A DNA stretch of 64,000 nt from positions 1-64,000 of the forward strand of contig JAHHIL010000009.1 in the NCBI GenBank assembly GCA_019358975.1, read 5' to 3'. Below, one piece after another: positions 1 to 64,000 of this stretch. Positions within the stretch are counted from its first letter, which is position 1, and each line of letters begins with the position of its first letter. The translations under genes and the position numbers were made by a program. The notes beneath the pieces are model-generated. The model worked only from the letters and a program-made list of their open reading frames with translations, had not been told where the DNA came from and did no database searches. Source of the stretch: Trichocoleus desertorum ATA4-8-CV12 (GTDB lineage: Bacteria > Cyanobacteriota > Cyanobacteriia > FACHB-46).

Positions 1-105
1 ACTTTGACGAGGATTGGGTGCTATCTTGGCTTTCAAACTATTCTTTTTTCTAGGTGCGGGGGCCGACTGATTCGGTGCGCTTTCGCGTCCCGTTTCCCTC
101 GACCG

Positions 106-142
106 CTTAGCCAATATAACGAGAACTAGAACAACTTGTCAA
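106..142 (-). promoter_or_regulatory. Candidate sigma70-type promoter reading out of the window start
   Basis: Read on the minus strand there is TTGACA (137-142), an 18-base spacer and TATATT (113-118), close to the consensus of housekeeping promoters. The transcript would begin near 106 and leave the window at base 1. The minus strand from 114 to 1 is also open for 38 codons from a TTG, with a basic, Pro/Ser-rich product. That TTG overlaps the -10 box, so it cannot be the start if this promoter is used. No ATG is present in the visible leader. What the transcript encodes cannot be told from here. Confidence 0.4.
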
Positions 143-257
143 CCCCCAAAATCAAATTTCCTCCCTAAAAACCAGGAAAGCTTGCGGGGGAGAGGAATTG
201 TAGCTTTTCAGGTATCTTAATCTCGCCCAGAAAACAAGTAGAGTGCTTTGAGAGTTC

Positions 258-292
258 ATGGGTTCATGGTGAGCTAGACCCCATGAACCCAT
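258..292. repeat. 12-bp perfect inverted repeat
   Basis: ATGGGTTCATGG (258-269) and its exact complement (281-292) flank an 11-base spacer. No T-run follows on either side, so it is not a typical intrinsic terminator. It lies between a leftward promoter near 110 and the Fur-box-like site upstream of the porin. It could be an operator or a transcript hairpin. Apart from this repeat and the Fur-like site, nothing else is recognised in 143-546. Confidence 0.5.
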
Positions 293-331
293 TGCTGGCA
301 TAGTTTGCTTCTCGATAGAGATTTAAGTCAT

Positions 332-350
332 AATTTTGATTATCATTCTC
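332..350 (+). promoter_or_regulatory. Candidate Fur box upstream of the porin gene
   Basis: The 19 bases AATTTTGATTATCATTCTC match the classical Fur consensus GATAATGATAATCATTATC at 14 of 19 positions, including a TGATTATCATT core. The site lies about 200 bases before the porin start codon. Porins of this SLH/OprB type are linked in cyanobacteria to iron uptake and iron limitation, so Fur control is plausible. The match is by eye only. Confidence 0.45.
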
Positions 351-546
351 ACTGACATATCCAAATCATGTCAGTGAATCGAAGGCTGCGTGAAGCTGGA
401 CCCTATCGTGTTATGCCGAGGTGGGGGATTGTGCCTGCGTAGAAAAAGGTTCATTTTAGCTAATTAGGAGTCGTTGGCAGCAACTTACTGGACTGCTAAA
501 GGTGTGAGCTAACGAATCACAATCAGGTGTGAGGAGCATAATACTA

Positions 547-2301
547 ATGACTGCAATTTCTTTCTGTCGTTCTTTACTAATCTCTCCGTTGGTTTTCGGG
601 GTTGTGACGGCGGTTGAGGCTTCTGCGATCGCGAGCGAAGTTCTGGCAAGTATGCAGACTAGTGGAGATATTTCAGTTACTCATTCAGTTACTCAACTCG
701 TCCAACCATCAACGGATGTAGCTGAATTGGTTGAAGAAAGTTCTCTTGAGCAAGTAACCTCTGTCTCTCAGTTGTCTGATGTTCAACCTACTGATTGGGC
801 TTTTCAGGCACTGCAATCCTTAGTGGAGCGCTATGGCTGTATTGCTGGCTATCCTGATGGAACCTATCGGGGCAATCGAGCTTTAACGCGCTATGAGTTT
901 GCCGCAGGGATGAATGCTTGCTTAGATCGAGTCAACGAATTGATTGCAGCAGGTACCGCTGACCTAGTTAGCAAAGAAGACTTGGCGACGTTGCAGCGAC
1001 TTCAAGAAGAATTCTCTGCGGAACTGGCTACTTTAAGAGGTCGAGTGGATGCTTTAGAGGCTCGAACTGCTGAGCTGGAAGCTAACCAATTTTCGACGAC
1101 CACTAAGCTGGAGGGAGAAGCAGTTTTTGCCGTCGCAGGGATTGCTGCGGGTGATAATGCGTTGGGGCAGGAAGTGGATAGAAGCACAGCGCTGGGCCAC
1201 CGCACGCGGTTAAATCTAGAAACAAGCTTTACAGGACGCGATTTACTTAGAACTCGACTGCAAGCTGAGGGTCTGGAGGCTTTATCGAGTAAAACATTAA
1301 CGCCAGAGGGAGATTTAGCATTTGCAGGAGAATCTGACAACGATGTTGGTCTTGATGCCTTGTTGTATAGCTTCCCCCTAGGAGAGAACACTGAAGTTGT
1401 GCTGGCTGCTAACTCTGGAGCGGCTGATGACTTTGCAAGTACCGTGAACTTTTTGGATGGTGATGGTGCGACGGGAGCGTTGTCTGCCTTTGGAACACGC
1501 CACCCCATTTACTACTTAGTTGAAGGAGCAGGCTTAGGCATTAGACATGAGTTTGGCGATGCTTTGGAATTAAGTTTGGGTTACTTGGCAAGTGATGCCG
1601 CAGAACCAAGCGAAAAGAGTGGTTTATTTGATGGTGCCTATGGCACGTTGGCGCAGCTTCTATTCAAACCTAGCGATCGCCTAAATATAGGCTTGACTTT
1701 CGTTCATGCTTACAATCGGGAAACTGGAACTGGCAGTAACCTCGCTAACCCTCAAGCTTTCCTCAGCGGTCTGTTTGACGAATCATCTCTTGGCACTAAC
1801 GACAATTTAGAAGGTTTAACGACCACTATTCCCATTATTAGCAACTCCTTTGGCGTTGAACTTTCTTGGCAACTGAGTCAGAAATTTGTTCTGGGTGGTT
1901 GGGCAGGATACACTTTCAATCGCACGCTCAGTTCTGTCGGTGGACTATTTGAACGGGGCGATTTTGAAACCGTTAACTGGGCTGTTACCCTTGCTTTCCC
2001 CGACTTAGGGAAGGAAGGCAATTTAGCAGGGATTATTGTTGGGATGGAGCCTAAAGTGGTTAATGCAGATATCAGAACGACCCCGGTGGCTCTAGCTCTA
2101 GCTGCTAACTTACCCGCTGGAATTACAGGCTCATTTGGGGAAGATCGAGATATTTCACTTCATCTAGAAGCCTTTTACCAGTATCAAGTTAATGACAATA
2201 TTTCCATCACTCCAGGCATCATCTGGCTAACTGCGCCTGATCATAATAGTGCCAACGATGACATTGTTATCGGTACGATTCGGACAACCTTTGCCTTTTA
2301 A
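547..2301 (+). CDS. Iron uptake porin (SLH domain plus OprB-type beta barrel)
   Basis: Outer-membrane porin of the cyanobacterial SLH-OprB family, which lets solutes, probably including iron, cross the outer membrane. The ATG at 547 follows GAGGAG by ten bases and begins a hydrophobic signal peptide. An upstream in-frame GTG at 529 overlaps that ribosome site and is less likely. After the signal comes an SLH domain (about residues 75-135, with PTDWAFQALQSLVERYGCI), which anchors to peptidoglycan. A short coiled coil (140-180) is followed by a long beta-rich barrel ending in Phe (TTFAF), as outer-membrane proteins do. Length (584 residues) is normal. A Fur-box-like site lies upstream and a hairpin terminator downstream. 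Iron transport itself is inferred from the family. Confidence 0.88.
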   Translation: MTAISFCRSLLISPLVFGVVTAVEASAIASEVLASMQTSGDISVTHSVTQLVQPSTDVAELVEESSLEQVTSVSQLSDVQPTDWAFQALQSLVERYGCIAGYPDGTYRGNRALTRYEFAAGMNACLDRVNELIAAGTADLVSKEDLATLQRLQEEFSAELATLRGRVDALEARTAELEANQFSTTTKLEGEAVFAVAGIAAGDNALGQEVDRSTALGHRTRLNLETSFTGRDLLRTRLQAEGLEALSSKTLTPEGDLAFAGESDNDVGLDALLYSFPLGENTEVVLAANSGAADDFASTVNFLDGDGATGALSAFGTRHPIYYLVEGAGLGIRHEFGDALELSLGYLASDAAEPSEKSGLFDGAYGTLAQLLFKPSDRLNIGLTFVHAYNRETGTGSNLANPQAFLSGLFDESSLGTNDNLEGLTTTIPIISNSFGVELSWQLSQKFVLGGWAGYTFNRTLSSVGGLFERGDFETVNWAVTLAFPDLGKEGNLAGIIVGMEPKVVNADIRTTPVALALAANLPAGITGSFGEDRDISLHLEAFYQYQVNDNISITPGIIWLTAPDHNSANDDIVIGTIRTTFAF

Positions 2302-2366
2302 AGGGTTTAACAGGTGTTGCTAGGAAACTAGTGAAGCGACTTGGCAGAGATTCTTTAGTTGGATTA

Positions 2367-2394
2367 GGGGCGCAGTTGTTGTGCCCTTATTTTT
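2367..2394 (+). terminator. Intrinsic terminator of the porin gene
   Basis: GGGCGCA (2368-2374) pairs with TGTGCCC (2380-2386) with one G-U pair around a five-base loop. TTATTTTT follows. It sits 66 bases after the porin stop codon. Confidence 0.65.
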
Positions 2395-2548
2395 GCTAGC
2401 TATTTGCGATCGCTTCGTGACGGTGTAACTTGACACTGACAGAGATCTAGGGTTGTCTTAAGACTACGGTGCATCATCTCAGGCAGCTTTCAATTGCCTG
2501 ATTATTGATTGCTAGGTTTGGCAGACTAGACTTGTGAGGAGAGTGTGA

Positions 2549-3025
2549 ATGCGCCGTTTTTTTAGGTTTGCAGTTATGGTTTTAGGCACTACTGCAATGG
2601 CCCTCTTGGCGACTAGTTGTGGGGAAAGTAAAGTTGTCCAGTGCAACAAGTTAATTGACGTTATTAATAAAGGACAATCTCTCGCGAGTTCGGGCATAAA
2701 TGGCAATGACCCTGCTGCGATGAATCAGCTAGCTACCAATCTCGATGGACTCAGCAAAGAGATCAAGGGGGTACAGGTTCAGGATGCAAAGTTGCAAGAA
2801 TTTCAAACTAACTTTGCCAGAATTTACCAAACTTTGGCCCAATCTTCTCGAGAGATTGCCAATGCGGTCGCCAGTCTGCGTCAGACCCAACCCACAGGGG
2901 CTGGAGCGGCACAAGCTAAGGAGATTCAAGCCAAGGCTCAGTCTGCGACTCAAATAGCGTTAAAGACAGCTCAGGAAGAAAGTAGGTTCGTCAGTGACCT
3001 CAATGGTTATTGCGAAGCGCAATAG
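2549..3025 (+). CDS. Conserved cyanobacterial lipoprotein of unknown function
   Basis: A 158-residue secreted protein. The N-terminus has two Arg, a hydrophobic stretch and a lipobox-like ATSC (Cys near residue 24), so it is probably lipid-anchored. The mature part is Gln/Ala-rich and mostly alpha-helical, with a likely coiled coil from about 40 to 140. Its first and last segments each hold a Cys (VVQCNKL and NGYCEAQ), which could pair. The ATG follows GAGGAG by eight bases. I recognise the general type from cyanobacterial genomes but not a function. It is convergent with the hydrolase gene that follows. Confidence 0.75.
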   Translation: MRRFFRFAVMVLGTTAMALLATSCGESKVVQCNKLIDVINKGQSLASSGINGNDPAAMNQLATNLDGLSKEIKGVQVQDAKLQEFQTNFARIYQTLAQSSREIANAVASLRQTQPTGAGAAQAKEIQAKAQSATQIALKTAQEESRFVSDLNGYCEAQ

Positions 3026-3048
3026 ATTAGCGATCGCATCACTTTATG

Positions 3049-3945
3049 TCAGTCACTCAAACCAGAACACGTGGAGGGACTCGAAGAAATGGCATCAGTT
3101 GGGTTAGCAAAAAACTGCAATACTAACTCTGCCATTTCATTGAAGTATTTTTGGGGCAAAGCGTGGTCAGCCTCTGGAATAATCGACAGCTGGGCTTTTG
3201 GAATTTCTGTCGCATAGGTTTGGCTATGCCACAACGGGATGGTTTCGTCGCGATCGCCTGTAATGACTAACGTGGGCACTTGCAACTGATGAATCTGTTG
3301 CTCCACTGTATCAATCGCATCTTCGGGTCGCAGTCTATCTAAGAGAAAGGAACGAGCCGCAGGTTGAGCTTTCAGCTCCTGACGAAACCAGCTGAGTTGC
3401 GCGATCGCCGCTTGCTGACCCACTAACCCTGCCAGCGGTTTAACTAAACGTAGGCCCCAGTCAACCACTGGCACAGGCCATAACAGCGGACGCAAATGAT
3501 CGTAGCGACCACAGAAGCTATCGTCTCGAATTCCAGCTGCTGCTGCCAGAACCAGACCGTTCACTGCATCGGGATACTGCAAGGCGTAAGCCGCTGCCAC
3601 CCAGCCGCCGAACGAATGCCCCATGATGTAACAGGAACCTAAGCTCAGCGCTTCCACCACCTGTCGGACAAAAGCGATCTCTGTCGCAATGTCGTAGCGA
3701 ATGGCAGGCTTACCCGATTCTCCAAAACCCAGTAGATCTAAACTGATGCAGCGATAGCGCGATCGCAACTTCTCCATCAGAGGCAACCAACAAGCTCCTG
3801 TACCTAGAAACCCATGTAACAGCAGCAGCGTCGGACCACTGCCCACTTCCAAGTAGGCCGCTGGCTGAGAACTGACATCAAGTTGCCCAAGCGGTAGGGT
3901 TACGGTCAGGATGTATGGGTTAGTCAATGTTTCCAACTCGATCAA
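3049..3945 (-). CDS. Alpha/beta-fold hydrolase
   Basis: A hydrolase of the alpha/beta superfamily (298 residues), probably an esterase or a related C-C or epoxide hydrolase. The oxyanion-hole motif HGFLGTG lies at 44-50. The nucleophile elbow GHSFGG has its Ser at 111. A likely acid is Asp233 in GDRDETIP, and the catalytic His is 261 in EADHALPQ. All three triad members are therefore present. There is no signal peptide, so it should be cytoplasmic. The substrate cannot be told from sequence. The gene stands alone, convergent with the lipoprotein gene 23 bases away. Confidence 0.85.
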   Translation of the reverse strand: MIELETLTNPYILTVTLPLGQLDVSSQPAAYLEVGSGPTLLLLHGFLGTGACWLPLMEKLRSRYRCISLDLLGFGESGKPAIRYDIATEIAFVRQVVEALSLGSCYIMGHSFGGWVAAAYALQYPDAVNGLVLAAAAGIRDDSFCGRYDHLRPLLWPVPVVDWGLRLVKPLAGLVGQQAAIAQLSWFRQELKAQPAARSFLLDRLRPEDAIDTVEQQIHQLQVPTLVITGDRDETIPLWHSQTYATEIPKAQLSIIPEADHALPQKYFNEMAELVLQFFANPTDAISSSPSTCSGLSD

Positions 3946-4013
3946 TACAACTCAATAAATAACTGTGAAAAGCGTTACACTTCATTGCAGAGTTCAAAGA
4001 TCAGCTTAACGGC

Positions 4014-4268
4014 ATGATAACTTTTTTGATGTCGATTGATGGCGCAGAGTTAGGGAAGGAGAACGCTTTGGAGTCGCATTTACATCAGTCAATCAATTAT
4101 TCCTCTCGCGAAGACTTTAGCGAGTATGTAGCTCATCTCCAGCTTCACATGACGTTACAGGCTCGCAACTTGATCCCGCCACTGATCCAGGCATCCGATA
4201 GCCGAGAACAGTTGCTCCAACAGACCCAGGCTACTATTGAAAAGATCATTTCTCGCCAAGCCGCATAA
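4014..4268 (+). CDS. Small hypothetical protein
   Basis: An 84-residue, mostly helical, soluble protein with many Gln and Glu. No domain is recognised. A second in-frame ATG at 4029 could be the true start. The reading frame is followed 36 bases later by a convincing intrinsic terminator, which supports a real transcription unit. It is divergent from the hydrolase gene, with about 70 bases between them. Confidence 0.55.
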   Translation: MITFLMSIDGAELGKENALESHLHQSINYSSREDFSEYVAHLQLHMTLQARNLIPPLIQASDSREQLLQQTQATIEKIISRQAA

Positions 4269-4304
4269 TTTTGTCTTTATCTAAAAACTCCATACATTTG
4301 TATT

Positions 4305-4335
4305 AATCAGGGCATAACGCTCTGATTTTTCTTTT
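4305..4335 (+). terminator. Intrinsic terminator of the small hypothetical gene
   Basis: AATCAGGG (4305-4312) pairs with CTCTGATT (4320-4327), with one G-U pair, around a seven-base loop. It runs into TTTTTCTTTT. Confidence 0.65.
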
Positions 4336-4513
4336 GTTTAGCCTCTATTTGGCCTCTGTTTAGCTTCTTGCAAGGCGATCGCTCAGGGGCAAATTTCTAT
4401 AAATCAATCTGTAGTCTAGATGACAAAATGTAACAAATTTCTACATCATGGGAAAGGGACTATTGCTCTATTCCCAGCGTGGGCAACTACGGATTGGTAG
4501 AAGGAACTATATT

Positions 4514-5767
4514 TTGAAAGCTTTTACAGATTTAGCACCTGAGCCTCGCCGCAACTTATTAGTTTTGTTTGCCACCGGACTCCTATTTTGGTGTAGTTTG
4601 GCTTCTTTGCTGCCAACACTGCCACTCTACGTGCAAGAGATCGGTGGTACTAGCCAACAAATTGGCATTGTGATGGGAGCCTTTGCCATTGGCTTGCTGT
4701 TGTCTCGCGCTTGGCTCGGAAATTTAGCCGATAACCGCAGTCGCAAGATTGTGTTGTTGATTGGCATGACGGTTGTTGCGATCGCTCCCCTCGGCTATTT
4801 GTTCGTCTCTTCCATCCCATTGCTGATTGCAGTTCGAGCCTTTCATGGCGTCAGCATTGCGGCTTTTGGGACTGCCTATAGCGCTTTAAGCGTCGATCTT
4901 TCGCCAGGGAAAAACCGTGGTGAGTTGGTGGGCTATATGAGCTTGGTTAACCCAATCGGTGTAGCGATCGGACCTGCTATAGGTGGGTTGATCCAAGCAG
5001 CGGTAGGGTATATCCCTTTATTTCTCTTATCGGCTCTATTGGGTTTGATTGGGCTACTCAGCGCAGTGCAAGTCCGCGAACCCAATCGCCCCCTCGTTGA
5101 TGGACATTCTATCTCCAGTCATTCATCCAATCAGTTTTGGCGTTTATTACTCAGCCCCCGAATTCGCATCCCAGCTTTAGTGATGCTGCTGATTGGTCTA
5201 GCATTTGGGACGCTAAGTACTTTTGTGCCGCTGTATATTGCTGAGGCTAAAGTTGATCTAAATGCTGGATTTTTTTATACAGCCGCTGCGATCGCCAGCT
5301 TTGGGATTCGTCTCGTGACAGGTCGAGCTTCCGATCGCTATGGACGCGGACTATTCATCAGTATGAGCCTTGTCTTTTACTCACTGTCCATGCTGTTGCT
5401 ATGGACTGCAAATAGCGCTCAGGTTTTCTTAGTTGCGGGTTTTATAGAGGGTGCTGGTGCAGGCACACTCATTCCGATGATGGTGGCGCTGATGGCAGAT
5501 CGATCTTATCCACAAGAGCGAGCTAAAGTTTTAGCGCTCTGTGTGAGCGGCTTTGATGTCGGGATTGCAATCGCTGGCCCCATTTTCGGTTCTGTAGCCG
5601 AACAAGTCGGGTACCGGAGCTTATTCGGCTTTTGTGCTATTCTCGCGTTTGCAGGTTTACTCGTTTTCGCCACTCAATCTAGCAAAAACCTGGCCTACTC
5701 ATTCAAATTCGCTTCAGGTCGAGGTCACGATCTTTATGCAGTTGAGCAAACGCACCAAAAAAATTAA
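4514..5767 (+). CDS. Major facilitator superfamily transporter
   Basis: A twelve-helix MFS membrane transporter, probably an exporter. The loop between helices 2 and 3 carries the family motif as GNLADNRSRK, and a related GRASDRYGRG marks the second half. The TTG at 4514 is preferred: AAGGA lies eight bases before it, and homologues as I remember them begin MKAF. An in-frame ATG at 4448 would add 22 unlikely residues. The substrate is unknown. The stop codon runs into a hairpin shared with the tRNA gene on the other strand. Confidence 0.82.
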   Translation: MKAFTDLAPEPRRNLLVLFATGLLFWCSLASLLPTLPLYVQEIGGTSQQIGIVMGAFAIGLLLSRAWLGNLADNRSRKIVLLIGMTVVAIAPLGYLFVSSIPLLIAVRAFHGVSIAAFGTAYSALSVDLSPGKNRGELVGYMSLVNPIGVAIGPAIGGLIQAAVGYIPLFLLSALLGLIGLLSAVQVREPNRPLVDGHSISSHSSNQFWRLLLSPRIRIPALVMLLIGLAFGTLSTFVPLYIAEAKVDLNAGFFYTAAAIASFGIRLVTGRASDRYGRGLFISMSLVFYSLSMLLLWTANSAQVFLVAGFIEGAGAGTLIPMMVALMADRSYPQERAKVLALCVSGFDVGIAIAGPIFGSVAEQVGYRSLFGFCAILAFAGLLVFATQSSKNLAYSFKFASGRGHDLYAVEQTHQKN

Positions 5768-5796
5768 AGGGCAGGCAACTAAGCCTACCCTTTTTT
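5766..5796. terminator. Bidirectional terminator between the MFS gene and tRNA-Arg
   Basis: AAAGGGCAGGC (5766-5776) faces GCCTACCCTTT (5783-5793) with a six-base loop. T-runs lie on both sides (TTTTTT on plus; TTTAATTTTTTT on minus). The one imperfect pair is C-A in the plus transcript but U-G in the minus transcript, so the hairpin suits the tRNA transcript slightly better. Confidence 0.7.
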
Positions 5797-5799
5797 GAC

Positions 5800-5872
5800 G
5801 GGCTAGGAGGGATTCGAACCCCCGACACCGTGGTCCGTAGCCACGTGCTCTAGTCCACTGAGCTACAAGCCC
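5800..5872 (-). tRNA. tRNA-Arg (anticodon ACG)
   Basis: On the minus strand the sequence folds as a full cloverleaf: acceptor GGGCTTG with CTAGCCC (one T-T mismatch at pair 6-67), D arm GCTC/GAGC, anticodon stem CGTGG/CCACG with loop CTACGGA, and T arm GGGGG/CCCTC (with one G-T pair) around TTCGAAT. The anticodon ACG reads arginine CGN codons after A34 is converted to inosine. CCA is not encoded. Confidence 0.93.
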
Positions 5873-5906
5873 CCGACAAGAATTTATAGTAACACAAGTC
5901 ACTCAA

Positions 5907-6449
5907 ATGACACAACAATTTTTTCCTGAAAGCCCAAATTCAGCCGCTAGCCAGCCATTGAGCCATTTGGACTCAGCAGGACAGGCTCAGATGGTAGATG
6001 TTTCCACTAAAAAGACCACAGTTCGCCAAGCGATCGCGGTAGGCCAAGTCCGCATGCGTCCAGACACGCTGGCAGCAATCCAAGAGGGTAATGCGCCTAA
6101 GGGGGATGTAGTGAGCACAGCCCGACTGGCCGGGATTATGGCCGCTAAGCAAACGGCCCAATTGATTCCGCTCTGCCATCCTCTACCACTACATAAAGTC
6201 GAAGTTTGGCTTACGCCTGACCCTCAGCTACCCGGTTATCAAATTCGGGCAGAAGTGAAAACCAAAGCTGAAACGGGGGTAGAAATGGAAGCCTTAACCG
6301 CTGTCTCCGTCACAGCCTTGACCCTCTACGACATGGCTAAAGCTTTGGAAAAATCGATCCAAATTGAATCAATTCGTTTATTGAGTAAAACGGGAGGTAA
6401 ATCAGGAGATTACCAAGCCGAAGTTGTAGGTAGTGAGACGCAGATCTAA
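5907..6449 (+). CDS. moaC: Cyclic pyranopterin monophosphate synthase MoaC
   Basis: Second enzyme of molybdenum cofactor synthesis. It closes the cyclic pyranopterin from the MoaA product. Family motifs are intact: [15 protein letters not shown] near residues 90-105, [20 protein letters not shown] near 127-146, and [10 protein letters not shown] near the end. The N-terminal 25 residues are Ser/Gln-rich and longer than in E. coli MoaC. A cytoplasmic hexamer is expected from the family. No other Mo-cofactor genes are in the window. Confidence 0.95.
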
Positions 6450-6544
6450 CTTTAAACAAAAGCTACAGATGGTTGACATTACGTAGTCTTGAACCCGATG
6501 CTAAGGAAAACTCTTTTACAAACTCATTAGACTAGACCGTTTAA

Positions 6545-6973
6545 ATGAACAAAATTGCCATACTAGATGACGATGAGCACTGGTGTTTTTCAGTTCAACG
6601 ATTCCTTAGAGGTAGTTTTGAAGTTTCCGCTTTTCACTCTATTAGTGAGCTAATTCCTAAAGTTTCTCAATACGATCTGGTGATTGTGGATTTCTCAATT
6701 CCACCGACCCAATATCAAGAAAACATCGATGGCTGCGAAATTATTCAACGAATTAAACAGGGATTAAGCCACCCACCCATTTTGGTTCTTGCCACTGCAT
6801 TCATCAGCAAAAACAGTTTGGAATTAGGCCGACAACTTTGCCCAGAGGCAGATTTTTTTATTGCTAAGGATGCTGGTTTAGAATTTATTTTGACAACGGT
6901 CAAACAGTTACTGAGGACTCAAAATTCCTATTACTCATCCAGCTTGAATACTGAAGTTACTTCAATAGCCTAA
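6545..6973 (+). CDS. Single-domain response regulator (CheY-like)
   Basis: A stand-alone receiver domain of 142 residues. The acidic pocket is LDDDE (residues 8-11), the phosphoacceptor is Asp49 in VIVDFSIP, and the conserved Lys is 108 in IAKDA. No output domain follows. Such proteins relay phosphate or act by protein contact. No kinase lies next to it. It converges with the stress-protein gene, with the stop codons 12 bases apart. Confidence 0.82.
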   Translation: MNKIAILDDDEHWCFSVQRFLRGSFEVSAFHSISELIPKVSQYDLVIVDFSIPPTQYQENIDGCEIIQRIKQGLSHPPILVLATAFISKNSLELGRQLCPEADFFIAKDAGLEFILTTVKQLLRTQNSYYSSSLNTEVTSIA

Positions 6974-6984
6974 ACTTTGATTGA

Positions 6985-7512
6985 TTAGGATTTGGAAGTG
7001 GAGTAGTAGCTTAATATTTCCTGCCCCCGACGTACCAATTTTTCAGATCCTTCCATCATCAAAAGATATCGCCCTTGCTTCAAGTAGTGGCGGTAAATTC
7101 CAGATGTGCTGCCTTCTCCCAGTAAGCCGAGTAAGGCTCCTACCACAGCACCACAAAAACCACTCACGATACCGCTCGCTACGGTTATGAGTAGTAGATT
7201 AAGGTTGATGGAAAGCTCTAAACCTAAATGGATGAATAGCGTGCCGATAAATCCGATCGCAGAGCCGAGAGTTCCAGCAAAAATTGCCAGAGCCTGGGCT
7301 TTACGAGTGGCGATCTGCATTGGCTTCAAAAGTCCTACGCGTTCGGGACTGCTATACCCTTTACCAACGATCGCCAAATGCTCTGGAGAAATTCCGTGAG
7401 ATTGCAAATGTCGATAAGCTTGAAAAGCAGCTGCTTCGTCGGAAAGGATGAAAACAGTTAAATGAGAACGACGAGCTAGGGTCGCTTGGTGGAGAAATCG
7501 TTTAACAGTCAC
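6985..7512 (-). CDS. YflT-like general stress membrane protein
   Basis: A 175-residue protein. Residues 15-60 (TVFILSDEAAAFQAYRHL and following) look like the heat-induced stress protein YflT / general stress protein 17M domain. Two Gly-rich hydrophobic segments follow (about 75-100 and 105-130, with AVVGALLGLLG), resembling a glycine-zipper membrane anchor. The C-terminus is basic and soluble. The function is unknown; a role in stress or membrane homeostasis is inferred only from the family. Confidence 0.7.
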   Translation of the reverse strand: MTVKRFLHQATLARRSHLTVFILSDEAAAFQAYRHLQSHGISPEHLAIVGKGYSSPERVGLLKPMQIATRKAQALAIFAGTLGSAIGFIGTLFIHLGLELSINLNLLLITVASGIVSGFCGAVVGALLGLLGEGSTSGIYRHYLKQGRYLLMMEGSEKLVRRGQEILSYYSTSKS

Positions 7513-7859
7513 AAGACTAAGCTGGGTTAAGAAATAGATGGCTTTGCCTGATTCTAATCTTAGTTTCTAGTTAGGTTTTCGGTTTGCGTTGCAATTTAAC
7601 TAAATTCTTGATCTTTGTGGATTTTTGCGTCCCTAGACAGGCACTCTCTTTGCATCAGACTCGCTACTAGTGTTTGTACAAGCTGCTTACAGCGATCGCT
7701 AGCGCTTTGAAATCGTCTTGCTGGCTAGGCTCATGGAAGCTAACAAGCAGTTAAAGTAGCTCTTAAGTAATGGAGTCATGACATTAAGGCAGAACTGGAC
7801 AACACAGAAATAGGTAATACAGAGCAGAGGAATATGGAATTACAAGGGTGTCGCATTGT
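7513..7859. other. Spacer between two divergently transcribed genes
   Basis: No gene, RNA or strong hairpin is recognised. It contains one HIP1-like GCGATCGC near 7693 and must hold promoters for both flanking genes. Confidence 0.4.
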
Positions 7860-8246
7860 ATGACTGACAATCGGGCAGTATTGGCAGCCAATCAAGCTTT
7901 TTACCGAGCTTTTGAACGAAAAGATATGGCAGCAATGCAGGCAGTGTGGTCTAAAGGCACAGGGAGCCTCTGCATTCATCCAGGGCGACTAGCTCTACGA
8001 GGTTGGGAGGCCATTGGCAGCTCTTGGGAGAAAATCTTCAAAAACACTAGCTATCTCGAAATTGAGGTAGAGGTGATTAGGAGCGAGGTTAACGGCGCGA
8101 TCGCGTATGTCGTGGTGCTCGAAAAGTTATTTCAAGTAGTTGGCAACCAAAGAGTTCAGGCTCAATCAATGGCAACTAACATCTTTGAGTGCATGGCTCA
8201 GGAATGGTATCTGGTGCATCACCACGGCAGCCCTCTAGCTCGCTAG
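7860..8246 (+). CDS. Nuclear transport factor 2 / SnoaL-like protein
   Basis: A small (128-residue) cone-shaped alpha+beta barrel protein of the NTF2-like superfamily. It opens with two helices (LAANQAFYRAFERKDMAAMQ), then W-S-K-G and IHPGRLALRGWEAIGSSWE, typical of the SnoaL_3 group, and ends in beta strands with WYLVHHHGSP. Such proteins bind small ligands or act as ketosteroid-isomerase-like enzymes. No specific activity can be assigned. The ATG at 7860 is preferred over a GTG at 7848 because AAGGG lies 11 bases before it. Confidence 0.8.
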   Translation: MTDNRAVLAANQAFYRAFERKDMAAMQAVWSKGTGSLCIHPGRLALRGWEAIGSSWEKIFKNTSYLEIEVEVIRSEVNGAIAYVVVLEKLFQVVGNQRVQAQSMATNIFECMAQEWYLVHHHGSPLAR

Positions 8247-8593
8247 CTTGTAACTAATGTTTGAGAACCGCTTGTGGCTTTTCCGAGCTGCTAGACTTTG
8301 TGCCAAAATGGGGCTGTTACTTACTTAACCAGTCCAAGCGTGCGATCGCTCCAAAAGTGGAAGCAGAAATATTTTGCTTTCAGAAGTCAACCCTTTAGCC
8401 AGTGTAGTTCTCATCATTCACACCAACCCTAGGAAGCGTTCTAGCTCTGGCTTGAGGAAGGATTTAGCTAGTATATGTTAAGACTATTGACATAGCCTCA
8501 ATTTAATTCCCCCTAAAACTTTGAAATCCAGGCAGGCTTAGGTAAGCAGCCTGCGTTGCTCACCTCACACACCCTAAAAGGAAAGATAGAGTC
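8247..8593. other. Upstream region of vipp1
   Basis: No gene is recognised in 347 bases. The last 30 bases include AAAGGAAAG, the likely ribosome site of vipp1. The segment probably holds its promoter; no clear boxes stand out. Confidence 0.35.
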
Positions 8594-9364
8594 ATGGGAT
8601 TATTCGACCGCATTAGCCGAGTAGTCAGATCCAACGTCAACGACATGGTCAGCAAGGCGGAAGATCCAGAAAAGATTCTGGAGCAGTCGATTCTGGACAT
8701 GCAAGAAGACTTAGTGCAGTTGCGTCAAGCCGTTGCCAGTGCGATCGCCAGCCAAAAGCGCAGTCAGCAACAATACAATCAGGCTCAAACTGAATCCAAC
8801 AACTGGCAACAACGCGCTCAATTAGCACTACAAAAGGGTGATGAGAATTTAGCCCGTGAAGCGCTGATGCGTCGCAAAACTTTCGCTGAAACTGCTACGA
8901 CTCTCAAAACTCAGCTTGATCAACAAAGTGGTCAAGTTGATACCTTGAAGCGTAGTTTGATTGGCTTAGAGAGCAAGATTTCGGAAGCAAAGACCAAGAA
9001 AGACATGCTGAAGGCCCGTGCTGCCGCAGCCAAAGCTAACGAGCAACTGCAAAATGTGGTCGGCAATTTTAGCACTGGTAGTGCAATGGGTGCCTTTGAG
9101 CGCATGGAAGAAAAAGTGCTGCAAATGGAGGCTCGCTCTCAGGCAAGCGCTGAGTTAGCAGGGGCTGACTTAGAAAGCCAGTTTGCTCGGTTAGAGTCTG
9201 GCGGAGATGTTGAGGATGAACTTGCCGCGATGAAAGCAACCATAGCTGGCTCCCAGGCTCCAATAGGCACACTGCCTGGATCTAGTCAGTCAACAGCCAC
9301 ACCACAAGACCCAGCCGTTGATGATGAATTGGAAAAGCTGAAACAGCAGTTAGACACTCTGTAA
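8594..9364 (+). CDS. vipp1: Vipp1 (PspA/IM30 family) thylakoid membrane protein
   Basis: A membrane-remodelling ESCRT-III-like protein needed to form and protect thylakoids. The N-terminal amphipathic helix MGLFDRISRVVRSNVND is followed by the SKAEDPEKILEQ signature. Long coiled coils cover about residues 20-190. Unlike bacterial PspA, it has a linker and a C-terminal helix (VDDELEKLKQQLDTL), the extra segment that separates Vipp1 from PspA. Its 256 residues fit cyanobacterial Vipp1. It is a single gene with a GC-rich repeat downstream. Confidence 0.92.
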   Translation: MGLFDRISRVVRSNVNDMVSKAEDPEKILEQSILDMQEDLVQLRQAVASAIASQKRSQQQYNQAQTESNNWQQRAQLALQKGDENLAREALMRRKTFAETATTLKTQLDQQSGQVDTLKRSLIGLESKISEAKTKKDMLKARAAAAKANEQLQNVVGNFSTGSAMGAFERMEEKVLQMEARSQASAELAGADLESQFARLESGGDVEDELAAMKATIAGSQAPIGTLPGSSQSTATPQDPAVDDELEKLKQQLDTL

Positions 9365-9388
9365 ATAGTGTTGCTAAACTCCTTGCAT

Positions 9389-9460
9389 GCCCCCCTACCC
9401 CCCAACTTTGGGGGGAGCTTGGAATCTTACTTCCTCCAAATTTGGGGGACTGAGGGGGCT
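9389..9460. repeat. Inverted pair of a C-rich/G-rich hairpin element
   Basis: GCCCCCCTACCCCCC, then AACTTT, then GGGGGGAG (9389-9417) is mirrored on the other strand by GCCCCCTCAGTCCCCC, then AAATTT, then GGAGGAAG (9430-9459). Each copy can fold on itself, and the two copies can also pair. This kind of element is common between cyanobacterial genes. It may end the vipp1 transcript. The rest of 9365-9652 shows nothing recognised. Confidence 0.6.
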
Positions 9461-9652
9461 ACACAATGTGAAACTTCAAACAAATAAGAACAAATAAGAC
9501 AGGGGAGCCAGAGTTGCAGTCTCTTACTGCTTAAGGGAAGAATCCAGAGGAGATCTAAAAAGACTCTAACTTGCTCCCAAGAATTTACGAGTTGATTCTC
9601 AACCAGTCGGCCTCGTTTTAAAGTATTAAGTAATTATTAGAACCAAAACGTC

Positions 9653-9988
9653 ATGACTGGCAGTGTAATTACTATTTCAGACGCTGAGTTTGCAGCAACC
9701 GCTCTTGAGCCAACCAGCAAACTTGTGGTCATTTACTTTTGGGCTCCCTGGTGTGGCCCTTGCCGACTCACAGCTCCTTTGATGGATTGGGCAGCGACTA
9801 ATTACAGCGATCGCCTCAAAGTTGTCAAAATGGAGATAGATCCCAATCCTGAAACCGTTGCGAAGTATCAAGTTCAGGGAGTACCCGCGTTAATCCTTCT
9901 CAGAGATGGGGAAGTCGTGGCTTCAATTGAAGGAGCCATTGGGAAACAAAAGCTGATTGACTTGCTCGAAACTCACTTGCCCAAATAG
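9653..9988 (+). CDS. Thioredoxin-family protein
   Basis: A 111-residue thioredoxin fold with the classical redox site WCGPC (residues 33-37) and the cis-proline loop GVPAL (Pro78). It reduces disulfides in target proteins, using electrons from a thioredoxin reductase. Within the family it is somewhat divergent (PETVAKYQVQG before the cis-Pro), as in the accessory thioredoxins of cyanobacteria. There is no signal peptide, so it is cytoplasmic. The aminotransferase gene begins 65 bases later on the same strand. Confidence 0.88.
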   Translation: MTGSVITISDAEFAATALEPTSKLVVIYFWAPWCGPCRLTAPLMDWAATNYSDRLKVVKMEIDPNPETVAKYQVQGVPALILLRDGEVVASIEGAIGKQKLIDLLETHLPK

Positions 9989-10052
9989 GCCAAAGTAGGG
10001 TTATCAGTAGCTCTCAGCAGCTAGCTTATGGTTCCTAGCCGTCATCCCTGAG

Positions 10053-11273
10053 ATGGCTAGCCAAACAGAATTGATTTCAATCGCTGAGAGCGAAGTTATT
10101 ATGCAATTTGCCAAGCGTCTGTCACCCCTTCAATCGAATGTGTTTGCTGATATGGATCAGGCGAAAGCTAGAGCCAGAGCAGCAGGCCGAGACTTGATTG
10201 ACTTGTCGCTTGGCTCCTCTGATTTACCTGCGGCTGAGCATGTAGTCGAGGCGATCGCTCAATCCCTCTCAGATACCAGTACCCACGGTTATTTGCTGTT
10301 TCATGGCACTCAAGCTTTCCGCCAAGCCGCAGCTACCTGGTATCAACAAAAGTTTGGTGTGGCAGTTAACCCAGAAACCGAAGTTTTACCTCTAGTTGGC
10401 TCTCAAGAAGGCACAGCTCATTTACCTTTAGCAGTGCTCGATCCCGGAGATTTTGCGCTCCTATTAGATCCGGGTTATCCCTCTCATGCAGGAGGAGTTT
10501 ATTTAGCTAGTGGGCAAATTTATCCCATGCCTCTGCTAGCTGAAAATAATTTCTTACCTATTTTTGCAGATATTCCCGCTCCAGTTTTGGCTCAGTCCCG
10601 CATGATGGTGTTGAGCTATCCTCACAACCCCACTGCTGCGATCGCGCCTCTATCCTTTTTTCAAGAAGCAGTCGCCTTCTGCCAGCAGCACAACCTGGTT
10701 TTAGTACATGACTTTCCTTACGCTGATTTAGTGTTTGATGGCACAGCTTTACCCTCTGTACTACAAGCTGACCCAAACAAGAGCGTATCTATCGAATTTT
10801 TTACCCTTTCCAAGTCCTACAACATGGGTGGATTTCGGATTGGATATGCGATCGGTAATGCCGAACTGATTCGAGCTTTGCGTCAGGTGAAAGCTGCTGT
10901 GGACTTCAACCAATACCGAGGCATCTTGAATGGGGCGATCGCCGCTCTCACAGGCCCTCAGGAAAGTATTCAAGTCACTTTAGAAACCTTTCGGCAGCGA
11001 CGCGACGCTTTTGTGACGGCCCTCAATCGCATTGGTTGGCAAGTACCCATGCCTACCGCCACGATGTATGTATGGGCCAAATTACCTGAGCGTTGGAGCC
11101 AAAATTCGATGGAGTTTTGCACTCAAATGGTTGAGGCAACCGGAGTTGCCGCCTCTCCCGGTGCTGGCTTTGGCAAATCGGGTGAAGGTTACGTCCGCTT
11201 TGCTTTAGTTCATCAACCAGGCATTTTAGAAACCGCTGTTGAGCGAATCGCTCAATTCCTCAAGGCTTCCTGA
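10053..11273 (+). CDS. Class I/II pyridoxal-phosphate aminotransferase (LL-DAP aminotransferase-like)
   Basis: A fold-type I aminotransferase of about 400 residues. The cofactor lysine lies in TLSKSYNMGGFRIGYAIG, NPTAAI is the substrate/PLP Asn motif, and DFPYADL holds the Asp that contacts the pyridine N. The sequence resembles LL-diaminopimelate aminotransferases (lysine pathway), but cyanobacteria often carry several paralogues, so the substrate is unsure. An internal ATG at 10101 (MQFAKRL), where similar proteins tend to begin, is an equally good start. Confidence 0.85.
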   Translation: MASQTELISIAESEVIMQFAKRLSPLQSNVFADMDQAKARARAAGRDLIDLSLGSSDLPAAEHVVEAIAQSLSDTSTHGYLLFHGTQAFRQAAATWYQQKFGVAVNPETEVLPLVGSQEGTAHLPLAVLDPGDFALLLDPGYPSHAGGVYLASGQIYPMPLLAENNFLPIFADIPAPVLAQSRMMVLSYPHNPTAAIAPLSFFQEAVAFCQQHNLVLVHDFPYADLVFDGTALPSVLQADPNKSVSIEFFTLSKSYNMGGFRIGYAIGNAELIRALRQVKAAVDFNQYRGILNGAIAALTGPQESIQVTLETFRQRRDAFVTALNRIGWQVPMPTATMYVWAKLPERWSQNSMEFCTQMVEATGVAASPGAGFGKSGEGYVRFALVHQPGILETAVERIAQFLKAS

Positions 11274-11319
11274 AGCTTCACGCTTTTAGCCCTGTAAAAC
11301 CGGTTACGTTGATTTGCTG

Positions 11320-11360
11320 AAAGCTGGGTTAACCGTCTCAAGCGATCGCCCAGCTTTTAT
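11320..11360 (+). terminator. Likely terminator of the aminotransferase gene
   Basis: AAAGCTGGG (11320-11328) pairs perfectly with CCCAGCTTT (11349-11357), followed by TAT. The loop is long (20 bases) and the T-run short, so strength is uncertain. Confidence 0.45.
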
Positions 11361-11479
11361 ACTTCCCTTACAATACTCTGTAAAAATCTATACTAGCTTT
11401 ATGCCTTTTTCCGTACGTAATACTTACACTGTCGTTACGAACAGGAAATTTTTGTATTTTTAAGACTTTGCTAACGTTT

Positions 11480-13552
11480 ATGAGCATTGATATCAGTACC
11501 TTATTCAACGAAAGCTTCTACTTAGCAACTTATACAGATGTCGCAGCCGCTGTTGCTCAGGGATTGTTTGCCAGTGGCTTAGACCATTTCAGGCAGTTCG
11601 GACAGCGGGAGCAACGCAATCCTAGCCCTCTATTCGACAACCAATCTTATTTACAAAAATATCCTGATGTTGCTGCGGCAGTAGTTCAAGGAATCTTTAG
11701 CAGCGGTTTGGACCACTTCTTACACTTTGGTCAGTTTGAGCAGCGCAATCCTGGTTCTCTGTTCGACAACAATTTCTATTTAGCAACTTATACGGATGTT
11801 GCAGCAGCCGTCACTCAAGGCACTTTCAGTAGCGGATTCGAGCATTTTCTACGCTATGGGCGGTTTGAAAAGCGTAATCCTAGTTCTCTGTTCAATGAAA
11901 GTTTTTATTTAGCTCATAACTCAGATGTTGCTGGAGCAGTTGCAACCGGAGCTTTTATCAGTGGATTTGACCACTTCTCCCACTATGGCCGATTAGAAGG
12001 GCGTGACAGTATCAATACGGCTCCTCTTGCCAATAGTGATGCTGTTGTGACTACTGCCAACACTGCTACCACTATCAATGTGCTAAGAAACGATAGTGAT
12101 AAAAATCAAGATCTATTGTCTCTGACTGGGTTTAGCTCAGCCGCAAATGGCACCGTTATTAAGAACAGTGATGGCACGCTAACTTATACGCCGAGTGCCA
12201 ATTTTAATGGAGTAGATACCTTCACTTACACGGTTGAAGATGGCTACGGTGGCAAGGCTACAGGCACAGTTGCCATTACTGTTAATCCTCCATCTTCAAT
12301 TACACCGACTAACGGCTACTACAGTTATACGACCGGGAAATTTCCTACCCTAGGCGAATCTTCGGGTTTAGTTCGAGGAGCGGGAGATTTTTGGTGGACC
12401 CACAATGATTCGGGCGGTACGGCGGCTATCTATGCAGTAGACAACAGAGGCAAAGCTATCGGTCAAGTCAATATTACCGGAGCCACTAACGTTGACTGGG
12501 AGGAGATCACCGCTGGACCTGCTCCAAATGGAGGTAGGTATCTATTTATTGGCGACTTCGGCAACAACCAAAACTTAAGTGTAGGTTCACGCACCAATCA
12601 GAGAATCTATGTAGTAAATGAACCGAGTTCTAGCGCCCAATCGGTTAGTTTGGCGGCAACCTTGGCGATCGCCTATCCCAGCGGCTCGTTTGATAGCGAG
12701 GCCATGATTTTTGACTCAGACAGACAAGAGCTGTTAATTATCACCAAGGATTTATTCCCAACCACTGGGCAAAGCAAAATTTTCAGTCGCAGTTTAGATC
12801 CCACTAACTCAACTCTCACTTTAGTAGGCACCTTCGACGTTTCTCAACGAACAACCTTAAGCGATCGCCTGGTCACAGGTGCAGCTCTGAGCAGCGATCG
12901 CACCACCTTCATCCTACGCACATACAACACCGCTTTTCTATGGCAGCGCACTCCTGGCGAGTCATGGAGTAGCTTATTTGGGCGACAACCAAATATAGAA
13001 ATCCCTTTGCCCAACGAAACCCAAGGAGAAGCGATCGCCTTTGGCGAGAGTAATACAGAGTTTTACACCACGAGCGAACAAACAGGTCTGTTTAGCCGCT
13101 ATGCCTACTTACCCATTTATACAGGCACAGCCAACAACGATGTAATTGCGGGAAATGCAACGGTTAACGTGATTGCAGGTCAAGCAGGCAGCGATCGCCT
13201 TACAGGCGGAGGGGGAGCCGATATTTTCCTCTACAAAGTACCGAACCACGGCGGAGACACAATCACCGACTTTGCGTCTGACGACACGTTCCATATCTCG
13301 GAAGCAGGATTTGGGGGTGGTTTGCGAGCAGGGATTCCTCTCAGCACTACCACTGCCACAACAGGCGTGTTCATCAATCTTGTTTCGCCTACTTCTACTT
13401 TATTGGGTACCAGCGCTAACTTCGTCTACAACACCAGTACTGGAGTTCTCAGCTTTGATGCAGATGGCACGGGTGCTGGCTCAGCCGTGGCGATCGCAAC
13501 TTTAACTAACAAACCAACCCTCACCTCTAACCAGTTCGTGATTACTTACTAA
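11480..13552 (+). CDS. Large secreted RTX-type protein with four 43-residue repeats
   Basis: A 690-residue probable exoprotein. Residues 8-179 are four tandem 43-residue repeats of the pattern LF..sFYLa.ytDVAaAV.qG.F.SG..HF..fG..E.RNP. A cadherin-like/VCBS-type domain follows (about 180-275, with DGTLTYTPSANFNGVDTFTY). Then comes a beta-rich domain (280-550) that looks like a propeller. Near 560-590 lies a short RTX stretch (AGQAGSDRLTGGGGADIF), and the C-terminus matches type I secretion substrates. There is no Sec signal. The ATG at 11480 is preferred to a TTG at 11468. The function is probably structural or adhesive, by inference. No ABC exporter is nearby. Confidence 0.8.
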   Translation: MSIDISTLFNESFYLATYTDVAAAVAQGLFASGLDHFRQFGQREQRNPSPLFDNQSYLQKYPDVAAAVVQGIFSSGLDHFLHFGQFEQRNPGSLFDNNFYLATYTDVAAAVTQGTFSSGFEHFLRYGRFEKRNPSSLFNESFYLAHNSDVAGAVATGAFISGFDHFSHYGRLEGRDSINTAPLANSDAVVTTANTATTINVLRNDSDKNQDLLSLTGFSSAANGTVIKNSDGTLTYTPSANFNGVDTFTYTVEDGYGGKATGTVAITVNPPSSITPTNGYYSYTTGKFPTLGESSGLVRGAGDFWWTHNDSGGTAAIYAVDNRGKAIGQVNITGATNVDWEEITAGPAPNGGRYLFIGDFGNNQNLSVGSRTNQRIYVVNEPSSSAQSVSLAATLAIAYPSGSFDSEAMIFDSDRQELLIITKDLFPTTGQSKIFSRSLDPTNSTLTLVGTFDVSQRTTLSDRLVTGAALSSDRTTFILRTYNTAFLWQRTPGESWSSLFGRQPNIEIPLPNETQGEAIAFGESNTEFYTTSEQTGLFSRYAYLPIYTGTANNDVIAGNATVNVIAGQAGSDRLTGGGGADIFLYKVPNHGGDTITDFASDDTFHISEAGFGGGLRAGIPLSTTTATTGVFINLVSPTSTLLGTSANFVYNTSTGVLSFDADGTGAGSAVAIATLTNKPTLTSNQFVITY
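11501..12016 (+). repeat. Four tandem 129-bp coding repeats
   Basis: Each unit encodes 43 residues beginning LF(N/D) and ending near RNP. Lengths are identical (43 x 4). The first and third units share YLATYTDVAAAV. The fourth unit is the most diverged (SDVAGAVATGAF). Related repeats occur singly or in tandem at the N-termini of other cyanobacterial exoproteins. Confidence 0.8.
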
Positions 13553-13963
13553 GTACTACCAATAGGTTAAATAGGTCAAAAATTCTAAGCAGTTTGATGT
13601 TTACACCCTCCTGGTTGTCCAGACCGAAAAAATTCAAAGGTATCAATCTAACAATGGACTTCAGGAAAGCTACTGGTCCTCTGTATTCCTACTGGGTTAG
13701 AAATTAAAAACTACCAAAACCACAAGCAATTCTTTATCCAAGCTTGGACAAAATCTCAGCGAACTTTACCTATTTGAGTACTCAGATTCTCTAGACTAGG
13801 CGTTGATTCAGTAACAAAAAATACTCAAGTAAAACTACGAAATAGTGGTTGCCTTTGAGTTTATCGGTTTTATTGGCTCTGGATCGCACAGATCTACCTG
13901 CCCTGTAATTGGGTGCTCCAGGGCTCGAACACTATCTAGAAATCTTTTGTGGAGACACACAAC
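13553..13963. other. Spacer before the PEP-CTERM gene
   Basis: About 410 bases without a gene, AT-rich, with no clear terminator. TGGAGA at the end is the ribosome site of the next gene. Confidence 0.35.
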
Positions 13964-14935
13964 ATGGTAAAGAGCATTAAACGCCTACTCGTTGGAGCCT
14001 CCGTGTTCGCAACTGTCAGTGCGATCGCGAGTACCCCTGCATCTGCCGCATCTCTCGTCAATGCCACAGTAGGGGGCAACGCATCTTTTCTCACTTATAC
14101 AGTCGTCAATGGGCAGACAGTAGTAGACCCAGCTAACAACGTACAAGCCGCTCTAGATGGCAATAGCAGCGCTCCTAGTGGCAACGTGGAGCTATTTTCT
14201 AATAGTGAATCGAGTTCTCTCTACCCCAGCACCGCAGCCACTCTAGTTCAACGGTTCGGCGCTTTTAACAATTTCTTGGGTTACAGCGCAGTCAAGACTC
14301 TAGATGGCCAACTCAACGGTAAAAATATTAGCCTCAGTAGCTTAACTGCCGTAGATTGGCTGGGGGCCAGTAGTGTTACCAACCTCCGCACAGTCCTAGG
14401 TTCTGCGGCACCTACTGGCCAAAAATCCGCAGCGATCGCCTCACTCTACAATCCATCTAACTTGGCGACAAGCTGGTTCAACACCACTTTAAGCCAGTAC
14501 GGAATCACACCCGATGTAACCAAATTTAGTACCTTTCTCCTAGCAGGAGGGTTGCAAAGATTTAGTGACCCCAACATTTCTTACGTTAACCAAAACGATC
14601 AAACTGGACTAATCCAAATTGGTCTAGCAGGGCATTTCGATGCTGGCCCACTATTAGGGTTGTCAGGTACGATTCAGGCCAGTGAGCTAGTCAAAGTTAA
14701 CTACAACGGACAAGATAGCAAGTATTTGTATAGCTATAGTGCTACCAAGTCTGGTCTAGTTTCCCAAGACGGTACTAACTCCCATACAGGTAACTATGAA
14801 GTTACGCTCCAAGGCGAACTCCCACCAAAGCCAACTCCTGAGTCAGTTCCTGAGCCTTCGGTAGCACTTGGTTTATTGGGTCTTGGGGGTATGTTGATGG
14901 CTAGACGTAAATCAAGCCACCGAACCTCAGCCTAA
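13964..14935 (+). CDS. PEP-CTERM sorted secreted protein (NF038130-like)
   Basis: A 323-residue exported protein. It has a Sec signal peptide (residues 1-26, cleaved after ASA), a Ser/Asn/Thr-rich beta-type body, and a C-terminal PEP-CTERM sorting signal. That signal is VPEP, then the hydrophobic span ALGLLGLGGMLM, then ARRK. PEP-CTERM proteins are cut by an exosortase and displayed or released with exopolysaccharide; no exosortase is in this window. The body (ATVGGNASFLTYTVVNG) resembles the family labelled NF038130. The ATG at 13964 follows TGGAGA by eight bases. Function is unknown. Confidence 0.85.
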   Translation: MVKSIKRLLVGASVFATVSAIASTPASAASLVNATVGGNASFLTYTVVNGQTVVDPANNVQAALDGNSSAPSGNVELFSNSESSSLYPSTAATLVQRFGAFNNFLGYSAVKTLDGQLNGKNISLSSLTAVDWLGASSVTNLRTVLGSAAPTGQKSAAIASLYNPSNLATSWFNTTLSQYGITPDVTKFSTFLLAGGLQRFSDPNISYVNQNDQTGLIQIGLAGHFDAGPLLGLSGTIQASELVKVNYNGQDSKYLYSYSATKSGLVSQDGTNSHTGNYEVTLQGELPPKPTPESVPEPSVALGLLGLGGMLMARRKSSHRTSA

Positions 14936-14962
14936 CTATGAGTTGAATTAGCATCAAAGTGG

Positions 14963-14984
14963 GGGAGCGATCGCTCCCTTTTTT
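14963..14984 (+). terminator. Intrinsic terminator built on a HIP1 palindrome
   Basis: GGGAGCGATCGCTCCC is followed at once by TTTTTT. The stem is GGGAGC/GCTCCC with loop GATC, so the HIP1 octamer forms the top of the hairpin. Confidence 0.75.
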
Positions 14985-15292
14985 AATTTTGTGGGGCAGT
15001 CACTTAATTTCACAGGGTTAGCTTGCGAAATTGTCCATTAGTACCCGCTTAATTCTCTAAATAACTTTTATCGCGAATAAGCTTCGATTTCAGTAAATAC
15101 TTTAGTCTAAGTTAAACCTTGTGAAGTAGCGGTGAAACACTGCCTCTAACAAAGCTTTGCTTTAATCAGTGAGGGCAGATGCTATAAACTGCACAATAAG
15201 ATGTAACTAATTTGACTAAGATCCTTGGATAACCTTCAACTAAAAATCAGCTTCAATATCAAGGTCCGCCTGATTGAGAAGGAAGAATCGAG
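14985..15292. other. Spacer before the CheY-like gene
   Basis: About 300 bases with no recognisable gene. GAAGGAAGA just before 15293 is the likely ribosome site. Confidence 0.35.
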
Positions 15293-15700
15293 ATGAGCAG
15301 TGGTGCAGAAAACTCAGGACGAAGCAATCCCAAAATTTTGCTGATTGAGGACAATGAGTCTAATCGGCAGTTACTGAGTGACTATCTCCATTACTGCGGT
15401 TACAACGTACTCAGCTTGGCAGAAGGGGCTGGCTTTTTCACGGCAATCGCTCAATTTCAACCGCATATTGTGCTCTTAGACTTGAAGCTGCCAGATATTG
15501 ACGGCTATACCCTTTTAGAAGAACTGCAACAGCGCCCAGAAGAATTCCGAGTACCTGTGATTGTCGTTTCAGCATTTGCCTTTCAAGCTGACCAAAGGCG
15601 AGCTTTAGGTTTAGGGGCTCGTCGCTACTTAGTCAAACCTGTCAACCTTAACCAACTCAAACAAGCGATTTCCGAGGAATTGCACTACTCGGCCCTATGA
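15293..15700 (+). CDS. Single-domain response regulator (CheY-like)
   Basis: A receiver domain alone (135 residues). The acidic pair is in LLIEDNESN (Glu19, Asp20), the phosphoacceptor is Asp63 in LLDLKLPDIDG, the switch residue is Ser93 in VSAFA, and Lys115 is in VKPVN. It resembles the receivers paired with hybrid kinases in cyanobacteria. A small coiled-coil gene converges with it. No cognate kinase is adjacent. Confidence 0.85.
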   Translation: MSSGAENSGRSNPKILLIEDNESNRQLLSDYLHYCGYNVLSLAEGAGFFTAIAQFQPHIVLLDLKLPDIDGYTLLEELQQRPEEFRVPVIVVSAFAFQADQRRALGLGARRYLVKPVNLNQLKQAISEELHYSAL

Positions 15701-15722
15701 GCTTTTGCTGCTAAATCTGGAT

Positions 15723-15902
15723 TTACTTAGATCTTTGTTCTATGACAAAAGTTTCAACTAAGTGACTCAAAGTTTGGACTGAGGCTCCTGCTTCAGAAAT
15801 TTGAGATTCCAACTCTGCAATTAGCAGGGTTGCCGTTTGCAATTGATTTAGAATTTTATCAATTGCATTACGAGTTTGTGACTCAAACTCTTCAATTTCC
15901 AT
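15723..15902 (-). CDS. Small coiled-coil hypothetical protein
   Basis: A 59-residue soluble protein (MEIEEFESQTRNAIDKILNQ onward), nearly all helix, with a heptad-like spacing of Leu/Ile/Val. The frame extends 13 codons upstream to a TTG, but the ATG at 15902 is the more likely start. The function is unknown. It faces the receiver gene with 22 bases between stop codons. Confidence 0.5.
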   Translation of the reverse strand: MEIEEFESQTRNAIDKILNQLQTATLLIAELESQISEAGASVQTLSHLVETFVIEQRSK

Positions 15903-16283
15903 ATTCTTACTACTTAAGTAACAGGGTTTCAATAAATACAATCACAATCATAGCGATTACGGAGGGGAGAGTGAATCAGCAGATTCGCTTAAGATTTCTA
16001 GCTGGTCTAAAATAAAGATATGGAACCATATTTCTCGGAGGCGGAAACTTTAGGAATTGAAGTTTAAGGCTCAAGGTTCTAGGACGCTATCTGCACAGGT
16101 TTGCAGCTCTGGTCTCTCAAGCTGCGTTAATAGCTCTATGTAGATTAGCTTCACCTTGGAGAGTGCATGTCTTGAAGTGGTGAATTGAAACGCTAATCAA
16201 CTACGAGAGTTCTTGAGGGCGATGTCCCTACTGATTTGAATGTCTCTATAGTTCCCAGTTCGTTTATTTTTCTAATTCGGCCT
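15903..16283. other. Spacer before uvrC
   Basis: About 380 bases. No RNA gene or clear terminator is seen. Confidence 0.35.
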
Positions 16284-18167
16284 GTGACCCTATCTTCTCA
16301 AGTCCTGCCACTGCTGAAAGAGCCTGAGCGTCTCGAAATCCGTTTAAAGGAGATTCCAGCGGAGCCTGGAGTCTACTACATGCGGGATGTGAGCGATCGC
16401 ATTCTCTATATTGGCAAGTCAAAAAAGCTGCGATCGCGGGTGCGCTCTTATTTTCGGGATTTACAGTCGCTTAGTCCTCGCATCGCGTTGATGGTGAGGC
16501 AGGTTGCGGAAATCGAGTTTATTGTCACAGACACAGAAGCTGAAGCCTTAGCGCTAGAAGCAAACTTAATTAAGCAGCACCAACCACATTTCAATGTGCT
16601 GCTCAAAGATGACAAAAAATATCCTTACCTTTGCATTACCTGGTCAGAAGACTATCCCCGCATCTTTATCACTCGCAAGCGGCGACTTGGTAATGAGAAG
16701 GATCGGTTTTACGGTCCCTACGTCGATACTCATTTGCTCCGCAGCACCTTGCATATCGTGAAGCGGATCTTTCCCTTACGGCAGCGACCCCAACCCCTGT
16801 TTAAGGATCGTCCTTGCCTCAATTTTGATATTGGTCGTTGCCCAGGTGTTTGCCAGCAAATGATTTCGGGCGAAGACTATCGCAAAACTGTGCAGAAAGT
16901 TGCGATGGTCTTTCAAGGCCGCACTGGGGAGCTAGTTGACACCTTAACGGCGCAAATGGATCAAGCAGCTGAAGCTTTGAACTTCGAGCAAGCTGCTCGC
17001 CTCCGAGACCAGATTAATGGCTTGAAGTCTTTAGGGGCTGACCAGAAAGTAGCGCTCCCCGATGACACCATTTCTCGTGATGCGATCGCGCTGGCCGCCG
17101 ATGAGCAGCACGCCTGCATTCAACTATTTCAAATCCGGGCGGGTCGTTTAGTAGGACGATTAGGCTTTGTCGCGGATGCTCAATCTGGAGAACCAGGGGC
17201 GATTCTAGAACGAGTGTTGGAAGAACATTACCAAACGGTAGATGCAGTTGAGATCCCCGCAGAAATTTTGGTGCAGCACGAACTGCCGGAAAGCGACATG
17301 TTGGCTGAGTTCTTGAGCGATCGCAAAGGGCGTAAGGTCACGATTGTAGCGCCGCAACGTCAAACCAAAGCCGAGCTGGTTGAAATGGTGGAGCGCAACG
17401 CGGAGTATGAGTTAGCTCGAACTCAACGCTTTGCGGATCGCAATGCCCAAGCCATGTTAGATCTCGCTGAAGTGCTAGATCTCCCCGATATGCCCCGACG
17501 GATCGAAGGCTATGACATTTCTCACATCCAAGGTTCTGACGCTGTAGCTTCCCAGGTCGTATTTGTGGATGGCTTACCTGCCAAACAACACTATCGGCAC
17601 TACAAAATCAAAAACCCTACCGTGACCACGGGGCACTCGGATGACTTTGCCAGCATGGCAGAAGTGATTCGTCGGCGGTTTCGTAAATATGCTGCTGACC
17701 CGCAGTTGCCACGAGTAGGCAATCCAGACTGGCCTGACCTAGTGATGATCGATGGGGGCAAAGGTCAACTCTCGGCTGTGGTTAGTGTGCTGCGGGAGCT
17801 GAATTTGCTGGAGGAGTTGCGCGTGGTGAGTCTAGCAAAAAAACGAGAAGAGATTTTTCTGCCAGGGGAATCTCTGCCTTTAACTACCGAAGCGGAGCAA
17901 CCAGGAGTCCAACTGCTACGTCGCCTTCGGGATGAGGCCCATCGGTTTGCGGTTAGTTTTCATCGTCAGCAACGTAGCGATCGCATGCGCCGCTCTTGCT
18001 TAGAGGATATTCCTGGGTTGGGACACCATCGCCAAAAAGAACTGTTAGCTACTTTTCGATCGGTCGATTACATCCGGGAAGCTACGCCAGAGCAACTTAC
18101 CCGTGTTCCTGGCATCGGCCCCCAGCTAGCTCAGAAAATCTATGACTACTTTCATCCCCAATTCTAG
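16284..18167 (+). CDS. uvrC: UvrABC system protein C (excinuclease subunit)
   Basis: The nuclease of nucleotide excision repair, which cuts on both sides of a lesion after UvrA/UvrB mark it. A GIY-YIG domain (about residues 22-105; [20 protein letters not shown]) makes the 3' cut. The UVR motif (about 210-245; [11 protein letters not shown]) binds UvrB. An RNase H-like domain ([20 protein letters not shown]) makes the 5' cut. Two helix-hairpin-helix motifs close the protein ([29 protein letters not shown]). The GTG at 16284 ([17 protein letters not shown]) fits homologues; a TTG at 16236 would add 16 residues. Confidence 0.96.
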
Positions 18168-18221
18168 TGGTCTATTACAAACCAGGTAAACAGCCTCCAA
18201 GTTAATCACATTTAATTGTGG

Positions 18222-18257
18222 TTTCCTAAATCCTACTTAGGAAAGATGCGTTTTTTT
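18222..18257 (+). terminator. Possible terminator of uvrC
   Basis: TTTCCTAA (18222-18229) pairs with TTAGGAAA (18237-18244). A TTTTTTT run begins seven bases later. The stem is AT-rich and therefore weak. Confidence 0.35.
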
Positions 18258-18957
18258 AATTTAGTTTTAATGATTAGTAGTAGCTTTATTTGACGCGATC
18301 GCTTTGGGGTTGAGATAAACCTAAAGCTCATACACTCCTTTAAATCTGCCCCTAAGTTTTGCGATTTAGAGGTCAAACATTTGTGATGACTTATAGAACC
18401 TATGTTTACTTCTACAGTTTCTTGCAGTTATTTTTTCTAGGAAAACCATGCCCCAACTGCATCCCATTAGTTTCCAATGAAATTTGGTGGAATCTAGTTG
18501 GAAGGTTTTTGTAGTTTTAGTAACAATAGTCTGTGTTTTTCCTTGGTAAAATATTATCTAATACATAGGAAAGCCATTAAGAAAGTTCATAAATATAAGT
18601 AAAATCTCATAAGAAATTCTCAAACTCACTTAGTAAATTCTGTCATTATCAAAGAAATTCGTATTGCGTAGGTTCAGATCAATAACGCTTTCAGCTAATA
18701 GCAGCATTTTGGGGATCGCTCTCTCTGTAGGCGATCCCCAAAATCTCAAATCTAAAATATAACTAAAGCTTGATTGCTGATCCGCATAAATCCCAACATA
18801 ATAGAAGAGTCAGGAGATGATGACTTCTTCGCTTTTAATTCCTGATTAATTTAGTAAGCTTCGATACATTTTGTTTCGAAAATGTTAGAGTCACGAACTC
18901 AGTTTGTGAACCTTCTTCATTCCTCCTAAATTGTTGAGCTAGCTGCGAGAGTTTAAA
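18258..18957. other. Long AT-rich intergenic region with a perfect hairpin
   Basis: No coding frame of note in 700 bases. It contains a perfect 13-bp inverted repeat (18707-18719 with 18731-18743; TTTTGGGGATCGC) around an 11-base spacer, and a weaker hairpin near 18804-18829 (GAAGAGTCA / TGACTTCTTC). The region could hold a small RNA or a long leader of the zinc-ribbon gene at 18958. Neither can be shown from sequence alone. Confidence 0.4.
18707..18743. repeat. 13-bp perfect inverted repeat
   Basis: TTTTGGGGATCGC and its exact complement, 11 bases apart. A stable GC-rich core with A/T ends gives A-run/T-run flanks in both directions, as in some bidirectional terminators, but no gene ends nearby. 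Confidence 0.6.
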
Positions 18958-19146
18958 ATGCGTGTTCTAGAAACCCTACAAGTTGTTCGTTGCCCTAATT
19001 GCGGTAGTCATGCCGAACGTTATCATCTTTCAGATGATCATTTGACTCGAACTCAATGCCAAACTTGTGATTATTTAATGATTACCTGCACAATCACAGG
19101 CAAAGTAATCGAAGCCTATGCCCCTGGCATCTACGCCCGTCATTAG
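18958..19146 (+). CDS. Small zinc-ribbon protein
   Basis: A 62-residue protein with two Cys pairs, CPNC (12-15) and CQTC (34-37), spaced as a zinc ribbon. Close relatives in cyanobacteria often carry the label replication restart helicase PriA. That label is wrong for this length, since PriA exceeds 700 residues. A nucleic-acid or protein-binding role is the usual guess for such ribbons. A strong HIP1-containing terminator follows 41 bases after the stop codon. Confidence 0.7.
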   Translation: MRVLETLQVVRCPNCGSHAERYHLSDDHLTRTQCQTCDYLMITCTITGKVIEAYAPGIYARH

Positions 19147-19187
19147 ATTTGCACTCGCGATTGCCGCACTACAATCGCAGCACTACG

Positions 19188-19224
19188 GTAGGAGTGATTT
19201 TAAGCGATCGCTCCTACTTTTTTT
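19188..19224 (+). terminator. Intrinsic terminator with HIP1 in the hairpin
   Basis: GTAGGAGTGAT (19188-19198) pairs with ATCGCTCCTAC (19207-19217) with one U-G pair, followed by seven T. The loop and 3' arm contain GCGATCGC. It overlaps the 3' end of the opposing rlmN gene. Confidence 0.75.
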
Positions 19225-20324
19225 GCCCGCAATTGACCACAAGCAGCATCGGCTTCTAAACCCCGCGATTGCCGCACACTCGCAGCAATATGATGCTGTT
19301 TCAAGCCATTGAGAAAAGCCTGAATCCGCTGTGGACTAGGGCGTTGATAATCTACTTCACTAATCGGGTTATAAGGAATTAAGTTAACGTGGCTCTGAAA
19401 ACCTCGTAGATGTTCCGCCAGTTCCACCGCATGTTCTGGGCAGTCATTTAACCCACCCAACAAGATGTATTCAAACGTAACCCGTCGCCCGGTGAGCTGC
19501 ACATACTCACGGCACTCAGCCAGCAAGTCTTGCAAAGGATACTGTCTGGCGCTCGGAATCAGTTGCTCCCTGACTACTTGGTTAGAGGCATGCAGGCTCA
19601 CGGCTAAAGTAGTCTGTAATTGGTGAGCGGCTAAACGCCGAATGCGACCCGGAATCCCTACGGTCGAGATGGTCATGGCACGTTTACCAATGCCAACATC
19701 CTCGTTTAGCGATCGCAGCGCACCCAAAACATTGTCTACATTGAGCAAAGGCTCACCCATGCCCATAAAGACAATATTGCTAACTCGCTGTTGAAAGTCT
19801 GCTTGAACTGTCAAAACCTGATCGACAATTTCGTGCTGCTCCAGATTGCGGAGGAAGCCGCCTTTACCTGTAGCGCAGAAGTCGCAACCCATCGGACAGC
19901 CGACCTGAGAAGACACACAAACAGTCAGACGCTTTTCGGTGGGAATGCCTACGGTTTCAATAATTTGACCATCAGCCAGCCGTAGTAGAAATTTCACGGT
20001 ACCATCTGGTGCAGCCGCTCGGTAATGCAACGTTGAGCGTCCTATGGGCACATCAGCGACCGTGGAACGCCATTGCTTGGAGAAGACTGAAATTTCGTCC
20101 AGCGATCGCACCCCTTTTTGGTAAATCCACTGGTGTAACTGTTGCCCTCGATAAGCAGGCTGTTGGTGCTGTTTCACCCATTCTGTTAGCTCTGCTAACG
20201 AAGCACCTAGGAGGGGAGACGAAGCTACCGCAGCTGGCATCGGAGTCGCAGTTCCTGATTGACTAGCAGTGATAGCCTGTGCCACAGGTTGATCGGAGTA
20301 AATTCTATCCATGCGTTTTCTCAA
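19200..20324 (-). CDS. rlmN: Dual-specificity 23S rRNA/tRNA adenine-C2 methyltransferase RlmN
   Basis: A radical-SAM enzyme that methylates A2503 of 23S rRNA and A37 of some tRNAs. The [4Fe-4S] cluster motif CPMGCDFC has Cys143, 147 and 150. [12 protein letters not shown] is the SAM-contact motif, and Cys362 in AACGQL is the methyl-carrying cysteine. The N-terminus is about 35 residues longer than in E. coli and low in complexity (Ala/Ser/Pro-rich). A start at 20312 (MDRIYS) is as likely. The gene stands alone. Confidence 0.95.
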
Positions 20325-20618
20325 TTTCAGGAGCGACTAGTGTTGTCAATAATTGCAGTTGCTATTTTGACAAACTTTTGATTGTAGAACTTTGGTTTCT
20401 CAGCCCTGACTCACGCAGCTACGATCGGCCCGTTTCGATGTCGTTAAATCAGTTGGCCCAAGGATTCTCATTCTAGCTCAATTGGCCTGTATAGCCTTGA
20501 GCAGCGCTTTTAATTCATGCTTCTTGCAGTCAAAATTTTGGACTAGAGAATCGCAGCCCAACTTGGATTCTGCACTCAGGCAGATAAAATCAAGTTTGTA
20601 GCTGAATCCTAAATTCTC

Positions 20619-21539
20619 ATGCCCTTGGATCTGCCAATTTTGTCCCATCTCTGGAGTAGCGGCTATGGGCTTATGGCCTTTGAGTTCAAATCTCCAGGCC
20701 CCATATTAGTTGAGTTGGGACCTCTCACTATTCGTTGGTATGGCCTCTTAATTGCCTCTGCGGTACTGATTGGGGTTAGTTTGTCCCAAGCCTTAGCCAA
20801 GCGTCGCCAGGTCGATCCAGATTTGATTGGCGACCTGATTATTTGGTTAGTCGTGGCTGCAATCCCCTCGGCTCGGCTTTATTACGTGCTGTTTCAGTGG
20901 CAGGAATATGCTCAACGACCGGAAGATATTATTGCCATTTGGAAAGGGGGCATTGCGATTCATGGCGCTATTTTGGGTGGATTAGTTGCTAGCTTAATTT
21001 TCGCCAGAATCAAACGAGTTTCGTTTTGGCAACTGGCAGATTTAGTCGCACCATCTTTGATTTTGGGACAGGCGATCGGGCGGTGGGGCAATTTCTTTAA
21101 TTCAGAGGCGTTTGGACGACCGACTAATCTACCGTGGAAGCTGTTTATTCCCCCTCAACAGCGGCCTATAGGGTACGAGAATGTGGCGTACTTTCATCCC
21201 ACTTTTCTCTATGAGTCTCTGTGGAATTTGATGGTGTTTGGAATTCTCATCACCTTGTTTTTCCGGGGGCTGCGAGGGAAACCTGCTTTGAAGGTGGGGA
21301 CGCTGTTTTTGGTTTATTTAGTCAGTTACAGCTTGGGGCGTTTCTGGATTGAGGGACTGCGAACAGACAGCTTAATGATTGGCCCGCTGCGGATTGCTCA
21401 AATTATTAGTTTGGTGGAAATCAGTATCGGGCTGATTGGTTTATTTTGGCTCTACCGATTGCATCGTCCGTTACCTGATGTGGTGGCTGTTCAGGAAAGC
21501 GATCGTAAGTTGCGCCAGGAATCGGATCATCTTCCTTGA
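20619..21539 (+). CDS. lgt: Prolipoprotein diacylglyceryl transferase
   Basis: A membrane enzyme that puts a diacylglycerol group from phosphatidylglycerol on the lipobox Cys of prolipoproteins. About seven membrane helices. The motif HGAILGG carries the essential His, and [13 protein letters not shown] is the Lgt signature. The 306-residue length is normal with a slightly long tail. A second start at 20673 (MAFEFKSPG) is possible and would still leave a full protein. Lipoproteins in the window, such as the one at 2549, would be substrates. Confidence 0.95.
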
Positions 21540-21699
21540 ATTTGGGATTCAAACAAGAAAAACCCCAGAAGCTAAATGGCTTCCAGGGCTAAATCAGGGT
21601 GCATCTACCATTCCTTAATCCCACGGTGGTATTGCTGATCCGGATAGATTGAGTTCTGGGGCGATCGCTTTATCAAGTCTTTACGGTTATGCTCTAGAA

Positions 21700-21768
21700 C
21701 CGAGCCTTTGGGGGCGCTTGCCCCCAACCCCCCGCTGAGGGACGGCTGCGTCCCCCAGACCCCCTCCA
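21700..21768. repeat. GC-rich interspersed repeat, copy A
   Basis: A 69-base segment starting CCGAGCC and ending CCCTCCA. It contains the hairpins GGGGGCGCTTGCCCCC and GGGACGGCTGCGTCCC. It is nearly identical to 62352-62419, with small changes in the loops. Changes in loop bases with stems kept suggest selection on the fold. Its position just before cobM argues that the cobM coding region starts after it. Confidence 0.8.
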
Positions 21769-21834
21769 GAAGTAACTTCATGTATGGGGAGGCTCCACGC
21801 TAACTCCTCTGCACTAAAGACTCAATCGAAATTT

Positions 21835-22650
21835 ATGACTACGCTTGATACTAATTCTGTTGTCAGTCAACTTCCTGAAACACAGGGTAGCTCTGGTCTA
21901 GCGCCTGCTGTCTATATTGTTGGGGCTGGTCCGGGTGATCCAGATTTGCTCACGATCAAAGCCCAGAAGCTACTGGCTCAGGCAGATGTGATTTTGTTTG
22001 CGGATTCTTTGGTACCTCGGCAAATTTTGCAAGGGGTACGGTCTGATGCAGAACTAATTCGCACGGCTAATAAGACGCTGGAAGAGATTTTGCCGCTGAT
22101 GGTGGAGCGGGTGCGATCGCAAAAGTCGGTGGTGCGGTTGCATTCGGGTGACCCCAGTTTGTATGGGGCGGTGCATGAGCAGATGCAGGCTTTGGCGGAG
22201 GCAGAAGTACCGTTTGAGGTGATTCCTGGGATTAGTGCGTTTCAGGCAGCGGCGGCGAAGCTACAAGTTGAGTTGACGGTGCCAGGATTGGTACAGACGA
22301 TTATCTTGACTCGGATTAGCGGTCGGACTGAAGTGCCAGAGGCGGAAGAGTTAGCGGGTTTGGCGGCACACAAGGCTAGTCTTTGTCTCTACCTCAGCGC
22401 TCGTCATGTGGAAGCGTCTCAGGCGAAGTTGATGGAGCATTATGCCGCAGATACGCCTGTGGCGATATGTTTTCGGGTTGGCTGGCCTGACGAAAAAATT
22501 CGGGTGGTGCCGCTGAGTGAGATGGCATCGGTGACACAACAGGAGAATTTGATCCGGACTACGCTCTATGTGATTAGTCCTGCTCTAACGGCGACTCAAG
22601 CGCGATCGCGGCTGTACCACCCAGAGCACGATCATCTCTTCCGCCAGTAG
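21835..22650 (+). CDS. cobM: Precorrin-4 C(11)-methyltransferase
   Basis: A SAM-dependent methyltransferase that adds the C-11 methyl in cobalamin (B12) ring synthesis. The family signature VYIVGAGPGDPDLLT is near residue 26. HSGDPSLYGAVHEQM and EVIPGISAFQAAAA mark the tetrapyrrole methylase fold and CobM/CbiF subgroup. The ATG at 21835 (MTTLDTN) is chosen because the upstream extension from 21784 lies against the repeat element. The window also encodes a B12-dependent ribonucleotide reductase, which needs the product of this pathway. Confidence 0.92.
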   Translation: MTTLDTNSVVSQLPETQGSSGLAPAVYIVGAGPGDPDLLTIKAQKLLAQADVILFADSLVPRQILQGVRSDAELIRTANKTLEEILPLMVERVRSQKSVVRLHSGDPSLYGAVHEQMQALAEAEVPFEVIPGISAFQAAAAKLQVELTVPGLVQTIILTRISGRTEVPEAEELAGLAAHKASLCLYLSARHVEASQAKLMEHYAADTPVAICFRVGWPDEKIRVVPLSEMASVTQQENLIRTTLYVISPALTATQARSRLYHPEHDHLFRQ

Positions 22651-22718
22651 GATTCTAGTCGGATTAGGACTGGGCTGTGGTTTTCCTCCCATGAGTCTGT
22701 AATACACTGAGCGATGTA

Positions 22719-23219
22719 GTGCCAATCAGGTATAGACCCTTGCTAGACGAACAAGCGAAAAAGACAATCCTGCGTAAAATTCCCCACGGAATCTACATTT
22801 GTGGAGTCAAAGAAGGGGAAGAGGTGAATGGCTTTACTGCCAGTTGGGTTATGCAGGCTTCCTTTAAGCCCCCTCTCGTCGTCAACTGTGTGAAACAAGA
22901 CTCCCGCTCTCACGCCATGATCAAGAGCACTGGTGTCTTCGCTCTGAGTTTCCTAGAAGCAGGACAGAAGGACTTGGCGCAAAAGTTTTTTCAACCGCAG
23001 CGTCGAGTGGGTAACAAGTTTGATGATGTCGAGTTTTACCTCGGAGAAACGGGTTGCCCAATCATTTCCGAAGCTTTGGGATATGTGGAATGCCGAGTGG
23101 TGGGTGCGGTTGAGCATGGCGATCACACAGTTTATGTGGGTGAAGTGATTGCAGCAGGTACTCATCGTGAAGGCGAGCCTCTCTTGCTAGAGAGCACAGG
23201 CTGGCAATACGGTGGCTAA
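22719..23219 (+). CDS. Flavin reductase-like domain protein
   Basis: A 166-residue FMN-binding split-barrel protein of the flavin reductase-like family. The flavin-contact motif is VNGFTASWVMQASFKPPLV, followed by AGQKDLAQKFF. In cyanobacteria this domain occurs alone and at the C-terminus of flavodiiron proteins. Here it stands alone, so NAD(P)H-dependent flavin reduction is the likeliest role. The start is unsure: GTG at 22719, or TTG at 22740 (LLDEQAKK). Confidence 0.82.
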   Translation: MPIRYRPLLDEQAKKTILRKIPHGIYICGVKEGEEVNGFTASWVMQASFKPPLVVNCVKQDSRSHAMIKSTGVFALSFLEAGQKDLAQKFFQPQRRVGNKFDDVEFYLGETGCPIISEALGYVECRVVGAVEHGDHTVYVGEVIAAGTHREGEPLLLESTGWQYGG

Positions 23220-23323
23220 CGCTTTGATTGCTAAGGATAAGGGGTTGTGAGGGCTAAGTCTTGGGCTTAGCCTAAACAATCAGCTCATCAGCTAGTGAAG
23301 TTTAAAATTTTCATATTGTCACT

Positions 23324-23677
23324 ATGCCTTTGATCAAGGTTCAAACTTCTATTTCTGCTCCAAACAAGTCTCAAGTAGACAGCTTACTCAAGCAGTTGTC
23401 GGCTGGGCTAGCAAAACATACGGGTAAGCCTGAATCTTATGTGATGACGGCTTTTGAGCCAGAGGTCGCCATGACTTTCGGAGGTACGTCTGACCCTACA
23501 TGCTACGTGGAGATCAAAAGCGTAGGTACGATGGGACCGACACAAACCAAAGCCATGAGCCAGGATTTTTCTCAGCAAATTGAGCAAGCTTTGGGGATTC
23601 CTGCCAATCGCACCTACATTGAGTTTGCCGACGCTAGAGGCTCGATGTGGGGTTGGAACGGCTCGACGTTTGGTTAG
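23324..23677 (+). CDS. MIF/tautomerase-family protein
   Basis: A 117-residue tautomerase-superfamily protein like macrophage migration inhibitory factor. Pro2 directly follows the start Met and would be the catalytic base. The end (NRTYIEFADARGSMWGWNG) matches the MIF pattern for the last strand. Bacterial MIF homologues have phenylpyruvate tautomerase activity in some cases; a native role here is unknown. Monocistronic. Confidence 0.88.
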   Translation: MPLIKVQTSISAPNKSQVDSLLKQLSAGLAKHTGKPESYVMTAFEPEVAMTFGGTSDPTCYVEIKSVGTMGPTQTKAMSQDFSQQIEQALGIPANRTYIEFADARGSMWGWNGSTFG

Positions 23678-23698
23678 GGTGAGGCGATCGCTACTTCG

Positions 23699-24163
23699 CT
23701 AATTGCGATCCAACTCTGACTGGTTGAGTTCCCAACACTTCGCCTCTGCTGCCTGAAACGCCTCTAGATAGTCTTTGCCCCCTAACATCGCATCCCCGTA
23801 ATACTCATAGGGGGCGGCTCCATACACAGGCAGCGGATCGTCCTCTGGATAATCTTCTTTGGCTTCTTCGATCGCAGCTTTTAATTTCTTGACGCTCAAT
23901 CGCTGAGCGGGAAAGTACCAAATCTCTTCAGGAGCCCGATTTAAGTGGGGTAGCGCCGGATCAACGATCGCATCCTCCACTTCTAGCCAGCAGTGCTCCA
24001 TGGGTTTATAGGGTATACCTGGAAGCACGAGGAACCCCTGCACATAAGTCACCCCTGGAATCAGCAAGGCTGCTTCGTAAGCATTGTCGAAAGAGGTTTT
24101 GGCTTTGTGACTAAGCCGCTGAGCAATCTCTTCTGAGAGAGCAGCGTTTAACGGTTTACTCAT
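23699..24163 (-). CDS. Conserved hypothetical protein, possibly transglutaminase-like
   Basis: A 154-residue soluble protein. The central part has YVQGFLVLPG, then HCWLEVEDAIVDPALPHL. A His-Cys-Trp followed by a strand and an Asp recalls the His/Asp part of transglutaminase-like folds, but a full triad cannot be assigned. The C-terminal half is acidic and Tyr-rich (PYEYYGDAMLGGKDYLEAF). The name is provisional. It converges with the MIF-like gene. Confidence 0.6.
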   Translation of the reverse strand: MSKPLNAALSEEIAQRLSHKAKTSFDNAYEAALLIPGVTYVQGFLVLPGIPYKPMEHCWLEVEDAIVDPALPHLNRAPEEIWYFPAQRLSVKKLKAAIEEAKEDYPEDDPLPVYGAAPYEYYGDAMLGGKDYLEAFQAAEAKCWELNQSELDRN

Positions 24164-24258
24164 TCAAACCCTCCTGAGCTTCTCAAACATTCAGCCTTGC
24201 TGGTGGCAGCTAACCCTGGAAAGTGGGTCTAGCTGGCTTCAACTCCATCAATCAAGTC

Positions 24259-24651
24259 TTAACTTTCAGTTGCAACTTCTGAATCTGCCTCAACGGTAGA
24301 ATTTTCCTCTACTTCTGGCTCTGGTTGCACCACAGGCGGCTTAGGCTGAGTAGGTTTTGGCCCCCGCATCAAAGCAGGATTGACCGGAGTTCTGGCACGA
24401 TCGTCCTCTTGATCTCTGCCTCTTCCTTTTCTTTTGCCTCTGTCGCCGCCTCTGTCGCCGCCTCTGTCACTGCCTCTGTCGCTGCCTTTATCGTTTCTGT
24501 CACCTTTGTCGCGCGAAGGCCGACTTCTAGGTCGTTCTTCAGAGTTGCGAGTACCCGAATCGGAGGCTTCCGATCCTTGGAACCCTGCTGCATCACTACT
24601 GGGATTGTCTGCAACCTGACGTTCAGACTTCTTGATGGGACGTTCTACCAT
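24259..24651 (-). CDS. Low-complexity Arg/Asp/Gly-repeat protein
   Basis: A 130-residue hydrophilic, probably disordered protein. The start (MVERPIKKSERQ) recurs in cyanobacterial relatives. The middle is a charged repeat (GSDRG, GGDRG, GGDRG) encoded by 12-base DNA repeats at about 24430-24485, then KRKGRGRD. A Pro-rich part and an acidic tail (EPEVEENSTVEADSEVATES) follow. RGG-like segments often bind RNA, so an RNA-related role is a reasonable guess. Open frames on the other strands here are by-products of the repeat. Confidence 0.65.
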   Translation of the reverse strand: MVERPIKKSERQVADNPSSDAAGFQGSEASDSGTRNSEERPRSRPSRDKGDRNDKGSDRGSDRGGDRGGDRGKRKGRGRDQEDDRARTPVNPALMRGPKPTQPKPPVVQPEPEVEENSTVEADSEVATES

Positions 24652-24821
24652 GATTGAGAAATTCTTTTGCTGATGTCGTCTCTTCCAACTGCTAATGTAG
24701 CGTACCGTCTCCCCCGACGGGTAATTTTACGGTTTAGTCACGGTGGAAAATTTTTCGCTCGTCCTTTAAATCTGGCGGATGGGAATTCATCGCTCAAAAA
24801 CTTGTTGCTTAAGCCAGCTAG

Positions 24822-25883
24822 TCAACCCGGTAAGGCATTAAGCAGCGATCGCACCATTTGCATTCCCAAAATCAGCACGAACCCCCCACCTGCCAATAAG
24901 CTCAAGGGCCGCAATACTCCCTGAAGCTGTCGTAGCTTTAGCTCTAGTTCCCCTTCGTAGTAAGCAGCTAGTTTTTGCAGCATTTCGTCTAAATTGCCAG
25001 TTTCTTCACCTGTGCGAATCATTTGCAGCGCGATCGCTGGAACCTTACCTTGTAGGCTACGGCTGAGGGTTTGTCCTCGTGCCACTTGTTGACTCGCGAT
25101 CGCCAAGGTTTTAGCAAGTTCTGGGTTAGGGATGCGATCGCAAATTAACTCTAAAGCGCTTAGCAGCGGCACTCCACAGCTCAAGGGCAGCTCTAGCTCG
25201 GTAAAATACAGCATGCTCTGAGCTTCCAGCAGCGGCTTGAGGACAGGTAACTGAGCCAAGAATCGATACAGACCCGTAGCCAGAAGCGGCTCCAAAGGCC
25301 GAGTGCGGAACCAATAAGCGCTGCCACCAACAACCGCCAATAGCAGCCCAGTCATGACCCAAAAACCAGGTTGACCTAAAAAGTTACGCCCACCTTGCAG
25401 TAGAACTACGAGCAGCAACAGCAGACTGATCACAGTCGCAACACTGATGAAGGTCACGGAGCGGTAAAGTCGGGCCCGTCGTTGCTGTTGCTCAGCCGCG
25501 ATCGCCAATTTGCGACAAGTTGCCGCTAAGCTACCGCTGTACTCAGCCATCTGAATCAAAGCTAAAGTCCACGGGCTCCAGACAGGTGGCTTTAGGGTCA
25601 TTGCCGTCGCCAAGTCCTGCCCCTGAGCAACATTGACACTAGCTTGCTGTAGAGAGCGCTGTAATGCAGCACTGCAATCTTTACCCGCCAAATTCAAGCT
25701 TTGCTGCACAGGCAACCCTGCATCCAACAAAGCTGAGAATTGGTGAAAAAAGCTTGCCGTTTCTTTAAGCCCGAATTTGGGAGAGAGCACCACTGCCAAA
25801 ATTAAATTACAACTGCCAGCTTGGTTCAATTCGCTCAGCTTAGCAAGCGAACCTATCTCAAATAAACTCCGTCCATTAAGCAA
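24822..25883 (-). CDS. Type II secretion system F / PilC-like inner membrane protein
   Basis: A 353-residue platform protein with two T2SF domains. The first (about 42-165) holds FSALLDAGLPVQQSL, and the second (about 225-345) holds the matching LPLSCGVPLLSALEL and IRTGEETGNLDEML. Membrane helices lie near 145-190 and at the end. It is shorter than PilC (about 400). No ATG exists near the start; a TTG at 25883 is assumed. The upstream DUF2808 gene ends three bases before it, so the two are probably co-transcribed. The GspE-like ATPase at 53125 could be a partner, but it is far away. Confidence 0.8.
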   Translation of the reverse strand: MLNGRSLFEIGSLAKLSELNQAGSCNLILAVVLSPKFGLKETASFFHQFSALLDAGLPVQQSLNLAGKDCSAALQRSLQQASVNVAQGQDLATAMTLKPPVWSPWTLALIQMAEYSGSLAATCRKLAIAAEQQQRRARLYRSVTFISVATVISLLLLLVVLLQGGRNFLGQPGFWVMTGLLLAVVGGSAYWFRTRPLEPLLATGLYRFLAQLPVLKPLLEAQSMLYFTELELPLSCGVPLLSALELICDRIPNPELAKTLAIASQQVARGQTLSRSLQGKVPAIALQMIRTGEETGNLDEMLQKLAAYYEGELELKLRQLQGVLRPLSLLAGGGFVLILGMQMVRSLLNALPG

Positions 25884-25886
25884 GGT

Positions 25887-26486
25887 CTAGTGAAACCAGC
25901 GATCGCGGAACAACCCAGCATCACGAGCTTCATAAAAGTGCAGTCGGCCAAAACCTAAAAATTGCCCATGCGCCTTTTCGCCTGAGGGAAAGGCCGTGAC
26001 ACCAAACAAATAGACCCCGCCAATGTTGGGATTACGGACCGGACGCAGCCCCACCGTCACAGTTTGCCCCGGAGCGATCGGCGGATCGAATGTCACTGAA
26101 ACTGTCCGCGTTTTGCGATCGCCTATTACTTCACTTAAGGCCACCGCTTGTCTCCTGCCTCTAGGTTCACCCACAAAAGCTTGGGTGTCTTTCAGGTCGT
26201 AGCGCAGGGCATCAATCCCTTCTCGCTGCGCGATCGTCACCTTCTGTAGAGGTTCCCCCGCAGTTTCTGGCACATCTAAGGTGAAATAATAAGTGGCTCC
26301 CCAAACATAGGTAGCACTTTGCGTGGTTGTGGCCTTTAATAAGCGCGGTGGTTGCACAAAGTAAACCGTACCATCTGCTAGGGTTACAGCCTGGCTAAAG
26401 GGCGTGTTCATGCCCCAAGTTGCCACAGCAGCTGACAACAAAATCCCTAACCTAACCGTCATCCCTTTCATTGCCTCCATTACCAC
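25887..26486 (-). CDS. DUF2808 domain secreted protein
   Basis: A 199-residue exported protein with a signal peptide (hydrophobic run about 10-33, cleaved after SQA). The mature part is DUF2808: TYYFTLDVPETAGEPLQKVT and TVSVTFDPPIAPGQTVTVGL, then GGVYLFGVTAFPSG. DUF2808 is almost confined to cyanobacteria, and its role is unknown. Other Met codons at residues 4, 6 and 9 could be the start. It is directly upstream of the T2SF gene, which may link it to a secretion or pilus system. Confidence 0.85.
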   Translation of the reverse strand: MVMEAMKGMTVRLGILLSAAVATWGMNTPFSQAVTLADGTVYFVQPPRLLKATTTQSATYVWGATYYFTLDVPETAGEPLQKVTIAQREGIDALRYDLKDTQAFVGEPRGRRQAVALSEVIGDRKTRTVSVTFDPPIAPGQTVTVGLRPVRNPNIGGVYLFGVTAFPSGEKAHGQFLGFGRLHFYEARDAGLFRDRWFH

Positions 26487-27372
26487 ATCTCCTACCCAGA
26501 TCCACCAACTTCCAGATAGCTGGCTTTGTCTCTTCTCTTCTCTTCTCTACTTCAGTTGTAGACCAGGTGTTATCAGAGTTGCTGTGCGCGACGAGCCAAG
26601 AGCAAGAACTGAGGGCCAATATTTAGTTTTTTTACGGGTTGTTTCTAAATTTAATCAGGCGTGAATTTCCACAAAACAGCTCACCCTTTTAAGACCCTAA
26701 TGCTATTGTGAATTCAGGCACCAAACAGCTCCTCTTCTTCAATCCAATTGATAATTCCTAGGATCTGAAATGGTTAGCCTCCTGCGCTAGTCAGAATGTT
26801 TTCTCCAATGTTAGATCTGACTTTACAAAAGCAACTGTGTTTGTAAGCCATAAGCAGTTCGCCAATCTCATAACTCATCAATCTGTGATTGGTTTTTCGC
26901 TCTTCTTTCCTTACAATCAGCTGATCTTTTGTAAAGCCTGTTGCAGAAAATTAAGTGCTTCACCTGAAGTATCTTAAGCGGTATTTAAGAGTCTATCTCA
27001 CAAGCTGTAGTAGATGAGTGATAGGTTATTCCAGTGATTAAGAAGGTGTTGTAACCTTTCGCAGATCTGGCAAGTTGAAGGCTTTGGTCCACTTTTGAAA
27101 AAAACTTCCTGATTGACTACTCTTAAAGAGTCTGACAGAAGGCTGCCAGACTCATTTAGTTTTGTATCCCTTTACCAGACAAGTACATTGACTCCTCGTA
27201 GAAGTTAGAGAGTTGCAAACTCAGCAGTTCTTGTCGTCATGGCTACTTCTTTAAATAAGCTGAAACTCTATAGTTCAATCAGTCTACTTTTACAGGAGAT
27301 AGTTCCGATTTATTTCATACTTCTAAGAGGCCAAATTCGCTAAGCTAAAGGTAAGTACATCCAGGAATTCTT
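26487..27372. other. Long intergenic region
   Basis: Almost 900 bases without a convincing gene on either strand. A hairpin (GAGTCTG 27128-27134 with CAGACTC 27147-27153) followed by ATTTAGTTTT could end a short untranslated transcript, but no promoter upstream is clear. A CT-rich run (CTCTTCTCTTCTCTTCTCT) lies near 26529. Confidence 0.4.
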
Positions 27373-27891
27373 ATGCATTCAAGCGTAGATAGTTTTAGCA
27401 CTCCCAATGCCGTAATGCAGCGACCTCGATGGCAGACAGTTTTAGTTTTTACGTTAGTTTTTTGGCTTAGCAGTAGCCTTATTCTAGATTTGGTGATTAT
27501 GCCAAGTCTCTACGCAGCGGGCATGATGAACCAACCTGGATTTGCCGCTGCTGGATACGCTATTTTCTGGCTTTTTAACCGAATTGAATTACTTTGTGCC
27601 GCCTTGGTGTTGACGGGGGTTTTAGTCCTGCGTCAGATGCAACCTGTTTACAGTCGAAAAGGCTATGCAGGGGTGCTGCTGGCTGGCATCCTGGGGGCGA
27701 TCGCGCTCATGTATACCTATGCTCTCACGCCTCAAATGAGCGCTCTAGGTTTAGAACTAGATTTGTTTAACACTACTATTGCCATCCCAGCGGGGATGAA
27801 CCAGTTGCACGGCAGCTATTGGGCTTTGGAACTGCTAAAGTTTGTCTCCGGTGGGCTGTTGTTAAATCTTTGCTACCGCGATCGCGTTTAA
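27373..27891 (+). CDS. DUF4149-like integral membrane protein
   Basis: A 172-residue protein with four predicted membrane helices (about 23-45, 65-87, 98-118, 148-165). The sequence LILDLVIMPSLYAAGMM after helix 1 and NQLHGSYWALELLKF before helix 4 are typical of DUF4149-type proteins. The function is unknown. An internal ATG (MQRPRWQ, residue 15) is an alternative start. Confidence 0.7.
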   Translation: MHSSVDSFSTPNAVMQRPRWQTVLVFTLVFWLSSSLILDLVIMPSLYAAGMMNQPGFAAAGYAIFWLFNRIELLCAALVLTGVLVLRQMQPVYSRKGYAGVLLAGILGAIALMYTYALTPQMSALGLELDLFNTTIAIPAGMNQLHGSYWALELLKFVSGGLLLNLCYRDRV

Positions 27892-27949
27892 ATGCGTCCT
27901 ATCTGCGCTAAGACCTGCTCCCAGAGCAACTTTACTTTGTATTTCTAGC

Positions 27950-27979
27950 CAAAAAAGCTCCTGAGCCGATCGGGAGCTT
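27950..27979 (-). terminator. Intrinsic terminator of the GDT1-family pair
   Basis: On the minus strand AAGCTCC (27973-27979) pairs with GGAGCTT (27955-27961), then a T-run of six. It lies 34 bases after the stop codon of the gene at 28013. The stem would also fold in the plus transcript of the DUF4149 gene, without a T-run. Confidence 0.65.
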
Positions 27980-28012
27980 CTGCTTTAGGTGCCTGTCAGC
28001 CCTAGGAGTCAC

Positions 28013-28318
28013 TTAGTTTAGAGTTTCTTCGGCATCGGGGAGTAAATCAGCACTAGGCCATAATAGCCGCACTGCCATTACCGCAAATCCTAAAGCCGCG
28101 ATCGCCTTGACCAGCCGAGTTGGCAAGAGATGAGCAGCCCCATGGCCCAATAGGACTCCTATTAAGCTAGCAAGTAGCAACGCTGCTGCCGTCCCAAAAA
28201 ATACAGCCCGTGGAGACTTGGAGCTGCCGCTGAGAGCGATCGCGGCGACTTGACTCTTGTCACCTAATTCTGACAAGAAAATAGTAATGAAACTCAGTCC
28301 GAGCAGGTGCCAATCCAT
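28013..28318 (-). CDS. Half-size GDT1/TMEM165-family cation exporter subunit (second gene)
   Basis: A 101-residue membrane protein with three helices and one copy of the family motif as SELGDKSQ. Full-length GDT1/UPF0016 proteins have two such motifs, each supplying acidic residues to one Mn2+/Ca2+ path. This gene and its upstream neighbour each encode one half, so they should act as a heterodimer. The Synechocystis single-chain member Mnx exports Mn2+ into the thylakoid lumen. The tail is acidic (LLPDAEETLN). Mn2+ export is inferred from family. Confidence 0.85.
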   Translation of the reverse strand: MDWHLLGLSFITIFLSELGDKSQVAAIALSGSSKSPRAVFFGTAAALLLASLIGVLLGHGAAHLLPTRLVKAIAALGFAVMAVRLLWPSADLLPDAEETLN

Positions 28319-28408
28319 AAGGTTTTAAGAAATTGCAGGGCCGCGATCGCGAATGGTCGAAATGTCTTCGAAATTAAACTTTGAAATTAATCTGTCGGGG
28401 CTAACATC

Positions 28409-28861
28409 CTAAAAATGCACGACATCCCATAGGAGGGAAACAGAGACCACCAACAGAGCCGCTCCCGCAGCCGTTTCTAACGTTTTGGGTGAGAGCCGAT
28501 TTGCCAACCAACGCCCTACAATCACACCTAGTAGGCTCGTTGTAATCAAGGCCAATGCCGCTCCCGTAAACACAATCCAGGGCGACTGAGACTCGGCACT
28601 CATCAATAACGTCGTTACCTGCGTCTTGTCGCCTAACTCTGCGAGAAAAATAGTGACGAAGGTGGAGCAGAATACTCCAAATCCTTGCCAACGCTCCTGA
28701 TGATCCTCAGACATACGCGGAGCCTTAGCCTGCTGTGGCAATTCCACTTTTTCAATTAGAGTTGTGTGAACAGGTTCTGGCTCACTCAGTTGCTGCATCA
28801 AGGACTGGGTAGCAGGAAAAACTGGGACAGATAGGCTGGTAGGGCGGGAGGATAATTGCAC
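28409..28861 (-). CDS. Half-size GDT1/TMEM165-family cation exporter subunit (first gene)
   Basis: A 150-residue protein. An N-terminal soluble stretch of about 55 residues (Pro/Ser/Thr-rich) precedes three membrane helices. The motif is AELGDKTQ near residue 76. It is the partner of the smaller half at 28013, with 90 bases between them on the same strand. The leader between 28862 and 28923 has direct AATGAAAA-type repeats on the minus strand, but no yybP-ykoY manganese riboswitch could be recognised. Confidence 0.87.
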   Translation of the reverse strand: MQLSSRPTSLSVPVFPATQSLMQQLSEPEPVHTTLIEKVELPQQAKAPRMSEDHQERWQGFGVFCSTFVTIFLAELGDKTQVTTLLMSAESQSPWIVFTGAALALITTSLLGVIVGRWLANRLSPKTLETAAGAALLVVSVSLLWDVVHF

Positions 28862-28923
28862 AGGTAACGCGCCAACTCATTTTCATTTTCTTTTCATTAT
28901 TATGCGCAGGGTTACCCGAAAGA

Positions 28924-29280
28924 TCAATGAATCACGCCAATCTCGCGCTCAAATTTCAGCATCTCTATACTGCGATCGCCATACACCGCTTCAATTTGTT
29001 GCTCACAGCAATCAATAGCAAAGTCGTTGAGTTCTTCTGGCTCAACATCGTATAAATCTTGAAACACATCGGCTTGCACCCGACAGAAGCGAGGGCGAGT
29101 GTCATAAATGCTGCATTCACGGCTGTTGTGGTCGAAGTGAATGCACCAACCATCCTCTCCCACCATGTTGAGATAAAGGGCTAGCTCGTCTCCCGATAAA
29201 TACTGGTCCAAATCAGGGCGATCGCTAGGGTCAAGATGACAACAAGCCCCACAATATTTGACACAACGCCAAGTCGGCAT
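28924..29280 (-). CDS. YkgJ-family cysteine cluster protein
   Basis: A 118-residue protein with a dense Cys set: CVKYCGACC at 6-14, then WCIHF, RECSIYDTRPRFCR and DCCEQQ. The pattern C..C..CC, later C and C, is that of the YkgJ family, thought to bind zinc or an iron-sulfur cluster. The function is unknown. It reads towards the exporter pair with 62 bases between, so co-transcription is possible, and a metal theme fits. Confidence 0.85.
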   Translation of the reverse strand: MPTWRCVKYCGACCHLDPSDRPDLDQYLSGDELALYLNMVGEDGWCIHFDHNSRECSIYDTRPRFCRVQADVFQDLYDVEPEELNDFAIDCCEQQIEAVYGDRSIEMLKFEREIGVIH

Positions 29281-29547
29281 AATCTACAAAGTCTCTAGAA
29301 ACTGGTCTAATGGGGGTATTGGCGATTTTGAATAGGTGTCCAATCAAAATCACTACCAAGCTAAAACTATATGCCCACTGAATGAGCTTAACGGTTTTTT
29401 AGGCAAGCGGATGGCAGGCTGATTTTGCCTTACCTGGGAGTATTTAGAGTTTTGTAAACTTCCTTAAAAAACTGGGTGTTGACAGGTAAAATTAGCCTCA
29501 GGCATTCCAACCCAAGGTACAATTCATTGGGTTATTCGGGAGGAGAA

Positions 29548-29679
29548 ATGGATTTTCTGTCTGGTCTCGCTGGCAACATCAACTTCGAGGCGATCGCGCA
29601 ACTTACCTTCGTAGCGCTGATTATGCTTGCTGGTCCTGCTGTCATTTTCGTGCTGGCAGCGAGAAGGGGCGACCTCTAG
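29548..29679 (+). CDS. psb30: Photosystem II reaction centre protein Psb30 (Ycf12)
   Basis: A 43-residue single-helix thylakoid membrane protein ([20 protein letters not shown], then ARRGDL). It sits at the edge of photosystem II near PsbJ and cytochrome b559 and stabilises the complex. The ATG at 29548 follows GGAGGAG by five bases; the longer open frame upstream is not coding. It is monocistronic, with its own terminator at 29771. Confidence 0.92.
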
Positions 29680-29770
29680 ATTTCTATTGTTTAAACCTGA
29701 GACCAAGATTTCGGTTTTAAAACAATCGGCAACAAAGTTTTACCTAAAAAGCTTCAAGTAAGAGAGAGTA

Positions 29771-29800
29771 ATAAAGAGCCTGCTTCACGGTAGGCTCTTT
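29771..29800. terminator. Bidirectional terminator between psb30 and the peptidase gene
   Basis: AAAGAGCCT (29771-29779) pairs with AGGCTCTTT (29790-29798) around a ten-base loop. TTTTCTTTT follows on the plus strand. Confidence 0.7.
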
Positions 29801-29859
29801 TCTTTTGGTCTTTTAGGGTTGGTCTTTCGGGTTGGTCCTTTGGCGCAGTCACTCAGGTG

Positions 29860-31125
29860 TCAAAAATAGTTCATAGGATCTACAGGTTCTCCAGCTTGGC
29901 GAACTTCAAAATGCAGGTGTGGACCAGTCGAGAGCCCCGTGGAGCCGACTGCTGCGATCGCCTGTCCGCGCTGTATTACTTGTCCTTCAGCTACATAAAG
30001 CTCGCTGGCATGCCCGTAAAGCGTTGTGATGTCGTTGCCGTGGTCGATGACGATCGCGTTGCCATAACCGCCATACCAGCCTGCATAGATCACAATCCCT
30101 GCATTAGCGGCCCGAATCGTACTGCCGTAGTCAGCCCCAAAATCAGTTCCAGAGTGAAACCGTTCGTAGCCTAAAATCGGATGCGTCCGCCAGCCAAAGC
30201 CACTGGTGATCGGGCCATCTGAGGGAACGCTCATGAGACCTGTACCCCGGATCACAATGCTGCCTTGACCTGCGGCTGCTTCTTTGGCTCTTCGCTCAGC
30301 CACCCGCTGCAAAATCAGTTGAGTTAAGTTCTCGGAATCTTGCGCTAGTTGAGCTTCTGCGGCCTCTAAAGCCGATTGATCAGAACGGAGGCGCTCCACT
30401 AACTCTTGCTCTGAGCGAGATTGAGCTTGCAACTCTGATTGCTGCACTAACAGTTGTTGGGCGAGGAGAGCAATTTGATTTTTTTGCTGTTCCACTTGTT
30501 GTTTTTGAGCTACGAGATCTCGTGACTCCGCAGTTAGCTGAGCTAAACCATTGCGATCGGCTTGATAAACCTTTCTCAATCGGTAGCGACGATCCAAAAA
30601 ATCATTCAAGTTTTGGCTTTGCAATAGCACCGCCCAACCTTGGCTCCCCTGCTGTCGCTGGAGGAACCGTAAGCGAGCCACTGTCGCCGATTGGCTTTTC
30701 TGATAGGTGCGTTCAGCGATCGCCAAATCCGCTTGCAATTCTTTGAGCTGCTTTTTGGCTAACTGCAATCGATATTGATTATCTTTGATTTGTACATCGG
30801 TCACTTGCAAGTTTTGGCGGAGAGTACCAATCCGATTCTTGGCAGCTTTTTCCTGCTTTTGGATGCGATCGCGCTCTTTCTGAATCTCCGATCGCTGTTT
30901 TTCAACGGCTTTTTGCTGCTCCTGTAAAGTTTCCAGCGCCCCGTCAGCTTGAGCCACCGTTTGGGCGACTTGAATCGGTGCTACTGGTGTTGCATAGGTG
31001 GGGGCAGCTAGGCCACTCAGCCAAAAACTACAAACTACGCTAAAAACCAAAGCGCACTTAAACCACTTGGCCAAATTTAGCCAAGCCCGAAGACTATTAA
31101 GGTTGAGGGGCTGAATCAACGTCAC
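29860..31125 (-). CDS. EnvC-like M23 murein hydrolase activator / peptidase
   Basis: A 421-residue exported protein. A membrane/signal segment lies at about 20-45. A long coiled coil (about 60-275) follows, and then a LytM/M23 domain (about 300-421). The zinc-site motifs are intact: HSGTDFGADYG (His and Asp), HGHAS-like YGHASELY, and HLHFEVR. The domain order is that of EnvC, which activates amidases in cell division, although EnvC itself has lost the metal ligands. With the ligands kept, this one may cut peptidoglycan. It converges with psb30. Confidence 0.9.
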   Translation of the reverse strand: MTLIQPLNLNSLRAWLNLAKWFKCALVFSVVCSFWLSGLAAPTYATPVAPIQVAQTVAQADGALETLQEQQKAVEKQRSEIQKERDRIQKQEKAAKNRIGTLRQNLQVTDVQIKDNQYRLQLAKKQLKELQADLAIAERTYQKSQSATVARLRFLQRQQGSQGWAVLLQSQNLNDFLDRRYRLRKVYQADRNGLAQLTAESRDLVAQKQQVEQQKNQIALLAQQLLVQQSELQAQSRSEQELVERLRSDQSALEAAEAQLAQDSENLTQLILQRVAERRAKEAAAGQGSIVIRGTGLMSVPSDGPITSGFGWRTHPILGYERFHSGTDFGADYGSTIRAANAGIVIYAGWYGGYGNAIVIDHGNDITTLYGHASELYVAEGQVIQRGQAIAAVGSTGLSTGPHLHFEVRQAGEPVDPMNYF

Positions 31126-31272
31126 ACAAGTTAGGGCAAGCAGAGCAAGATTAGGTAGGAAAACCGACCTACTACTAGTAGCAGATTTTCAGGTTAGTCG
31201 CGTCACTTTTTAGCTGACTTCCTGCCTAAATCTGGCGATCGCGCTCCATGTCTAGTGCTCATTTCCTAGAAT

Positions 31273-32676
31273 TCAGACGCTAGCCAAACATTCTGACTGG
31301 TTGAGAGAAATTTGGTGTTGCGTGCCCCAATTAGATAAATCAGCTAGGGCGCGATCGCGATAGCAGCCATACCTTTCTTGCTTGTTGCGGATGCGCTTTT
31401 CTAGTTCAGGCAGAATGCCAAAATTGGGCGGTATCGGTTGGAAATGCTTAGGCGAAGCAGAGCTAATAAACTCGAACAACGCACCCATCATAGTGGTAGC
31501 AGGTAAAGCAATCGGATCTAGACCCCGAGCCAAGCGAGCGGCATTGGTTCCCGCTAACCAACCGCCAGCAGCAGCAGCAGTATAGCCTTCTGTGCCGACT
31601 AGCTGACCTGCGGCGAGTAGAGTTTGCCGTTGCTTGAACTGCAAAGTGGACGATAGCAGCTCTGGGGCGTTGATAAATGTATTGCGGTGCATCACGCCCA
31701 TGCGGACAAATTCAGCATTTTCCAGCCCTGGAATCAAGCGAAAGACTCGCTTCTGCTCACCCCAACGCAAATTGGTTTGGAAGCCCACCAGATTCCAAAG
31801 CTGTCCTGCCTTGTCTTCTTGGCGCAGTTGTACCACCGCGTAAGGTCGATGACTTTGGTTCTCTGGGGCGCGGAAGTCGCCTTTGCGAGAGTCGAATAAG
31901 CCCACAGGCTTGAGGGGGCCATAGCGCATGGTGTCTTCCCCGCGTTTGCCCATTTCTTCAATCGGCAGACAGCCTTCAAAGAACTTGGCGGTTTCGCGAT
32001 CGAAGTCTTTGAGTTCGGCTTGCTCGGCTTGGCATAACTCCTGCCGGAAGTGGAGATACTGTTCCCGATTCATGGGGCAGTTCAGATAAGCAGCCTCCCC
32101 GCGATCGTAACGAGAGGCGCGAAAGGCGATGTCAAAGTTGATCGATTCTCCAGTCACAATGGGGCTGGCCGCATCAAAGAAGTTCATGTACTCCAACCCC
32201 GTGAAGTGCCGCAACGCTTCTGCCAGATCGGGACTGGTTAATGGGCCAGTAGTGAGGACCGCTATGCCTTCAGCCGGAAGTTCGTGAATTTCTCCTCGAC
32301 GCAGTTCGATCAGTGGGTGACTAGACAGAGTTTCCGTCAGGTTTTGGCTGAACTGGCCGCGATCGACTGCCAAAGCCCCACCTGCTGGGACTGCATGCTC
32401 ATCGGCTTTACCAATGATGATGGAACCCAAACGGCGCAATTCTTCGTGCAGGAGACCCGCAGCGCGATCGCTGGATTGGGCACCAAAAGAGTTGCTACAG
32501 ACCAGCTCGGCCAAATGCTCGCTGTGGTGGGCTGGGCTTAAGCGCTCCGGTCGCATCTCATGCAAAACGACGGGAATCCCAGCTTGAGCAATCTGCCAAG
32601 CCGCCTCTGTCCCTGCCAAGCCTCCCCCAATAACGTGGATCGCTGAGGTGCCAGTGGTGCTGAGCGAACTATGCAC
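31273..32676 (-). CDS. trmFO: tRNA (uracil-54-C5) methyltransferase TrmFO
   Basis: A folate- and FAD-dependent enzyme that makes ribothymidine at tRNA position 54. The FAD motif is [16 protein letters not shown] near residue 15. [20 protein letters not shown] and [10 protein letters not shown] are diagnostic, the latter with a conserved Cys at residue 60. The C-terminal part has [20 protein letters not shown]. 467 residues is normal. It replaces the SAM-type TrmA of E. coli. 65 bases separate it from ribBA upstream on the same strand. Confidence 0.96.
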
Positions 32677-32741
32677 TGAATTTAATCTCCTATTTAAGCA
32701 GCGGAATCTTCAAACAACAGAATCTTCAAGCAACAAAATCT

Positions 32742-34454
32742 TTAAACAATGGCGGCAGTAGTGTCTGTCGAGAAACTGTAAATGATTTGAGTTTCTAGAT
32801 GCTCACAGACCGCTGAAGGCAGTTGGCTCAAAGCAAACGTGTGGCGATCTAGCTGAACTTGCAAGCTCTTAAACGGGTCAGAGCCGGGAGAAATCAGAAA
32901 CTCAAGTTTTTGAATTTGCGGCCAACTAGCCAGATCATCCAGAATTCTGGCGATCGCTTGGACGTAGGGGTGGCTGGGTTGATGATACCAATCGGCAGTG
33001 GCCACGTTGGCTTGGTCGAAACCTACATGTACCGTGAGCGAAGGTTTGCCAAAGAGGGCGATCGCGACGGGACGCGCTTCTTCCTGCAACAACAAGTCAT
33101 GGGCATCTACCAAATGCCGCAATTTTTCTAAGCGCTCGTAACGCTCAGTGGCAGATTTGGGCTGATCTTGCCAATGAATCGCCACCGTCATCAAGTAAGT
33201 CTGCAATAGCATGTGGCCTAGCTTGGTGGCTTTGGTTTCGAGATAGGTAGAGTTGTAGGGAGTCGCTTCGATTAAGAGGGGGACGCGATCGGCTACTTCT
33301 AAGCCATAACCCTTCAAGCCCGCAATCTTGCGTGGGTTATTGGTCACAAGACAAATCTTCTTCACGCCCAAGTCATTCAGGATTTGCGCTCCTACGCCAT
33401 AATTTCGCAGGTCAGCGGGAAAGCCCAATCGCTCGTTGGCTTCGACGGTATCTAGCCCTAAATCTTGTAAGGAGTAAGCCTTTAACTTATTAATTAAGCC
33501 AATACCTCGGCCTTCTTGCCGCAGATAAACCACGACTCCTTGGCCCACGTTCTCAATCATTTTCAGGGCGGCTTGGAGTTGCATACGGCAATCACAACGG
33601 AGGGAGCCCAGAGCATCTCCCGTCAAGCATTCCGAGTGCATCCGCACCATCACCGTTTTGTCACCGAACTGGCTAGGGTCACCTTTAACGATCGCCACAT
33701 GCTCCGAATTGTCGAGGGCGTTGCGGTAAGCGTAGATCTGGAAGTTGCCAAATTCTGTCGGCAGTTCTGCGATGGTTTCTCGACCTACAAAGCGCTCATG
33801 CTGCAAGCGATAACTAATCAGGTCGGCAATGCTGACAATTTTGAGCTGATGGGTGCGGGCGTATTCAATTAGTTCTGGCAACCGAGCCATTGAGCCATCA
33901 GGATTTTGAATCTCGCAGATCACGCCGGAAGGGTACAGCCCTGCCAAACGAGCCAAGTCAACTGCTGCTTCGGTATGGCCTGCGCGCTTCAGTACTCCAC
34001 CCTCACGTGCTCGGATGGGAAAGATATGTCCGGGGCGGCGTAAATCTTCGGGATGAGTGGCTGGGTTGATAGCAACTTGAATCGTCCGAGCGCGATCCTC
34101 CGCCGAAATTCCAGTGCTAACGCCTAACTGGGGCGACGCATCAATGCTGACCGTAAAAGCGGTCTGGTTACTATCGGTGTTGTTCGTAACCATCAGGGGC
34201 AAGTCCAGCTCATCAAGGCGATCGCCCGTCATAGCCAAGCAAATCAACCCTCGCGCTTCTACCGCCATGAAGTTGATCATGTCAGGTGTAGCAAATTGAG
34301 CTGCACAAATGACATCTCCCTCATTTTCCCGGTTTTCATCATCGACCACGACAATGGCGCGACCTGCCTTGAGGTCAGCCAGAGCAGCATCAATAGCATC
34401 AAACTTGGAAGGTTGGGTTGAGGCGGTTTGAGGCGATTTCACAGAGAAACTCAA
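32742..34454 (-). CDS. ribBA: Bifunctional riboflavin enzyme RibBA
   Basis: Two early steps of riboflavin synthesis in one chain. Residues 15-215 are 3,4-dihydroxy-2-butanone-4-phosphate synthase ([26 protein letters not shown]). Residues 220-420 are GTP cyclohydrolase II, with zinc cysteines 276, 287 and 289 ([16 protein letters not shown]) and [11 protein letters not shown]-terminal extension of about 150 residues (420-570) has no known motif. It is common to cyanobacterial RibBA as I recall, but its role is unknown. No FMN riboswitch is recognised upstream (34455-34740). Confidence 0.95.
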
Positions 34455-34740
34455 AGTAACGACACCGTAAAGTTTTTTGAAGCCTACTTATGTTTCGATT
34501 GTAATCCGTTTAGCGCGGCAGAGTGGTGCAAATAGCTTAGGTAAGCCGCCAGAATCGACTTGTTAAAGCAGTAATTTCTAATACTAGAGCTTCAATATTA
34601 GCGAAAGGGGATTGGGCTGATCAGGAGCGCTAATTCCTTGAAAAAATCACAGCAATTGTGCACACCAACTTGACGCTTTAGGTACTACAATGCAGCAAAA
34701 GTTAAGCGTTTACTGTTGAACCTCAGAAAGGCCAAATATC

Positions 34741-35799
34741 ATGGGTGATGTGGGACGCGTGCCCGTTGGGATTATTGGCGCGTCGGGTTATGGCGGCGTA
34801 CAGCTAGTGCGGCTTCTGATTGATCATCCAGGAGTTGAACTTGTTTATTTGGGTGGAGAGAGCAGTGCTGGGCAGGCGTTTGCTGAGCTTTACCCCCATC
34901 TCAACCATCGAGTTGACTTAGTCATCGAACCGATTGATCTCGATCAGATTGCAAAACGCTGTCAAGTTGTCTTCTTGTCTTTGCCAAATGGCCTAGCCTG
35001 TCAAATGGCACCCATATTGTTGGAAAAAGGGTGCAAGGTCTTAGATCTATCCGCAGATTACCGATTTTCCAATTTAGAAACTTACGAGATTTGGTACGGG
35101 AAAAACCGCACTGACCAAGCGATCGCAGAAACGGCGGTGTATGGATTGCCTGAACTGTATCGCGATCGCATTGCCGAGGCGCAACTGGTAGGTTGTCCAG
35201 GTTGTTATCCCACGGCTAGCTTATTGGCACTTTCTCCTTTATTGAAGCAAGGGTTGATTGTCCCTGAAACTGCTGTGATCGATGGCAAGTCAGGCACTTC
35301 TGGTGGGGGGCGGCAAGCCAAAACGAATCTCCTTTTAGCAGAAGCGGATAACTCTCTCGCTGCCTATGGAGTCGCACGCCATCGCCACACCCCAGAAATT
35401 GAAGAGATCTGTAGTGACTTGGCAGGTCATGAAGTGTTGGTGCAGTTTACGCCCCACCTCATTCCGATGGTTCGCGGTATTTTGTCTACCGTATACGCAA
35501 CTCTGCGAGATCCGGGTCTAGTCCGTGAGGATTTACTCACAATTTACATGGCTTTTTACCGCTCCTCGCCTTGGGTAAAAATACTGCCAAGCGGTGTATA
35601 TCCACAAACCAAGTGGGCCAGTGGTACTAACCTCTGCTACATCGGTGTTGAGGTAGACTCACGCACCGATCGCATTATTGTGATGTCTGCGATCGACAAC
35701 TTGATGAAAGGTCAAGCAGGCCAAGCAGTCCAATGCCTGAACTTGATGATGGGCTGGAATGAAACCTTAGGATTGCCACAACTAAGCTTTTATCCCTAA
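34741..35799 (+). CDS. argC: N-acetyl-gamma-glutamyl-phosphate reductase
   Basis: Third step of arginine synthesis: NADPH reduction of N-acetylglutamyl phosphate to the semialdehyde. The NADP-binding motif [17 protein letters not shown] starts at residue 10. The catalytic Cys is 155 in [14 protein letters not shown]. 352 residues is normal. The gene is divergent from ribBA, with 286 bases between, and ends with a clear terminator. No other arg genes are in the window, as is usual in cyanobacteria where the pathway is scattered. Confidence 0.96.
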
Positions 35800-35847
35800 C
35801 GTTTAAGCTAGCTCAATCAGAGAAAAATTGGCGTTCCGAAAAGACTT

Positions 35848-35878
35848 AGGAGTAGGTGTTAGTATCTACTCCTTTTTA
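35848..35878 (+). terminator. Intrinsic terminator of argC
   Basis: AGGAGTAG (35848-35855) pairs perfectly with CTACTCCT (35866-35873), followed by TTTTT. Confidence 0.8.
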
Positions 35879-36007
35879 GTCGCTAATTTCACTAATCGAA
35901 ATTACATCTGCTGACGGATGCCCCTCAAAATCGCAGTCGCTAATGTGTTAGTTAATTCAATTAATTTAGTATAGTGCTACGCATCAAGTTTAGGGCAAAG
36001 GGTGTGT

Positions 36008-36041
36008 GGGGGCTTCGCCCCCAGCCAGGGGTTTCACCCCT
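36008..36041. repeat. Two tandem GC-rich hairpins
   Basis: GGGGGCTTCGCCCCC (36008-36022) and AGGGGTTTCACCCCT (36027-36041) are perfect short hairpins side by side, in the style of the GC-rich interspersed repeats at 21700 and 62352 but with different sequence. They lie in the 306-base gap between argC and the GlsB-like gene, which otherwise shows nothing recognised. Confidence 0.6.
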
Positions 36042-36105
36042 GCACCCCGTCTTAACCTTTATCGGTACTGCTATAAAAATAATATTTTCAGGAAGCTCTT
36101 AGCTT

Positions 36106-36375
36106 ATGAATATTATTGCTTGGATCATTTTAGGGTTACTTGTAGGGGCGATCGCGAAAGCCATTTACCCAGGTCGCCAAGGTGGCGGTATTGTCGGCAC
36201 GATGTTCTTAGGAATTATTGGCGCTCTGATCGGCGGCAGTCTAGGTGCCTTTTTACAAACAGGGACTTTCCAACTTGTTGCTACGAGTCTCACCTTAGGG
36301 GGCATCTTTCTAGCCGTTTTAGGCGCAGTTATTGCCCTTTTCCTATGGAGCTTATTGACTCGGCAGAGTACTTAG
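36106..36375 (+). CDS. GlsB/YeaQ/YmgE family stress response membrane protein
   Basis: An 89-residue, very hydrophobic protein with three predicted helices and Gly-rich packing motifs (GLLVGAIAKAIYPGRQGGG, GIIGALIGGSLGAFL). It belongs to the transglycosylase-associated protein family (YeaQ/YmgE/GlsB), small inner-membrane proteins induced by stress. AGGAAGC before the ATG is the ribosome site. The mechanism is unknown. Confidence 0.9.
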   Translation: MNIIAWIILGLLVGAIAKAIYPGRQGGGIVGTMFLGIIGALIGGSLGAFLQTGTFQLVATSLTLGGIFLAVLGAVIALFLWSLLTRQST

Positions 36376-36401
36376 CAGACTTTTAATCTCGACTTCAGAT
36401 A

Positions 36402-36441
36402 ACAAAAAGAGAGCCAGACTCAGATCTAACTCTCTTTTTGT
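36402..36441. terminator. Bidirectional terminator
   Basis: ACAAAAAGAGAG (36402-36413) and its exact complement (36430-36441) form a 12-bp stem with a 16-base loop. The A/T ends give T-runs in both directions. It serves both the GlsB-like gene and the opposing small gene. Confidence 0.75.
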
Positions 36442-36456
36442 AGAATCTTGATGAAT

Positions 36457-36675
36457 CTAATCGATCGAAATGGATTGAGGACCGTTATTTCGACCGTTTG
36501 AGGTGCTGTGATTGAACGTAGTAGGCGTTGAAGTACCCGCTTGTTGATCTAGCCAGCTCTTTACTGGATCATCAGCCAGGTTTAGCCGAAAAACGCCAGA
36601 AACCAATCCTCCTAGAAATGCCATTGGCTGTCGAGTTAATTCTTTGAAAATGGGTGTGAGTTCATCAACAAACAT
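36457..36675 (-). CDS. Small conserved cyanobacterial protein
   Basis: A 72-residue protein. A short hydrophobic/Gly segment (PMAFLGGLVSGVFRL) is followed by NLADDPVKSWLDQQ and a Thr/Asn-rich tail. AGGAG lies eight bases before the ATG. I recognise the pattern FLGG..SG..RLNL.DDPVK.WL from other cyanobacteria, but no function is known. Confidence 0.7.
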   Translation of the reverse strand: MFVDELTPIFKELTRQPMAFLGGLVSGVFRLNLADDPVKSWLDQQAGTSTPTTFNHSTSNGRNNGPQSISID

Positions 36676-36778
36676 GGAAGTACTCCTAACACTAAACCTT
36701 TTGCAGAACTAGATTAAAAAGTGATTTTTGCTCTGTCAAAACTAACAGCAGCAATAACACTCTTAGCGTAACGCTCCT

Positions 36779-37840
36779 CTAGTTTTTTGTCTCAGGCATC
36801 ATGCATTTGTCGCTATCGCAACCCGCTGGGCCTTCAACGGTAGCTTCTCCAGAGTCGTAGCGGCTTAAGGCCGTATAGAAGTTATCAGTTCTACGTCGTG
36901 CCTGTACCCCTTGCTGCAACTGTTCGTAAGTTTCTTGATCGATCTTTTCGAAGGGTAAACGGGGGAAGGGTGCATCAAACCGAGCCAAGAGAGCCGCACT
37001 AATGTAGCCTTCTTGATTCGCGATCGCCTGATAAATCCGTTGGGCCAAGGGCTCCACTTCATCTTCTCGCAGCTCCACCGTGGCACTGGTGTTATGAGCG
37101 GTATAGTGCTTCTGCACCTGCATGTAGAAGTCAAACTGCGCTTCTGCGGAGAACTTCTCGATCGCGATTTGATCCGCTCCTGGCAAGTTGGCCCAAGGCA
37201 CCTCGACTGGGATTTCGACCAACCACTCTGTTACCCGTGGGTCAAAAGGATCGTTGAGTAGGTTGCCATTTTCGTCTTTATCGGATTGCGAGGGCACGAC
37301 ACTATAGCCGTACTCAATGCAAGCTAGGGCCACGGGGTCATTCTTACGGAACGTGATCCGACGAATGTAACGTTGGGCTTTAGGTGGGTGCCAACCGGGA
37401 GATGCCCCTGTCAGGAGTGACTTCGTGCCGGAAGGCTGGACAGTAGTGCAGCGATTGGGACGCTTGATGCCGTGGCGATCGCAGTATTCCCACACCACCC
37501 GATGCACAATTTCTTTCCAACGCGACAGATAGGCTTGCTCCTTCTGCTTGAACTCTAAGCCAGCCACTGTATCGGGCCGACCAGCTTCCCACCAGTGCAA
37601 CCAATCCACGCCAAAGGCTCTGACGAAGAAGTCAAACAGCCCTGTGAAAGAAACCCCAACAATCGGGTCAACTTCCCGCGACCATTGATAGCGTTCTTCC
37701 ACAAACTGATGGTTCAACAGCGCCGCAACAGAAAGTGCTCCAGCAGTGAAAGCCTCTTCTTGTTCCTGCGGATTGTGAGGATCTAGTTGATTAAGATGTA
37801 CCTCCGCTAAATTGCAGTGAAAATCTGAGCCGATAATTTC
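36779..37840 (-). CDS. nrdJ: NrdJ, C-terminal part, exon after the group I intron
   Basis: The 353 codons that complete the B12-dependent class II ribonucleotide reductase, which makes deoxyribonucleotides. The exon starts at the Glu of the catalytic NPCGE motif (EIIGSDFHCNLAEVHLNQ) and continues through GVSFTGLFDFF and VQPSGTKSLLTG. It ends with the redox tail Cys pair CDSDKCMMP. The frame stays open a few codons into the intron, which gives a false start upstream (MEIIG). Joined to 39017-39091 by splicing it makes a 378-residue polypeptide. The active-site sequence appears intact. Confidence 0.9.
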   Translation of the reverse strand, partial: EIIGSDFHCNLAEVHLNQLDPHNPQEQEEAFTAGALSVAALLNHQFVEERYQWSREVDPIVGVSFTGLFDFFVRAFGVDWLHWWEAGRPDTVAGLEFKQKEQAYLSRWKEIVHRVVWEYCDRHGIKRPNRCTTVQPSGTKSLLTGASPGWHPPKAQRYIRRITFRKNDPVALACIEYGYSVVPSQSDKDENGNLLNDPFDPRVTEWLVEIPVEVPWANLPGADQIAIEKFSAEAQFDFYMQVQKHYTAHNTSATVELREDEVEPLAQRIYQAIANQEGYISAALLARFDAPFPRLPFEKIDQETYEQLQQGVQARRRTDNFYTALSRYDSGEATVEGPAGCDSDKCMMPETKN

Positions 37841-39016
37841 CAAATTTTTTGTTATCCTAGAGGCTTTTTATCCCCTAGTTCTACTACTTCTTGATTCGTA
37901 GTAGTTCCGCGTACATTTTCTACATATGCTCTGAGATGAAATAGTAATTCTTTTCGGCTACAGGGATAGCCTACTACCATCTGACAAATAGTACGAATAT
38001 CGTGAATACCGTACTTTTGAGCGATCGCACTATACAAAGGCTGAAACAGCAATTTTAGTTTGTTTAGCTTGACCGAGAAAAGTTCATCTGCATGGATTTT
38101 GGCAAACGCCAGCACTGTTTGCTTGACTTCTACATCAGTAGTAGCAGTTTTACCATGTTGAGCACTAACAGAACAGCGATAGGAGCAAAATTTTTTATTT
38201 GCTCGCTTAGCCATTCCAGGCATCACCACGAAGGTAGTTTCACAAAAAAGACAAGTTAGAGAAACTCTCTCAACTAAAGGCCCAATTTTGCGACCTTGAC
38301 GTAATTTGTGGTGATTCTTTCGTTTTTCGCTATTGATGAACTTGTCTCTAAAAACAGGGTCTTGAAATCTCGCTTTCGCTTTAGCGCTGATTTTAGCTTT
38401 GGTAGCAGCGGATTGAGAAATACCATACATAGGGTTTCTAGAACCGAAGCTATTCATGCCCCGCACTTTAGCCTGAGATTTCCATTCCTGCTTTAAATGC
38501 TCAAATACAAAGGGTAGAGGCTTGATTAGCTGCCGCAGATCCTTTTCTTGGAGAATAGTAACTTTTGCGTTGTACTCAGACTGAAACTGCTGAACTTTTG
38601 GCAAATCAGAAGCAAAGTTGAACGTTCCTTTGATTTCAACATACTCCCCAGTTTCAAGTAAGAAATCTGGTTTATATCTCACTCCATTGGAGAGAGTGTA
38701 TGTCTGATTTTCGTAAGTCCAGCTAATGTTCATATAGTCTAAGTATCTGGCATAGATATATTCCAAGCTGGATCTCAAACAGTAACCTTTGTAGAAACCG
38801 GATTAGCCATAAAAGGTGCTTACCATATGTAGCCTCGCACTCTTGGAGAGATTATATTCTAGAGCTTTATTGGTGTAATTTTTTACTACTAAAACTCTAG
38901 GTTCACTCTCTACGCTGTACGGTGGCAAAGGCTTTTTGATTCCTTTACTTACCTCGGAGTTGGCCTCTCAGCGTTCTCCGATTTTGCGGGGTTTTTAACG
39001 TGAGGCAAAATTATCT
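37841..39016 (-). mobile_element. Predicted group I intron in nrdJ
   Basis: A 1176-base insertion. Removing it restores the codons TGT GGT GAA ATT (Cys-Gly-Glu-Ile) in frame. The last exon base is T and the last intron base is G, as group I splicing requires. A P1 helix can be drawn: exon CGTGTGGT (39024-39017) pairs with intron GCCTCACG (39006-38999) at seven of eight positions, with the U-G pair exactly at the splice site and a ten-base loop. The first 238 intron bases hold further complementary pairs (for example CGGAG/CTCCG at 38980/38955). The rest is mostly an endonuclease gene. The full core fold has not been computed. Confidence 0.85.
37852..38778 (-). CDS. Intron-encoded homing endonuclease (PD-(D/E)XK, NUMOD3)
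   Basis: A 308-residue endonuclease. Residues 1-55 (RSSLEYIYARYLDYMNISW, then YKPDFLLETGEYVEIKG) form a PD-(D/E)XK nuclease core with Asp38, Glu48 and Lys50. A NUMOD3 DNA-binding motif follows (GSRNPMYGISQSAATKAKIS, 112-131). A zinc-finger-like part has CLFC (176-179) and CSYRC (198-202). The start is a TTG at 38778, in the GYCLRSSLEY context; no ATG is available. The stop codon lies 11 bases before the intron end. It would spread the intron by cutting intron-less nrdJ. The frame is intact, so it may be active. Confidence 0.85.
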   Translation of the reverse strand: MRSSLEYIYARYLDYMNISWTYENQTYTLSNGVRYKPDFLLETGEYVEIKGTFNFASDLPKVQQFQSEYNAKVTILQEKDLRQLIKPLPFVFEHLKQEWKSQAKVRGMNSFGSRNPMYGISQSAATKAKISAKAKARFQDPVFRDKFINSEKRKNHHKLRQGRKIGPLVERVSLTCLFCETTFVVMPGMAKRANKKFCSYRCSVSAQHGKTATTDVEVKQTVLAFAKIHADELFSVKLNKLKLLFQPLYSAIAQKYGIHDIRTICQMVVGYPCSRKELLFHLRAYVENVRGTTTNQEVVELGDKKPLG

Positions 39017-39091
39017 ACCACACGGGTTGAGCCCGTAACAGGACATCCTGTGTTCTAGCTCAAGTTCGATCGCATCCATATTGATTGACAT
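39017..39091 (-). CDS. nrdJ: NrdJ, C-terminal polypeptide, short first exon
   Basis: Twenty-five codons from an ATG at 39091 to the intron boundary: MSINMDAIELELEHRM, then SCYGLNPCG. The second half is unmistakable NrdJ sequence holding the thiyl-radical Cys of NPCGE. AGGAG lies seven bases before the ATG. The frame differs from the upstream nrdJ frame, which stops at 39114. In that upstream stretch this frame is open for about eight more codons, so both frames overlap by 27 bases. Either the enzyme is made as two chains, or there is a +1 shift, or the sequence has an error. Confidence 0.75.
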
Positions 39092-39113
39092 GAAATATCT
39101 CCTATTGAAACTG

Positions 39114-41528
39114 TTATTTGTCTGCGCTCTTGCTCTCAATTAAGAGCGTTTTCAAGTAAGACTTGGCGAATTCTTTTGATTCCTCATAGAGCTTCAAAAA
39201 CTTTTCTCGCTTCTCTGGAGTATTGAGCAAGTCACAGTTGGCACGAGCGATCGCTTCCGGTGCATATTGAATTGCGCCTTCTCCAGAGTAGAACTGCTTG
39301 CGAACCGCCTCAACACACTCTTGCTCAGAGGGTTGGCGGTGAAACACTCTCGTGTGGTTTGCCATCCGCAAAGCATCCCGTTCGGGGTCAATTCGCCAAT
39401 TGCCTTCAGCATCTTGCTGCCACAAGTTATCTTTAGCCACAGCAAAAGCTTGATCTTCACTAGAGCCTTGACGCATCCCGGCGCTGTTGTGAGTTAAGTA
39501 GCCATCACAGTAGAAACAATGGGCTTCTTCTACTTCAATGTCATAGGTTTGAACATGGTCGTAGCTGCCAATTCCCTTAACAGTGACAGGAATATCGAGC
39601 GAAACGTCAGACTCAACCATGAAACGCTCATAGTTGGAATCGACGGTGCGAGTTCCCTGAAAACCCATCGATCGCATTTCGCTGTAGGTATAGGCTTCTC
39701 GCATCAAGGCACCAGGTACAGTAAAGCCATACATTTTCAAGCCTTGCCGCAGTTCACCCTTGGCAGAGTGCGGAGCGATTAAAGCGTTGTAGCGTTGCTT
39801 TAGAGCTGGAATGGTCAGATTGTATTTTGCCTGCCAACCTTGATTTTGGGGCTGTGTGATTGTGATTCTGCCAGCAATCCCTAGGCTGGAGAGAACAGCA
39901 CTTACTTGTCTAGCGAACGAACGATAAACGGTAGTGACGAGGTGGGGTGGACGATTGTTAACAGCTCCATCACTATCGACCAAACCAGCCAAGTAAGCGG
40001 CCCGAATATCAACGGAGCCTTGAAGAATGAAGCTGGGAATTTCTAATGCCGTATTAGGACGCTTGATGTGTTGATAGAAGTATTCAGCTAACCGAATCGA
40101 GGAGCAAACAAATTTGACAGTGTTTTCACCTTTAACTGAACCTAACTCGGCAGTTAGACCAAAGCGAGCTAAGGCAGCTTGCAACTTGGCCTGGATTTGT
40201 GACACTAGTTGAGTGTCTAAACCATTGGTTGCCCATTCAACTCGACCGTAGGGCTTGCCATGCTTGTTACGCCCTAGGGCTACATAGCCATCACCGTGAG
40301 TGAAGCCAATCAGCCAAGCCACTTCAGGAGTCAGTGCAGGAATGGTTAGAGCTTTAGCAGTTCTGCTCTGGCTTGGTCTAATTGCAGTGAAATCTGGAGG
40401 TAAATGCGTAACTGTACCAGGCAGCACTTGGTTATTGTGCATAAGGCGATCGCCCTCTGCCAAAGCTGCTACATGCTTCCAAGTAATGTCTCCGCTAGCA
40501 GTAGCGAGAACAGCTTGACGATGATTGAGGGTTGCCCGTGGATAGGTTGCGTTGGTTTCAATCTCATAAACATCCTGGAATCCTTGGTCGAATTTATTTA
40601 CGACTTTACGGAAACCAAGGGGGGTTTGGACTAAATCGCCAATCTGGACATCTTTGATTGGCACCAAACCTTGAGAAGTATGAACCAGCGCATCTTCTGG
40701 GAGGCAGCGTCTAATATTACCCGCCACAATCGTCACAGCAGCAGCATCAATGAGGAGGCAGCATTCTACGGAGTTTAACTGGCGGCCCACAGCGCGATTC
40801 AGGATGGTAGCGCAGCGATCGTAGAGTTCGGGCAACTTGATTGGGTTGGCAACACCACCAAAACCTTTTAGCGTTTCACCCGCCGGACGGACATCGCTGA
40901 GATTCACAACTACTTGAACTTCACCAGAAAAGCGATCGCTGCTGGAGAGTTCGAGTAAAGACTGATAGGACTTGACCCAACCCTGGCGGCTGTCACCGAC
41001 ATTGATCTGAACTTGGTTGCCTTCAATCTGGACATCTGTGGTGCCGCGACGCTGATCCGCAGGGGTAGTGCCAATTTCACCTGAAACGGTGACATTCAAG
41101 CGGTTACGAATGGCAGGGAGGCGATCGATGTATTTGGGTTCTAAGATCGCCCCAGTTCCGCATCCTTGCATGGCCAGGTCCATCATCAAGCCAAAGGCTC
41201 GCCAGTCGATGACGTTAGTGCTAGTGCAGTTGTAAGCGCCGGAAAAGTTTTCTGATTTTTCGATCCAGTCGGTGCCCCCAATCCATAACCAACGACCGGA
41301 TGGCAAGCTCTTAATCTGGTACTGCATCCGCCGCAGCAAATCTACTTCCGCATCGGTGAGCTTACCCAGTTTGGCGATGCCTTGAATGGTGCGATCGCAG
41401 ACTTGCTCCCAGGTCTCACGCCGACCGTCGGTTCTACGGCTATAGGTCCTAAAGAAAACTGGATTAGCCGTGGGTGCTGTTTCCGGAAATTGACTAGTTG
41501 GGCGTACCCGTTCTAGATCTCGAACCAT
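39114..41528 (-). CDS. nrdJ: NrdJ, N-terminal part, with embedded intein
   Basis: An 804-residue precursor. Residues 1-274 and 682-804 are class II ribonucleotide reductase: SLPSGRWLWIGGT, the redox Cys at 101 (GAYNCTSTN), then AGNIRR and SAGMRQGSSEDQAFA. Residues 275-681 are an intein. The extein sequence ends with YAPEAIARANCDLL, EKFLKLYEESKEFAKSYLKT, and an unusual tail LLIESKSADK before TAA, far short of the normal length. The missing half is in the next frame downstream. B12 dependence fits the cobM gene at 21.8 kb. An imperfect half of an NrdR-type box (CCACTATATCT) lies upstream near 41560, a weak match. Confidence 0.92.
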   Translation of the reverse strand: MVRDLERVRPTSQFPETAPTANPVFFRTYSRRTDGRRETWEQVCDRTIQGIAKLGKLTDAEVDLLRRMQYQIKSLPSGRWLWIGGTDWIEKSENFSGAYNCTSTNVIDWRAFGLMMDLAMQGCGTGAILEPKYIDRLPAIRNRLNVTVSGEIGTTPADQRRGTTDVQIEGNQVQINVGDSRQGWVKSYQSLLELSSSDRFSGEVQVVVNLSDVRPAGETLKGFGGVANPIKLPELYDRCATILNRAVGRQLNSVECCLLIDAAAVTIVAGNIRRCLPEDALVHTSQGLVPIKDVQIGDLVQTPLGFRKVVNKFDQGFQDVYEIETNATYPRATLNHRQAVLATASGDITWKHVAALAEGDRLMHNNQVLPGTVTHLPPDFTAIRPSQSRTAKALTIPALTPEVAWLIGFTHGDGYVALGRNKHGKPYGRVEWATNGLDTQLVSQIQAKLQAALARFGLTAELGSVKGENTVKFVCSSIRLAEYFYQHIKRPNTALEIPSFILQGSVDIRAAYLAGLVDSDGAVNNRPPHLVTTVYRSFARQVSAVLSSLGIAGRITITQPQNQGWQAKYNLTIPALKQRYNALIAPHSAKGELRQGLKMYGFTVPGALMREAYTYSEMRSMGFQGTRTVDSNYERFMVESDVSLDIPVTVKGIGSYDHVQTYDIEVEEAHCFYCDGYLTHNSAGMRQGSSEDQAFAVAKDNLWQQDAEGNWRIDPERDALRMANHTRVFHRQPSEQECVEAVRKQFYSGEGAIQYAPEAIARANCDLLNTPEKREKFLKLYEESKEFAKSYLKTLLIESKSADK
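39486..40706 (-). mobile_element. Intein with LAGLIDADG endonuclease in NrdJ
   Basis: A 407-residue protein insertion between NIRR and SAGMRQ. It starts with Cys1 (CLPEDALVHTSQGLVPIKDV, block A) and carries RATLNHRQAVLAT (block B, His). Two dodecapeptide motifs follow (LIGFTHGDG at 406-414 and LAGLVDSDG at 513-521). It closes with YDIEVEEAHCFYCDGY (block F) and LTHN followed by Ser+1 (block G). All splicing residues (Cys1, block B His, penultimate His, terminal Asn, Ser+1) are present, so it should splice. The site is a known one for inteins in ribonucleotide reductases. Confidence 0.92.
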
Positions 41529-41855
41529 AGATAAAGTCCCGCTGAGCGCTGTTTAGATATAGTGGTCAAAACTAGAAAATTGTCGTTTTTGCACTATTGG
41601 TGGAGCTTTGAGCACCACAGATTTAGAGCGTAGCATCATTCGCTATGCTTGTTTAAGCAAAAGTCAAAAATCGAGGCAAGAGGGTGAAACGCCCTATCCC
41701 TTGGCAATGGAGCCAAATTACCAGTGCTACTAGATTAGACTTTAGAGAAGCCGTCAACCAGAAGCAGCAAAGTCATTAGGGCACTTGCAGCCTCGATACG
41801 CAGACTCAAATCTCTGTAATACTTAAAATCCTGAAGTCGCGTTAGAAAGTTTGTA
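41529..41855. other. Divergent promoter region of nrdJ and the PPOX gene
   Basis: 327 bases without a gene. CCACTATATCT on the minus strand near 41555-41566 looks like half of an NrdR box. No cobalamin riboswitch could be recognised on the minus strand. Confidence 0.35.
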
Positions 41856-42437
41856 ATGTCCCTTGCGCCTTGGCGATCGCCCCTTGCTCATGCTTTACAT
41901 TGCAACCGTAGCCAGCCTGAGGCTCGTTTTTTGCAACTAGCGACAGTACAACTCAACGGACAGCCTGCAAACCGAACAGTTGTGTTCCGAGGCTTTCTTG
42001 ATCCCACAAACCAACTAAAGTTTGTCACCGACGCTCGCAGCGAGAAAGTAGGCCAAATTGAGCAGAACCCCAAAGGAGAAGCCTGCTGGTATTTTGTCAA
42101 GACCAGAGAGCAATTTCGCCTTGCTGGTGTCCTCACTTTGGTCCGGGCCGAGCATCCAGACATAGAGCTGCAACAAGCTCGCAAAACAGCTTGGCAAGAA
42201 CTTTCAGATGCCGCTCGTCTACAATTTACTTGGCCCACACCAGGAGAGCCAAAACAAGAGGCTGCCGCTTTTGCATCACAGCCTCCCGATGCGACAGAAC
42301 CTCTGCCGCACTTCTGTTTACTCCTGCTAGAACCAGAGCAGGTAGACCACCTAGACTTGCGCGGAGATCCGCAAAGCCGTTGCCTCTATCAACGAGATCA
42401 AAACCAAGATTGGTCTGCTCAGAGCATCAATCCTTAG
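41856..42437 (+). CDS. PPOX-type FMN-dependent flavoprotein (Npun_F5749 family)
   Basis: A 193-residue split-barrel flavoprotein related to pyridoxamine 5'-phosphate oxidase. Typical segments are FLQLATVQLNGQPANRTVVF, DARSEKVGQIEQNP, CWYFVKTREQFRLAGV and the late Pro-rich PTPGEPK. The C-terminus (HLDLRGDPQSRCLYQRD) follows the pattern of the cyanobacterial Npun_F5749 group rather than true PdxH. The physiological substrate is unknown. It converges with cysE, leaving only a few bases between stops. Confidence 0.85.
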   Translation: MSLAPWRSPLAHALHCNRSQPEARFLQLATVQLNGQPANRTVVFRGFLDPTNQLKFVTDARSEKVGQIEQNPKGEACWYFVKTREQFRLAGVLTLVRAEHPDIELQQARKTAWQELSDAARLQFTWPTPGEPKQEAAAFASQPPDATEPLPHFCLLLLEPEQVDHLDLRGDPQSRCLYQRDQNQDWSAQSINP

Positions 42438-42444
42438 AAAACAG

Positions 42445-43272
42445 CTAAATTCCACTGCCATCTAAAAACTGCTCAATTACCTTGTCACGTAATCGGCAAC
42501 TGGGTACAACCTGAGTCCCTTCAGCTTCTGTTCCTGGATTTGGGTACTCTGGGTCAGCAGGCACGGCGTGGCAAACTGGGGCAGCGATCGCGTAATCTGG
42601 CTCCGTCGCATCCTGATAATAGCTATTAGTCAAAGCTTGCCGACCTTGGAGTAGTTGCAGTTGTTGCTCCATCACTTCAATGCGATCGACCAAAGCCCGA
42701 ATGACCTCAGCTTCAGAGTCTGGCAAGCGACCATGCTCTAGAGGACCGACACGCTCACCAGCGCGGTAGACAATCCGACCCGGAACCCCAACTACAGTGC
42801 AATCTGAGGGCACATCCCGCAGCACCACAGAACCTGCCCCAATTCGGACATTGCTACCGATTTCGATATTGCCTAAAACTTTAGCGCCCGCGCCCACAAC
42901 CACATTTTCGCCTAGAGTTGGGTGCCGTTTACCACTTTCCTTACCTGTACCGCCTAGGGTCACCCCTTGGTAAATCAAAGCATAATCTCCCACGATCGCC
43001 GTTTCACCCACCACAACTCCCATGCCGTGGTCGATAAAAACACCCTTACCAATCCTGGCGCCTGGATGAATCTCAATTCCTGTAAAGAAACGAGCCAGGT
43101 GAGAAATCAGCCGGGGAATGAAAGGAATCCCAAGTTTGTAGAGCCAATGAGCTGGCCGATGGAAAAGTAATGCTTGCAGACCTGGGTAGCAAAATAGAAC
43201 TTCCAACCAGTTACGAGCTGCTGGGTCACGCTCAAAAATAATGCGGAAGTCAGTGATTAGGGTAGCTATCAC
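42445..43272 (-). CDS. cysE: Serine O-acetyltransferase
   Basis: Acetylates serine with acetyl-CoA, the first step of cysteine synthesis. An N-terminal helical part ([18 protein letters not shown]) is followed by a left-handed beta helix of hexapeptide repeats. That part has [17 protein letters not shown] (catalytic His-Gly-Met), [17 protein letters not shown] and [20 protein letters not shown]. The tail after about residue 180 is cyanobacterial in type, with a coiled segment ([17 protein letters not shown]). Family members form trimers and are inhibited by cysteine through the C-terminus, which here is extended. Confidence 0.95.
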
Positions 43273-43297
43273 GAGTGGACACCCTCATTGGCAAGAC

Positions 43298-43331
43298 AGG
43301 CCACTCACTATCTTAACGTTCTCAGTGGCCT
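43298..43331. repeat. Hairpin between cysE and the next gene
   Basis: AGGCCACT (43298-43305) and AGTGGCCT (43324-43331) are exact complements, 18 bases apart. It could end the transcript of the gene at 43397, which also reads leftward; no T-run is evident. Confidence 0.4.
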
Positions 43332-43396
43332 TAGCTACACAACGCCCGAAACCTAAGCCGTTCTAACCCACGTCAGCGCTGGCCTTAACTCCTTAG

Positions 43397-43879
43397 CTAT
43401 TGTTGTGCCGTGAGCGTATACTTCCAGCGGGCATTAGCATCAAACGTACCAACCCAAACTTCATAAGTCCCCGCAGGCCACTTGCTGGCGTTAATGCTGG
43501 CATCCTTACTAGAACCTGTGTCATCACCACACAAAATATTGTTGTTTGGCCCCTTGACTACTAAGGTGGTGTCTTTACCTTGGGTATCCACCTTAAGCTG
43601 GAGTTGAGAAAAATCCTTTTGCAACACCATAATGTGGTCGGGCTGAGTATCGCCAAACCCTAGACAGCGACTGCCGCCGCGATCGCGATTTGCAATAGAA
43701 GACAAAGAGTAAGAACCGCCTGTAAATCCTCTCACAGTTCCATTCGCACGGGAAAATCCAGGAGACAGGTTTAAGGTATCAAAATTGGCTGACTCAGCTA
43801 AGGCAGGAGCTACTGTTGCGGTTGTCAACCCCAGCAAGCAGCCGAGCGTTGTAAGTTTGAATCTAGTTGGCATCAACAT
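43397..43879 (-). CDS. Secreted hypothetical protein
   Basis: A 160-residue exported protein with a clear signal peptide (hydrophobic 9-22, cleaved after ALA near 28). The mature part is beta-rich: QLQLKVDTQGKDTTLVVKGP and WPAGTYEVWVGTFDANARWK, like bacterial pre-peptidase C-terminal-type domains. Two Cys (SRCLGF, NILCGDD) may form a disulfide. Relatives occur in other cyanobacteria; no function is known. Confidence 0.75.
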   Translation of the reverse strand: MLMPTRFKLTTLGCLLGLTTATVAPALAESANFDTLNLSPGFSRANGTVRGFTGGSYSLSSIANRDRGGSRCLGFGDTQPDHIMVLQKDFSQLQLKVDTQGKDTTLVVKGPNNNILCGDDTGSSKDASINASKWPAGTYEVWVGTFDANARWKYTLTAQQ

Positions 43880-43990
43880 TCTCGGAACACCCTCTCATCA
43901 ACTCGTATCAACTTCAAGATGTAGCTAGTTGAAGCTACGTAAGTATTGACGAAGCATTGATTACTCAAGTGCCCTTTTATTGAAAAATCT

Positions 43991-44149
43991 ATGCTTGTAC
44001 TTATTATTGTGATTTTAGTTTTTGCTGGCTTCACGCTGTCTGAAGCTTTGGTGTTGCTGCCGCTACAGACTTTAAGCCTACTACACATCCCCACTTGGCT
44101 TGGTTTCATGCTCCTCATAGCTTTAGCAGCCTGGTTTCTAGGAGACTAA
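43991..44149 (+). CDS. Small two-helix membrane protein
   Basis: A 52-codon frame starting MLVLIIVILVFAGFTL and ending WLGFMLLIALAAWFLGD. It has two hydrophobic helices joined by a short loop with Pro (LLPLQTLSLLHIPT). Composition and length fit a real thylakoid or plasma-membrane miniprotein, but the ribosome site is weak. It is divergent from the secreted protein gene. It overlaps a meaningless open frame on the opposite strand. Confidence 0.5.
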   Translation: MLVLIIVILVFAGFTLSEALVLLPLQTLSLLHIPTWLGFMLLIALAAWFLGD

Positions 44150-44484
44150 GCAGAAGCCATCTAGGCTCAAAGTAGTTTTTCGGTAGCCAGATGTATTAAT
44201 TGTAACTAAGATTATCAGGTGGCCTGACCCTCAAATCTTGCTGGGTGGATATGGCTCTGAGTCACTAAGCGGGCATTCTGATTTAAACAGAGCCTTTCAA
44301 AACGACACCCTACACCCTACAGAGCCATAACCTTAGGCTACAGAGGCTCGCTGGGTTAGTAGAGGAGGAGGCTCCGAACTGCGGCTAAGTCTGTAGATTC
44401 ATAACAGATAAGTCACATCTCAGAAAAGTTTAAAGGGCTTTAGTAAACTAAAACTTCCTAGAAATATTCTCAGCAAGAAATAAT
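44150..44484. other. Spacer before the receiver-HPt gene
   Basis: 335 bases without a recognised gene. Minor GAGGCTC repeats near 44346 and 44368. Nothing else stands out. Confidence 0.35.
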
Positions 44485-45300
44485 ATGAATAATGACTCTG
44501 GCTTAAAAATCTTACTGGTTGAGGACAATCCAGTTAATCAGAAAGTAACTTTGTATCAGCTCAAAAGCTTGGGCTACACAGCTGATGTGAGTACCAATGG
44601 ACAAGAGGCGCTGCAACAGATCTCTGGGGCGAATTATGACATCGTCCTCACCAACTGTGAGATGCCAGGAATGGATGGTTATGCCTTAACAGCCGCAATT
44701 CGTCGCTTAGAACTGGACGCTGCAATAGGCGATCGCACCCCCATCGTGATACTAGCGATGACTGCTGATTACACCCCGCAAGAGCAATCTAGGTGTTTAG
44801 CCGCAGGAGTTAATGATGTTCTAAATAAACCTGTTCGCAAGGATGAGCTAGCCCTCAAACTAGAAGAGTGGAGCCAAAAAATCCTTGCGGCCAAACATCA
44901 GGGCACTGTGCAGATAGATCAATCAGGCGCTAGTTCTTCAGAATTTTTACCAGAACTAGATAAATGCACCCCCCCTATAGATTGGGATCATCTCCATCAA
45001 ATGTCTGACAATAGTTATGAATTTGAGCTGGAGTTACTCACTATTTTTGTTGAAGATACTCAAATACATTTAAAGGCGATCAAAACAGCGATCGCAGAAA
45101 GTAATTTCTGGGAAATTGAGCAAGCAGCTCACCACATTAAAGGTGCTAGCGCAAATGTAGGCGCAAAAACAATGCAGGTTGCAGCTGCCCAAATAGAACA
45201 ACAAGCACGTCAGCAGAAGTCGGAAGATTCAACCCAGCTTCTAGCAGAAATTGAACAAGCTTTGACTCAAATAGAGAAATTTACTCAAGAAAATCAGTGA
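44485..45300 (+). CDS. Receiver-HPt protein with Asn in place of the phospho-Asp
   Basis: A 271-residue signalling protein. A receiver domain (5-130) keeps the acidic pair (VEDN), Thr93 and Lys115 (NKPV). The acceptor position in YDIVLTNCEMPGMDG is Asn57 where Asp is expected, so it should not take phosphate in the usual way. A histidine phosphotransfer domain (about 165-265) is intact, with His216 in AAHHIKGASANVG. It probably acts as an HPt with a locked or ligand-like receiver. A partner-switching set of genes follows directly downstream. Confidence 0.87.
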   Translation: MNNDSGLKILLVEDNPVNQKVTLYQLKSLGYTADVSTNGQEALQQISGANYDIVLTNCEMPGMDGYALTAAIRRLELDAAIGDRTPIVILAMTADYTPQEQSRCLAAGVNDVLNKPVRKDELALKLEEWSQKILAAKHQGTVQIDQSGASSSEFLPELDKCTPPIDWDHLHQMSDNSYEFELELLTIFVEDTQIHLKAIKTAIAESNFWEIEQAAHHIKGASANVGAKTMQVAAAQIEQQARQQKSEDSTQLLAEIEQALTQIEKFTQENQ

Positions 45301-45429
45301 TATAGATAATGCTATAAGCTTGGTTAGTGTCGTAATTTTGCTGCTTGATATTTAATTAAATTACTGAAGCTAAAGATTACTTCAAGCGCTTCTCGCTAAT
45401 GTTTCAGCTCTCTAGTGTTGTCAAAAAAC

Positions 45430-45858
45430 TCAAGGTTTCGTAGCTGCGTAATGTTTCACAATCAATAAGCAGTTACGATTGTCTTCTGTAACGCTATAGC
45501 TGATGTGATCGGCGACTGATTTCAAAATCTGTAGACCACGACCACTAGAAGCCGTAAAGTCAACTGTATTCGTAGTTTTCTCCAACCTGCTATTGAGATC
45601 AAAAGGTTGACCTTGATCCCAAATGCGGATTTGCAGAGTATCAGTAGAGGTTTCTACTTCAATATCAATTGGGGTTTCTACAGGCTGATCCTTATGAGCG
45701 TGTCGAATAGCATTAGTCAACCCTTCCGCTAAAGCTGTTTGGCATTGTAACCAAACTTCCCTAGGAATCTGTGGTTGATTAAATTTTTCAAACCAAGAAA
45801 GAACTTGTACTAGTTCATTGAGATCTGTATTAACACGTAAATGATTTTTTTGTTGCAC
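45430..45858 (-). CDS. RsbW-like anti-sigma / serine kinase
   Basis: A 142-residue GHKL-type ATPase domain alone. The N box is AEGLTNAIRHAHK, the G1 box is WDQGQPFD, and the G2 box is SGRGLQILKS. Such proteins bind a sigma factor or other target and phosphorylate a STAS antagonist. The STAS gene at 47220 and the PP2C phosphatase gene at 46049 complete the module. The target is unknown. Confidence 0.88.
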   Translation of the reverse strand: MQQKNHLRVNTDLNELVQVLSWFEKFNQPQIPREVWLQCQTALAEGLTNAIRHAHKDQPVETPIDIEVETSTDTLQIRIWDQGQPFDLNSRLEKTTNTVDFTASSGRGLQILKSVADHISYSVTEDNRNCLLIVKHYAATKP

Positions 45859-46048
45859 TTTGAGACCTCCAAGAACTGATAGGCCATTAATAAGTAGATA
45901 ATGGGTTTATGATGGCGTAGAGCATATTGTCCTAATATTGAAAGACTTAGTGTCAGGCTATGATCTTGCCCTACTAGGCTTTATGACTAATGGCTGCTAG
46001 TAACTGCGTCTGCTGCCATTCTTGACAAGATTGATCATTTCATACGCC

Positions 46049-47185
46049 ATGCCTCGAATTTTAGTCATAGATGATGATCCCGTAATTCGATTGGTTTTGA
46101 CGAGAAATCTACAAAACCAAGGCTATGACGTAGCTTTGGCGCGGAATGGCAATGAAGGAACCGAGTTGGCCCAGCAACTCCGTCCTGCTCTAATCATTTG
46201 CGATTGGATGATGCCGGGACGAGATGGGTTAGAAGTATGCCGTCAGGTGAAGGCAAACCCAGATTTGTCCACAACTTTTTTTATTTTGTTGACTTCTCGC
46301 GGAGACGTTGAGGATCGCGTTAGAGGGCTGGACTCCGGGGCAGATGACTTTTTGTCAAAGCCGATTGAAATGAATGAGTTGAAAGCACGAGTCAGAGCAG
46401 GACTACGCTTGCATCAACTTACTCAAGACTTACAAACACAAAAGCAGCTTTTAGAAGCTGAGTTAGCCGAAGCCGCAGATTATGTGCGATCGCTGTTACC
46501 ACCTCCTCTACCTGACTCTCCCACAATCAATAGCTGCTTTATCCCTTCTAGGCAGCTTGGAGGAGACTGTTTTGACTATTTTTGGCTAGACCCTGACTAT
46601 CTAGCAATTTATCTGCTAGATGTATCCGGGCATGGCCTAGGGTCCGCCTTGCCGTCAATCTCCGTGCTAAATTTGCTGCGATCGCAATCCTTACCTGGAG
46701 TTAACTTCTATTTGCCTGATAGAGTGCTCAGCGGCTTGAACGACACTTTTCAAATGAGTGGACACAATGAACGATATTTCACCATTTGGTACGGCGTCTA
46801 TAACCAAGCAAAGCGGCAGTTAGTGTACGCAAGCGCAGGCCATCCTCCAGCAATTTTGCTTGCAGGTGGCTCTAGCCCAACTACCCCAGCTCAACAATTA
46901 AAAACTCCAGGCTTACCCATCGGGATGTTTTCTGACGCTCACTATGTCAGCGATCGCTGTGAAATTGAAGCAGGTAGTACTCTCTACATCTTCAGCGATG
47001 GCATTTACGAAATTAATCAACCCGATGGCGAAACTTGGACCTTAGATGGTTTCGTCAGCTTACTCACCGACTTGAATCAAGCCCATAACGACGACCTAGC
47101 TTCAGTGCTGGGATCAGTGCGGGCAATCAGCACTAAAGAAACATTTGATGATGATTTATCGCTATTACAAGTCAACTTTGGCTGA
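46049..47185 (+). CDS. Receiver-PP2C phosphatase (RsbU-like)
   Basis: A 378-residue protein. The receiver (1-120; VIDDDP, Asp in IICDWMMPGRDG, Lys in LSKPIE) is intact. A coiled-coil linker (120-150) leads to a SpoIIE-type PP2C phosphatase domain (160-378). Metal-site motifs are GGDCFDYFWL, DVSGHGLGSALPS and FSDGIYE. The receiver would control removal of phosphate from the STAS protein. The ATG at 46049 (MPRILVID) is preferred to a TTG at 46022. Confidence 0.93.
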   Translation: MPRILVIDDDPVIRLVLTRNLQNQGYDVALARNGNEGTELAQQLRPALIICDWMMPGRDGLEVCRQVKANPDLSTTFFILLTSRGDVEDRVRGLDSGADDFLSKPIEMNELKARVRAGLRLHQLTQDLQTQKQLLEAELAEAADYVRSLLPPPLPDSPTINSCFIPSRQLGGDCFDYFWLDPDYLAIYLLDVSGHGLGSALPSISVLNLLRSQSLPGVNFYLPDRVLSGLNDTFQMSGHNERYFTIWYGVYNQAKRQLVYASAGHPPAILLAGGSSPTTPAQQLKTPGLPIGMFSDAHYVSDRCEIEAGSTLYIFSDGIYEINQPDGETWTLDGFVSLLTDLNQAHNDDLASVLGSVRAISTKETFDDDLSLLQVNFG

Positions 47186-47219
47186 CCGCAGCAATGCCCA
47201 CAAGCATTGAGCAGCTTGT

Positions 47220-47546
47220 CTAATTAGGTAATAAAACTGCCTGATTAAACTCAGCTCGGCTGGGAAAAACTTCGAACACTCGATCCATGCTAGTTAATTG
47301 AAACAGCATCTTAACTTGGTCATTAATCGAGCAAAGAAACAGTTTCCCCCCAGCAGTCCGAATAGTTTTTAGGGCGATCACTAAAGCTCCTAAGCCAGAG
47401 CTGTCCATAAACGTAACATTTTCTAAGTCAATCAAGACAATATCGGTACCCGCTGTTACAGCATCATTGATTTCCTGCCGGAGATGATTGACTTGAGTGC
47501 CATCAAGAATGCCTACAGGCTGAACCACTTTAAGTACAGGACTCAT
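47220..47546 (-). CDS. STAS-domain anti-sigma factor antagonist (RsbV-like)
   Basis: A 108-residue STAS protein. LIDLENVTFMDSSGLGALV holds the Ser that is phosphorylated by an RsbW-type kinase (MDSSGLG). The unphosphorylated form would free the kinase's target. The ATG at 47546 (MSPVLKVVQ) is preferred to a TTG at 47558. It converges with the phosphatase gene, with 34 bases between stops. Confidence 0.9.
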   Translation of the reverse strand: MSPVLKVVQPVGILDGTQVNHLRQEINDAVTAGTDIVLIDLENVTFMDSSGLGALVIALKTIRTAGGKLFLCSINDQVKMLFQLTSMDRVFEVFPSRAEFNQAVLLPN

Positions 47547-47948
47547 AACCAAATCCAAATATGCAACTACGGTTTAGCAATTTTCGTACAACTTAAGAGG
47601 AGCCTACCCAGTGAGATAGACTTCGTAATCTTTAGTATTCCCACGTAGACTTCAAGATAATCAAAATTCTTGTGGCCTATCTACACCTCAAGCCCGAATT
47701 TCTTCTCATTCCATGTTTTCAGCTTATCCTAGCAGGCAGAATACTGCTGAGATTCAGCCGTGGATCAGAACATATCCTGAGTTTTCTAGATTTGTCAGCA
47801 AAATTCCGGATGAGGCGGTCTGAATTTAGGAAGTTAACAGGAGCAGGATCAGTTTTAGCTGTCTCTCTCAAACCGACCTGTGTCACTTGTTGCAGTCTCG
47901 AACAGTCTTTGATCAGCTCCCCCAACCCACCGCTTTAGTTCAGGCAAG
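47547..47948. other. Spacer between the STAS gene and the PBP2 gene
   Basis: About 400 bases. Open frames exist on both strands (88 and 68 codons), but neither has a ribosome site or recognisable protein. It probably holds the promoters of both flanking genes. Confidence 0.4.
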
Positions 47949-49742
47949 ATGGCTACCGGACTCTCCTTTTCTTCATCCTCTGCAACCCGCTTTGTTAACA
48001 ACATCCAAGAGCGAACCAGTCGCGGCATTGTGTTAACCCTTGTGATGACATCCTTGATCTCAGGATGTATGTTTCGCGTGGCCCAACTTCAGTTAATCCA
48101 AGGACAGCAAAATCGCCAGCTGGCCGAACAAAATCGTATTCGTTTAATCCCTATTCCTGCTGACCGAGGCAATCTTCTAGACCGCAAAGGCAAACTGCTG
48201 GCGGCCAACCGAGTTTCGCGGGCTGTATACCTCTGGCCCAGATACCAAACCCAGGCTCAGTGGCAACAATGGGCGACCCAGCTAGGACCCATTTTGAACG
48301 TGCCACCCACTGAGATTCTAAAAAAATTGAAAGATGTGGGCTATCACTCAACTATGCCCGTTCGGATTAGCCAAAACCTTAGCCCTGACGCTTTCACTAG
48401 GCTGGCAGAGCAAATTGGGGATTTACCAGGCTTGGAAATTCGACCAGAATCAGCCCGCAATTATCCAAATGGTGACTTAGCTGCTCATGTGCTGGGATAT
48501 ATCGGTGAGGCAACCGCAGATGACCTGAAGGCGAACCCTGACTACCCAATGGGCATGATCGTGGGACAAATGGGACTAGAGCGGTTGTTGCAACCTCAGT
48601 TGCAGGGTGTCTGGGGAGGGCGCTTGATTGAGGTAGATGCAGGCGGGAAGGAACTACGTTTGCTCGGCAATTCTCCGACTCAGGCAGGCTCATCTGTCAA
48701 GTTAACGCTGGATTTAGAGTTGCAGAAAGCGGCAGAGAAGGCGTTGAATAAGCGGCGGGGTGCTGTGGTAGCACTGAATGTAAAAACCGGGGCAGTTTTA
48801 GCGCTGGCAAGTGGTCCTACCTTTGATCCCAATATTTTCACCCGGAGAGTTGCTTCTAAGGAGTGGGAACGGTTGCAAGGGGAAGATAAACCATTTCTGA
48901 ATCGCGCTTTTCAGGGGTACCCACCGGGTAGCACGTTTAAGTTAGTCACAGCAGTGGCGGGTCTAGAATCGGGTAAATTTTCGCCAGATTCCACTTTAGC
49001 GACTTCGTCTTACATTACAGTGGGTGGCTTTCAATTCCATGAGCATGGCAGCGGCTATGGGGTGATTGGCTTCCGAGATGCCTTCGCCGTTAGCAGTAAT
49101 ACCTTTTTCTACCAAATGGGCTTAGCGGCAGGGCCAGAGCAAATTTCTAAATGGTCGCACCGCTTGGGAATTGGTGAAACTGAGGTGTTGGGTTTCGAGA
49201 AGGCAGGCTATGGCGCAGCTCCGACTCCAGCCCAAAAAGAAAAGCTCTATGGTGAGCCTTGGTACGCGGGCGACACGGTGAGCATGTCGATCGGGCAAGG
49301 TTTAGTCCAAGCAACACCCGTGGAAATGGCGGTGATGTATTCAGCGATCGCCAATGGAGGATTGCGAGTCAAGCCCCACATGCTCGCTTCTCAAACAAAC
49401 ACTCCAGCCACTCAGCCTGAAAAAGTGGGGATGTCTCCCGGTACTATTGCCACAGTTCACAATGGCTTAATTGCCGTGGTACAACAGGGAACCGCGAAGC
49501 AGCTCAGCGACGGCTCAATTCCCCCGACTGCTGGAAAGACTGGCACCGCAGAAGTGCCGGGACAGGAAGATAATGCGGTGTATGTGGGTTACGGCCCCGT
49601 GAAAGATCCGCAAATTGCGATCGCAGTTGTGGTAGAAAATGGCGGATTTGGTGCCGTATCTGCGGTACCGATCGCTCACGAGATGTATAAGGTTTACTTC
49701 AAGCCCCCAAGCCCAGCCAAGCCTAAGGCGAAACCAAAATAA
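47949..49742 (+). CDS. mrdA: Penicillin-binding protein 2
   Basis: A class B transpeptidase that cross-links peptidoglycan during cell elongation, with the RodA glycosyltransferase. One membrane helix at 25-45. A dimerisation domain (60-240; RIRLIPIPADRGNLLDRKG) precedes the transpeptidase domain (250-597). The active-site motifs are STFK (Ser328), SSN (382-384) and KTGTAE. The tail is Pro/Lys-rich (KPPSPAKPKAKPK). 597 residues is normal. No rodA or mreBCD genes are adjacent here. Confidence 0.95.
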   Translation: MATGLSFSSSSATRFVNNIQERTSRGIVLTLVMTSLISGCMFRVAQLQLIQGQQNRQLAEQNRIRLIPIPADRGNLLDRKGKLLAANRVSRAVYLWPRYQTQAQWQQWATQLGPILNVPPTEILKKLKDVGYHSTMPVRISQNLSPDAFTRLAEQIGDLPGLEIRPESARNYPNGDLAAHVLGYIGEATADDLKANPDYPMGMIVGQMGLERLLQPQLQGVWGGRLIEVDAGGKELRLLGNSPTQAGSSVKLTLDLELQKAAEKALNKRRGAVVALNVKTGAVLALASGPTFDPNIFTRRVASKEWERLQGEDKPFLNRAFQGYPPGSTFKLVTAVAGLESGKFSPDSTLATSSYITVGGFQFHEHGSGYGVIGFRDAFAVSSNTFFYQMGLAAGPEQISKWSHRLGIGETEVLGFEKAGYGAAPTPAQKEKLYGEPWYAGDTVSMSIGQGLVQATPVEMAVMYSAIANGGLRVKPHMLASQTNTPATQPEKVGMSPGTIATVHNGLIAVVQQGTAKQLSDGSIPPTAGKTGTAEVPGQEDNAVYVGYGPVKDPQIAIAVVVENGGFGAVSAVPIAHEMYKVYFKPPSPAKPKAKPK

Positions 49743-49752
49743 GCATCCAGTT

Positions 49753-49785
49753 CCCTCTCCCTGAGGAAGAGGGTTAGGGAGAGGG
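49753..49785. terminator. Hairpin between PBP2 and PTOX genes
   Basis: CCCTCTCCCT (49753-49762) pairs perfectly with AGGGAGAGGG (49776-49785). The CT-rich hairpin type is a frequent intergenic element in cyanobacteria, and it lies just between two converging stop codons. Confidence 0.55.
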
Positions 49786-49789
49786 CATC

Positions 49790-50524
49790 TTAACTTTCAA
49801 CAGCGGCAACCGATGTAGGAGTGGTAGTTGGTAGCACCAGTTCCACTTCTAGAGCTAACTGCTCGGCTACTAGCGTGTGAGGACTTCTTAAAGCGCTCTG
49901 GGCATCAGGCTGTTGGCAAGCCACCATTGTCTTGACATGTTCGGCTTCGTCGTCGCGGATATTGACGAAAACATCGTAGAGGTTATCTACCGAGGGTCGT
50001 CGAGACTCTGGCTTCGTACAGGTTTGGAACTCATCAAACATGTAGAGGTCGCCATCGCGGTAGTAGGCGATCGCAATGGCAGGAGCAGGTTGAGCTTGCA
50101 ATTCGGCTTGATGAGTTTCTACAAACTGGTCATAGGTGTGGAAGGCATGCCCTTCAATCTGCTCCATCATGTAGTAGGCTGAGCGCGGCGAGACCATATA
50201 CAAGCCAACCATCACCCAGTAGTACATTAGAGCGGTGTGCTGAGCAAAAAAGCGATCGATCCACCAGCGGTTGCCACCCAAGGATTCCATAATCAGCAAG
50301 TGGTGGAGTTCATTCCAGGCTTCTGCGAAATGCACCTTGAGCCAATCGGCTTTGCGCCACCAACCAAGCGTTTCGTAAAGGTGTAGGACCGAAAGGTAAG
50401 AGAAGTAGGGGACACGCGCAACAGTCTCTAGGACGTAGAAGCGCTGGTAAGAGCGATCGCGGTAGGACGTATCAATCACAAATATGAGGATGCCTACCAG
50501 CGATCGCAATACAAACTTGACCAT
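49790..50524 (-). CDS. Plastoquinol terminal oxidase (PTOX)
   Basis: A di-iron quinol oxidase of the alternative-oxidase family, 244 residues. It passes electrons from plastoquinol to oxygen and relieves over-reduction of the chain. The six iron ligands are in place: ETVARVPYF (Glu), WNELHHL (Glu, His), MEQIEGHAFHTYD (Glu) and NIRDDEAEHVKTM (Glu, His). Tyr and other near-site residues of the PTOX type follow. It is bound to one face of the membrane, with no true transmembrane span. Found only in some cyanobacteria. Confidence 0.93.
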   Translation of the reverse strand: MVKFVLRSLVGILIFVIDTSYRDRSYQRFYVLETVARVPYFSYLSVLHLYETLGWWRKADWLKVHFAEAWNELHHLLIMESLGGNRWWIDRFFAQHTALMYYWVMVGLYMVSPRSAYYMMEQIEGHAFHTYDQFVETHQAELQAQPAPAIAIAYYRDGDLYMFDEFQTCTKPESRRPSVDNLYDVFVNIRDDEAEHVKTMVACQQPDAQSALRSPHTLVAEQLALEVELVLPTTTPTSVAAVES

Positions 50525-50639
50525 GCAAACCTCCCGAAGGAGTAAAGTCCGCTTTCTTCAGGTAGCGGGGAGAGTTATCTCCTGCTTTGATCGTAGCAAT
50601 CCCCAAGGCCAATGGCATCCTCAGCATCTAAGCTAAACC

Positions 50640-52454
50640 TTAAGCTTGGTCAGTCGCACTCAAGTTGAGGAAGACTTCACTCCGTCGCACTCCAGATTCT
50701 CCTCCTAGGCTGGTAACGGTAAGCGATCGCAACTGGTTCCAGAACGGCTGACTCGCTAGCTCCACGAGACGCAAGAAAGGAAGCTGTTGTTCTAGAATCG
50801 AGCGACTATTCGCCCAATCTAGGTACAGGTAGCCATCGTTGTCTTTAGGGAGGGCTGCGATCGCCGCTTTAAAGCTAGGGTTGTCGATTAGAGAAGTTTT
50901 GGTAGCTTGCAGCGCTTGTTCCATCGCCTCCACAGAAGTTGCGAAAATCTCGTAGTTTTCCACGGTGGCATGAACGCCTTCCACCTCAGCTGCAACTACG
51001 TTCACGACTGGGATGCCAATAGTTTTACCAGTAGTTTTGCCATTCTCTCTCCCAGTGGTTTTGAGAGGGGTGGAGTCTAACTTAGTCCAAGCGGAAACTG
51101 GGCGATCGGCTAAGGTGAGGGGGCCGACGCTGAAGCCTCTGTCCTTGGCTAAGGTATCTAGGTTGGCGATCGCGGTTGTTGCGGCTTCAGTTCTTTGAGT
51201 GACAAAAACCCAGTCGGGTTGTTGCTCTGGACGTGGCAGTAAGGCCAAAGCATATTCTCCTTGCACCCAACTAAAAATGTCTTGGGGGAGGTCAAGCTGC
51301 CAAGCGTTCCGTAGATTGTTGAGCGGCTGATTGATTAGTTGAGCCAGCGTTTCGTAACCCGATACGCCACTAGAAATTTGCGTCCATAACTGCTGTAAGT
51401 CAGTGCCTGCTGCGACGATGGGGCTGCTAGCAGGAATATAGGCCAAAGCTCCTGTTGGCTTAGATAGTGCAGGAGTAGCGGCAGGTAAGGTTTGACCTGG
51501 TGCAGCCAAGAAAGCGGTTTCAGCCAAGAGCCCTTGGCGGCTTAATCCTAGACCGAGGGCGACACTTTCATACAAATTTTTCGCTTCAGTACTCGCATCT
51601 GCCGCCAATCCCTGGCTTGACCAAGCCGCCAACTGAGGCAAATTGAGAAACACTAAGCCGATTTGCCGCTGCTTGAAGCTCTGCAACGCTTGCTGATAGG
51701 CTTGAGAACTTCCTAAACCCAGTTCAGCCGCTTGCACGTTATTGATCGCATCTCGCAACACCTTAGGTTGATTCGCAAATAATACAAAGCGATCGCCCAC
51801 CACAGCCGTTGCTAGAGTGGTTGCAGGCTGAGCCGTGAGCACTGAATCAGGTTCTTGCTGCTTATTTTTTTTACGCTTAGTTTCTGACTTTTGGGGCTGC
51901 ACCGCTGTTTCGGATTGGCCGTAAATCAGCTTGACGCCTTTGTACTGCTCAAACACTAGCTCTGTGCCAGTTGTTGCCCGTTTCTGCCAAAACAACTGTA
52001 AGAATTCGCGACTACGTTCTGGATTTTGAGTGGCGATCGCCAACAGGTAGCCCGGTTGTTGCCCGGTTTTTTGATCTCGATCAACATCAAGCGAAGTTAA
52101 GGCGAGAGTGATTTCATCTCCTAGCCAAGGCTCCACGTCTTGCTTGTAATCAAGACCCGTATTCGCGAGCAAACTTTGCTTTAGTTGCTCAATTTCAGCT
52201 CTAGACTGACGGCGGTTACCCGGAGCGGCGACGACTTGGCGAAATGCCTCCAAGCGTTCTGGATTCACCAACAAAGACACCACGGCTGGAGCTTGTTTGG
52301 GCACAAACATGGCTGCTGCGGGACCATCTGTAGATCCACCTCGCAAGAGCGTAAGGGGACTGCGAGCTGTGAGCCAGTAAAAGCCGCTGGCACCGACCAA
52401 GAGCAGCACCAGAACACTGGCGACCAGAACCGAGAAAAATGAGCGGAGCTTCAT
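50640..52454 (-). CDS. DUF3352 domain membrane-anchored protein
   Basis: A 604-residue protein. One N-terminal membrane helix (SVLVASVLVLLLVGASGFYW) is followed by a large outside domain that fits DUF3352 (MFVPKQAPAVVSLLVNPERL; WLGDEITLAL; AYIPASSPIVAAG). Two similar halves are visible. A short Lys-rich stretch (TKRKKNKQQ) breaks the first half. The function is unknown; the family is widespread in cyanobacteria. The ATG at 52454 is preferred, since the frame upstream reads into the divergent promoter. Confidence 0.85.
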   Translation of the reverse strand: MKLRSFFSVLVASVLVLLLVGASGFYWLTARSPLTLLRGGSTDGPAAAMFVPKQAPAVVSLLVNPERLEAFRQVVAAPGNRRQSRAEIEQLKQSLLANTGLDYKQDVEPWLGDEITLALTSLDVDRDQKTGQQPGYLLAIATQNPERSREFLQLFWQKRATTGTELVFEQYKGVKLIYGQSETAVQPQKSETKRKKNKQQEPDSVLTAQPATTLATAVVGDRFVLFANQPKVLRDAINNVQAAELGLGSSQAYQQALQSFKQRQIGLVFLNLPQLAAWSSQGLAADASTEAKNLYESVALGLGLSRQGLLAETAFLAAPGQTLPAATPALSKPTGALAYIPASSPIVAAGTDLQQLWTQISSGVSGYETLAQLINQPLNNLRNAWQLDLPQDIFSWVQGEYALALLPRPEQQPDWVFVTQRTEAATTAIANLDTLAKDRGFSVGPLTLADRPVSAWTKLDSTPLKTTGRENGKTTGKTIGIPVVNVVAAEVEGVHATVENYEIFATSVEAMEQALQATKTSLIDNPSFKAAIAALPKDNDGYLYLDWANSRSILEQQLPFLRLVELASQPFWNQLRSLTVTSLGGESGVRRSEVFLNLSATDQA

Positions 52455-52676
52455 GGTGAATTTAGACGCTGCTTGAGGGCTATTGAGCGAAAAACAATCC
52501 AGGATCATTATTCCAGGATCATTATCTATCAAGCCACAAATCTGGGCATTCTGAGACCAAAGACTGATCTGGCGACGGCTGTTTTCCTGAAAATGCTTGC
52601 TAGGGTAGGAATCAGTCTAGGGCACCTAGGTGTCAAAGTCTTTGCCAAAGTTGAGCATGATTCAGAGGCGATCGCC

Positions 52677-52973
52677 ATGTCAGAGCCTGATTTTCAGCAG
52701 TTTGACGCACCGCAAGAGCCACAGGAAGATAGCCCAGAATTAATGGCTCAAATGGATTTTGAGCAGTGGCTAAATCTGTTACAAAAATCCGATCGCTCGT
52801 TCTACAACCTGATGGCGATGGAAGTGTGGTCAATTGCAAAAACGATGGATGGGTTATTGCCAGGATTCTGGACCCGCTTCATGAGTCACCGTCAAACAGC
52901 ACTTAAACAATTTCTTCAGCATAAGCATGCTCACTCGGACGCAGAATCAACGCCGCCTACATCAGAACCTTGA
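52677..52973 (+). CDS. Small protein sharing a domain with the gene at 54931
   Basis: A 98-residue protein. The core (FEQWLNLLQKSDRSFYNLMA, then EVWSIAKTMDGLLPGFW, then RQTALKQFL) closely matches residues 20-80 of the protein at 54931. The frame is open 68 codons upstream, but the ATG at 52677 is favoured: AGAGG then a HIP1 spacer CGATCGCC leads straight to it. The function is unknown. It lies 150 bases before a GspE-type ATPase gene on the same strand, so a shared role with that ATPase is suspected. Confidence 0.7.
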   Translation: MSEPDFQQFDAPQEPQEDSPELMAQMDFEQWLNLLQKSDRSFYNLMAMEVWSIAKTMDGLLPGFWTRFMSHRQTALKQFLQHKHAHSDAESTPPTSEP

Positions 52974-53124
52974 GCTAAGTAGGTTGTCTGTATAAATTAT
53001 TTCTCCTGTTGCAGGGATAACACCTCAGTGCTGACCGACTGGGCTAAGCTGATTCGCTAGAGTGAATGAGCGATCGCTGGCTGCTTTGACGCGTCCTTTC
53101 TTAACTGCTTAACATACAAAAAAT

Positions 53125-54807
53125 ATGCAGACCCCTTTTGCTTCCCTGTCCGCTTGGCAACAGCTAAAGAACCGTGAAATCACTTGCGAAGCAGCGCTAC
53201 AGCTACTAGTGGATGCTCAGGGTGTCGTTAGGCTGGAATTACTCGATCGAGAAGTGAGCTATCGCTTTTTGCGCGAATTTCCCGATCGCGGGACTTTACC
53301 ACCCGTGATTCCGCTGTTGTTATGGCGTAACTGCTATTTCTTAGGTAGTCCGATCGCCCTACCGCTAGATGAAATTAGAAAGCTCAGCGATCGCACCTTC
53401 ACCGAAATCAAAATCATTCCAATTTCTGATAAAAGCTATCGCAACTGGTTTCATAGCCAAAACCTAGACAACAACCGTATCAGCTCAACGCCTCTGGTGA
53501 ATCCCCTCACCGGAGAACAGGATCAAGAAAATATTGGAGAAGTTACCGAACTCTACCTTTCCAAAGCAGTAGACCAAATCAGTCGGATTCGTACCATCAT
53601 TTCTGGAGCCTTACGCAACCGGGCGAGTGACATTCACCTAGAACCCACACCGGAAGGGCTACGAGTGCGCTATCGCATTGATGGCATTCTGCGCGATATT
53701 ACCACCTTGCCCTTAGAAATCAGTCGTCGGGCGATCGTGGCGCTGAAAGTCATGGCAGATATGGACATTGCAGAAAGTCGTCGCCCTCAGGATGCCAGGA
53801 TGGGGGAAAAGTATGCCTCTGGTCAAGACTCTGACTTGGGCTTAGACATGCGAGTCAGCACTCTGCCTTGTATTGGTGGCGAAAAAGCCGTTATTCGTCT
53901 GCTACCTCGCCAAAATCCCTTTTCCAGCATTGACGAACTGGGTTTTACTGAAAAAACCTTGGCCATCTACAAAAACTGGCTACAGCAACCCCAAGGGATG
54001 GTGATTTTTACGGGGCCTACGGGTTCAGGCAAGACGAGTACGCTCTACACCAGTTTGCAAGTGGTAGCCACAGAATTTGTCAATGTGATCACGGTCGAAG
54101 ATCCCGTTGAATATGTGTTGCCACGCATTACCCAAACTCAGGTGCATGAACCCGCAGGCATGACTTTTGCGGCTGGGCTGCGAGCAATTCTGCGCCAAGA
54201 CCCAGACATCATTATGCTAGGAGAAATTCGGGATAGTGAAACGGCAGAGACAGGAATTCGCGCGGCTTTGACGGGTCACCTAGTCCTGACAACGCTGCAC
54301 ACCAATGACGCAGCCAGTGCCATCCCCCGCTTAAAAGATATTGGTCCTGACCCAGGCTTGATCAGTGATGCTTTGCTCGGCATTGTCGCTCAGCGCTTGG
54401 TACGCCGAATCTGTCCTCACTGTGCTGAACCTTATACCCCTACAGAAGCAGACTTAAAAGTGCTCGGCTTAAAGCTCGATGAAGCCTCCCCAGAGTTGTG
54501 GCGGAAGGGTCGAGGCTGCCCAAAATGCTTTAACTCCGGTTATATGGGCCGAGAAGCGATTATCGAATTATTAGATGTGGATGATACGGTGCGCCAAATT
54601 ATCTATGAAGGAACGATGACCCAGTTGCATCGGCATTTAAGCGAAATTAACTTTGCTTCCTTCCGTGGGGCTGCGATCGAGAAGGTAACGACAGGAGTGA
54701 CAACAATTACCGAGGTGCTGCGGGTTTTACCTCATAGTGCTTTGTATCGTAAGCCAACAGCTCGACCCCAAACGAGCCATATGAAGTTGATTAATGTCAC
54801 CTCTTAA
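53125..54807 (+). CDS. GspE/PilB-like secretion or pilus ATPase
   Basis: A 560-residue hexameric ATPase of the type II secretion/type IV pilus family. The N-terminal domain (1-140) is short compared with PilB. The ATPase core has GPTGSGKT (297-304), an Asp box (DIIMLGEIRDSETAETGIRA) and a His box (GHLVLTTLHTNDA). A zinc-binding four-Cys site follows (CPHC and CPKC, about 433-474). PilB of cyanobacteria is about 670 residues, so this is likely a second, specialised ATPase. Both flanking genes share a domain with each other. Confidence 0.9.
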   Translation: MQTPFASLSAWQQLKNREITCEAALQLLVDAQGVVRLELLDREVSYRFLREFPDRGTLPPVIPLLLWRNCYFLGSPIALPLDEIRKLSDRTFTEIKIIPISDKSYRNWFHSQNLDNNRISSTPLVNPLTGEQDQENIGEVTELYLSKAVDQISRIRTIISGALRNRASDIHLEPTPEGLRVRYRIDGILRDITTLPLEISRRAIVALKVMADMDIAESRRPQDARMGEKYASGQDSDLGLDMRVSTLPCIGGEKAVIRLLPRQNPFSSIDELGFTEKTLAIYKNWLQQPQGMVIFTGPTGSGKTSTLYTSLQVVATEFVNVITVEDPVEYVLPRITQTQVHEPAGMTFAAGLRAILRQDPDIIMLGEIRDSETAETGIRAALTGHLVLTTLHTNDAASAIPRLKDIGPDPGLISDALLGIVAQRLVRRICPHCAEPYTPTEADLKVLGLKLDEASPELWRKGRGCPKCFNSGYMGREAIIELLDVDDTVRQIIYEGTMTQLHRHLSEINFASFRGAAIEKVTTGVTTITEVLRVLPHSALYRKPTARPQTSHMKLINVTS

Positions 54808-54930
54808 CTACAGCCTGACATTAGACAATCTAAAAAAATTATGTAAAGGCTTGGTAAAACAAATATGCCTGTGTCTTTTTATGCTGGGATAGTTGGGTAG
54901 GATAATCCGAAGTATTAGAGGCGATCGCCA

Positions 54931-56055
54931 ATGATGGGGTTGAGTTCTGTTAGTACTTTAGACAGCAGCCCGCTCACTTCGAGCCGCGACGTTGCCAGCT
55001 GGATTAAAGAGCTCCAAAGCGCTGACCAGACGTTCTACAACATGATGACGTTGGAGATCTGGTCTCTTGCTCAAACGATGGATGAGATCCAACCTGGCTT
55101 TTGGGCGGACTATATGCGCAATCGCCAAACTATTGTCCAGCAATATCTGAAAGAACGGCGACGCCAGGATCCAAGGCTCAATCACCCCTCTGTGCATCGA
55201 TCAGCACCCAGCCGTAAACTATCTCCCTTTAATGGGGCCGCTGAAAAAGTTGCCAAAGAAGTAACTGGAACAATGATTACCTCCTTCTCGGAGGATTTGG
55301 AGCGTGAGCTGTCTAATGTGACGCCTCGCTTGGTTCGTCCTACCTTAGCCAAACCTCAAGTGGCTGAGTCGGCGGAAACCAACAACTTAGTGATTATTGA
55401 TGTGTTTGAAGAAGGTGAGTCACCAGCTCAAGTTGTTACTCCCAGAAGGCGAGTAGTAGGTGAACCCGCGATTCTGAGCGAGGCCACTACAACTCAGGTT
55501 GCAGCCCATCCTTTTGCTAGACCTGCCAGAGAGGCAACCCGTAAAACTTCAGCCGCGATCGCTGCCCATTCTGTACCCACAGCCAGAACTCCCGCCATTG
55601 ATTTGGTCAAACTGCCACATTTAATGCGTTTTCCGGTGCTTCGGGTCATCCCTGCCTTGGTTCCTACTTCAGCTACAGGCAATTTGGCTACAGCAGTGGT
55701 TGCCTGTTGGCTGACTCGCAATTTTCTGGTACAAACACCCGATGTAGCAGGTCAGGGGGGACTGATCAAACGCTGCGATCGCCTGACCTTAGATCCAGGA
55801 CAATCCATCGTTTGCCGATTGGGTTTTCAGTTGAAAGGCCTAACTTCTGCTGTGCAAGTTCAGTTAGTCGCATCTCTGCGCACTCAACATCAACTCACTG
55901 CCAGTTGGTTTGAAGCACCACCATCAACCTCTGAATCTGGAGAGCTAGAACCCCCTGAAGTGATGGTGAAGTTGACAAATCGTGGCACTGAACCTTGCTT
56001 GCTAAAAGCGGGACAAGCTTTCTGTCGCTTGGAATTTCTCTGCTCTACCCATTAG
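54931..56055 (+). CDS. Two-domain protein with the 52677-type N-terminal domain
   Basis: A 374-residue protein. Residues 20-80 (VASWIKELQSADQTFYNMMT, then WSLAQTMDEIQPGFW, then RNRQTIVQQYL) match the small protein at 52677. A Ser/Thr/Ala-rich linker follows (about 90-225). The C-terminal domain (235-374) is beta-rich, with LDPGQSIVCRLGFQLKGL and LTNRGTEPCLLKAGQAFCRL. No known family is recognised for either domain. The ATG follows AGAGG plus a HIP1 spacer, as at 52677. A functional tie to the ATPase at 53125 is inferred from position. Confidence 0.75.
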   Translation: MMGLSSVSTLDSSPLTSSRDVASWIKELQSADQTFYNMMTLEIWSLAQTMDEIQPGFWADYMRNRQTIVQQYLKERRRQDPRLNHPSVHRSAPSRKLSPFNGAAEKVAKEVTGTMITSFSEDLERELSNVTPRLVRPTLAKPQVAESAETNNLVIIDVFEEGESPAQVVTPRRRVVGEPAILSEATTTQVAAHPFARPAREATRKTSAAIAAHSVPTARTPAIDLVKLPHLMRFPVLRVIPALVPTSATGNLATAVVACWLTRNFLVQTPDVAGQGGLIKRCDRLTLDPGQSIVCRLGFQLKGLTSAVQVQLVASLRTQHQLTASWFEAPPSTSESGELEPPEVMVKLTNRGTEPCLLKAGQAFCRLEFLCSTH

Positions 56056-56178
56056 GGGCCAAACCGAAATTGGCACCTGGGTGGGAGCGATGGGAATAAA
56101 CAGATGAGAGGGATTGAAACCTAGATAAAATCAGTTTGGAGATCTCTAAGCTGACTATCACAGCAAGTAGGCAACGTC

Positions 56179-56535
56179 ATGACGAACCAATCCACCAATT
56201 TCGCTTTTACTCCAATCAGTGTTGAGGAACTGGCAAACCGTTTGGCAGCTTCAGAAGGCTTGCAATTAGTGGATGTACGAGAGCCGCAAGAAGTCGCGAT
56301 CGCCAGCATTACAGGCTTTGAGAACTTGCCCCTGAGTGAGTATGCTAACTGGTCTGAGCAAATCCAAACCCGCTTTGACCCTCACACAGAAACCATCGTG
56401 CTCTGTCACCACGGCATGCGGTCAGCCCAAATGTGTCAGTGGCTAGCCAGCCAGGGCTTCACCAATATCAAAAATGTTGAGGGTGGGATCGAAGCTTATT
56501 CAGTCGTAGTTGATCCTTCTATTCCTCGTTATTAG
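56179..56535 (+). CDS. Rhodanese-like domain protein
   Basis: A 118-residue single rhodanese domain. LQLVDVREPQEVAIASI is the CH2A motif, and the active-site loop is VLCHHGMRSAQM with the persulfide Cys. VEGGIEAYSVVVDPSIPRY is the C-terminal pattern. It carries or transfers sulfane sulfur, with partners unknown. The active loop CHHGMRS is typical of cyanobacterial members. Single gene. Confidence 0.92.
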   Translation: MTNQSTNFAFTPISVEELANRLAASEGLQLVDVREPQEVAIASITGFENLPLSEYANWSEQIQTRFDPHTETIVLCHHGMRSAQMCQWLASQGFTNIKNVEGGIEAYSVVVDPSIPRY

Positions 56536-56964
56536 TCGTTGTTGCTCCTCATTACTTGTGCTAGCTATGACCCCGCAACTACCTGCCAAGGAACCTAAGA
56601 TTCCGAATTGCAGACTAATAGACTATAGTCACTGAATAGAAGCTTAAAGGGATCGCAGCTACTAAGTACTTTGGGGATCTTCAGGCAGATGGTTACTTTT
56701 GTTACTCCTGGCGAAGCAACCCAAAAGAGACCATAAGGCATCTGCTATCTTGGTTGCATCCCAGTTACCTCTAAATCGGGGGTGCATTCAGGTTGGTGAG
56801 AGTCAGATCGCTACTCTTATCGAGAGTTCAATTACTGGTTCTATTCCCCTCAATCAGGATAAGTAAAGTGAGTCAGTAATGCACCTTTTCAGTTTATAGA
56901 CCTCACAATCATTTATCTTCTTTCAATCTTTAATAAAGCTCAGTTAAATTCAGCTACCAATCTC
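56536..56964. other. Spacer before hrcA
   Basis: 429 bases with no gene. No CIRCE element (TTAGCACTC-N9-GAGTGCTAA) could be found, so hrcA does not seem to be autoregulated through a CIRCE here. Confidence 0.45.
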
Positions 56965-58059
56965 ATGTCTGTACAAGTGAATCTCACCGAGCGACAGCAA
57001 AGGGTTCTTTGGGCCACCGTACGCCACTATATTGCAACTGCGGAGCCAGTGGGTTCAAAAGCTTTGGTAGAAGAGTACAACCTGAGTGTGAGCCCAGCCA
57101 CCATCCGGAATGCGATGGGTTACCTGGAAAAAGCTGGATTGTTGTATCAACCTCATACTTCCGCAGGGCGAGTGCCTTCAGATTCTGGCTACCGCATTTA
57201 TGTCGATCAATTGATTACTCCGTCTGAAACTCTAGCGCAACGAGTAGATCAACTGCTGAGCGATCGCCTGAATTTGGATAGCTGGAGCTTTGAAGCATTG
57301 CTGCGGGGGGCAGCTCAGATCCTGGCAGCTCTTAGCGGCTATGTGACCTTGATTACCATGCCTCAGACGACGATGGCTCGCCTGCGCCATTTACAAATTG
57401 TGCAGATTGAGCCGAGGCAAGTGATGCTGATTGTGGTCACAGATGCCTATGAAACTCAATCGGTTTTGATGGAGCTGCCGCAAGTCAATGCTGAGCAAGA
57501 CCAAGCCAATCGCTCAAGCGATCCTGATCTGGTGGAGCGGGAGTTGCAGATTTTGTCCAACTTCTTAAACCATCACCTGCGGGGGCGATCGCTTGCCGAC
57601 TTACCGCTCCTAGACTGGAGTGATCTAGGGCGAGAATTTGACCAATACGCCGATACCTTGCGGGCTTCACTGGCTGATTTAATGCGACGAACTCAGTCAC
57701 CTAGAGCCACTCAAATCGTGGTGAGTGGGGTGTCTGAGGTCTTGCGCCATCCAGAATTTTCTGAATTGCAACAAGTTCAAACCATAATCCACCTGTTGGA
57801 AGAAGAGCAAGACCAACTCTGGCCTTTGATTTTTGAATACTCTGACTCTGACCAACCGGGCAAGCGAGCTACAGTCCGGATCGGAGCTGAAAACCCATTA
57901 GAGCCTATTCGCGCCTGTACCCTGATTTCTGCAACTTACCGTCGAGGTGCAGTTCCTGTTGGCAGTGTTGGGGTGTTGGGGCCAACACGGATGGTGTATG
58001 AAAATGCGATCGCGATGGTGGAAGCCGCCGCTGATTTCCTTTCTGAAACTTTAAGCTGA
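56965..58059 (+). CDS. hrcA: Heat-inducible transcription repressor HrcA
   Basis: A repressor of chaperone genes that binds CIRCE operators. The N-terminal winged helix (1-90) has [38 protein letters not shown] and [18 protein letters not shown]-like domain follows, with a C-terminal [20 protein letters not shown]-like segment. 364 residues is normal. GroEL normally keeps HrcA active. No CIRCE site or groE/dnaK genes lie in the window, so its targets are elsewhere. Confidence 0.95.
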
Positions 58060-58173
58060 TTCATCAGGGCATTATTGGTTTCGGTCAGTCAGCTTGTTAA
58101 AATTTCTTCAAGTATCGATGAACTGGGCCGCAGTTTTTATCGATCGTTTGAGGCACTTGATGAGTTCACGAAC

Positions 58174-58944
58174 ATGACTCAAAGCTTAAATACCCTTCGT
58201 GAACAGCGCCCCCCTAAAAAGCGTGAGGGGACACAGCCGGAAGTTTCCCAAACCCTGAAACCTACTCAGCGCGTGATTGGTTTGACGGGGGGAATTGGCA
58301 TGGGCAAGACGACGGTCTCTAACTATTTAGCTTCTACTTATCAACTGCCGATCTTAGATGCTGACTTGTATGCCAGAGAAGCAGTGGGACCGAACTCGAC
58401 TGTATTTTCAGAAATTGTTGAGCGCTATGGTGTTGGCATTCTCTTGGCTCATGGCGAGCTAGATCGTCGGCGTTTAGGCAAGATCATCTTTAACAGCCCT
58501 TCGGAGCGGCTGTGGTTGGAACAGCGAATCCATCCTTATGTGCGCGATCGCATGGAGTCGCAGTTGCAAGCTCTACCTGCGGCAACTTATCCCACCGTGG
58601 TATTGGTGGTGCCTTTGCTGTTTGAAGCCCGTATGACCGATCTGGTCACTGAGGTGTGGGTGATTCGGTGTGGATCAGCTCAGCAGATTGAGCGCTTGTT
58701 GCAGCGAGATGCCAGAACTGCCCCAGAAGGCGATCGGCTGAGTCTGGAGCAGGTGCAGGCTAGAATCGACAGCCAAATGGCGATCGAGAAAAAAGTGGCT
58801 TGTGCCGATGTGGTGCTGGATAATGCCTCCACTTTAGATGATTTGCTCAGCCAAGTGGATCGGGCGATCGCGCAACCTAAGGCAAACGCAGACGTAGGCG
58901 CAAATGCTCCAAGCAAGCAGCTCAGAGAAAATCTAGAGTGTTAA
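58174..58944 (+). CDS. coaE: Dephospho-CoA kinase
   Basis: Last step of coenzyme A synthesis: phosphorylation of the 3'-OH of dephospho-CoA. The P-loop is GLTGGIGMGKTT near residue 35 of the form starting at 58174. DADLYAREAVGPNS and HPYVRDRMESQL, VVLVVPLLFE and RCGSAQQIERLLQRD are family motifs. The frame is open from a TTG at 58075, but the ATG at 58174 (MTQSLNT) is preferred. The tail of about 25 residues is low in complexity. It follows hrcA on the same strand. Confidence 0.93.
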   Translation: MTQSLNTLREQRPPKKREGTQPEVSQTLKPTQRVIGLTGGIGMGKTTVSNYLASTYQLPILDADLYAREAVGPNSTVFSEIVERYGVGILLAHGELDRRRLGKIIFNSPSERLWLEQRIHPYVRDRMESQLQALPAATYPTVVLVVPLLFEARMTDLVTEVWVIRCGSAQQIERLLQRDARTAPEGDRLSLEQVQARIDSQMAIEKKVACADVVLDNASTLDDLLSQVDRAIAQPKANADVGANAPSKQLRENLEC

Positions 58945-58974
58945 ACCCTAGAGCGTTAAACCAATAGAGATGAA

Positions 58975-60381
58975 CTACTCATCTTCTACTGCTTCGCCAC
59001 CCACTACGACATTACGTAAACGCAGACTAGGACCGCCACAACCGACAGGTAAGCCACCTTGGCCACCTTTGCCGCAGCCACCTGACTCATCCCAGTAAAA
59101 GTCATCTCCGATCGCTTCAATATCGGCTAGCGTTGTAAACACGTTACCGGAAAGAGTTACATCTCTAACAGGCTCCGCGATCGCGCCATTGCGAATCATC
59201 CACGCTTCCCCTGCCGTAAACGTAAACATTTCTCCATTGGTCATACCACCGAGCCAATTGCGAGCGTAAACGCCTTCTTTGATATCTTGAAACAGGTCAG
59301 CAACGGGTGTTTTACCGCGCTCAATCCAGGTATTGGTCATGCGGACAATCGGGGGATAGTGGTAGTTGAGACAGCGGGCATTTCCTGTGGGAGCTTCGCC
59401 TAACTTGCCAGCCGTTTCGCGTGAGTGCAACCGCCCAACCAACACACCATCTTGAATCAATTGAGTGGTGGTTGCTGGGGTGCCTTCGTCGTCGTAGAAG
59501 TAGCTGCCCCGATGTCCAGGTGGCTTAGCTCCGTCGAAAATTTGTAGCTCTGGAGAACCGAACCGCCGCCCCAAGGTCATGACTTCCAAAATGTCAGGAT
59601 TTTCGTAGGCCATGTCGGCTTCAGATAGATGCCCAAAGGCTTCGTGGACAAATAAGCCTGAGAGAATTGGGTCAATCACAACGGTATAGGTGCCACCTTT
59701 GACGGGTTGCAGCACCAAAGCATCTACTGCCCTCTGAGCAGCACTACGAACCTGAGCATCTAGCCCTAACAAATCTTCGTAGCCACGCCGAGAACCAGTA
59801 GTTTCCCGCCCAGTTTGCACAGTTTCACCATTACGGGCTGTAGCCGCAAAGCGCATCTCCATATCCACCCAAGACTGTTCAATCAGGGTGCCTTCGGACG
59901 TAGCAAAGAGGATGCGCTGAGCGCTGTCTCCGTAGCGCACAGAAATCGTCGTAATTTGCGGATCAACAGAGCGCAAAAGACCTGCGTAGTAGTCACATAG
60001 ATTTTTCTTTTGGTCTAAAGAAACGTGGCGTGGATCTTGGCCTGTCAGCGGCAAGATGCAAGTGTCTTGAATGGGGGTAATCGGCGCTAGGATAGTTTCT
60101 TCATCTCCTACCATCCGGGCAGCGGCGATCGCTTCTTCAATCCGCTCTGCCAGTCCTGAAAGTCGATTAAAGCTAGCAAAGCCCCAACCGCCTTTGTGAC
60201 AAGCTCTCACTTGTCCACCAATCGAAATACCCTCACTTAAGCTTTCGATCTTGTCTCCCCGCAACAAGATGTCGGTGCCTTCGGCCTCTTCTAGGCGAAT
60301 GGCCAGGTAATCCACCTGAGAACGGTAGCGAGCAACCAAGTCGGAAAGTAAGCTTTTGGCATCTGTGAGCAAGGTCGGCAT
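58975..60381 (-). CDS. tldD: TldD metallopeptidase
   Basis: The TldD subunit of the TldD/TldE(PmbA) protease, which degrades unfolded peptides and matures some ribosomal peptides. The zinc motif is HEAFGHLSEAD (HExxxH type), with a later Cys-rich GGCGKGGQGGLPVGCGG. RLEEAEGTDILLRGDKIESL opens the N-terminal domain. 468 residues is normal. Cyanobacteria often have two paralogues; the TldE partner is not in this window. It converges with coaE, with 30 bases between stops. Confidence 0.93.
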   Translation of the reverse strand: MPTLLTDAKSLLSDLVARYRSQVDYLAIRLEEAEGTDILLRGDKIESLSEGISIGGQVRACHKGGWGFASFNRLSGLAERIEEAIAAARMVGDEETILAPITPIQDTCILPLTGQDPRHVSLDQKKNLCDYYAGLLRSVDPQITTISVRYGDSAQRILFATSEGTLIEQSWVDMEMRFAATARNGETVQTGRETTGSRRGYEDLLGLDAQVRSAAQRAVDALVLQPVKGGTYTVVIDPILSGLFVHEAFGHLSEADMAYENPDILEVMTLGRRFGSPELQIFDGAKPPGHRGSYFYDDEGTPATTTQLIQDGVLVGRLHSRETAGKLGEAPTGNARCLNYHYPPIVRMTNTWIERGKTPVADLFQDIKEGVYARNWLGGMTNGEMFTFTAGEAWMIRNGAIAEPVRDVTLSGNVFTTLADIEAIGDDFYWDESGGCGKGGQGGLPVGCGGPSLRLRNVVVGGEAVEDE

Positions 60382-60691
60382 GATGGACAGGGTTTGGGTA
60401 AACTAACTCCATTTTGCAGTTAATTGGAGCAAGGCTGCCACCCTCTTGCGGCTTGTCAGTTGTCCAGTTAGACAATCTGCCTGGGTGCAGCCAGAACCCC
60501 TAGCTCAACCAAGACTCTGGGACAAGATTTTAAGGGCAACGGAGATTGACACCTTAGAGTTCGGTTCTACGCCTAGCTTGGATTGGCTGATACCGATAAC
60601 CTGGTACTAGATGAAATGAAATTAAAGTGAAATTAAACAGTATTCGCAGTCTCGATGCCATGACGAGCGACTGCATTGGGGGGCTAGAGTT
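60382..60691. other. Divergent upstream region of tldD and the sensor kinase
   Basis: 310 bases with no gene recognised. It should hold both promoters; none is clear by eye. Confidence 0.35.
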
Positions 60692-62332
60692 GTGCATCAG
60701 TGGTTACTGCCAAGCTTAAGTGAAGTATTAGCCCAGGGCACCCCAAACGGAGCCACTAATGGTGCTGCATCGGCTGTTGAAACAAACACAAGCCATGTGT
60801 CGATCGCGCGGCAACGAGTGCGGGCCGAACGGGAGTGGTGGGGAGCGATCGCGGCCCTTAACGTTTTATTGGAAGTGACCTTGCCAGAATGGGCAGAACC
60901 CGTAGCAACGGCTCAGTTTTCGTGCAAGCAGCGTTCCACTCTCAAAGCCAAGCAAGGATTAATTCTCGCGGGGCCATCCTGTATCTTGACGCAACCCAGC
61001 CTCAATGCCTGTCTAGCGTCTTGGGTGTTCACACCTAAAGCTTTAGATGCCTTTGCTTGGATGCCTTTTCAACTGCCACCCGCCTCATCAAGTAAAGAGC
61101 TAAGTAAAGAGGTATCTGAGGTTCCGGAAACCACCCCTGCCTTGCCTGTGTTGCCTGGTGATCCTTTGGCGACAGAACAATTTTGTTTGGTTTTAACCTC
61201 AGCGTTTAGCTTAGTGATGGTGTTGGGGGAGAAGGCAACGGGGGAACCCGCTTTCAGTTTTTCTTTTGACCCAGAGGCGGTGCAAAGTGCTTGGCGATCG
61301 CTACGGCCCCGTGCTTTACTTACCAGCCCTCACCAAGTGGAACGCTTAGATGCTTTGGTAGCTCAGTTTGCGCCCACAGCCCCGGATTACAAAACGGTGA
61401 TGCAGTTTAGTCGGCTGCTGCTGCAACATTTACCAGACCCGATCGATTTAGAGGCGGAAGCTTTAGATTCCTCCCGTCTAGATACTCACACCTTTAAATC
61501 GGAGACAGGTCATTTGGTTGTAGAGCCATTTCCTGAGTTGGCAATGGCCAGCGCTACAACTAAAGCGATGCCTTCAGAGGCTCATGCTCCTGCTGACACG
61601 ATGGCCGAGCCGAAGAGTAATTTGGATGTGGAGTTGTTGCAGGCGATCGCTCATGAAGTACGGACGCCGCTGACAACAATCCGCACTTTGACTCGCTTAT
61701 TGCTGAAGCGCAAAGACTTAGCGCCTGAGGTACTAAAGCGGTTAGAAATTATCGATCGCGAGTGTAACGAACAAATCGATCGCTTTGGCTTGATTTTCCG
61801 AGCAGTTGAGTTGGAAACGTCGGCGGTGAAGCGTCCGCCAGTGGCTTTGGCTTCGACTTCGATTGACCAGGTGTTGCAGCAAAGTATTCCACGTTGGGAA
61901 AAGCAAGCGAGTTTGCGGAATCTGACGCTGAAGGTGTTGCTGCCTCAGAAAATGCCGATGGTGGTGAGTGATCCAACGATGCTGGATCAAGCTCTGACCA
62001 GTTTAATTGAGCGGTTTACTCGGAATTTGCCCAGTGGTAGCCATATTCAGGTGCAGGTGATGTTGGCGGGGAGCCAGTTGAAGCTACAGTTGCAGTCTGA
62101 GTTGCAACCGCAGGCTGACCCATCCACTCATACGAGCCATTCGGCGCGATCGGCTTTGAAGTCGATTGGACAGTTACTGATGTTTCAGCCTGAGACGGGT
62201 AGCTTAAGTTTGAGTTTGGGTGTGACGAAGAATTTGTTTCAAGCTTTGGGGGGCAAGTTGATTGTGCGAGAGAAGCCTCAGCAAGGGGAGGTAATGACGA
62301 TTTTCTTGCCTTTGGAAGTGAGTCATTTGTAG
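60692..62332 (+). CDS. Sensor histidine kinase with degenerate ATP-binding domain
   Basis: A 546-residue soluble kinase-like protein. Residues 165-250 (QFCLVLTSAFSLVMVLGEKA, then FSFDPEAVQSAWRSL) look like a DICT-type sensor domain. The dimerisation/phospho domain has the normal H box AIAHEVRTPLTTIRTL (His321). The catalytic domain (410-545) lacks the usual motifs: the N box reads LTSLIERF without Asn, no DxG box is seen, and the G2 region reads SLSLSLGVTKNLFQALGG. It should not bind ATP normally, but could receive phosphate at His321. It begins at GTG 60692. The neighbouring kinase has the opposite defect. Confidence 0.82.
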   Translation: MHQWLLPSLSEVLAQGTPNGATNGAASAVETNTSHVSIARQRVRAEREWWGAIAALNVLLEVTLPEWAEPVATAQFSCKQRSTLKAKQGLILAGPSCILTQPSLNACLASWVFTPKALDAFAWMPFQLPPASSSKELSKEVSEVPETTPALPVLPGDPLATEQFCLVLTSAFSLVMVLGEKATGEPAFSFSFDPEAVQSAWRSLRPRALLTSPHQVERLDALVAQFAPTAPDYKTVMQFSRLLLQHLPDPIDLEAEALDSSRLDTHTFKSETGHLVVEPFPELAMASATTKAMPSEAHAPADTMAEPKSNLDVELLQAIAHEVRTPLTTIRTLTRLLLKRKDLAPEVLKRLEIIDRECNEQIDRFGLIFRAVELETSAVKRPPVALASTSIDQVLQQSIPRWEKQASLRNLTLKVLLPQKMPMVVSDPTMLDQALTSLIERFTRNLPSGSHIQVQVMLAGSQLKLQLQSELQPQADPSTHTSHSARSALKSIGQLLMFQPETGSLSLSLGVTKNLFQALGGKLIVREKPQQGEVMTIFLPLEVSHL

Positions 62333-62351
62333 GTGATTCCCAGCTTGGAAT

Positions 62352-62419
62352 CCGAGCCTTGGGGGCACTCGCCCCCAAACCCCCGCTGAGGGACGGTTGC
62401 GTCCCCCAGACCCCCTCCA
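62352..62419. repeat. GC-rich interspersed repeat, copy B
   Basis: A 68-base near-copy of 21700-21768: CCGAGCC, a hairpin GGGGGCACTCGCCCCC, GCTGAGGGACGG, GGGACGGTTGCGTCCC, and CCCTCCA. Differences are mainly in loops (CGCTTG against CACTCG; GGCTGC against GGTTGC), leaving stems intact. It lies between the converging kinase genes. Confidence 0.8.
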
Positions 62420-62496
62420 AACGAAGCTGAGTATGGGTGTTTCGAGCCTTGGGTTTTGGTAGCTTTTGGTGATTAGCTATTGGCTTTTGGTTCGCA

Positions 62497-62579
62497 ACTC
62501 CTCACTCCTCACTCCTCTCTCTTCACTTCCGGACTCCTCTTTCATCCCTCATCCCTCATCCTTCCTCCCTCCACAGGTG
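62497..62579. repeat. Pyrimidine-rich simple repeat tract
   Basis: Reiterated ACTCCTC and CATCCCT units (ACTCCTCACTCCTCACTCCT, then CATCCCTCATCCCTCATCC) make an almost pure pyrimidine strand. The last part overlaps the end of the minus-strand kinase gene and encodes its Gly/Arg/Asp/Glu tail (GGRMRDEG), which may thus be an extension created by the repeat. Confidence 0.6.
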
Positions 62580-64000
62580 CTCTATAAATCGGCAAAAGAA
62601 CATTAAAGGTGGAGCCTTCGCTGAGTTTGCTTTTGACTGAGACGGAACCGCCGCAACGGAGGAGGATTTGTTGGACGATGGTGAGGCCTAAGCCTGCGCC
62701 GCCGGGATCTTCTCCAGCGACGTGACGGGCGCGGTAGAAGCGATCGAAAATTTTGGGAACTTCGCTGGCGGGGATGCCGATACCTGTGTCGCGGAATTCT
62801 AGCTGGATGTAGTCTCCCTGCTGTTTGGCTCGAACCCAAACTTGGCCTGCTTTGGGGGTGAATTTGATGCCGTTGTGGAGCAGGTTAATCACAATTTGTT
62901 TGAGCCAAGCGCTGAGGCAGGAGACGGGGGGCAATTCTTCTGGCACGGTGTAGGCTAGCATGATGCCTTTTTCTTGGGCTAGGGGCTGATAGGTGCTGAC
63001 GACTCCGGGCACAATTTCGGCGAGCGAGACGGATTGCATGGTGGAGTTTTCGATCTCGCGATCGAGTTGCACTAAGTCGAGCAGGCTGGCAATTAAGGAG
63101 CCTTGGCGATCGCATTCTGTACCCAGGACTTGCATGTAGCGTTGTCTTTGGGCTGGCTTGAGGCTGGGGGAGTTGAGCAGGGTTAGGGCGGTTTTCATGT
63201 TGGTCAGGGGGGTGCGTAGTTCCTGACCGACGGTGCTAAGAAATTCGTCTTTGAGCCGCAAGGCGTTAAGCAATTCTTCGTTTTGGACTTGTAGCGCTTC
63301 AGCAAGTTCGGCTTGCTTGCGGTAGATTGTGGAGCGATGCCAAATTTCTTCTTGGCGTTGGACTTGTTTGGTGAGGAAACGGCTGAATAGATTGGGGTCT
63401 GCTGGCTGAGCGAGTCCTTGCTGCAAGAGTTGGTCCCAGCTACCGACTAGTTGAGAGGCGGCGATCGCGGACTCGGAATGCAGAGTTTGAGTCGCGGTCA
63501 CGGCTTGCTTAATGCCTGCAAAAACTTGTTGCAGGGTGGTTGGGTTAAAGGAGCAACAGGCTAGGAGGGGTTGTTTTTTCTCTAAGCCCTCTTCTTCTCC
63601 AGTTGCTTTTTCGGCAGCTTTAGTTTTAGCGGTAGGGTTAGCTGCTGTGTCTGCTTTACCGGACCTCAAGGATCGAGGCCGATGAGCCAAGACTAGACCC
63701 GAAAATTGGGGGGATAGAAAAAATAAGAAATATTCTCGTTTTAGCTGACTTTCGGCGGCTAGCTGAAAGGTAACCAAGGCCGAAGACGAGTGGGAAACAG
63801 CAGAAAAATCTGCGACTTCCTCAGCATTTCTCAGCAAGTCTTGGTTAGGATATGCTTCCCCCTGCCCATTGGCGATCGCAGAAGTGGCACTCAGAGCTTC
63901 ATCTTTAGAAGTTTTGAAGAGATATAGGGTGTGGGGTACCTGAGCGAATTCGCAATAGCGCTTAATTTCGGCTTGCCAAACGTCATCACGGGGTAGCTTG
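62542..64000 (-). CDS. Sensor kinase with Gln in place of the phospho-His (partial)
   Basis: Runs off the window end: the frame stays open from 63837 to 64000 (KLPRDDVWQAEIKRYCEFAQ at the edge). A DICT-like sensor domain lies N-terminally (YFLFFLSPQFSGLVLAHRP; ACCSFNPTTLQQVFAGI). The H box reads STVGQELRTPLTNM, with Gln (CAG, 63223-63225) at the phospho-His position. The catalytic domain is otherwise complete: NLLHNGIKF (N box), RDTGIGIP (G1), FDRFYRA (F) and GGAGLGLTIVQQIL (G2). It should bind ATP but cannot phosphorylate itself at the usual site. The C-terminal tail lies in a simple repeat. Confidence 0.85.
   Translation of the reverse strand, partial: KLPRDDVWQAEIKRYCEFAQVPHTLYLFKTSKDEALSATSAIANGQGEAYPNQDLLRNAEEVADFSAVSHSSSALVTFQLAAESQLKREYFLFFLSPQFSGLVLAHRPRSLRSGKADTAANPTAKTKAAEKATGEEEGLEKKQPLLACCSFNPTTLQQVFAGIKQAVTATQTLHSESAIAASQLVGSWDQLLQQGLAQPADPNLFSRFLTKQVQRQEEIWHRSTIYRKQAELAEALQVQNEELLNALRLKDEFLSTVGQELRTPLTNMKTALTLLNSPSLKPAQRQRYMQVLGTECDRQGSLIASLLDLVQLDREIENSTMQSVSLAEIVPGVVSTYQPLAQEKGIMLAYTVPEELPPVSCLSAWLKQIVINLLHNGIKFTPKAGQVWVRAKQQGDYIQLEFRDTGIGIPASEVPKIFDRFYRARHVAGEDPGGAGLGLTIVQQILLRCGGSVSVKSKLSEGSTFNVLLPIYRAPVEGGRMRDEG

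What the first reader, a model, noticed from the sequence alone, without database searches (positions are those of the whole stretch)
39017..39137. nrdJ broken into two reading frames: natural split enzyme, frameshift, or sequencing error
The upstream frame ends TAA at 39114 with an atypical tail (LLIESKSADK). The downstream frame starts at ATG 39091, with AGGAG seven bases before it, and goes straight into conserved NrdJ sequence (ELEHRM, YGLNPCG). The two frames differ by +1 and overlap open for 27 bases. A well-placed ribosome site argues that this is a real two-chain enzyme, as in Pseudomonas NrdJa/NrdJb, but here combined with an intein in one half and an intron in the other. The stretch between the conserved blocks is also longer than in normal NrdJ.
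Basis: partly seen in the sequence, partly recalled or inferred. Interest (0 to 1): 0.75.

Follow-up and report, generated by a model that had tools for sequence, protein, structure and literature searches.

The report
Essential DNA-building enzyme in two chains
In this cyanobacterium and at least 18 others, the only detectable enzyme that makes DNA building blocks is encoded as two separate protein chains cut through its catalytic core, and the cut appears to have spread between unrelated species as a short stretch of DNA next to a self-splicing intron.

Summary
The break is real, not a sequencing error. The gene is nrdJ of the RTPR type (TIGR02505). A congener (G002) has the same break with different small indels in the gap. 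In all, 19 of 390 sampled cyanobacterial genomes, in six GTDB families, have the split.

In 13 of them the halves are adjacent: a stop codon, a purine-rich ribosome site and a new ATG, in all three frame relations. In six genomes of one genus the halves are separate, unlinked genes. That excludes frameshifting and readthrough. No other ribonucleotide reductase was detected, so the two chains must assemble. The break lies in a loop just before the finger loop, so active-site cysteines fall on different chains. The published Pseudomonas NrdJa/NrdJb split is elsewhere and leaves catalysis in one chain.

Every adjacent split is followed by a group I intron. The protein body follows host lineages (a single split clade is rejected, p-AU 2e-7), but the N-half tails form one clade (97/93). 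Split/intact sister pairs diverge mainly around the intron site. So the split arose once and spread as a short tract, probably by intron homing with co-conversion (inferred).

I found no earlier description in the literature held. Assembly and splicing need bench proof.

The parts
39114..41528 (-). N-half gene (804 aa precursor, 397 aa after intein removal); holds the Cys119 equivalent (residue 101) and ends in the split-type tail EKREKFLKLYEESKEFAKSYLKTLLIESKSADK
39486..40706 (-). LAGLIDADG intein, 407 aa, inside the N-half (NIRR|C...HN|SAGM); absent from congeners G001 and G002
39092..39113 (-). 22-nt intercistronic gap with AGGAG ribosome site (39099-39103)
39017..39091 (-). C-half gene, exon 1: start ATG and 25 codons MSINMDAIELELEHRMSCYGLNPCG, with the radical Cys408 equivalent in NPCG
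37841..39016 (-). group I intron, 1176 nt (5' exon ends in U paired with G; intron ends in G; stop codon at intron bases 4-6 in the exon frame)
   Evidence: Rfam silent
37852..38778 (-). intron ORF, T7-endonuclease-I-type nuclease with NUMOD3 region; its longer frame is cut by a stop at 38803-38805
36779..37840 (-). C-half gene, exon 2 (353 codons and stop): Glu410 and Cys419 equivalents and the C-terminal cysteine pair; C-half 378 aa in all

Best explanation
This is a genuine two-chain class II ribonucleotide reductase. The N-half (397 aa after intein removal) and the C-half (378 aa after intron removal) are translated separately from adjacent genes; the C-half starts at its own ribosome site 22 nt after the N-half stop. 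The two chains associate without a covalent link to rebuild one catalytic barrel, with one redox cysteine on the N-half and the radical cysteine, catalytic glutamate and partner cysteine on the C-half. The split arose once, as a short tract running from about residue 351 to a little past the intron site. It entered distant cyanobacterial lineages by replacing the native stretch, most likely as co-converted flank during homing of the adjacent group I intron, whose ORF is a nuclease. Shown: the split, its recurrence, unlinked halves in one genus, no other detectable RNR, one origin of the tail against a scattered protein body. Inferred: assembly and activity, splicing, homing as the vehicle.
For: Same break with different indels in congener G002, head changes 4 of 4 synonymous. 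19 of 390 class genomes split; 13 adjacent splits have a ribosome site, gaps of -20 to 47 nt and all three frame relations. In six g17 genomes the halves are unlinked genes. No other RNR detected in the own genome or in 18 other split genomes. Body tree needs 14 changes of state and one split clade is rejected at p-AU 2e-7; the tail alone gives one clade at 97/93. Divergence between split and intact sisters centres on about residues 351-418 around the intron site in at least six pairs. All 13 adjacent splits carry the intron.
Against: No protein or RNA data: neither chain, nor splicing, nor activity has been seen. The intron is not strictly tied to the split: g17 splits lack it, 11 intact genes have it, split-linked introns are not one clade, and the window's intron ORF is far from that of its congener. 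Tail trees rest on 34-70 columns. The structure models are mediocre (pLDDT 60-65).
Confidence: 0.87

Rival explanations
1. A sequencing or assembly error of one base in a normal single-chain nrdJ.
For: Two open frames offset by one base next to each other.
Against: The congener and 17 further genomes have the break, with different gap lengths and frames, a conserved ribosome site and a new ATG; in g17 the halves are unlinked.
Confidence: 0.01
2. One chain made by programmed frameshifting or ribosomal bypassing across the gap.
For: Short gap, and open reading continues at +1 in the window.
Against: The frame relation is +0, +1 or +2 and the gap runs from -20 to 47 nt in different species; gap sequences are not conserved apart from the ribosome site; unlinked genes in g17 cannot be bypassed.
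Confidence: 0.03
3. A decaying pseudogene that keeps two remnants.
For: The gene holds an intein, an intron and a break; the intron ORF has a stop.
Against: Both halves keep the catalytic residues and the head differs from G002 only synonymously. No other RNR was found in 19 genomes, so the gene cannot be dispensable unless an RNR was missed.
Confidence: 0.02
4. The split arose several times independently in a tolerant loop, and similar tails are convergence.
For: The loop tolerates indels: Nodosilinea and relatives lack about 36 aa there. The split is scattered on the body tree.
Against: Tails are one clade against 56 intact rows. Lineages whose relatives have the short native loop carry the long foreign tail. 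Divergence between sisters is centred on the intron site, on both sides of it.
Confidence: 0.07

Closest known systems
Pseudomonas aeruginosa NrdJa/NrdJb, split class II RNR (PMC4520616)
   Same: Cellular class II RNR in two chains from adjacent genes; both chains needed in vivo.
   Different: There NrdJa holds the full catalytic machinery and NrdJb carries the C-terminal redox and zinc part; a different RNR subfamily with other RNRs in the genome. Here the cut is inside the barrel, it is the only detectable RNR, and it lies beside an intron.
Aeromonas phage Aeh1 NrdA-a/NrdA-b, split by the mobE endonuclease gene (PMC2988022, PMC3267527)
   Same: RNR large subunit split by a mobile element in a functionally critical region; the two chains assemble to an active enzyme.
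   Different: Class I phage enzyme with the endonuclease gene between the halves. Here a class II cellular enzyme with only a short gap between the halves; the intron lies inside the second gene.
Phage 44RR and phage 25 split DNA polymerase genes 43A/43B (PMC2988022)
   Same: A gene split by a short intercistronic sequence, with or without an endonuclease gene, giving two chains that work together.
   Different: Phage DNA polymerase, not a cellular RNR.
Group I introns in cyanobacterial RNR genes, Nostoc punctiforme (Meng et al. 2007, via PMC12702839 and PMC3984707)
   Same: Group I intron in a cyanobacterial B12-dependent RNR gene.
   Different: No split of the protein is described in the passages I could read; the original paper is not held.

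Membership tests
RTPR-type class II RNR (TIGR02505) | Profile match over the curated cut-off along the length of the protein | tested here: met
   C-half 405 bits (over the cut-off of 340 on its own), N-half 329 bits interrupted by the intein; together they cover model positions 19-723
RTPR-type class II RNR (TIGR02505) | Radical cysteine in NPCGE, redox cysteine pair in the barrel, C-terminal cysteine pair | tested here: met
   NPCGE and FHCN on the C-half, YNCTSTN on the N-half, CDSDKC at the C-terminus; finger loop aligned to 1L1L
RTPR-type class II RNR (TIGR02505) | Single polypeptide chain (monomeric) | tested here: not met
   Two reading frames with own start; unlinked genes in g17
Pseudomonas-type split NrdJa/NrdJb | Break after the complete catalytic barrel; second chain is the C-terminal domain only | tested here: not met
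   The break precedes NPCGE, so the C-half holds about half of the barrel (PMC4520616)
Aeh1-type RNR split by a homing endonuclease gene | Endonuclease gene between the two halves | tested here: not met
   Gap of 22 nt in the window and -20 to 47 nt elsewhere; the nuclease ORF lies inside the intron of the second gene
Group I intron | U.G pair at the 5' splice site, terminal G, conserved paired core | tested here: met
   56 consensus pairs, 25 with changes on both sides; U12.G28 at the splice site; intron ends in G. Rfam gave no match
Group I intron | Self-splicing with a guanosine cofactor | not testable with these tools
   needs RNA work
Intron homing with co-conversion | Donor-type sequence on both sides of the insertion site in a recipient gene | tested here: met
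   Identity dips around the intron site in at least six split/intact pairs
Intron homing with co-conversion | Active site-specific endonuclease | not testable with these tools
   ORF related to T7 endonuclease I plus NUMOD3; activity unknown, window copy has an early stop

The most novel reading that the evidence does not exclude
The split is part of a mobile unit. A group I intron that homes into the finger-loop codons of an essential single-chain enzyme carries a flank that ends the long upstream ORF before the intron and restarts translation just upstream of it. This keeps most ribosomes out of the intron so that it can fold, and turns each new host's enzyme into an obligate two-chain enzyme. 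In one lineage the two halves then moved apart and no intron remains, which fixed the two-gene state.
Probability: 0.4. Interest if true: 0.85.

Novelty: new variant of a known kind. Interest (0 to 1): 0.76.

Why it matters
A 2015 study calls the proteobacterial NrdJab split the only one found outside viruses (PMC4520616), and there the catalytic barrel stays whole. A cellular RNR cut through the barrel, in organisms with no other detectable RNR, implies that the core of a radical enzyme can be built from two chains, and makes that testable. Evidence that a gene fission has spread sideways as a short tract beside an intron gives a concrete route by which mobile elements reshape essential genes. 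In practice, nrdJ in these genomes reads as fragments and could be mistaken for a pseudogene.

Tried and rejected
Sequencing error, programmed frameshift and pseudogene were rejected on comparative data. Protein trans-splicing by a split intein was considered: the N-half tails and C-half heads show no intein-like ends, and the g17 C-halves carry complete inteins (by eye, not by profile). Trans-splicing of the intron was rejected because the intron lies wholly inside the C-half gene. Rfam gave no intron call. PF02867 does not recognise this RNR subfamily, so it was used only to exclude other RNRs. Viral NrdJ genes were searched for the split: those whose junction could be read show no split there, though their loops resemble the split tail more than host loops do (weak). 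Split-linked introns are not one clade. The N-half model is poor in the barrel region. The Fisher test used approximate counts and ignores kinship; I do not lean on it. Searches used a wrong strand or pattern and were redone.

Full report
WHAT IS THERE. On the minus strand, nrdJ of the RTPR subfamily (TIGR02505) runs from 41528 to 36779. The first frame (804 aa) contains a 407-aa LAGLIDADG intein (residues 275-681, window 39486-40706) and ends TAA at 39114. After 22 nt with AGGAG, an ATG at 39091 opens MSINMDAIELELEHRMSCYGLNPCG. After GGT (39017) an intron of 1176 nt follows (39016-37841), then exon 2 from 37840 to the TAG at 36779. Mature chains: 397 and 378 aa.

NOT AN ERROR. Two congeners are held. 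G001 is intact: one 761-aa chain, no intein, no intron. G002 has the split and an intron but no intein. In G002 the gap carries one-base indels and the N-frame ends differently (...LLIESKNTTSNGFN*, its TAG next to the ribosome site), yet the ribosome site and ATG are kept and the 25-codon head differs from the window's by four synonymous changes only.

RECURRENCE. Among 80 named relatives, Microcoleus sp. FACHB-1515 (L017) and Phormidesmis priestleyi ULC027bin1 (L056) have the same break. A search of 390 genomes of the class with the N-half tail gave 19 split genomes in families f1, f13, f16, f17, f24 and f25; L017 and L056 are two of them. In 13 the halves are adjacent: the C-half ATG lies from 20 nt before to 47 nt after the end of the N-half stop, in frame relation +0, +1 or +2, with a purine-rich ribosome site in each. 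In six genomes of genus g17 the N-half gene is followed by an unrelated gene and the C-half (MTQAPERP...ELDHRMSRYGLNPC..., five of six with inteins) lies elsewhere: on other contigs, or at 1.11 Mb against 1.83 Mb in the single-contig genome G036. Two unlinked genes cannot be joined by frameshift, readthrough or bypassing.

ONLY DETECTABLE RNR. The own genome (99.98% complete) has no match to PF02867, PF13597 or PF00268 and only this TIGR02505 gene. In the 18 other split genomes PF02867 and PF13597 are also silent and TIGR02505 is found only in the two halves; two of those genomes are under 90% complete. RNR is essential (established knowledge), so the two chains must work together. That is inference; nothing was measured.

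WHERE THE CUT LIES. Alignment to 1L1L puts NPCGE of the C-half on the finger loop. In the intact G001 model (mean pLDDT 65; 83-90 in residues 361-400) the break falls in loop 387-391 between helices 379-386 and 392-398. The model's best PDB match is 1l1l (E 7e-24). The loop tolerates indels: Nodosilinea and relatives lack about 36 residues there. In the split N-half model the short helix is replaced by a longer one (378-397; modest confidence), which might help hold the chains together; that is a guess.

THE INTRON. It starts GGT|AG and ends G|GAA, with U.G at the 5' splice site; ORF-less homologues share a paired core with 25 pairs that changed on both sides. Rfam does not recognise it. Its ORF is related to T7 endonuclease I (1m0d, E 1.4e-4) with a NUMOD3 region. 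All 13 adjacent splits carry the intron; 11 of the intact genes scored do, the majority do not. In the splits a stop codon in the exon frame lies at intron bases 4-6 (one or two bases later in a variant), so unspliced RNA would give a peptide of about 26 aa. PMC3984707 reviews evidence that translation into group I introns hinders folding and that stops near the 5' splice site may help. The split adds an earlier stop before the intron, which suggests why split and intron go together (inference).

HOW THE SPLIT SPREADS. On the protein body, tail region left out, the split rows are scattered: 14 changes, at least 10 forced by starred branches. Holding 15 split rows together in a 33-row set is rejected, p-AU 2e-7. 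On 34 residues upstream of the stop, 16 split rows form one clade against 56 intact rows (97/93); with the head and the start of exon 2 added, 94/84. Between split and intact close relatives, DNA identity is mostly 80-100% along the gene and collapses from about residue 351 to about 418, on both sides of the intron site: W/G001, G169/L014, G249/L036, G184/G178, G136/G025, G245/G157. A smaller dip near residue 275 in some pairs matches the intein site. G249 sits inside Nodosilinea, whose other members have the short native loop, yet it carries the long split tail. So a short tract replaced the native one. Co-conversion of flanks is a known by-product of homing (PMC3984707; PMC2988022). The link is not strict: the window's intron ORF is 74% identical to that of G169 in another family but 49% to that of its own congener, so introns have been exchanged at split sites, and g17 has none. 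The direction in the window's genus is also open: W is closer to intact G001 than to split G002 over most of the gene, so G001 may have reverted or W and G002 may have gained the tract. The tail groups with viral NrdJ loops rather than host loops, so a phage origin is possible but weakly supported.

KNOWN OR NEW. A 2015 paper calls proteobacterial NrdJab the only split RNR outside viruses (PMC4520616), and a 2022 survey of RNR extensions mentions only that one (PMC9669993). Split phage RNR genes are known (PMC3653736), and Aeh1 NrdA is proven active (PMC2988022). Group I introns in cyanobacterial RNR genes are known (PMC12702839). Searches of the held library for a split cyanobacterial NrdJ found nothing; subscription papers and RNRdb could not be searched. 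I call it a new variant of a known kind.

Noticed in passing
window 38803-38826, minus strand: The longer frame of the intron nuclease starts ATG GTA AGC ACC TTT TAT GGC and then meets TAA, where homologues (L139, L146, L043) read on (M.STFYGYSGFYKG). The window's copy may be inactive or restart at 38778.
   Followed up: partly
window 37852-38778 against L085, L139, L146: The window's intron ORF is 69-74% identical to those of other families (including intact-gene host Mastigocoleus L043) but only 49% to that of congener G002: introns have been exchanged at the same site.
   Followed up: yes
L160 (G148): A very divergent NrdJ with two inteins (one 1536-aa frame), long branch, whose loop resembles the split tails; it may be phage-derived.
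   Followed up: partly
L016, L022, L026, L027, L029, L037, L039, L048 and others: Nodosilinea and related lineages have an NrdJ loop about 36 residues shorter just before the finger loop (GEAKRRAGGDDRYGLNPCG).
   Followed up: partly
L130-L135 (g17 C-halves): Stand-alone C-half genes carry up to two inteins, one of them between Cys and Gly of NPCGE, almost where other lineages have the group I intron.
   Followed up: partly
L049 5752-6000: Trichocoleus sp. FACHB-40 has a 249-nt, very different intron-like insert at the same codon boundary.
   Followed up: no
L144, exon 2: The C-half of MAG G313 is broken a second time within exon 2 (263-aa frame); draft error or decay not decided.
   Followed up: no
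window 21554-21610, minus strand: NsiR1 (nitrogen stress-induced RNA 1), Rfam RF02399, 55.8 bits.
   Followed up: no
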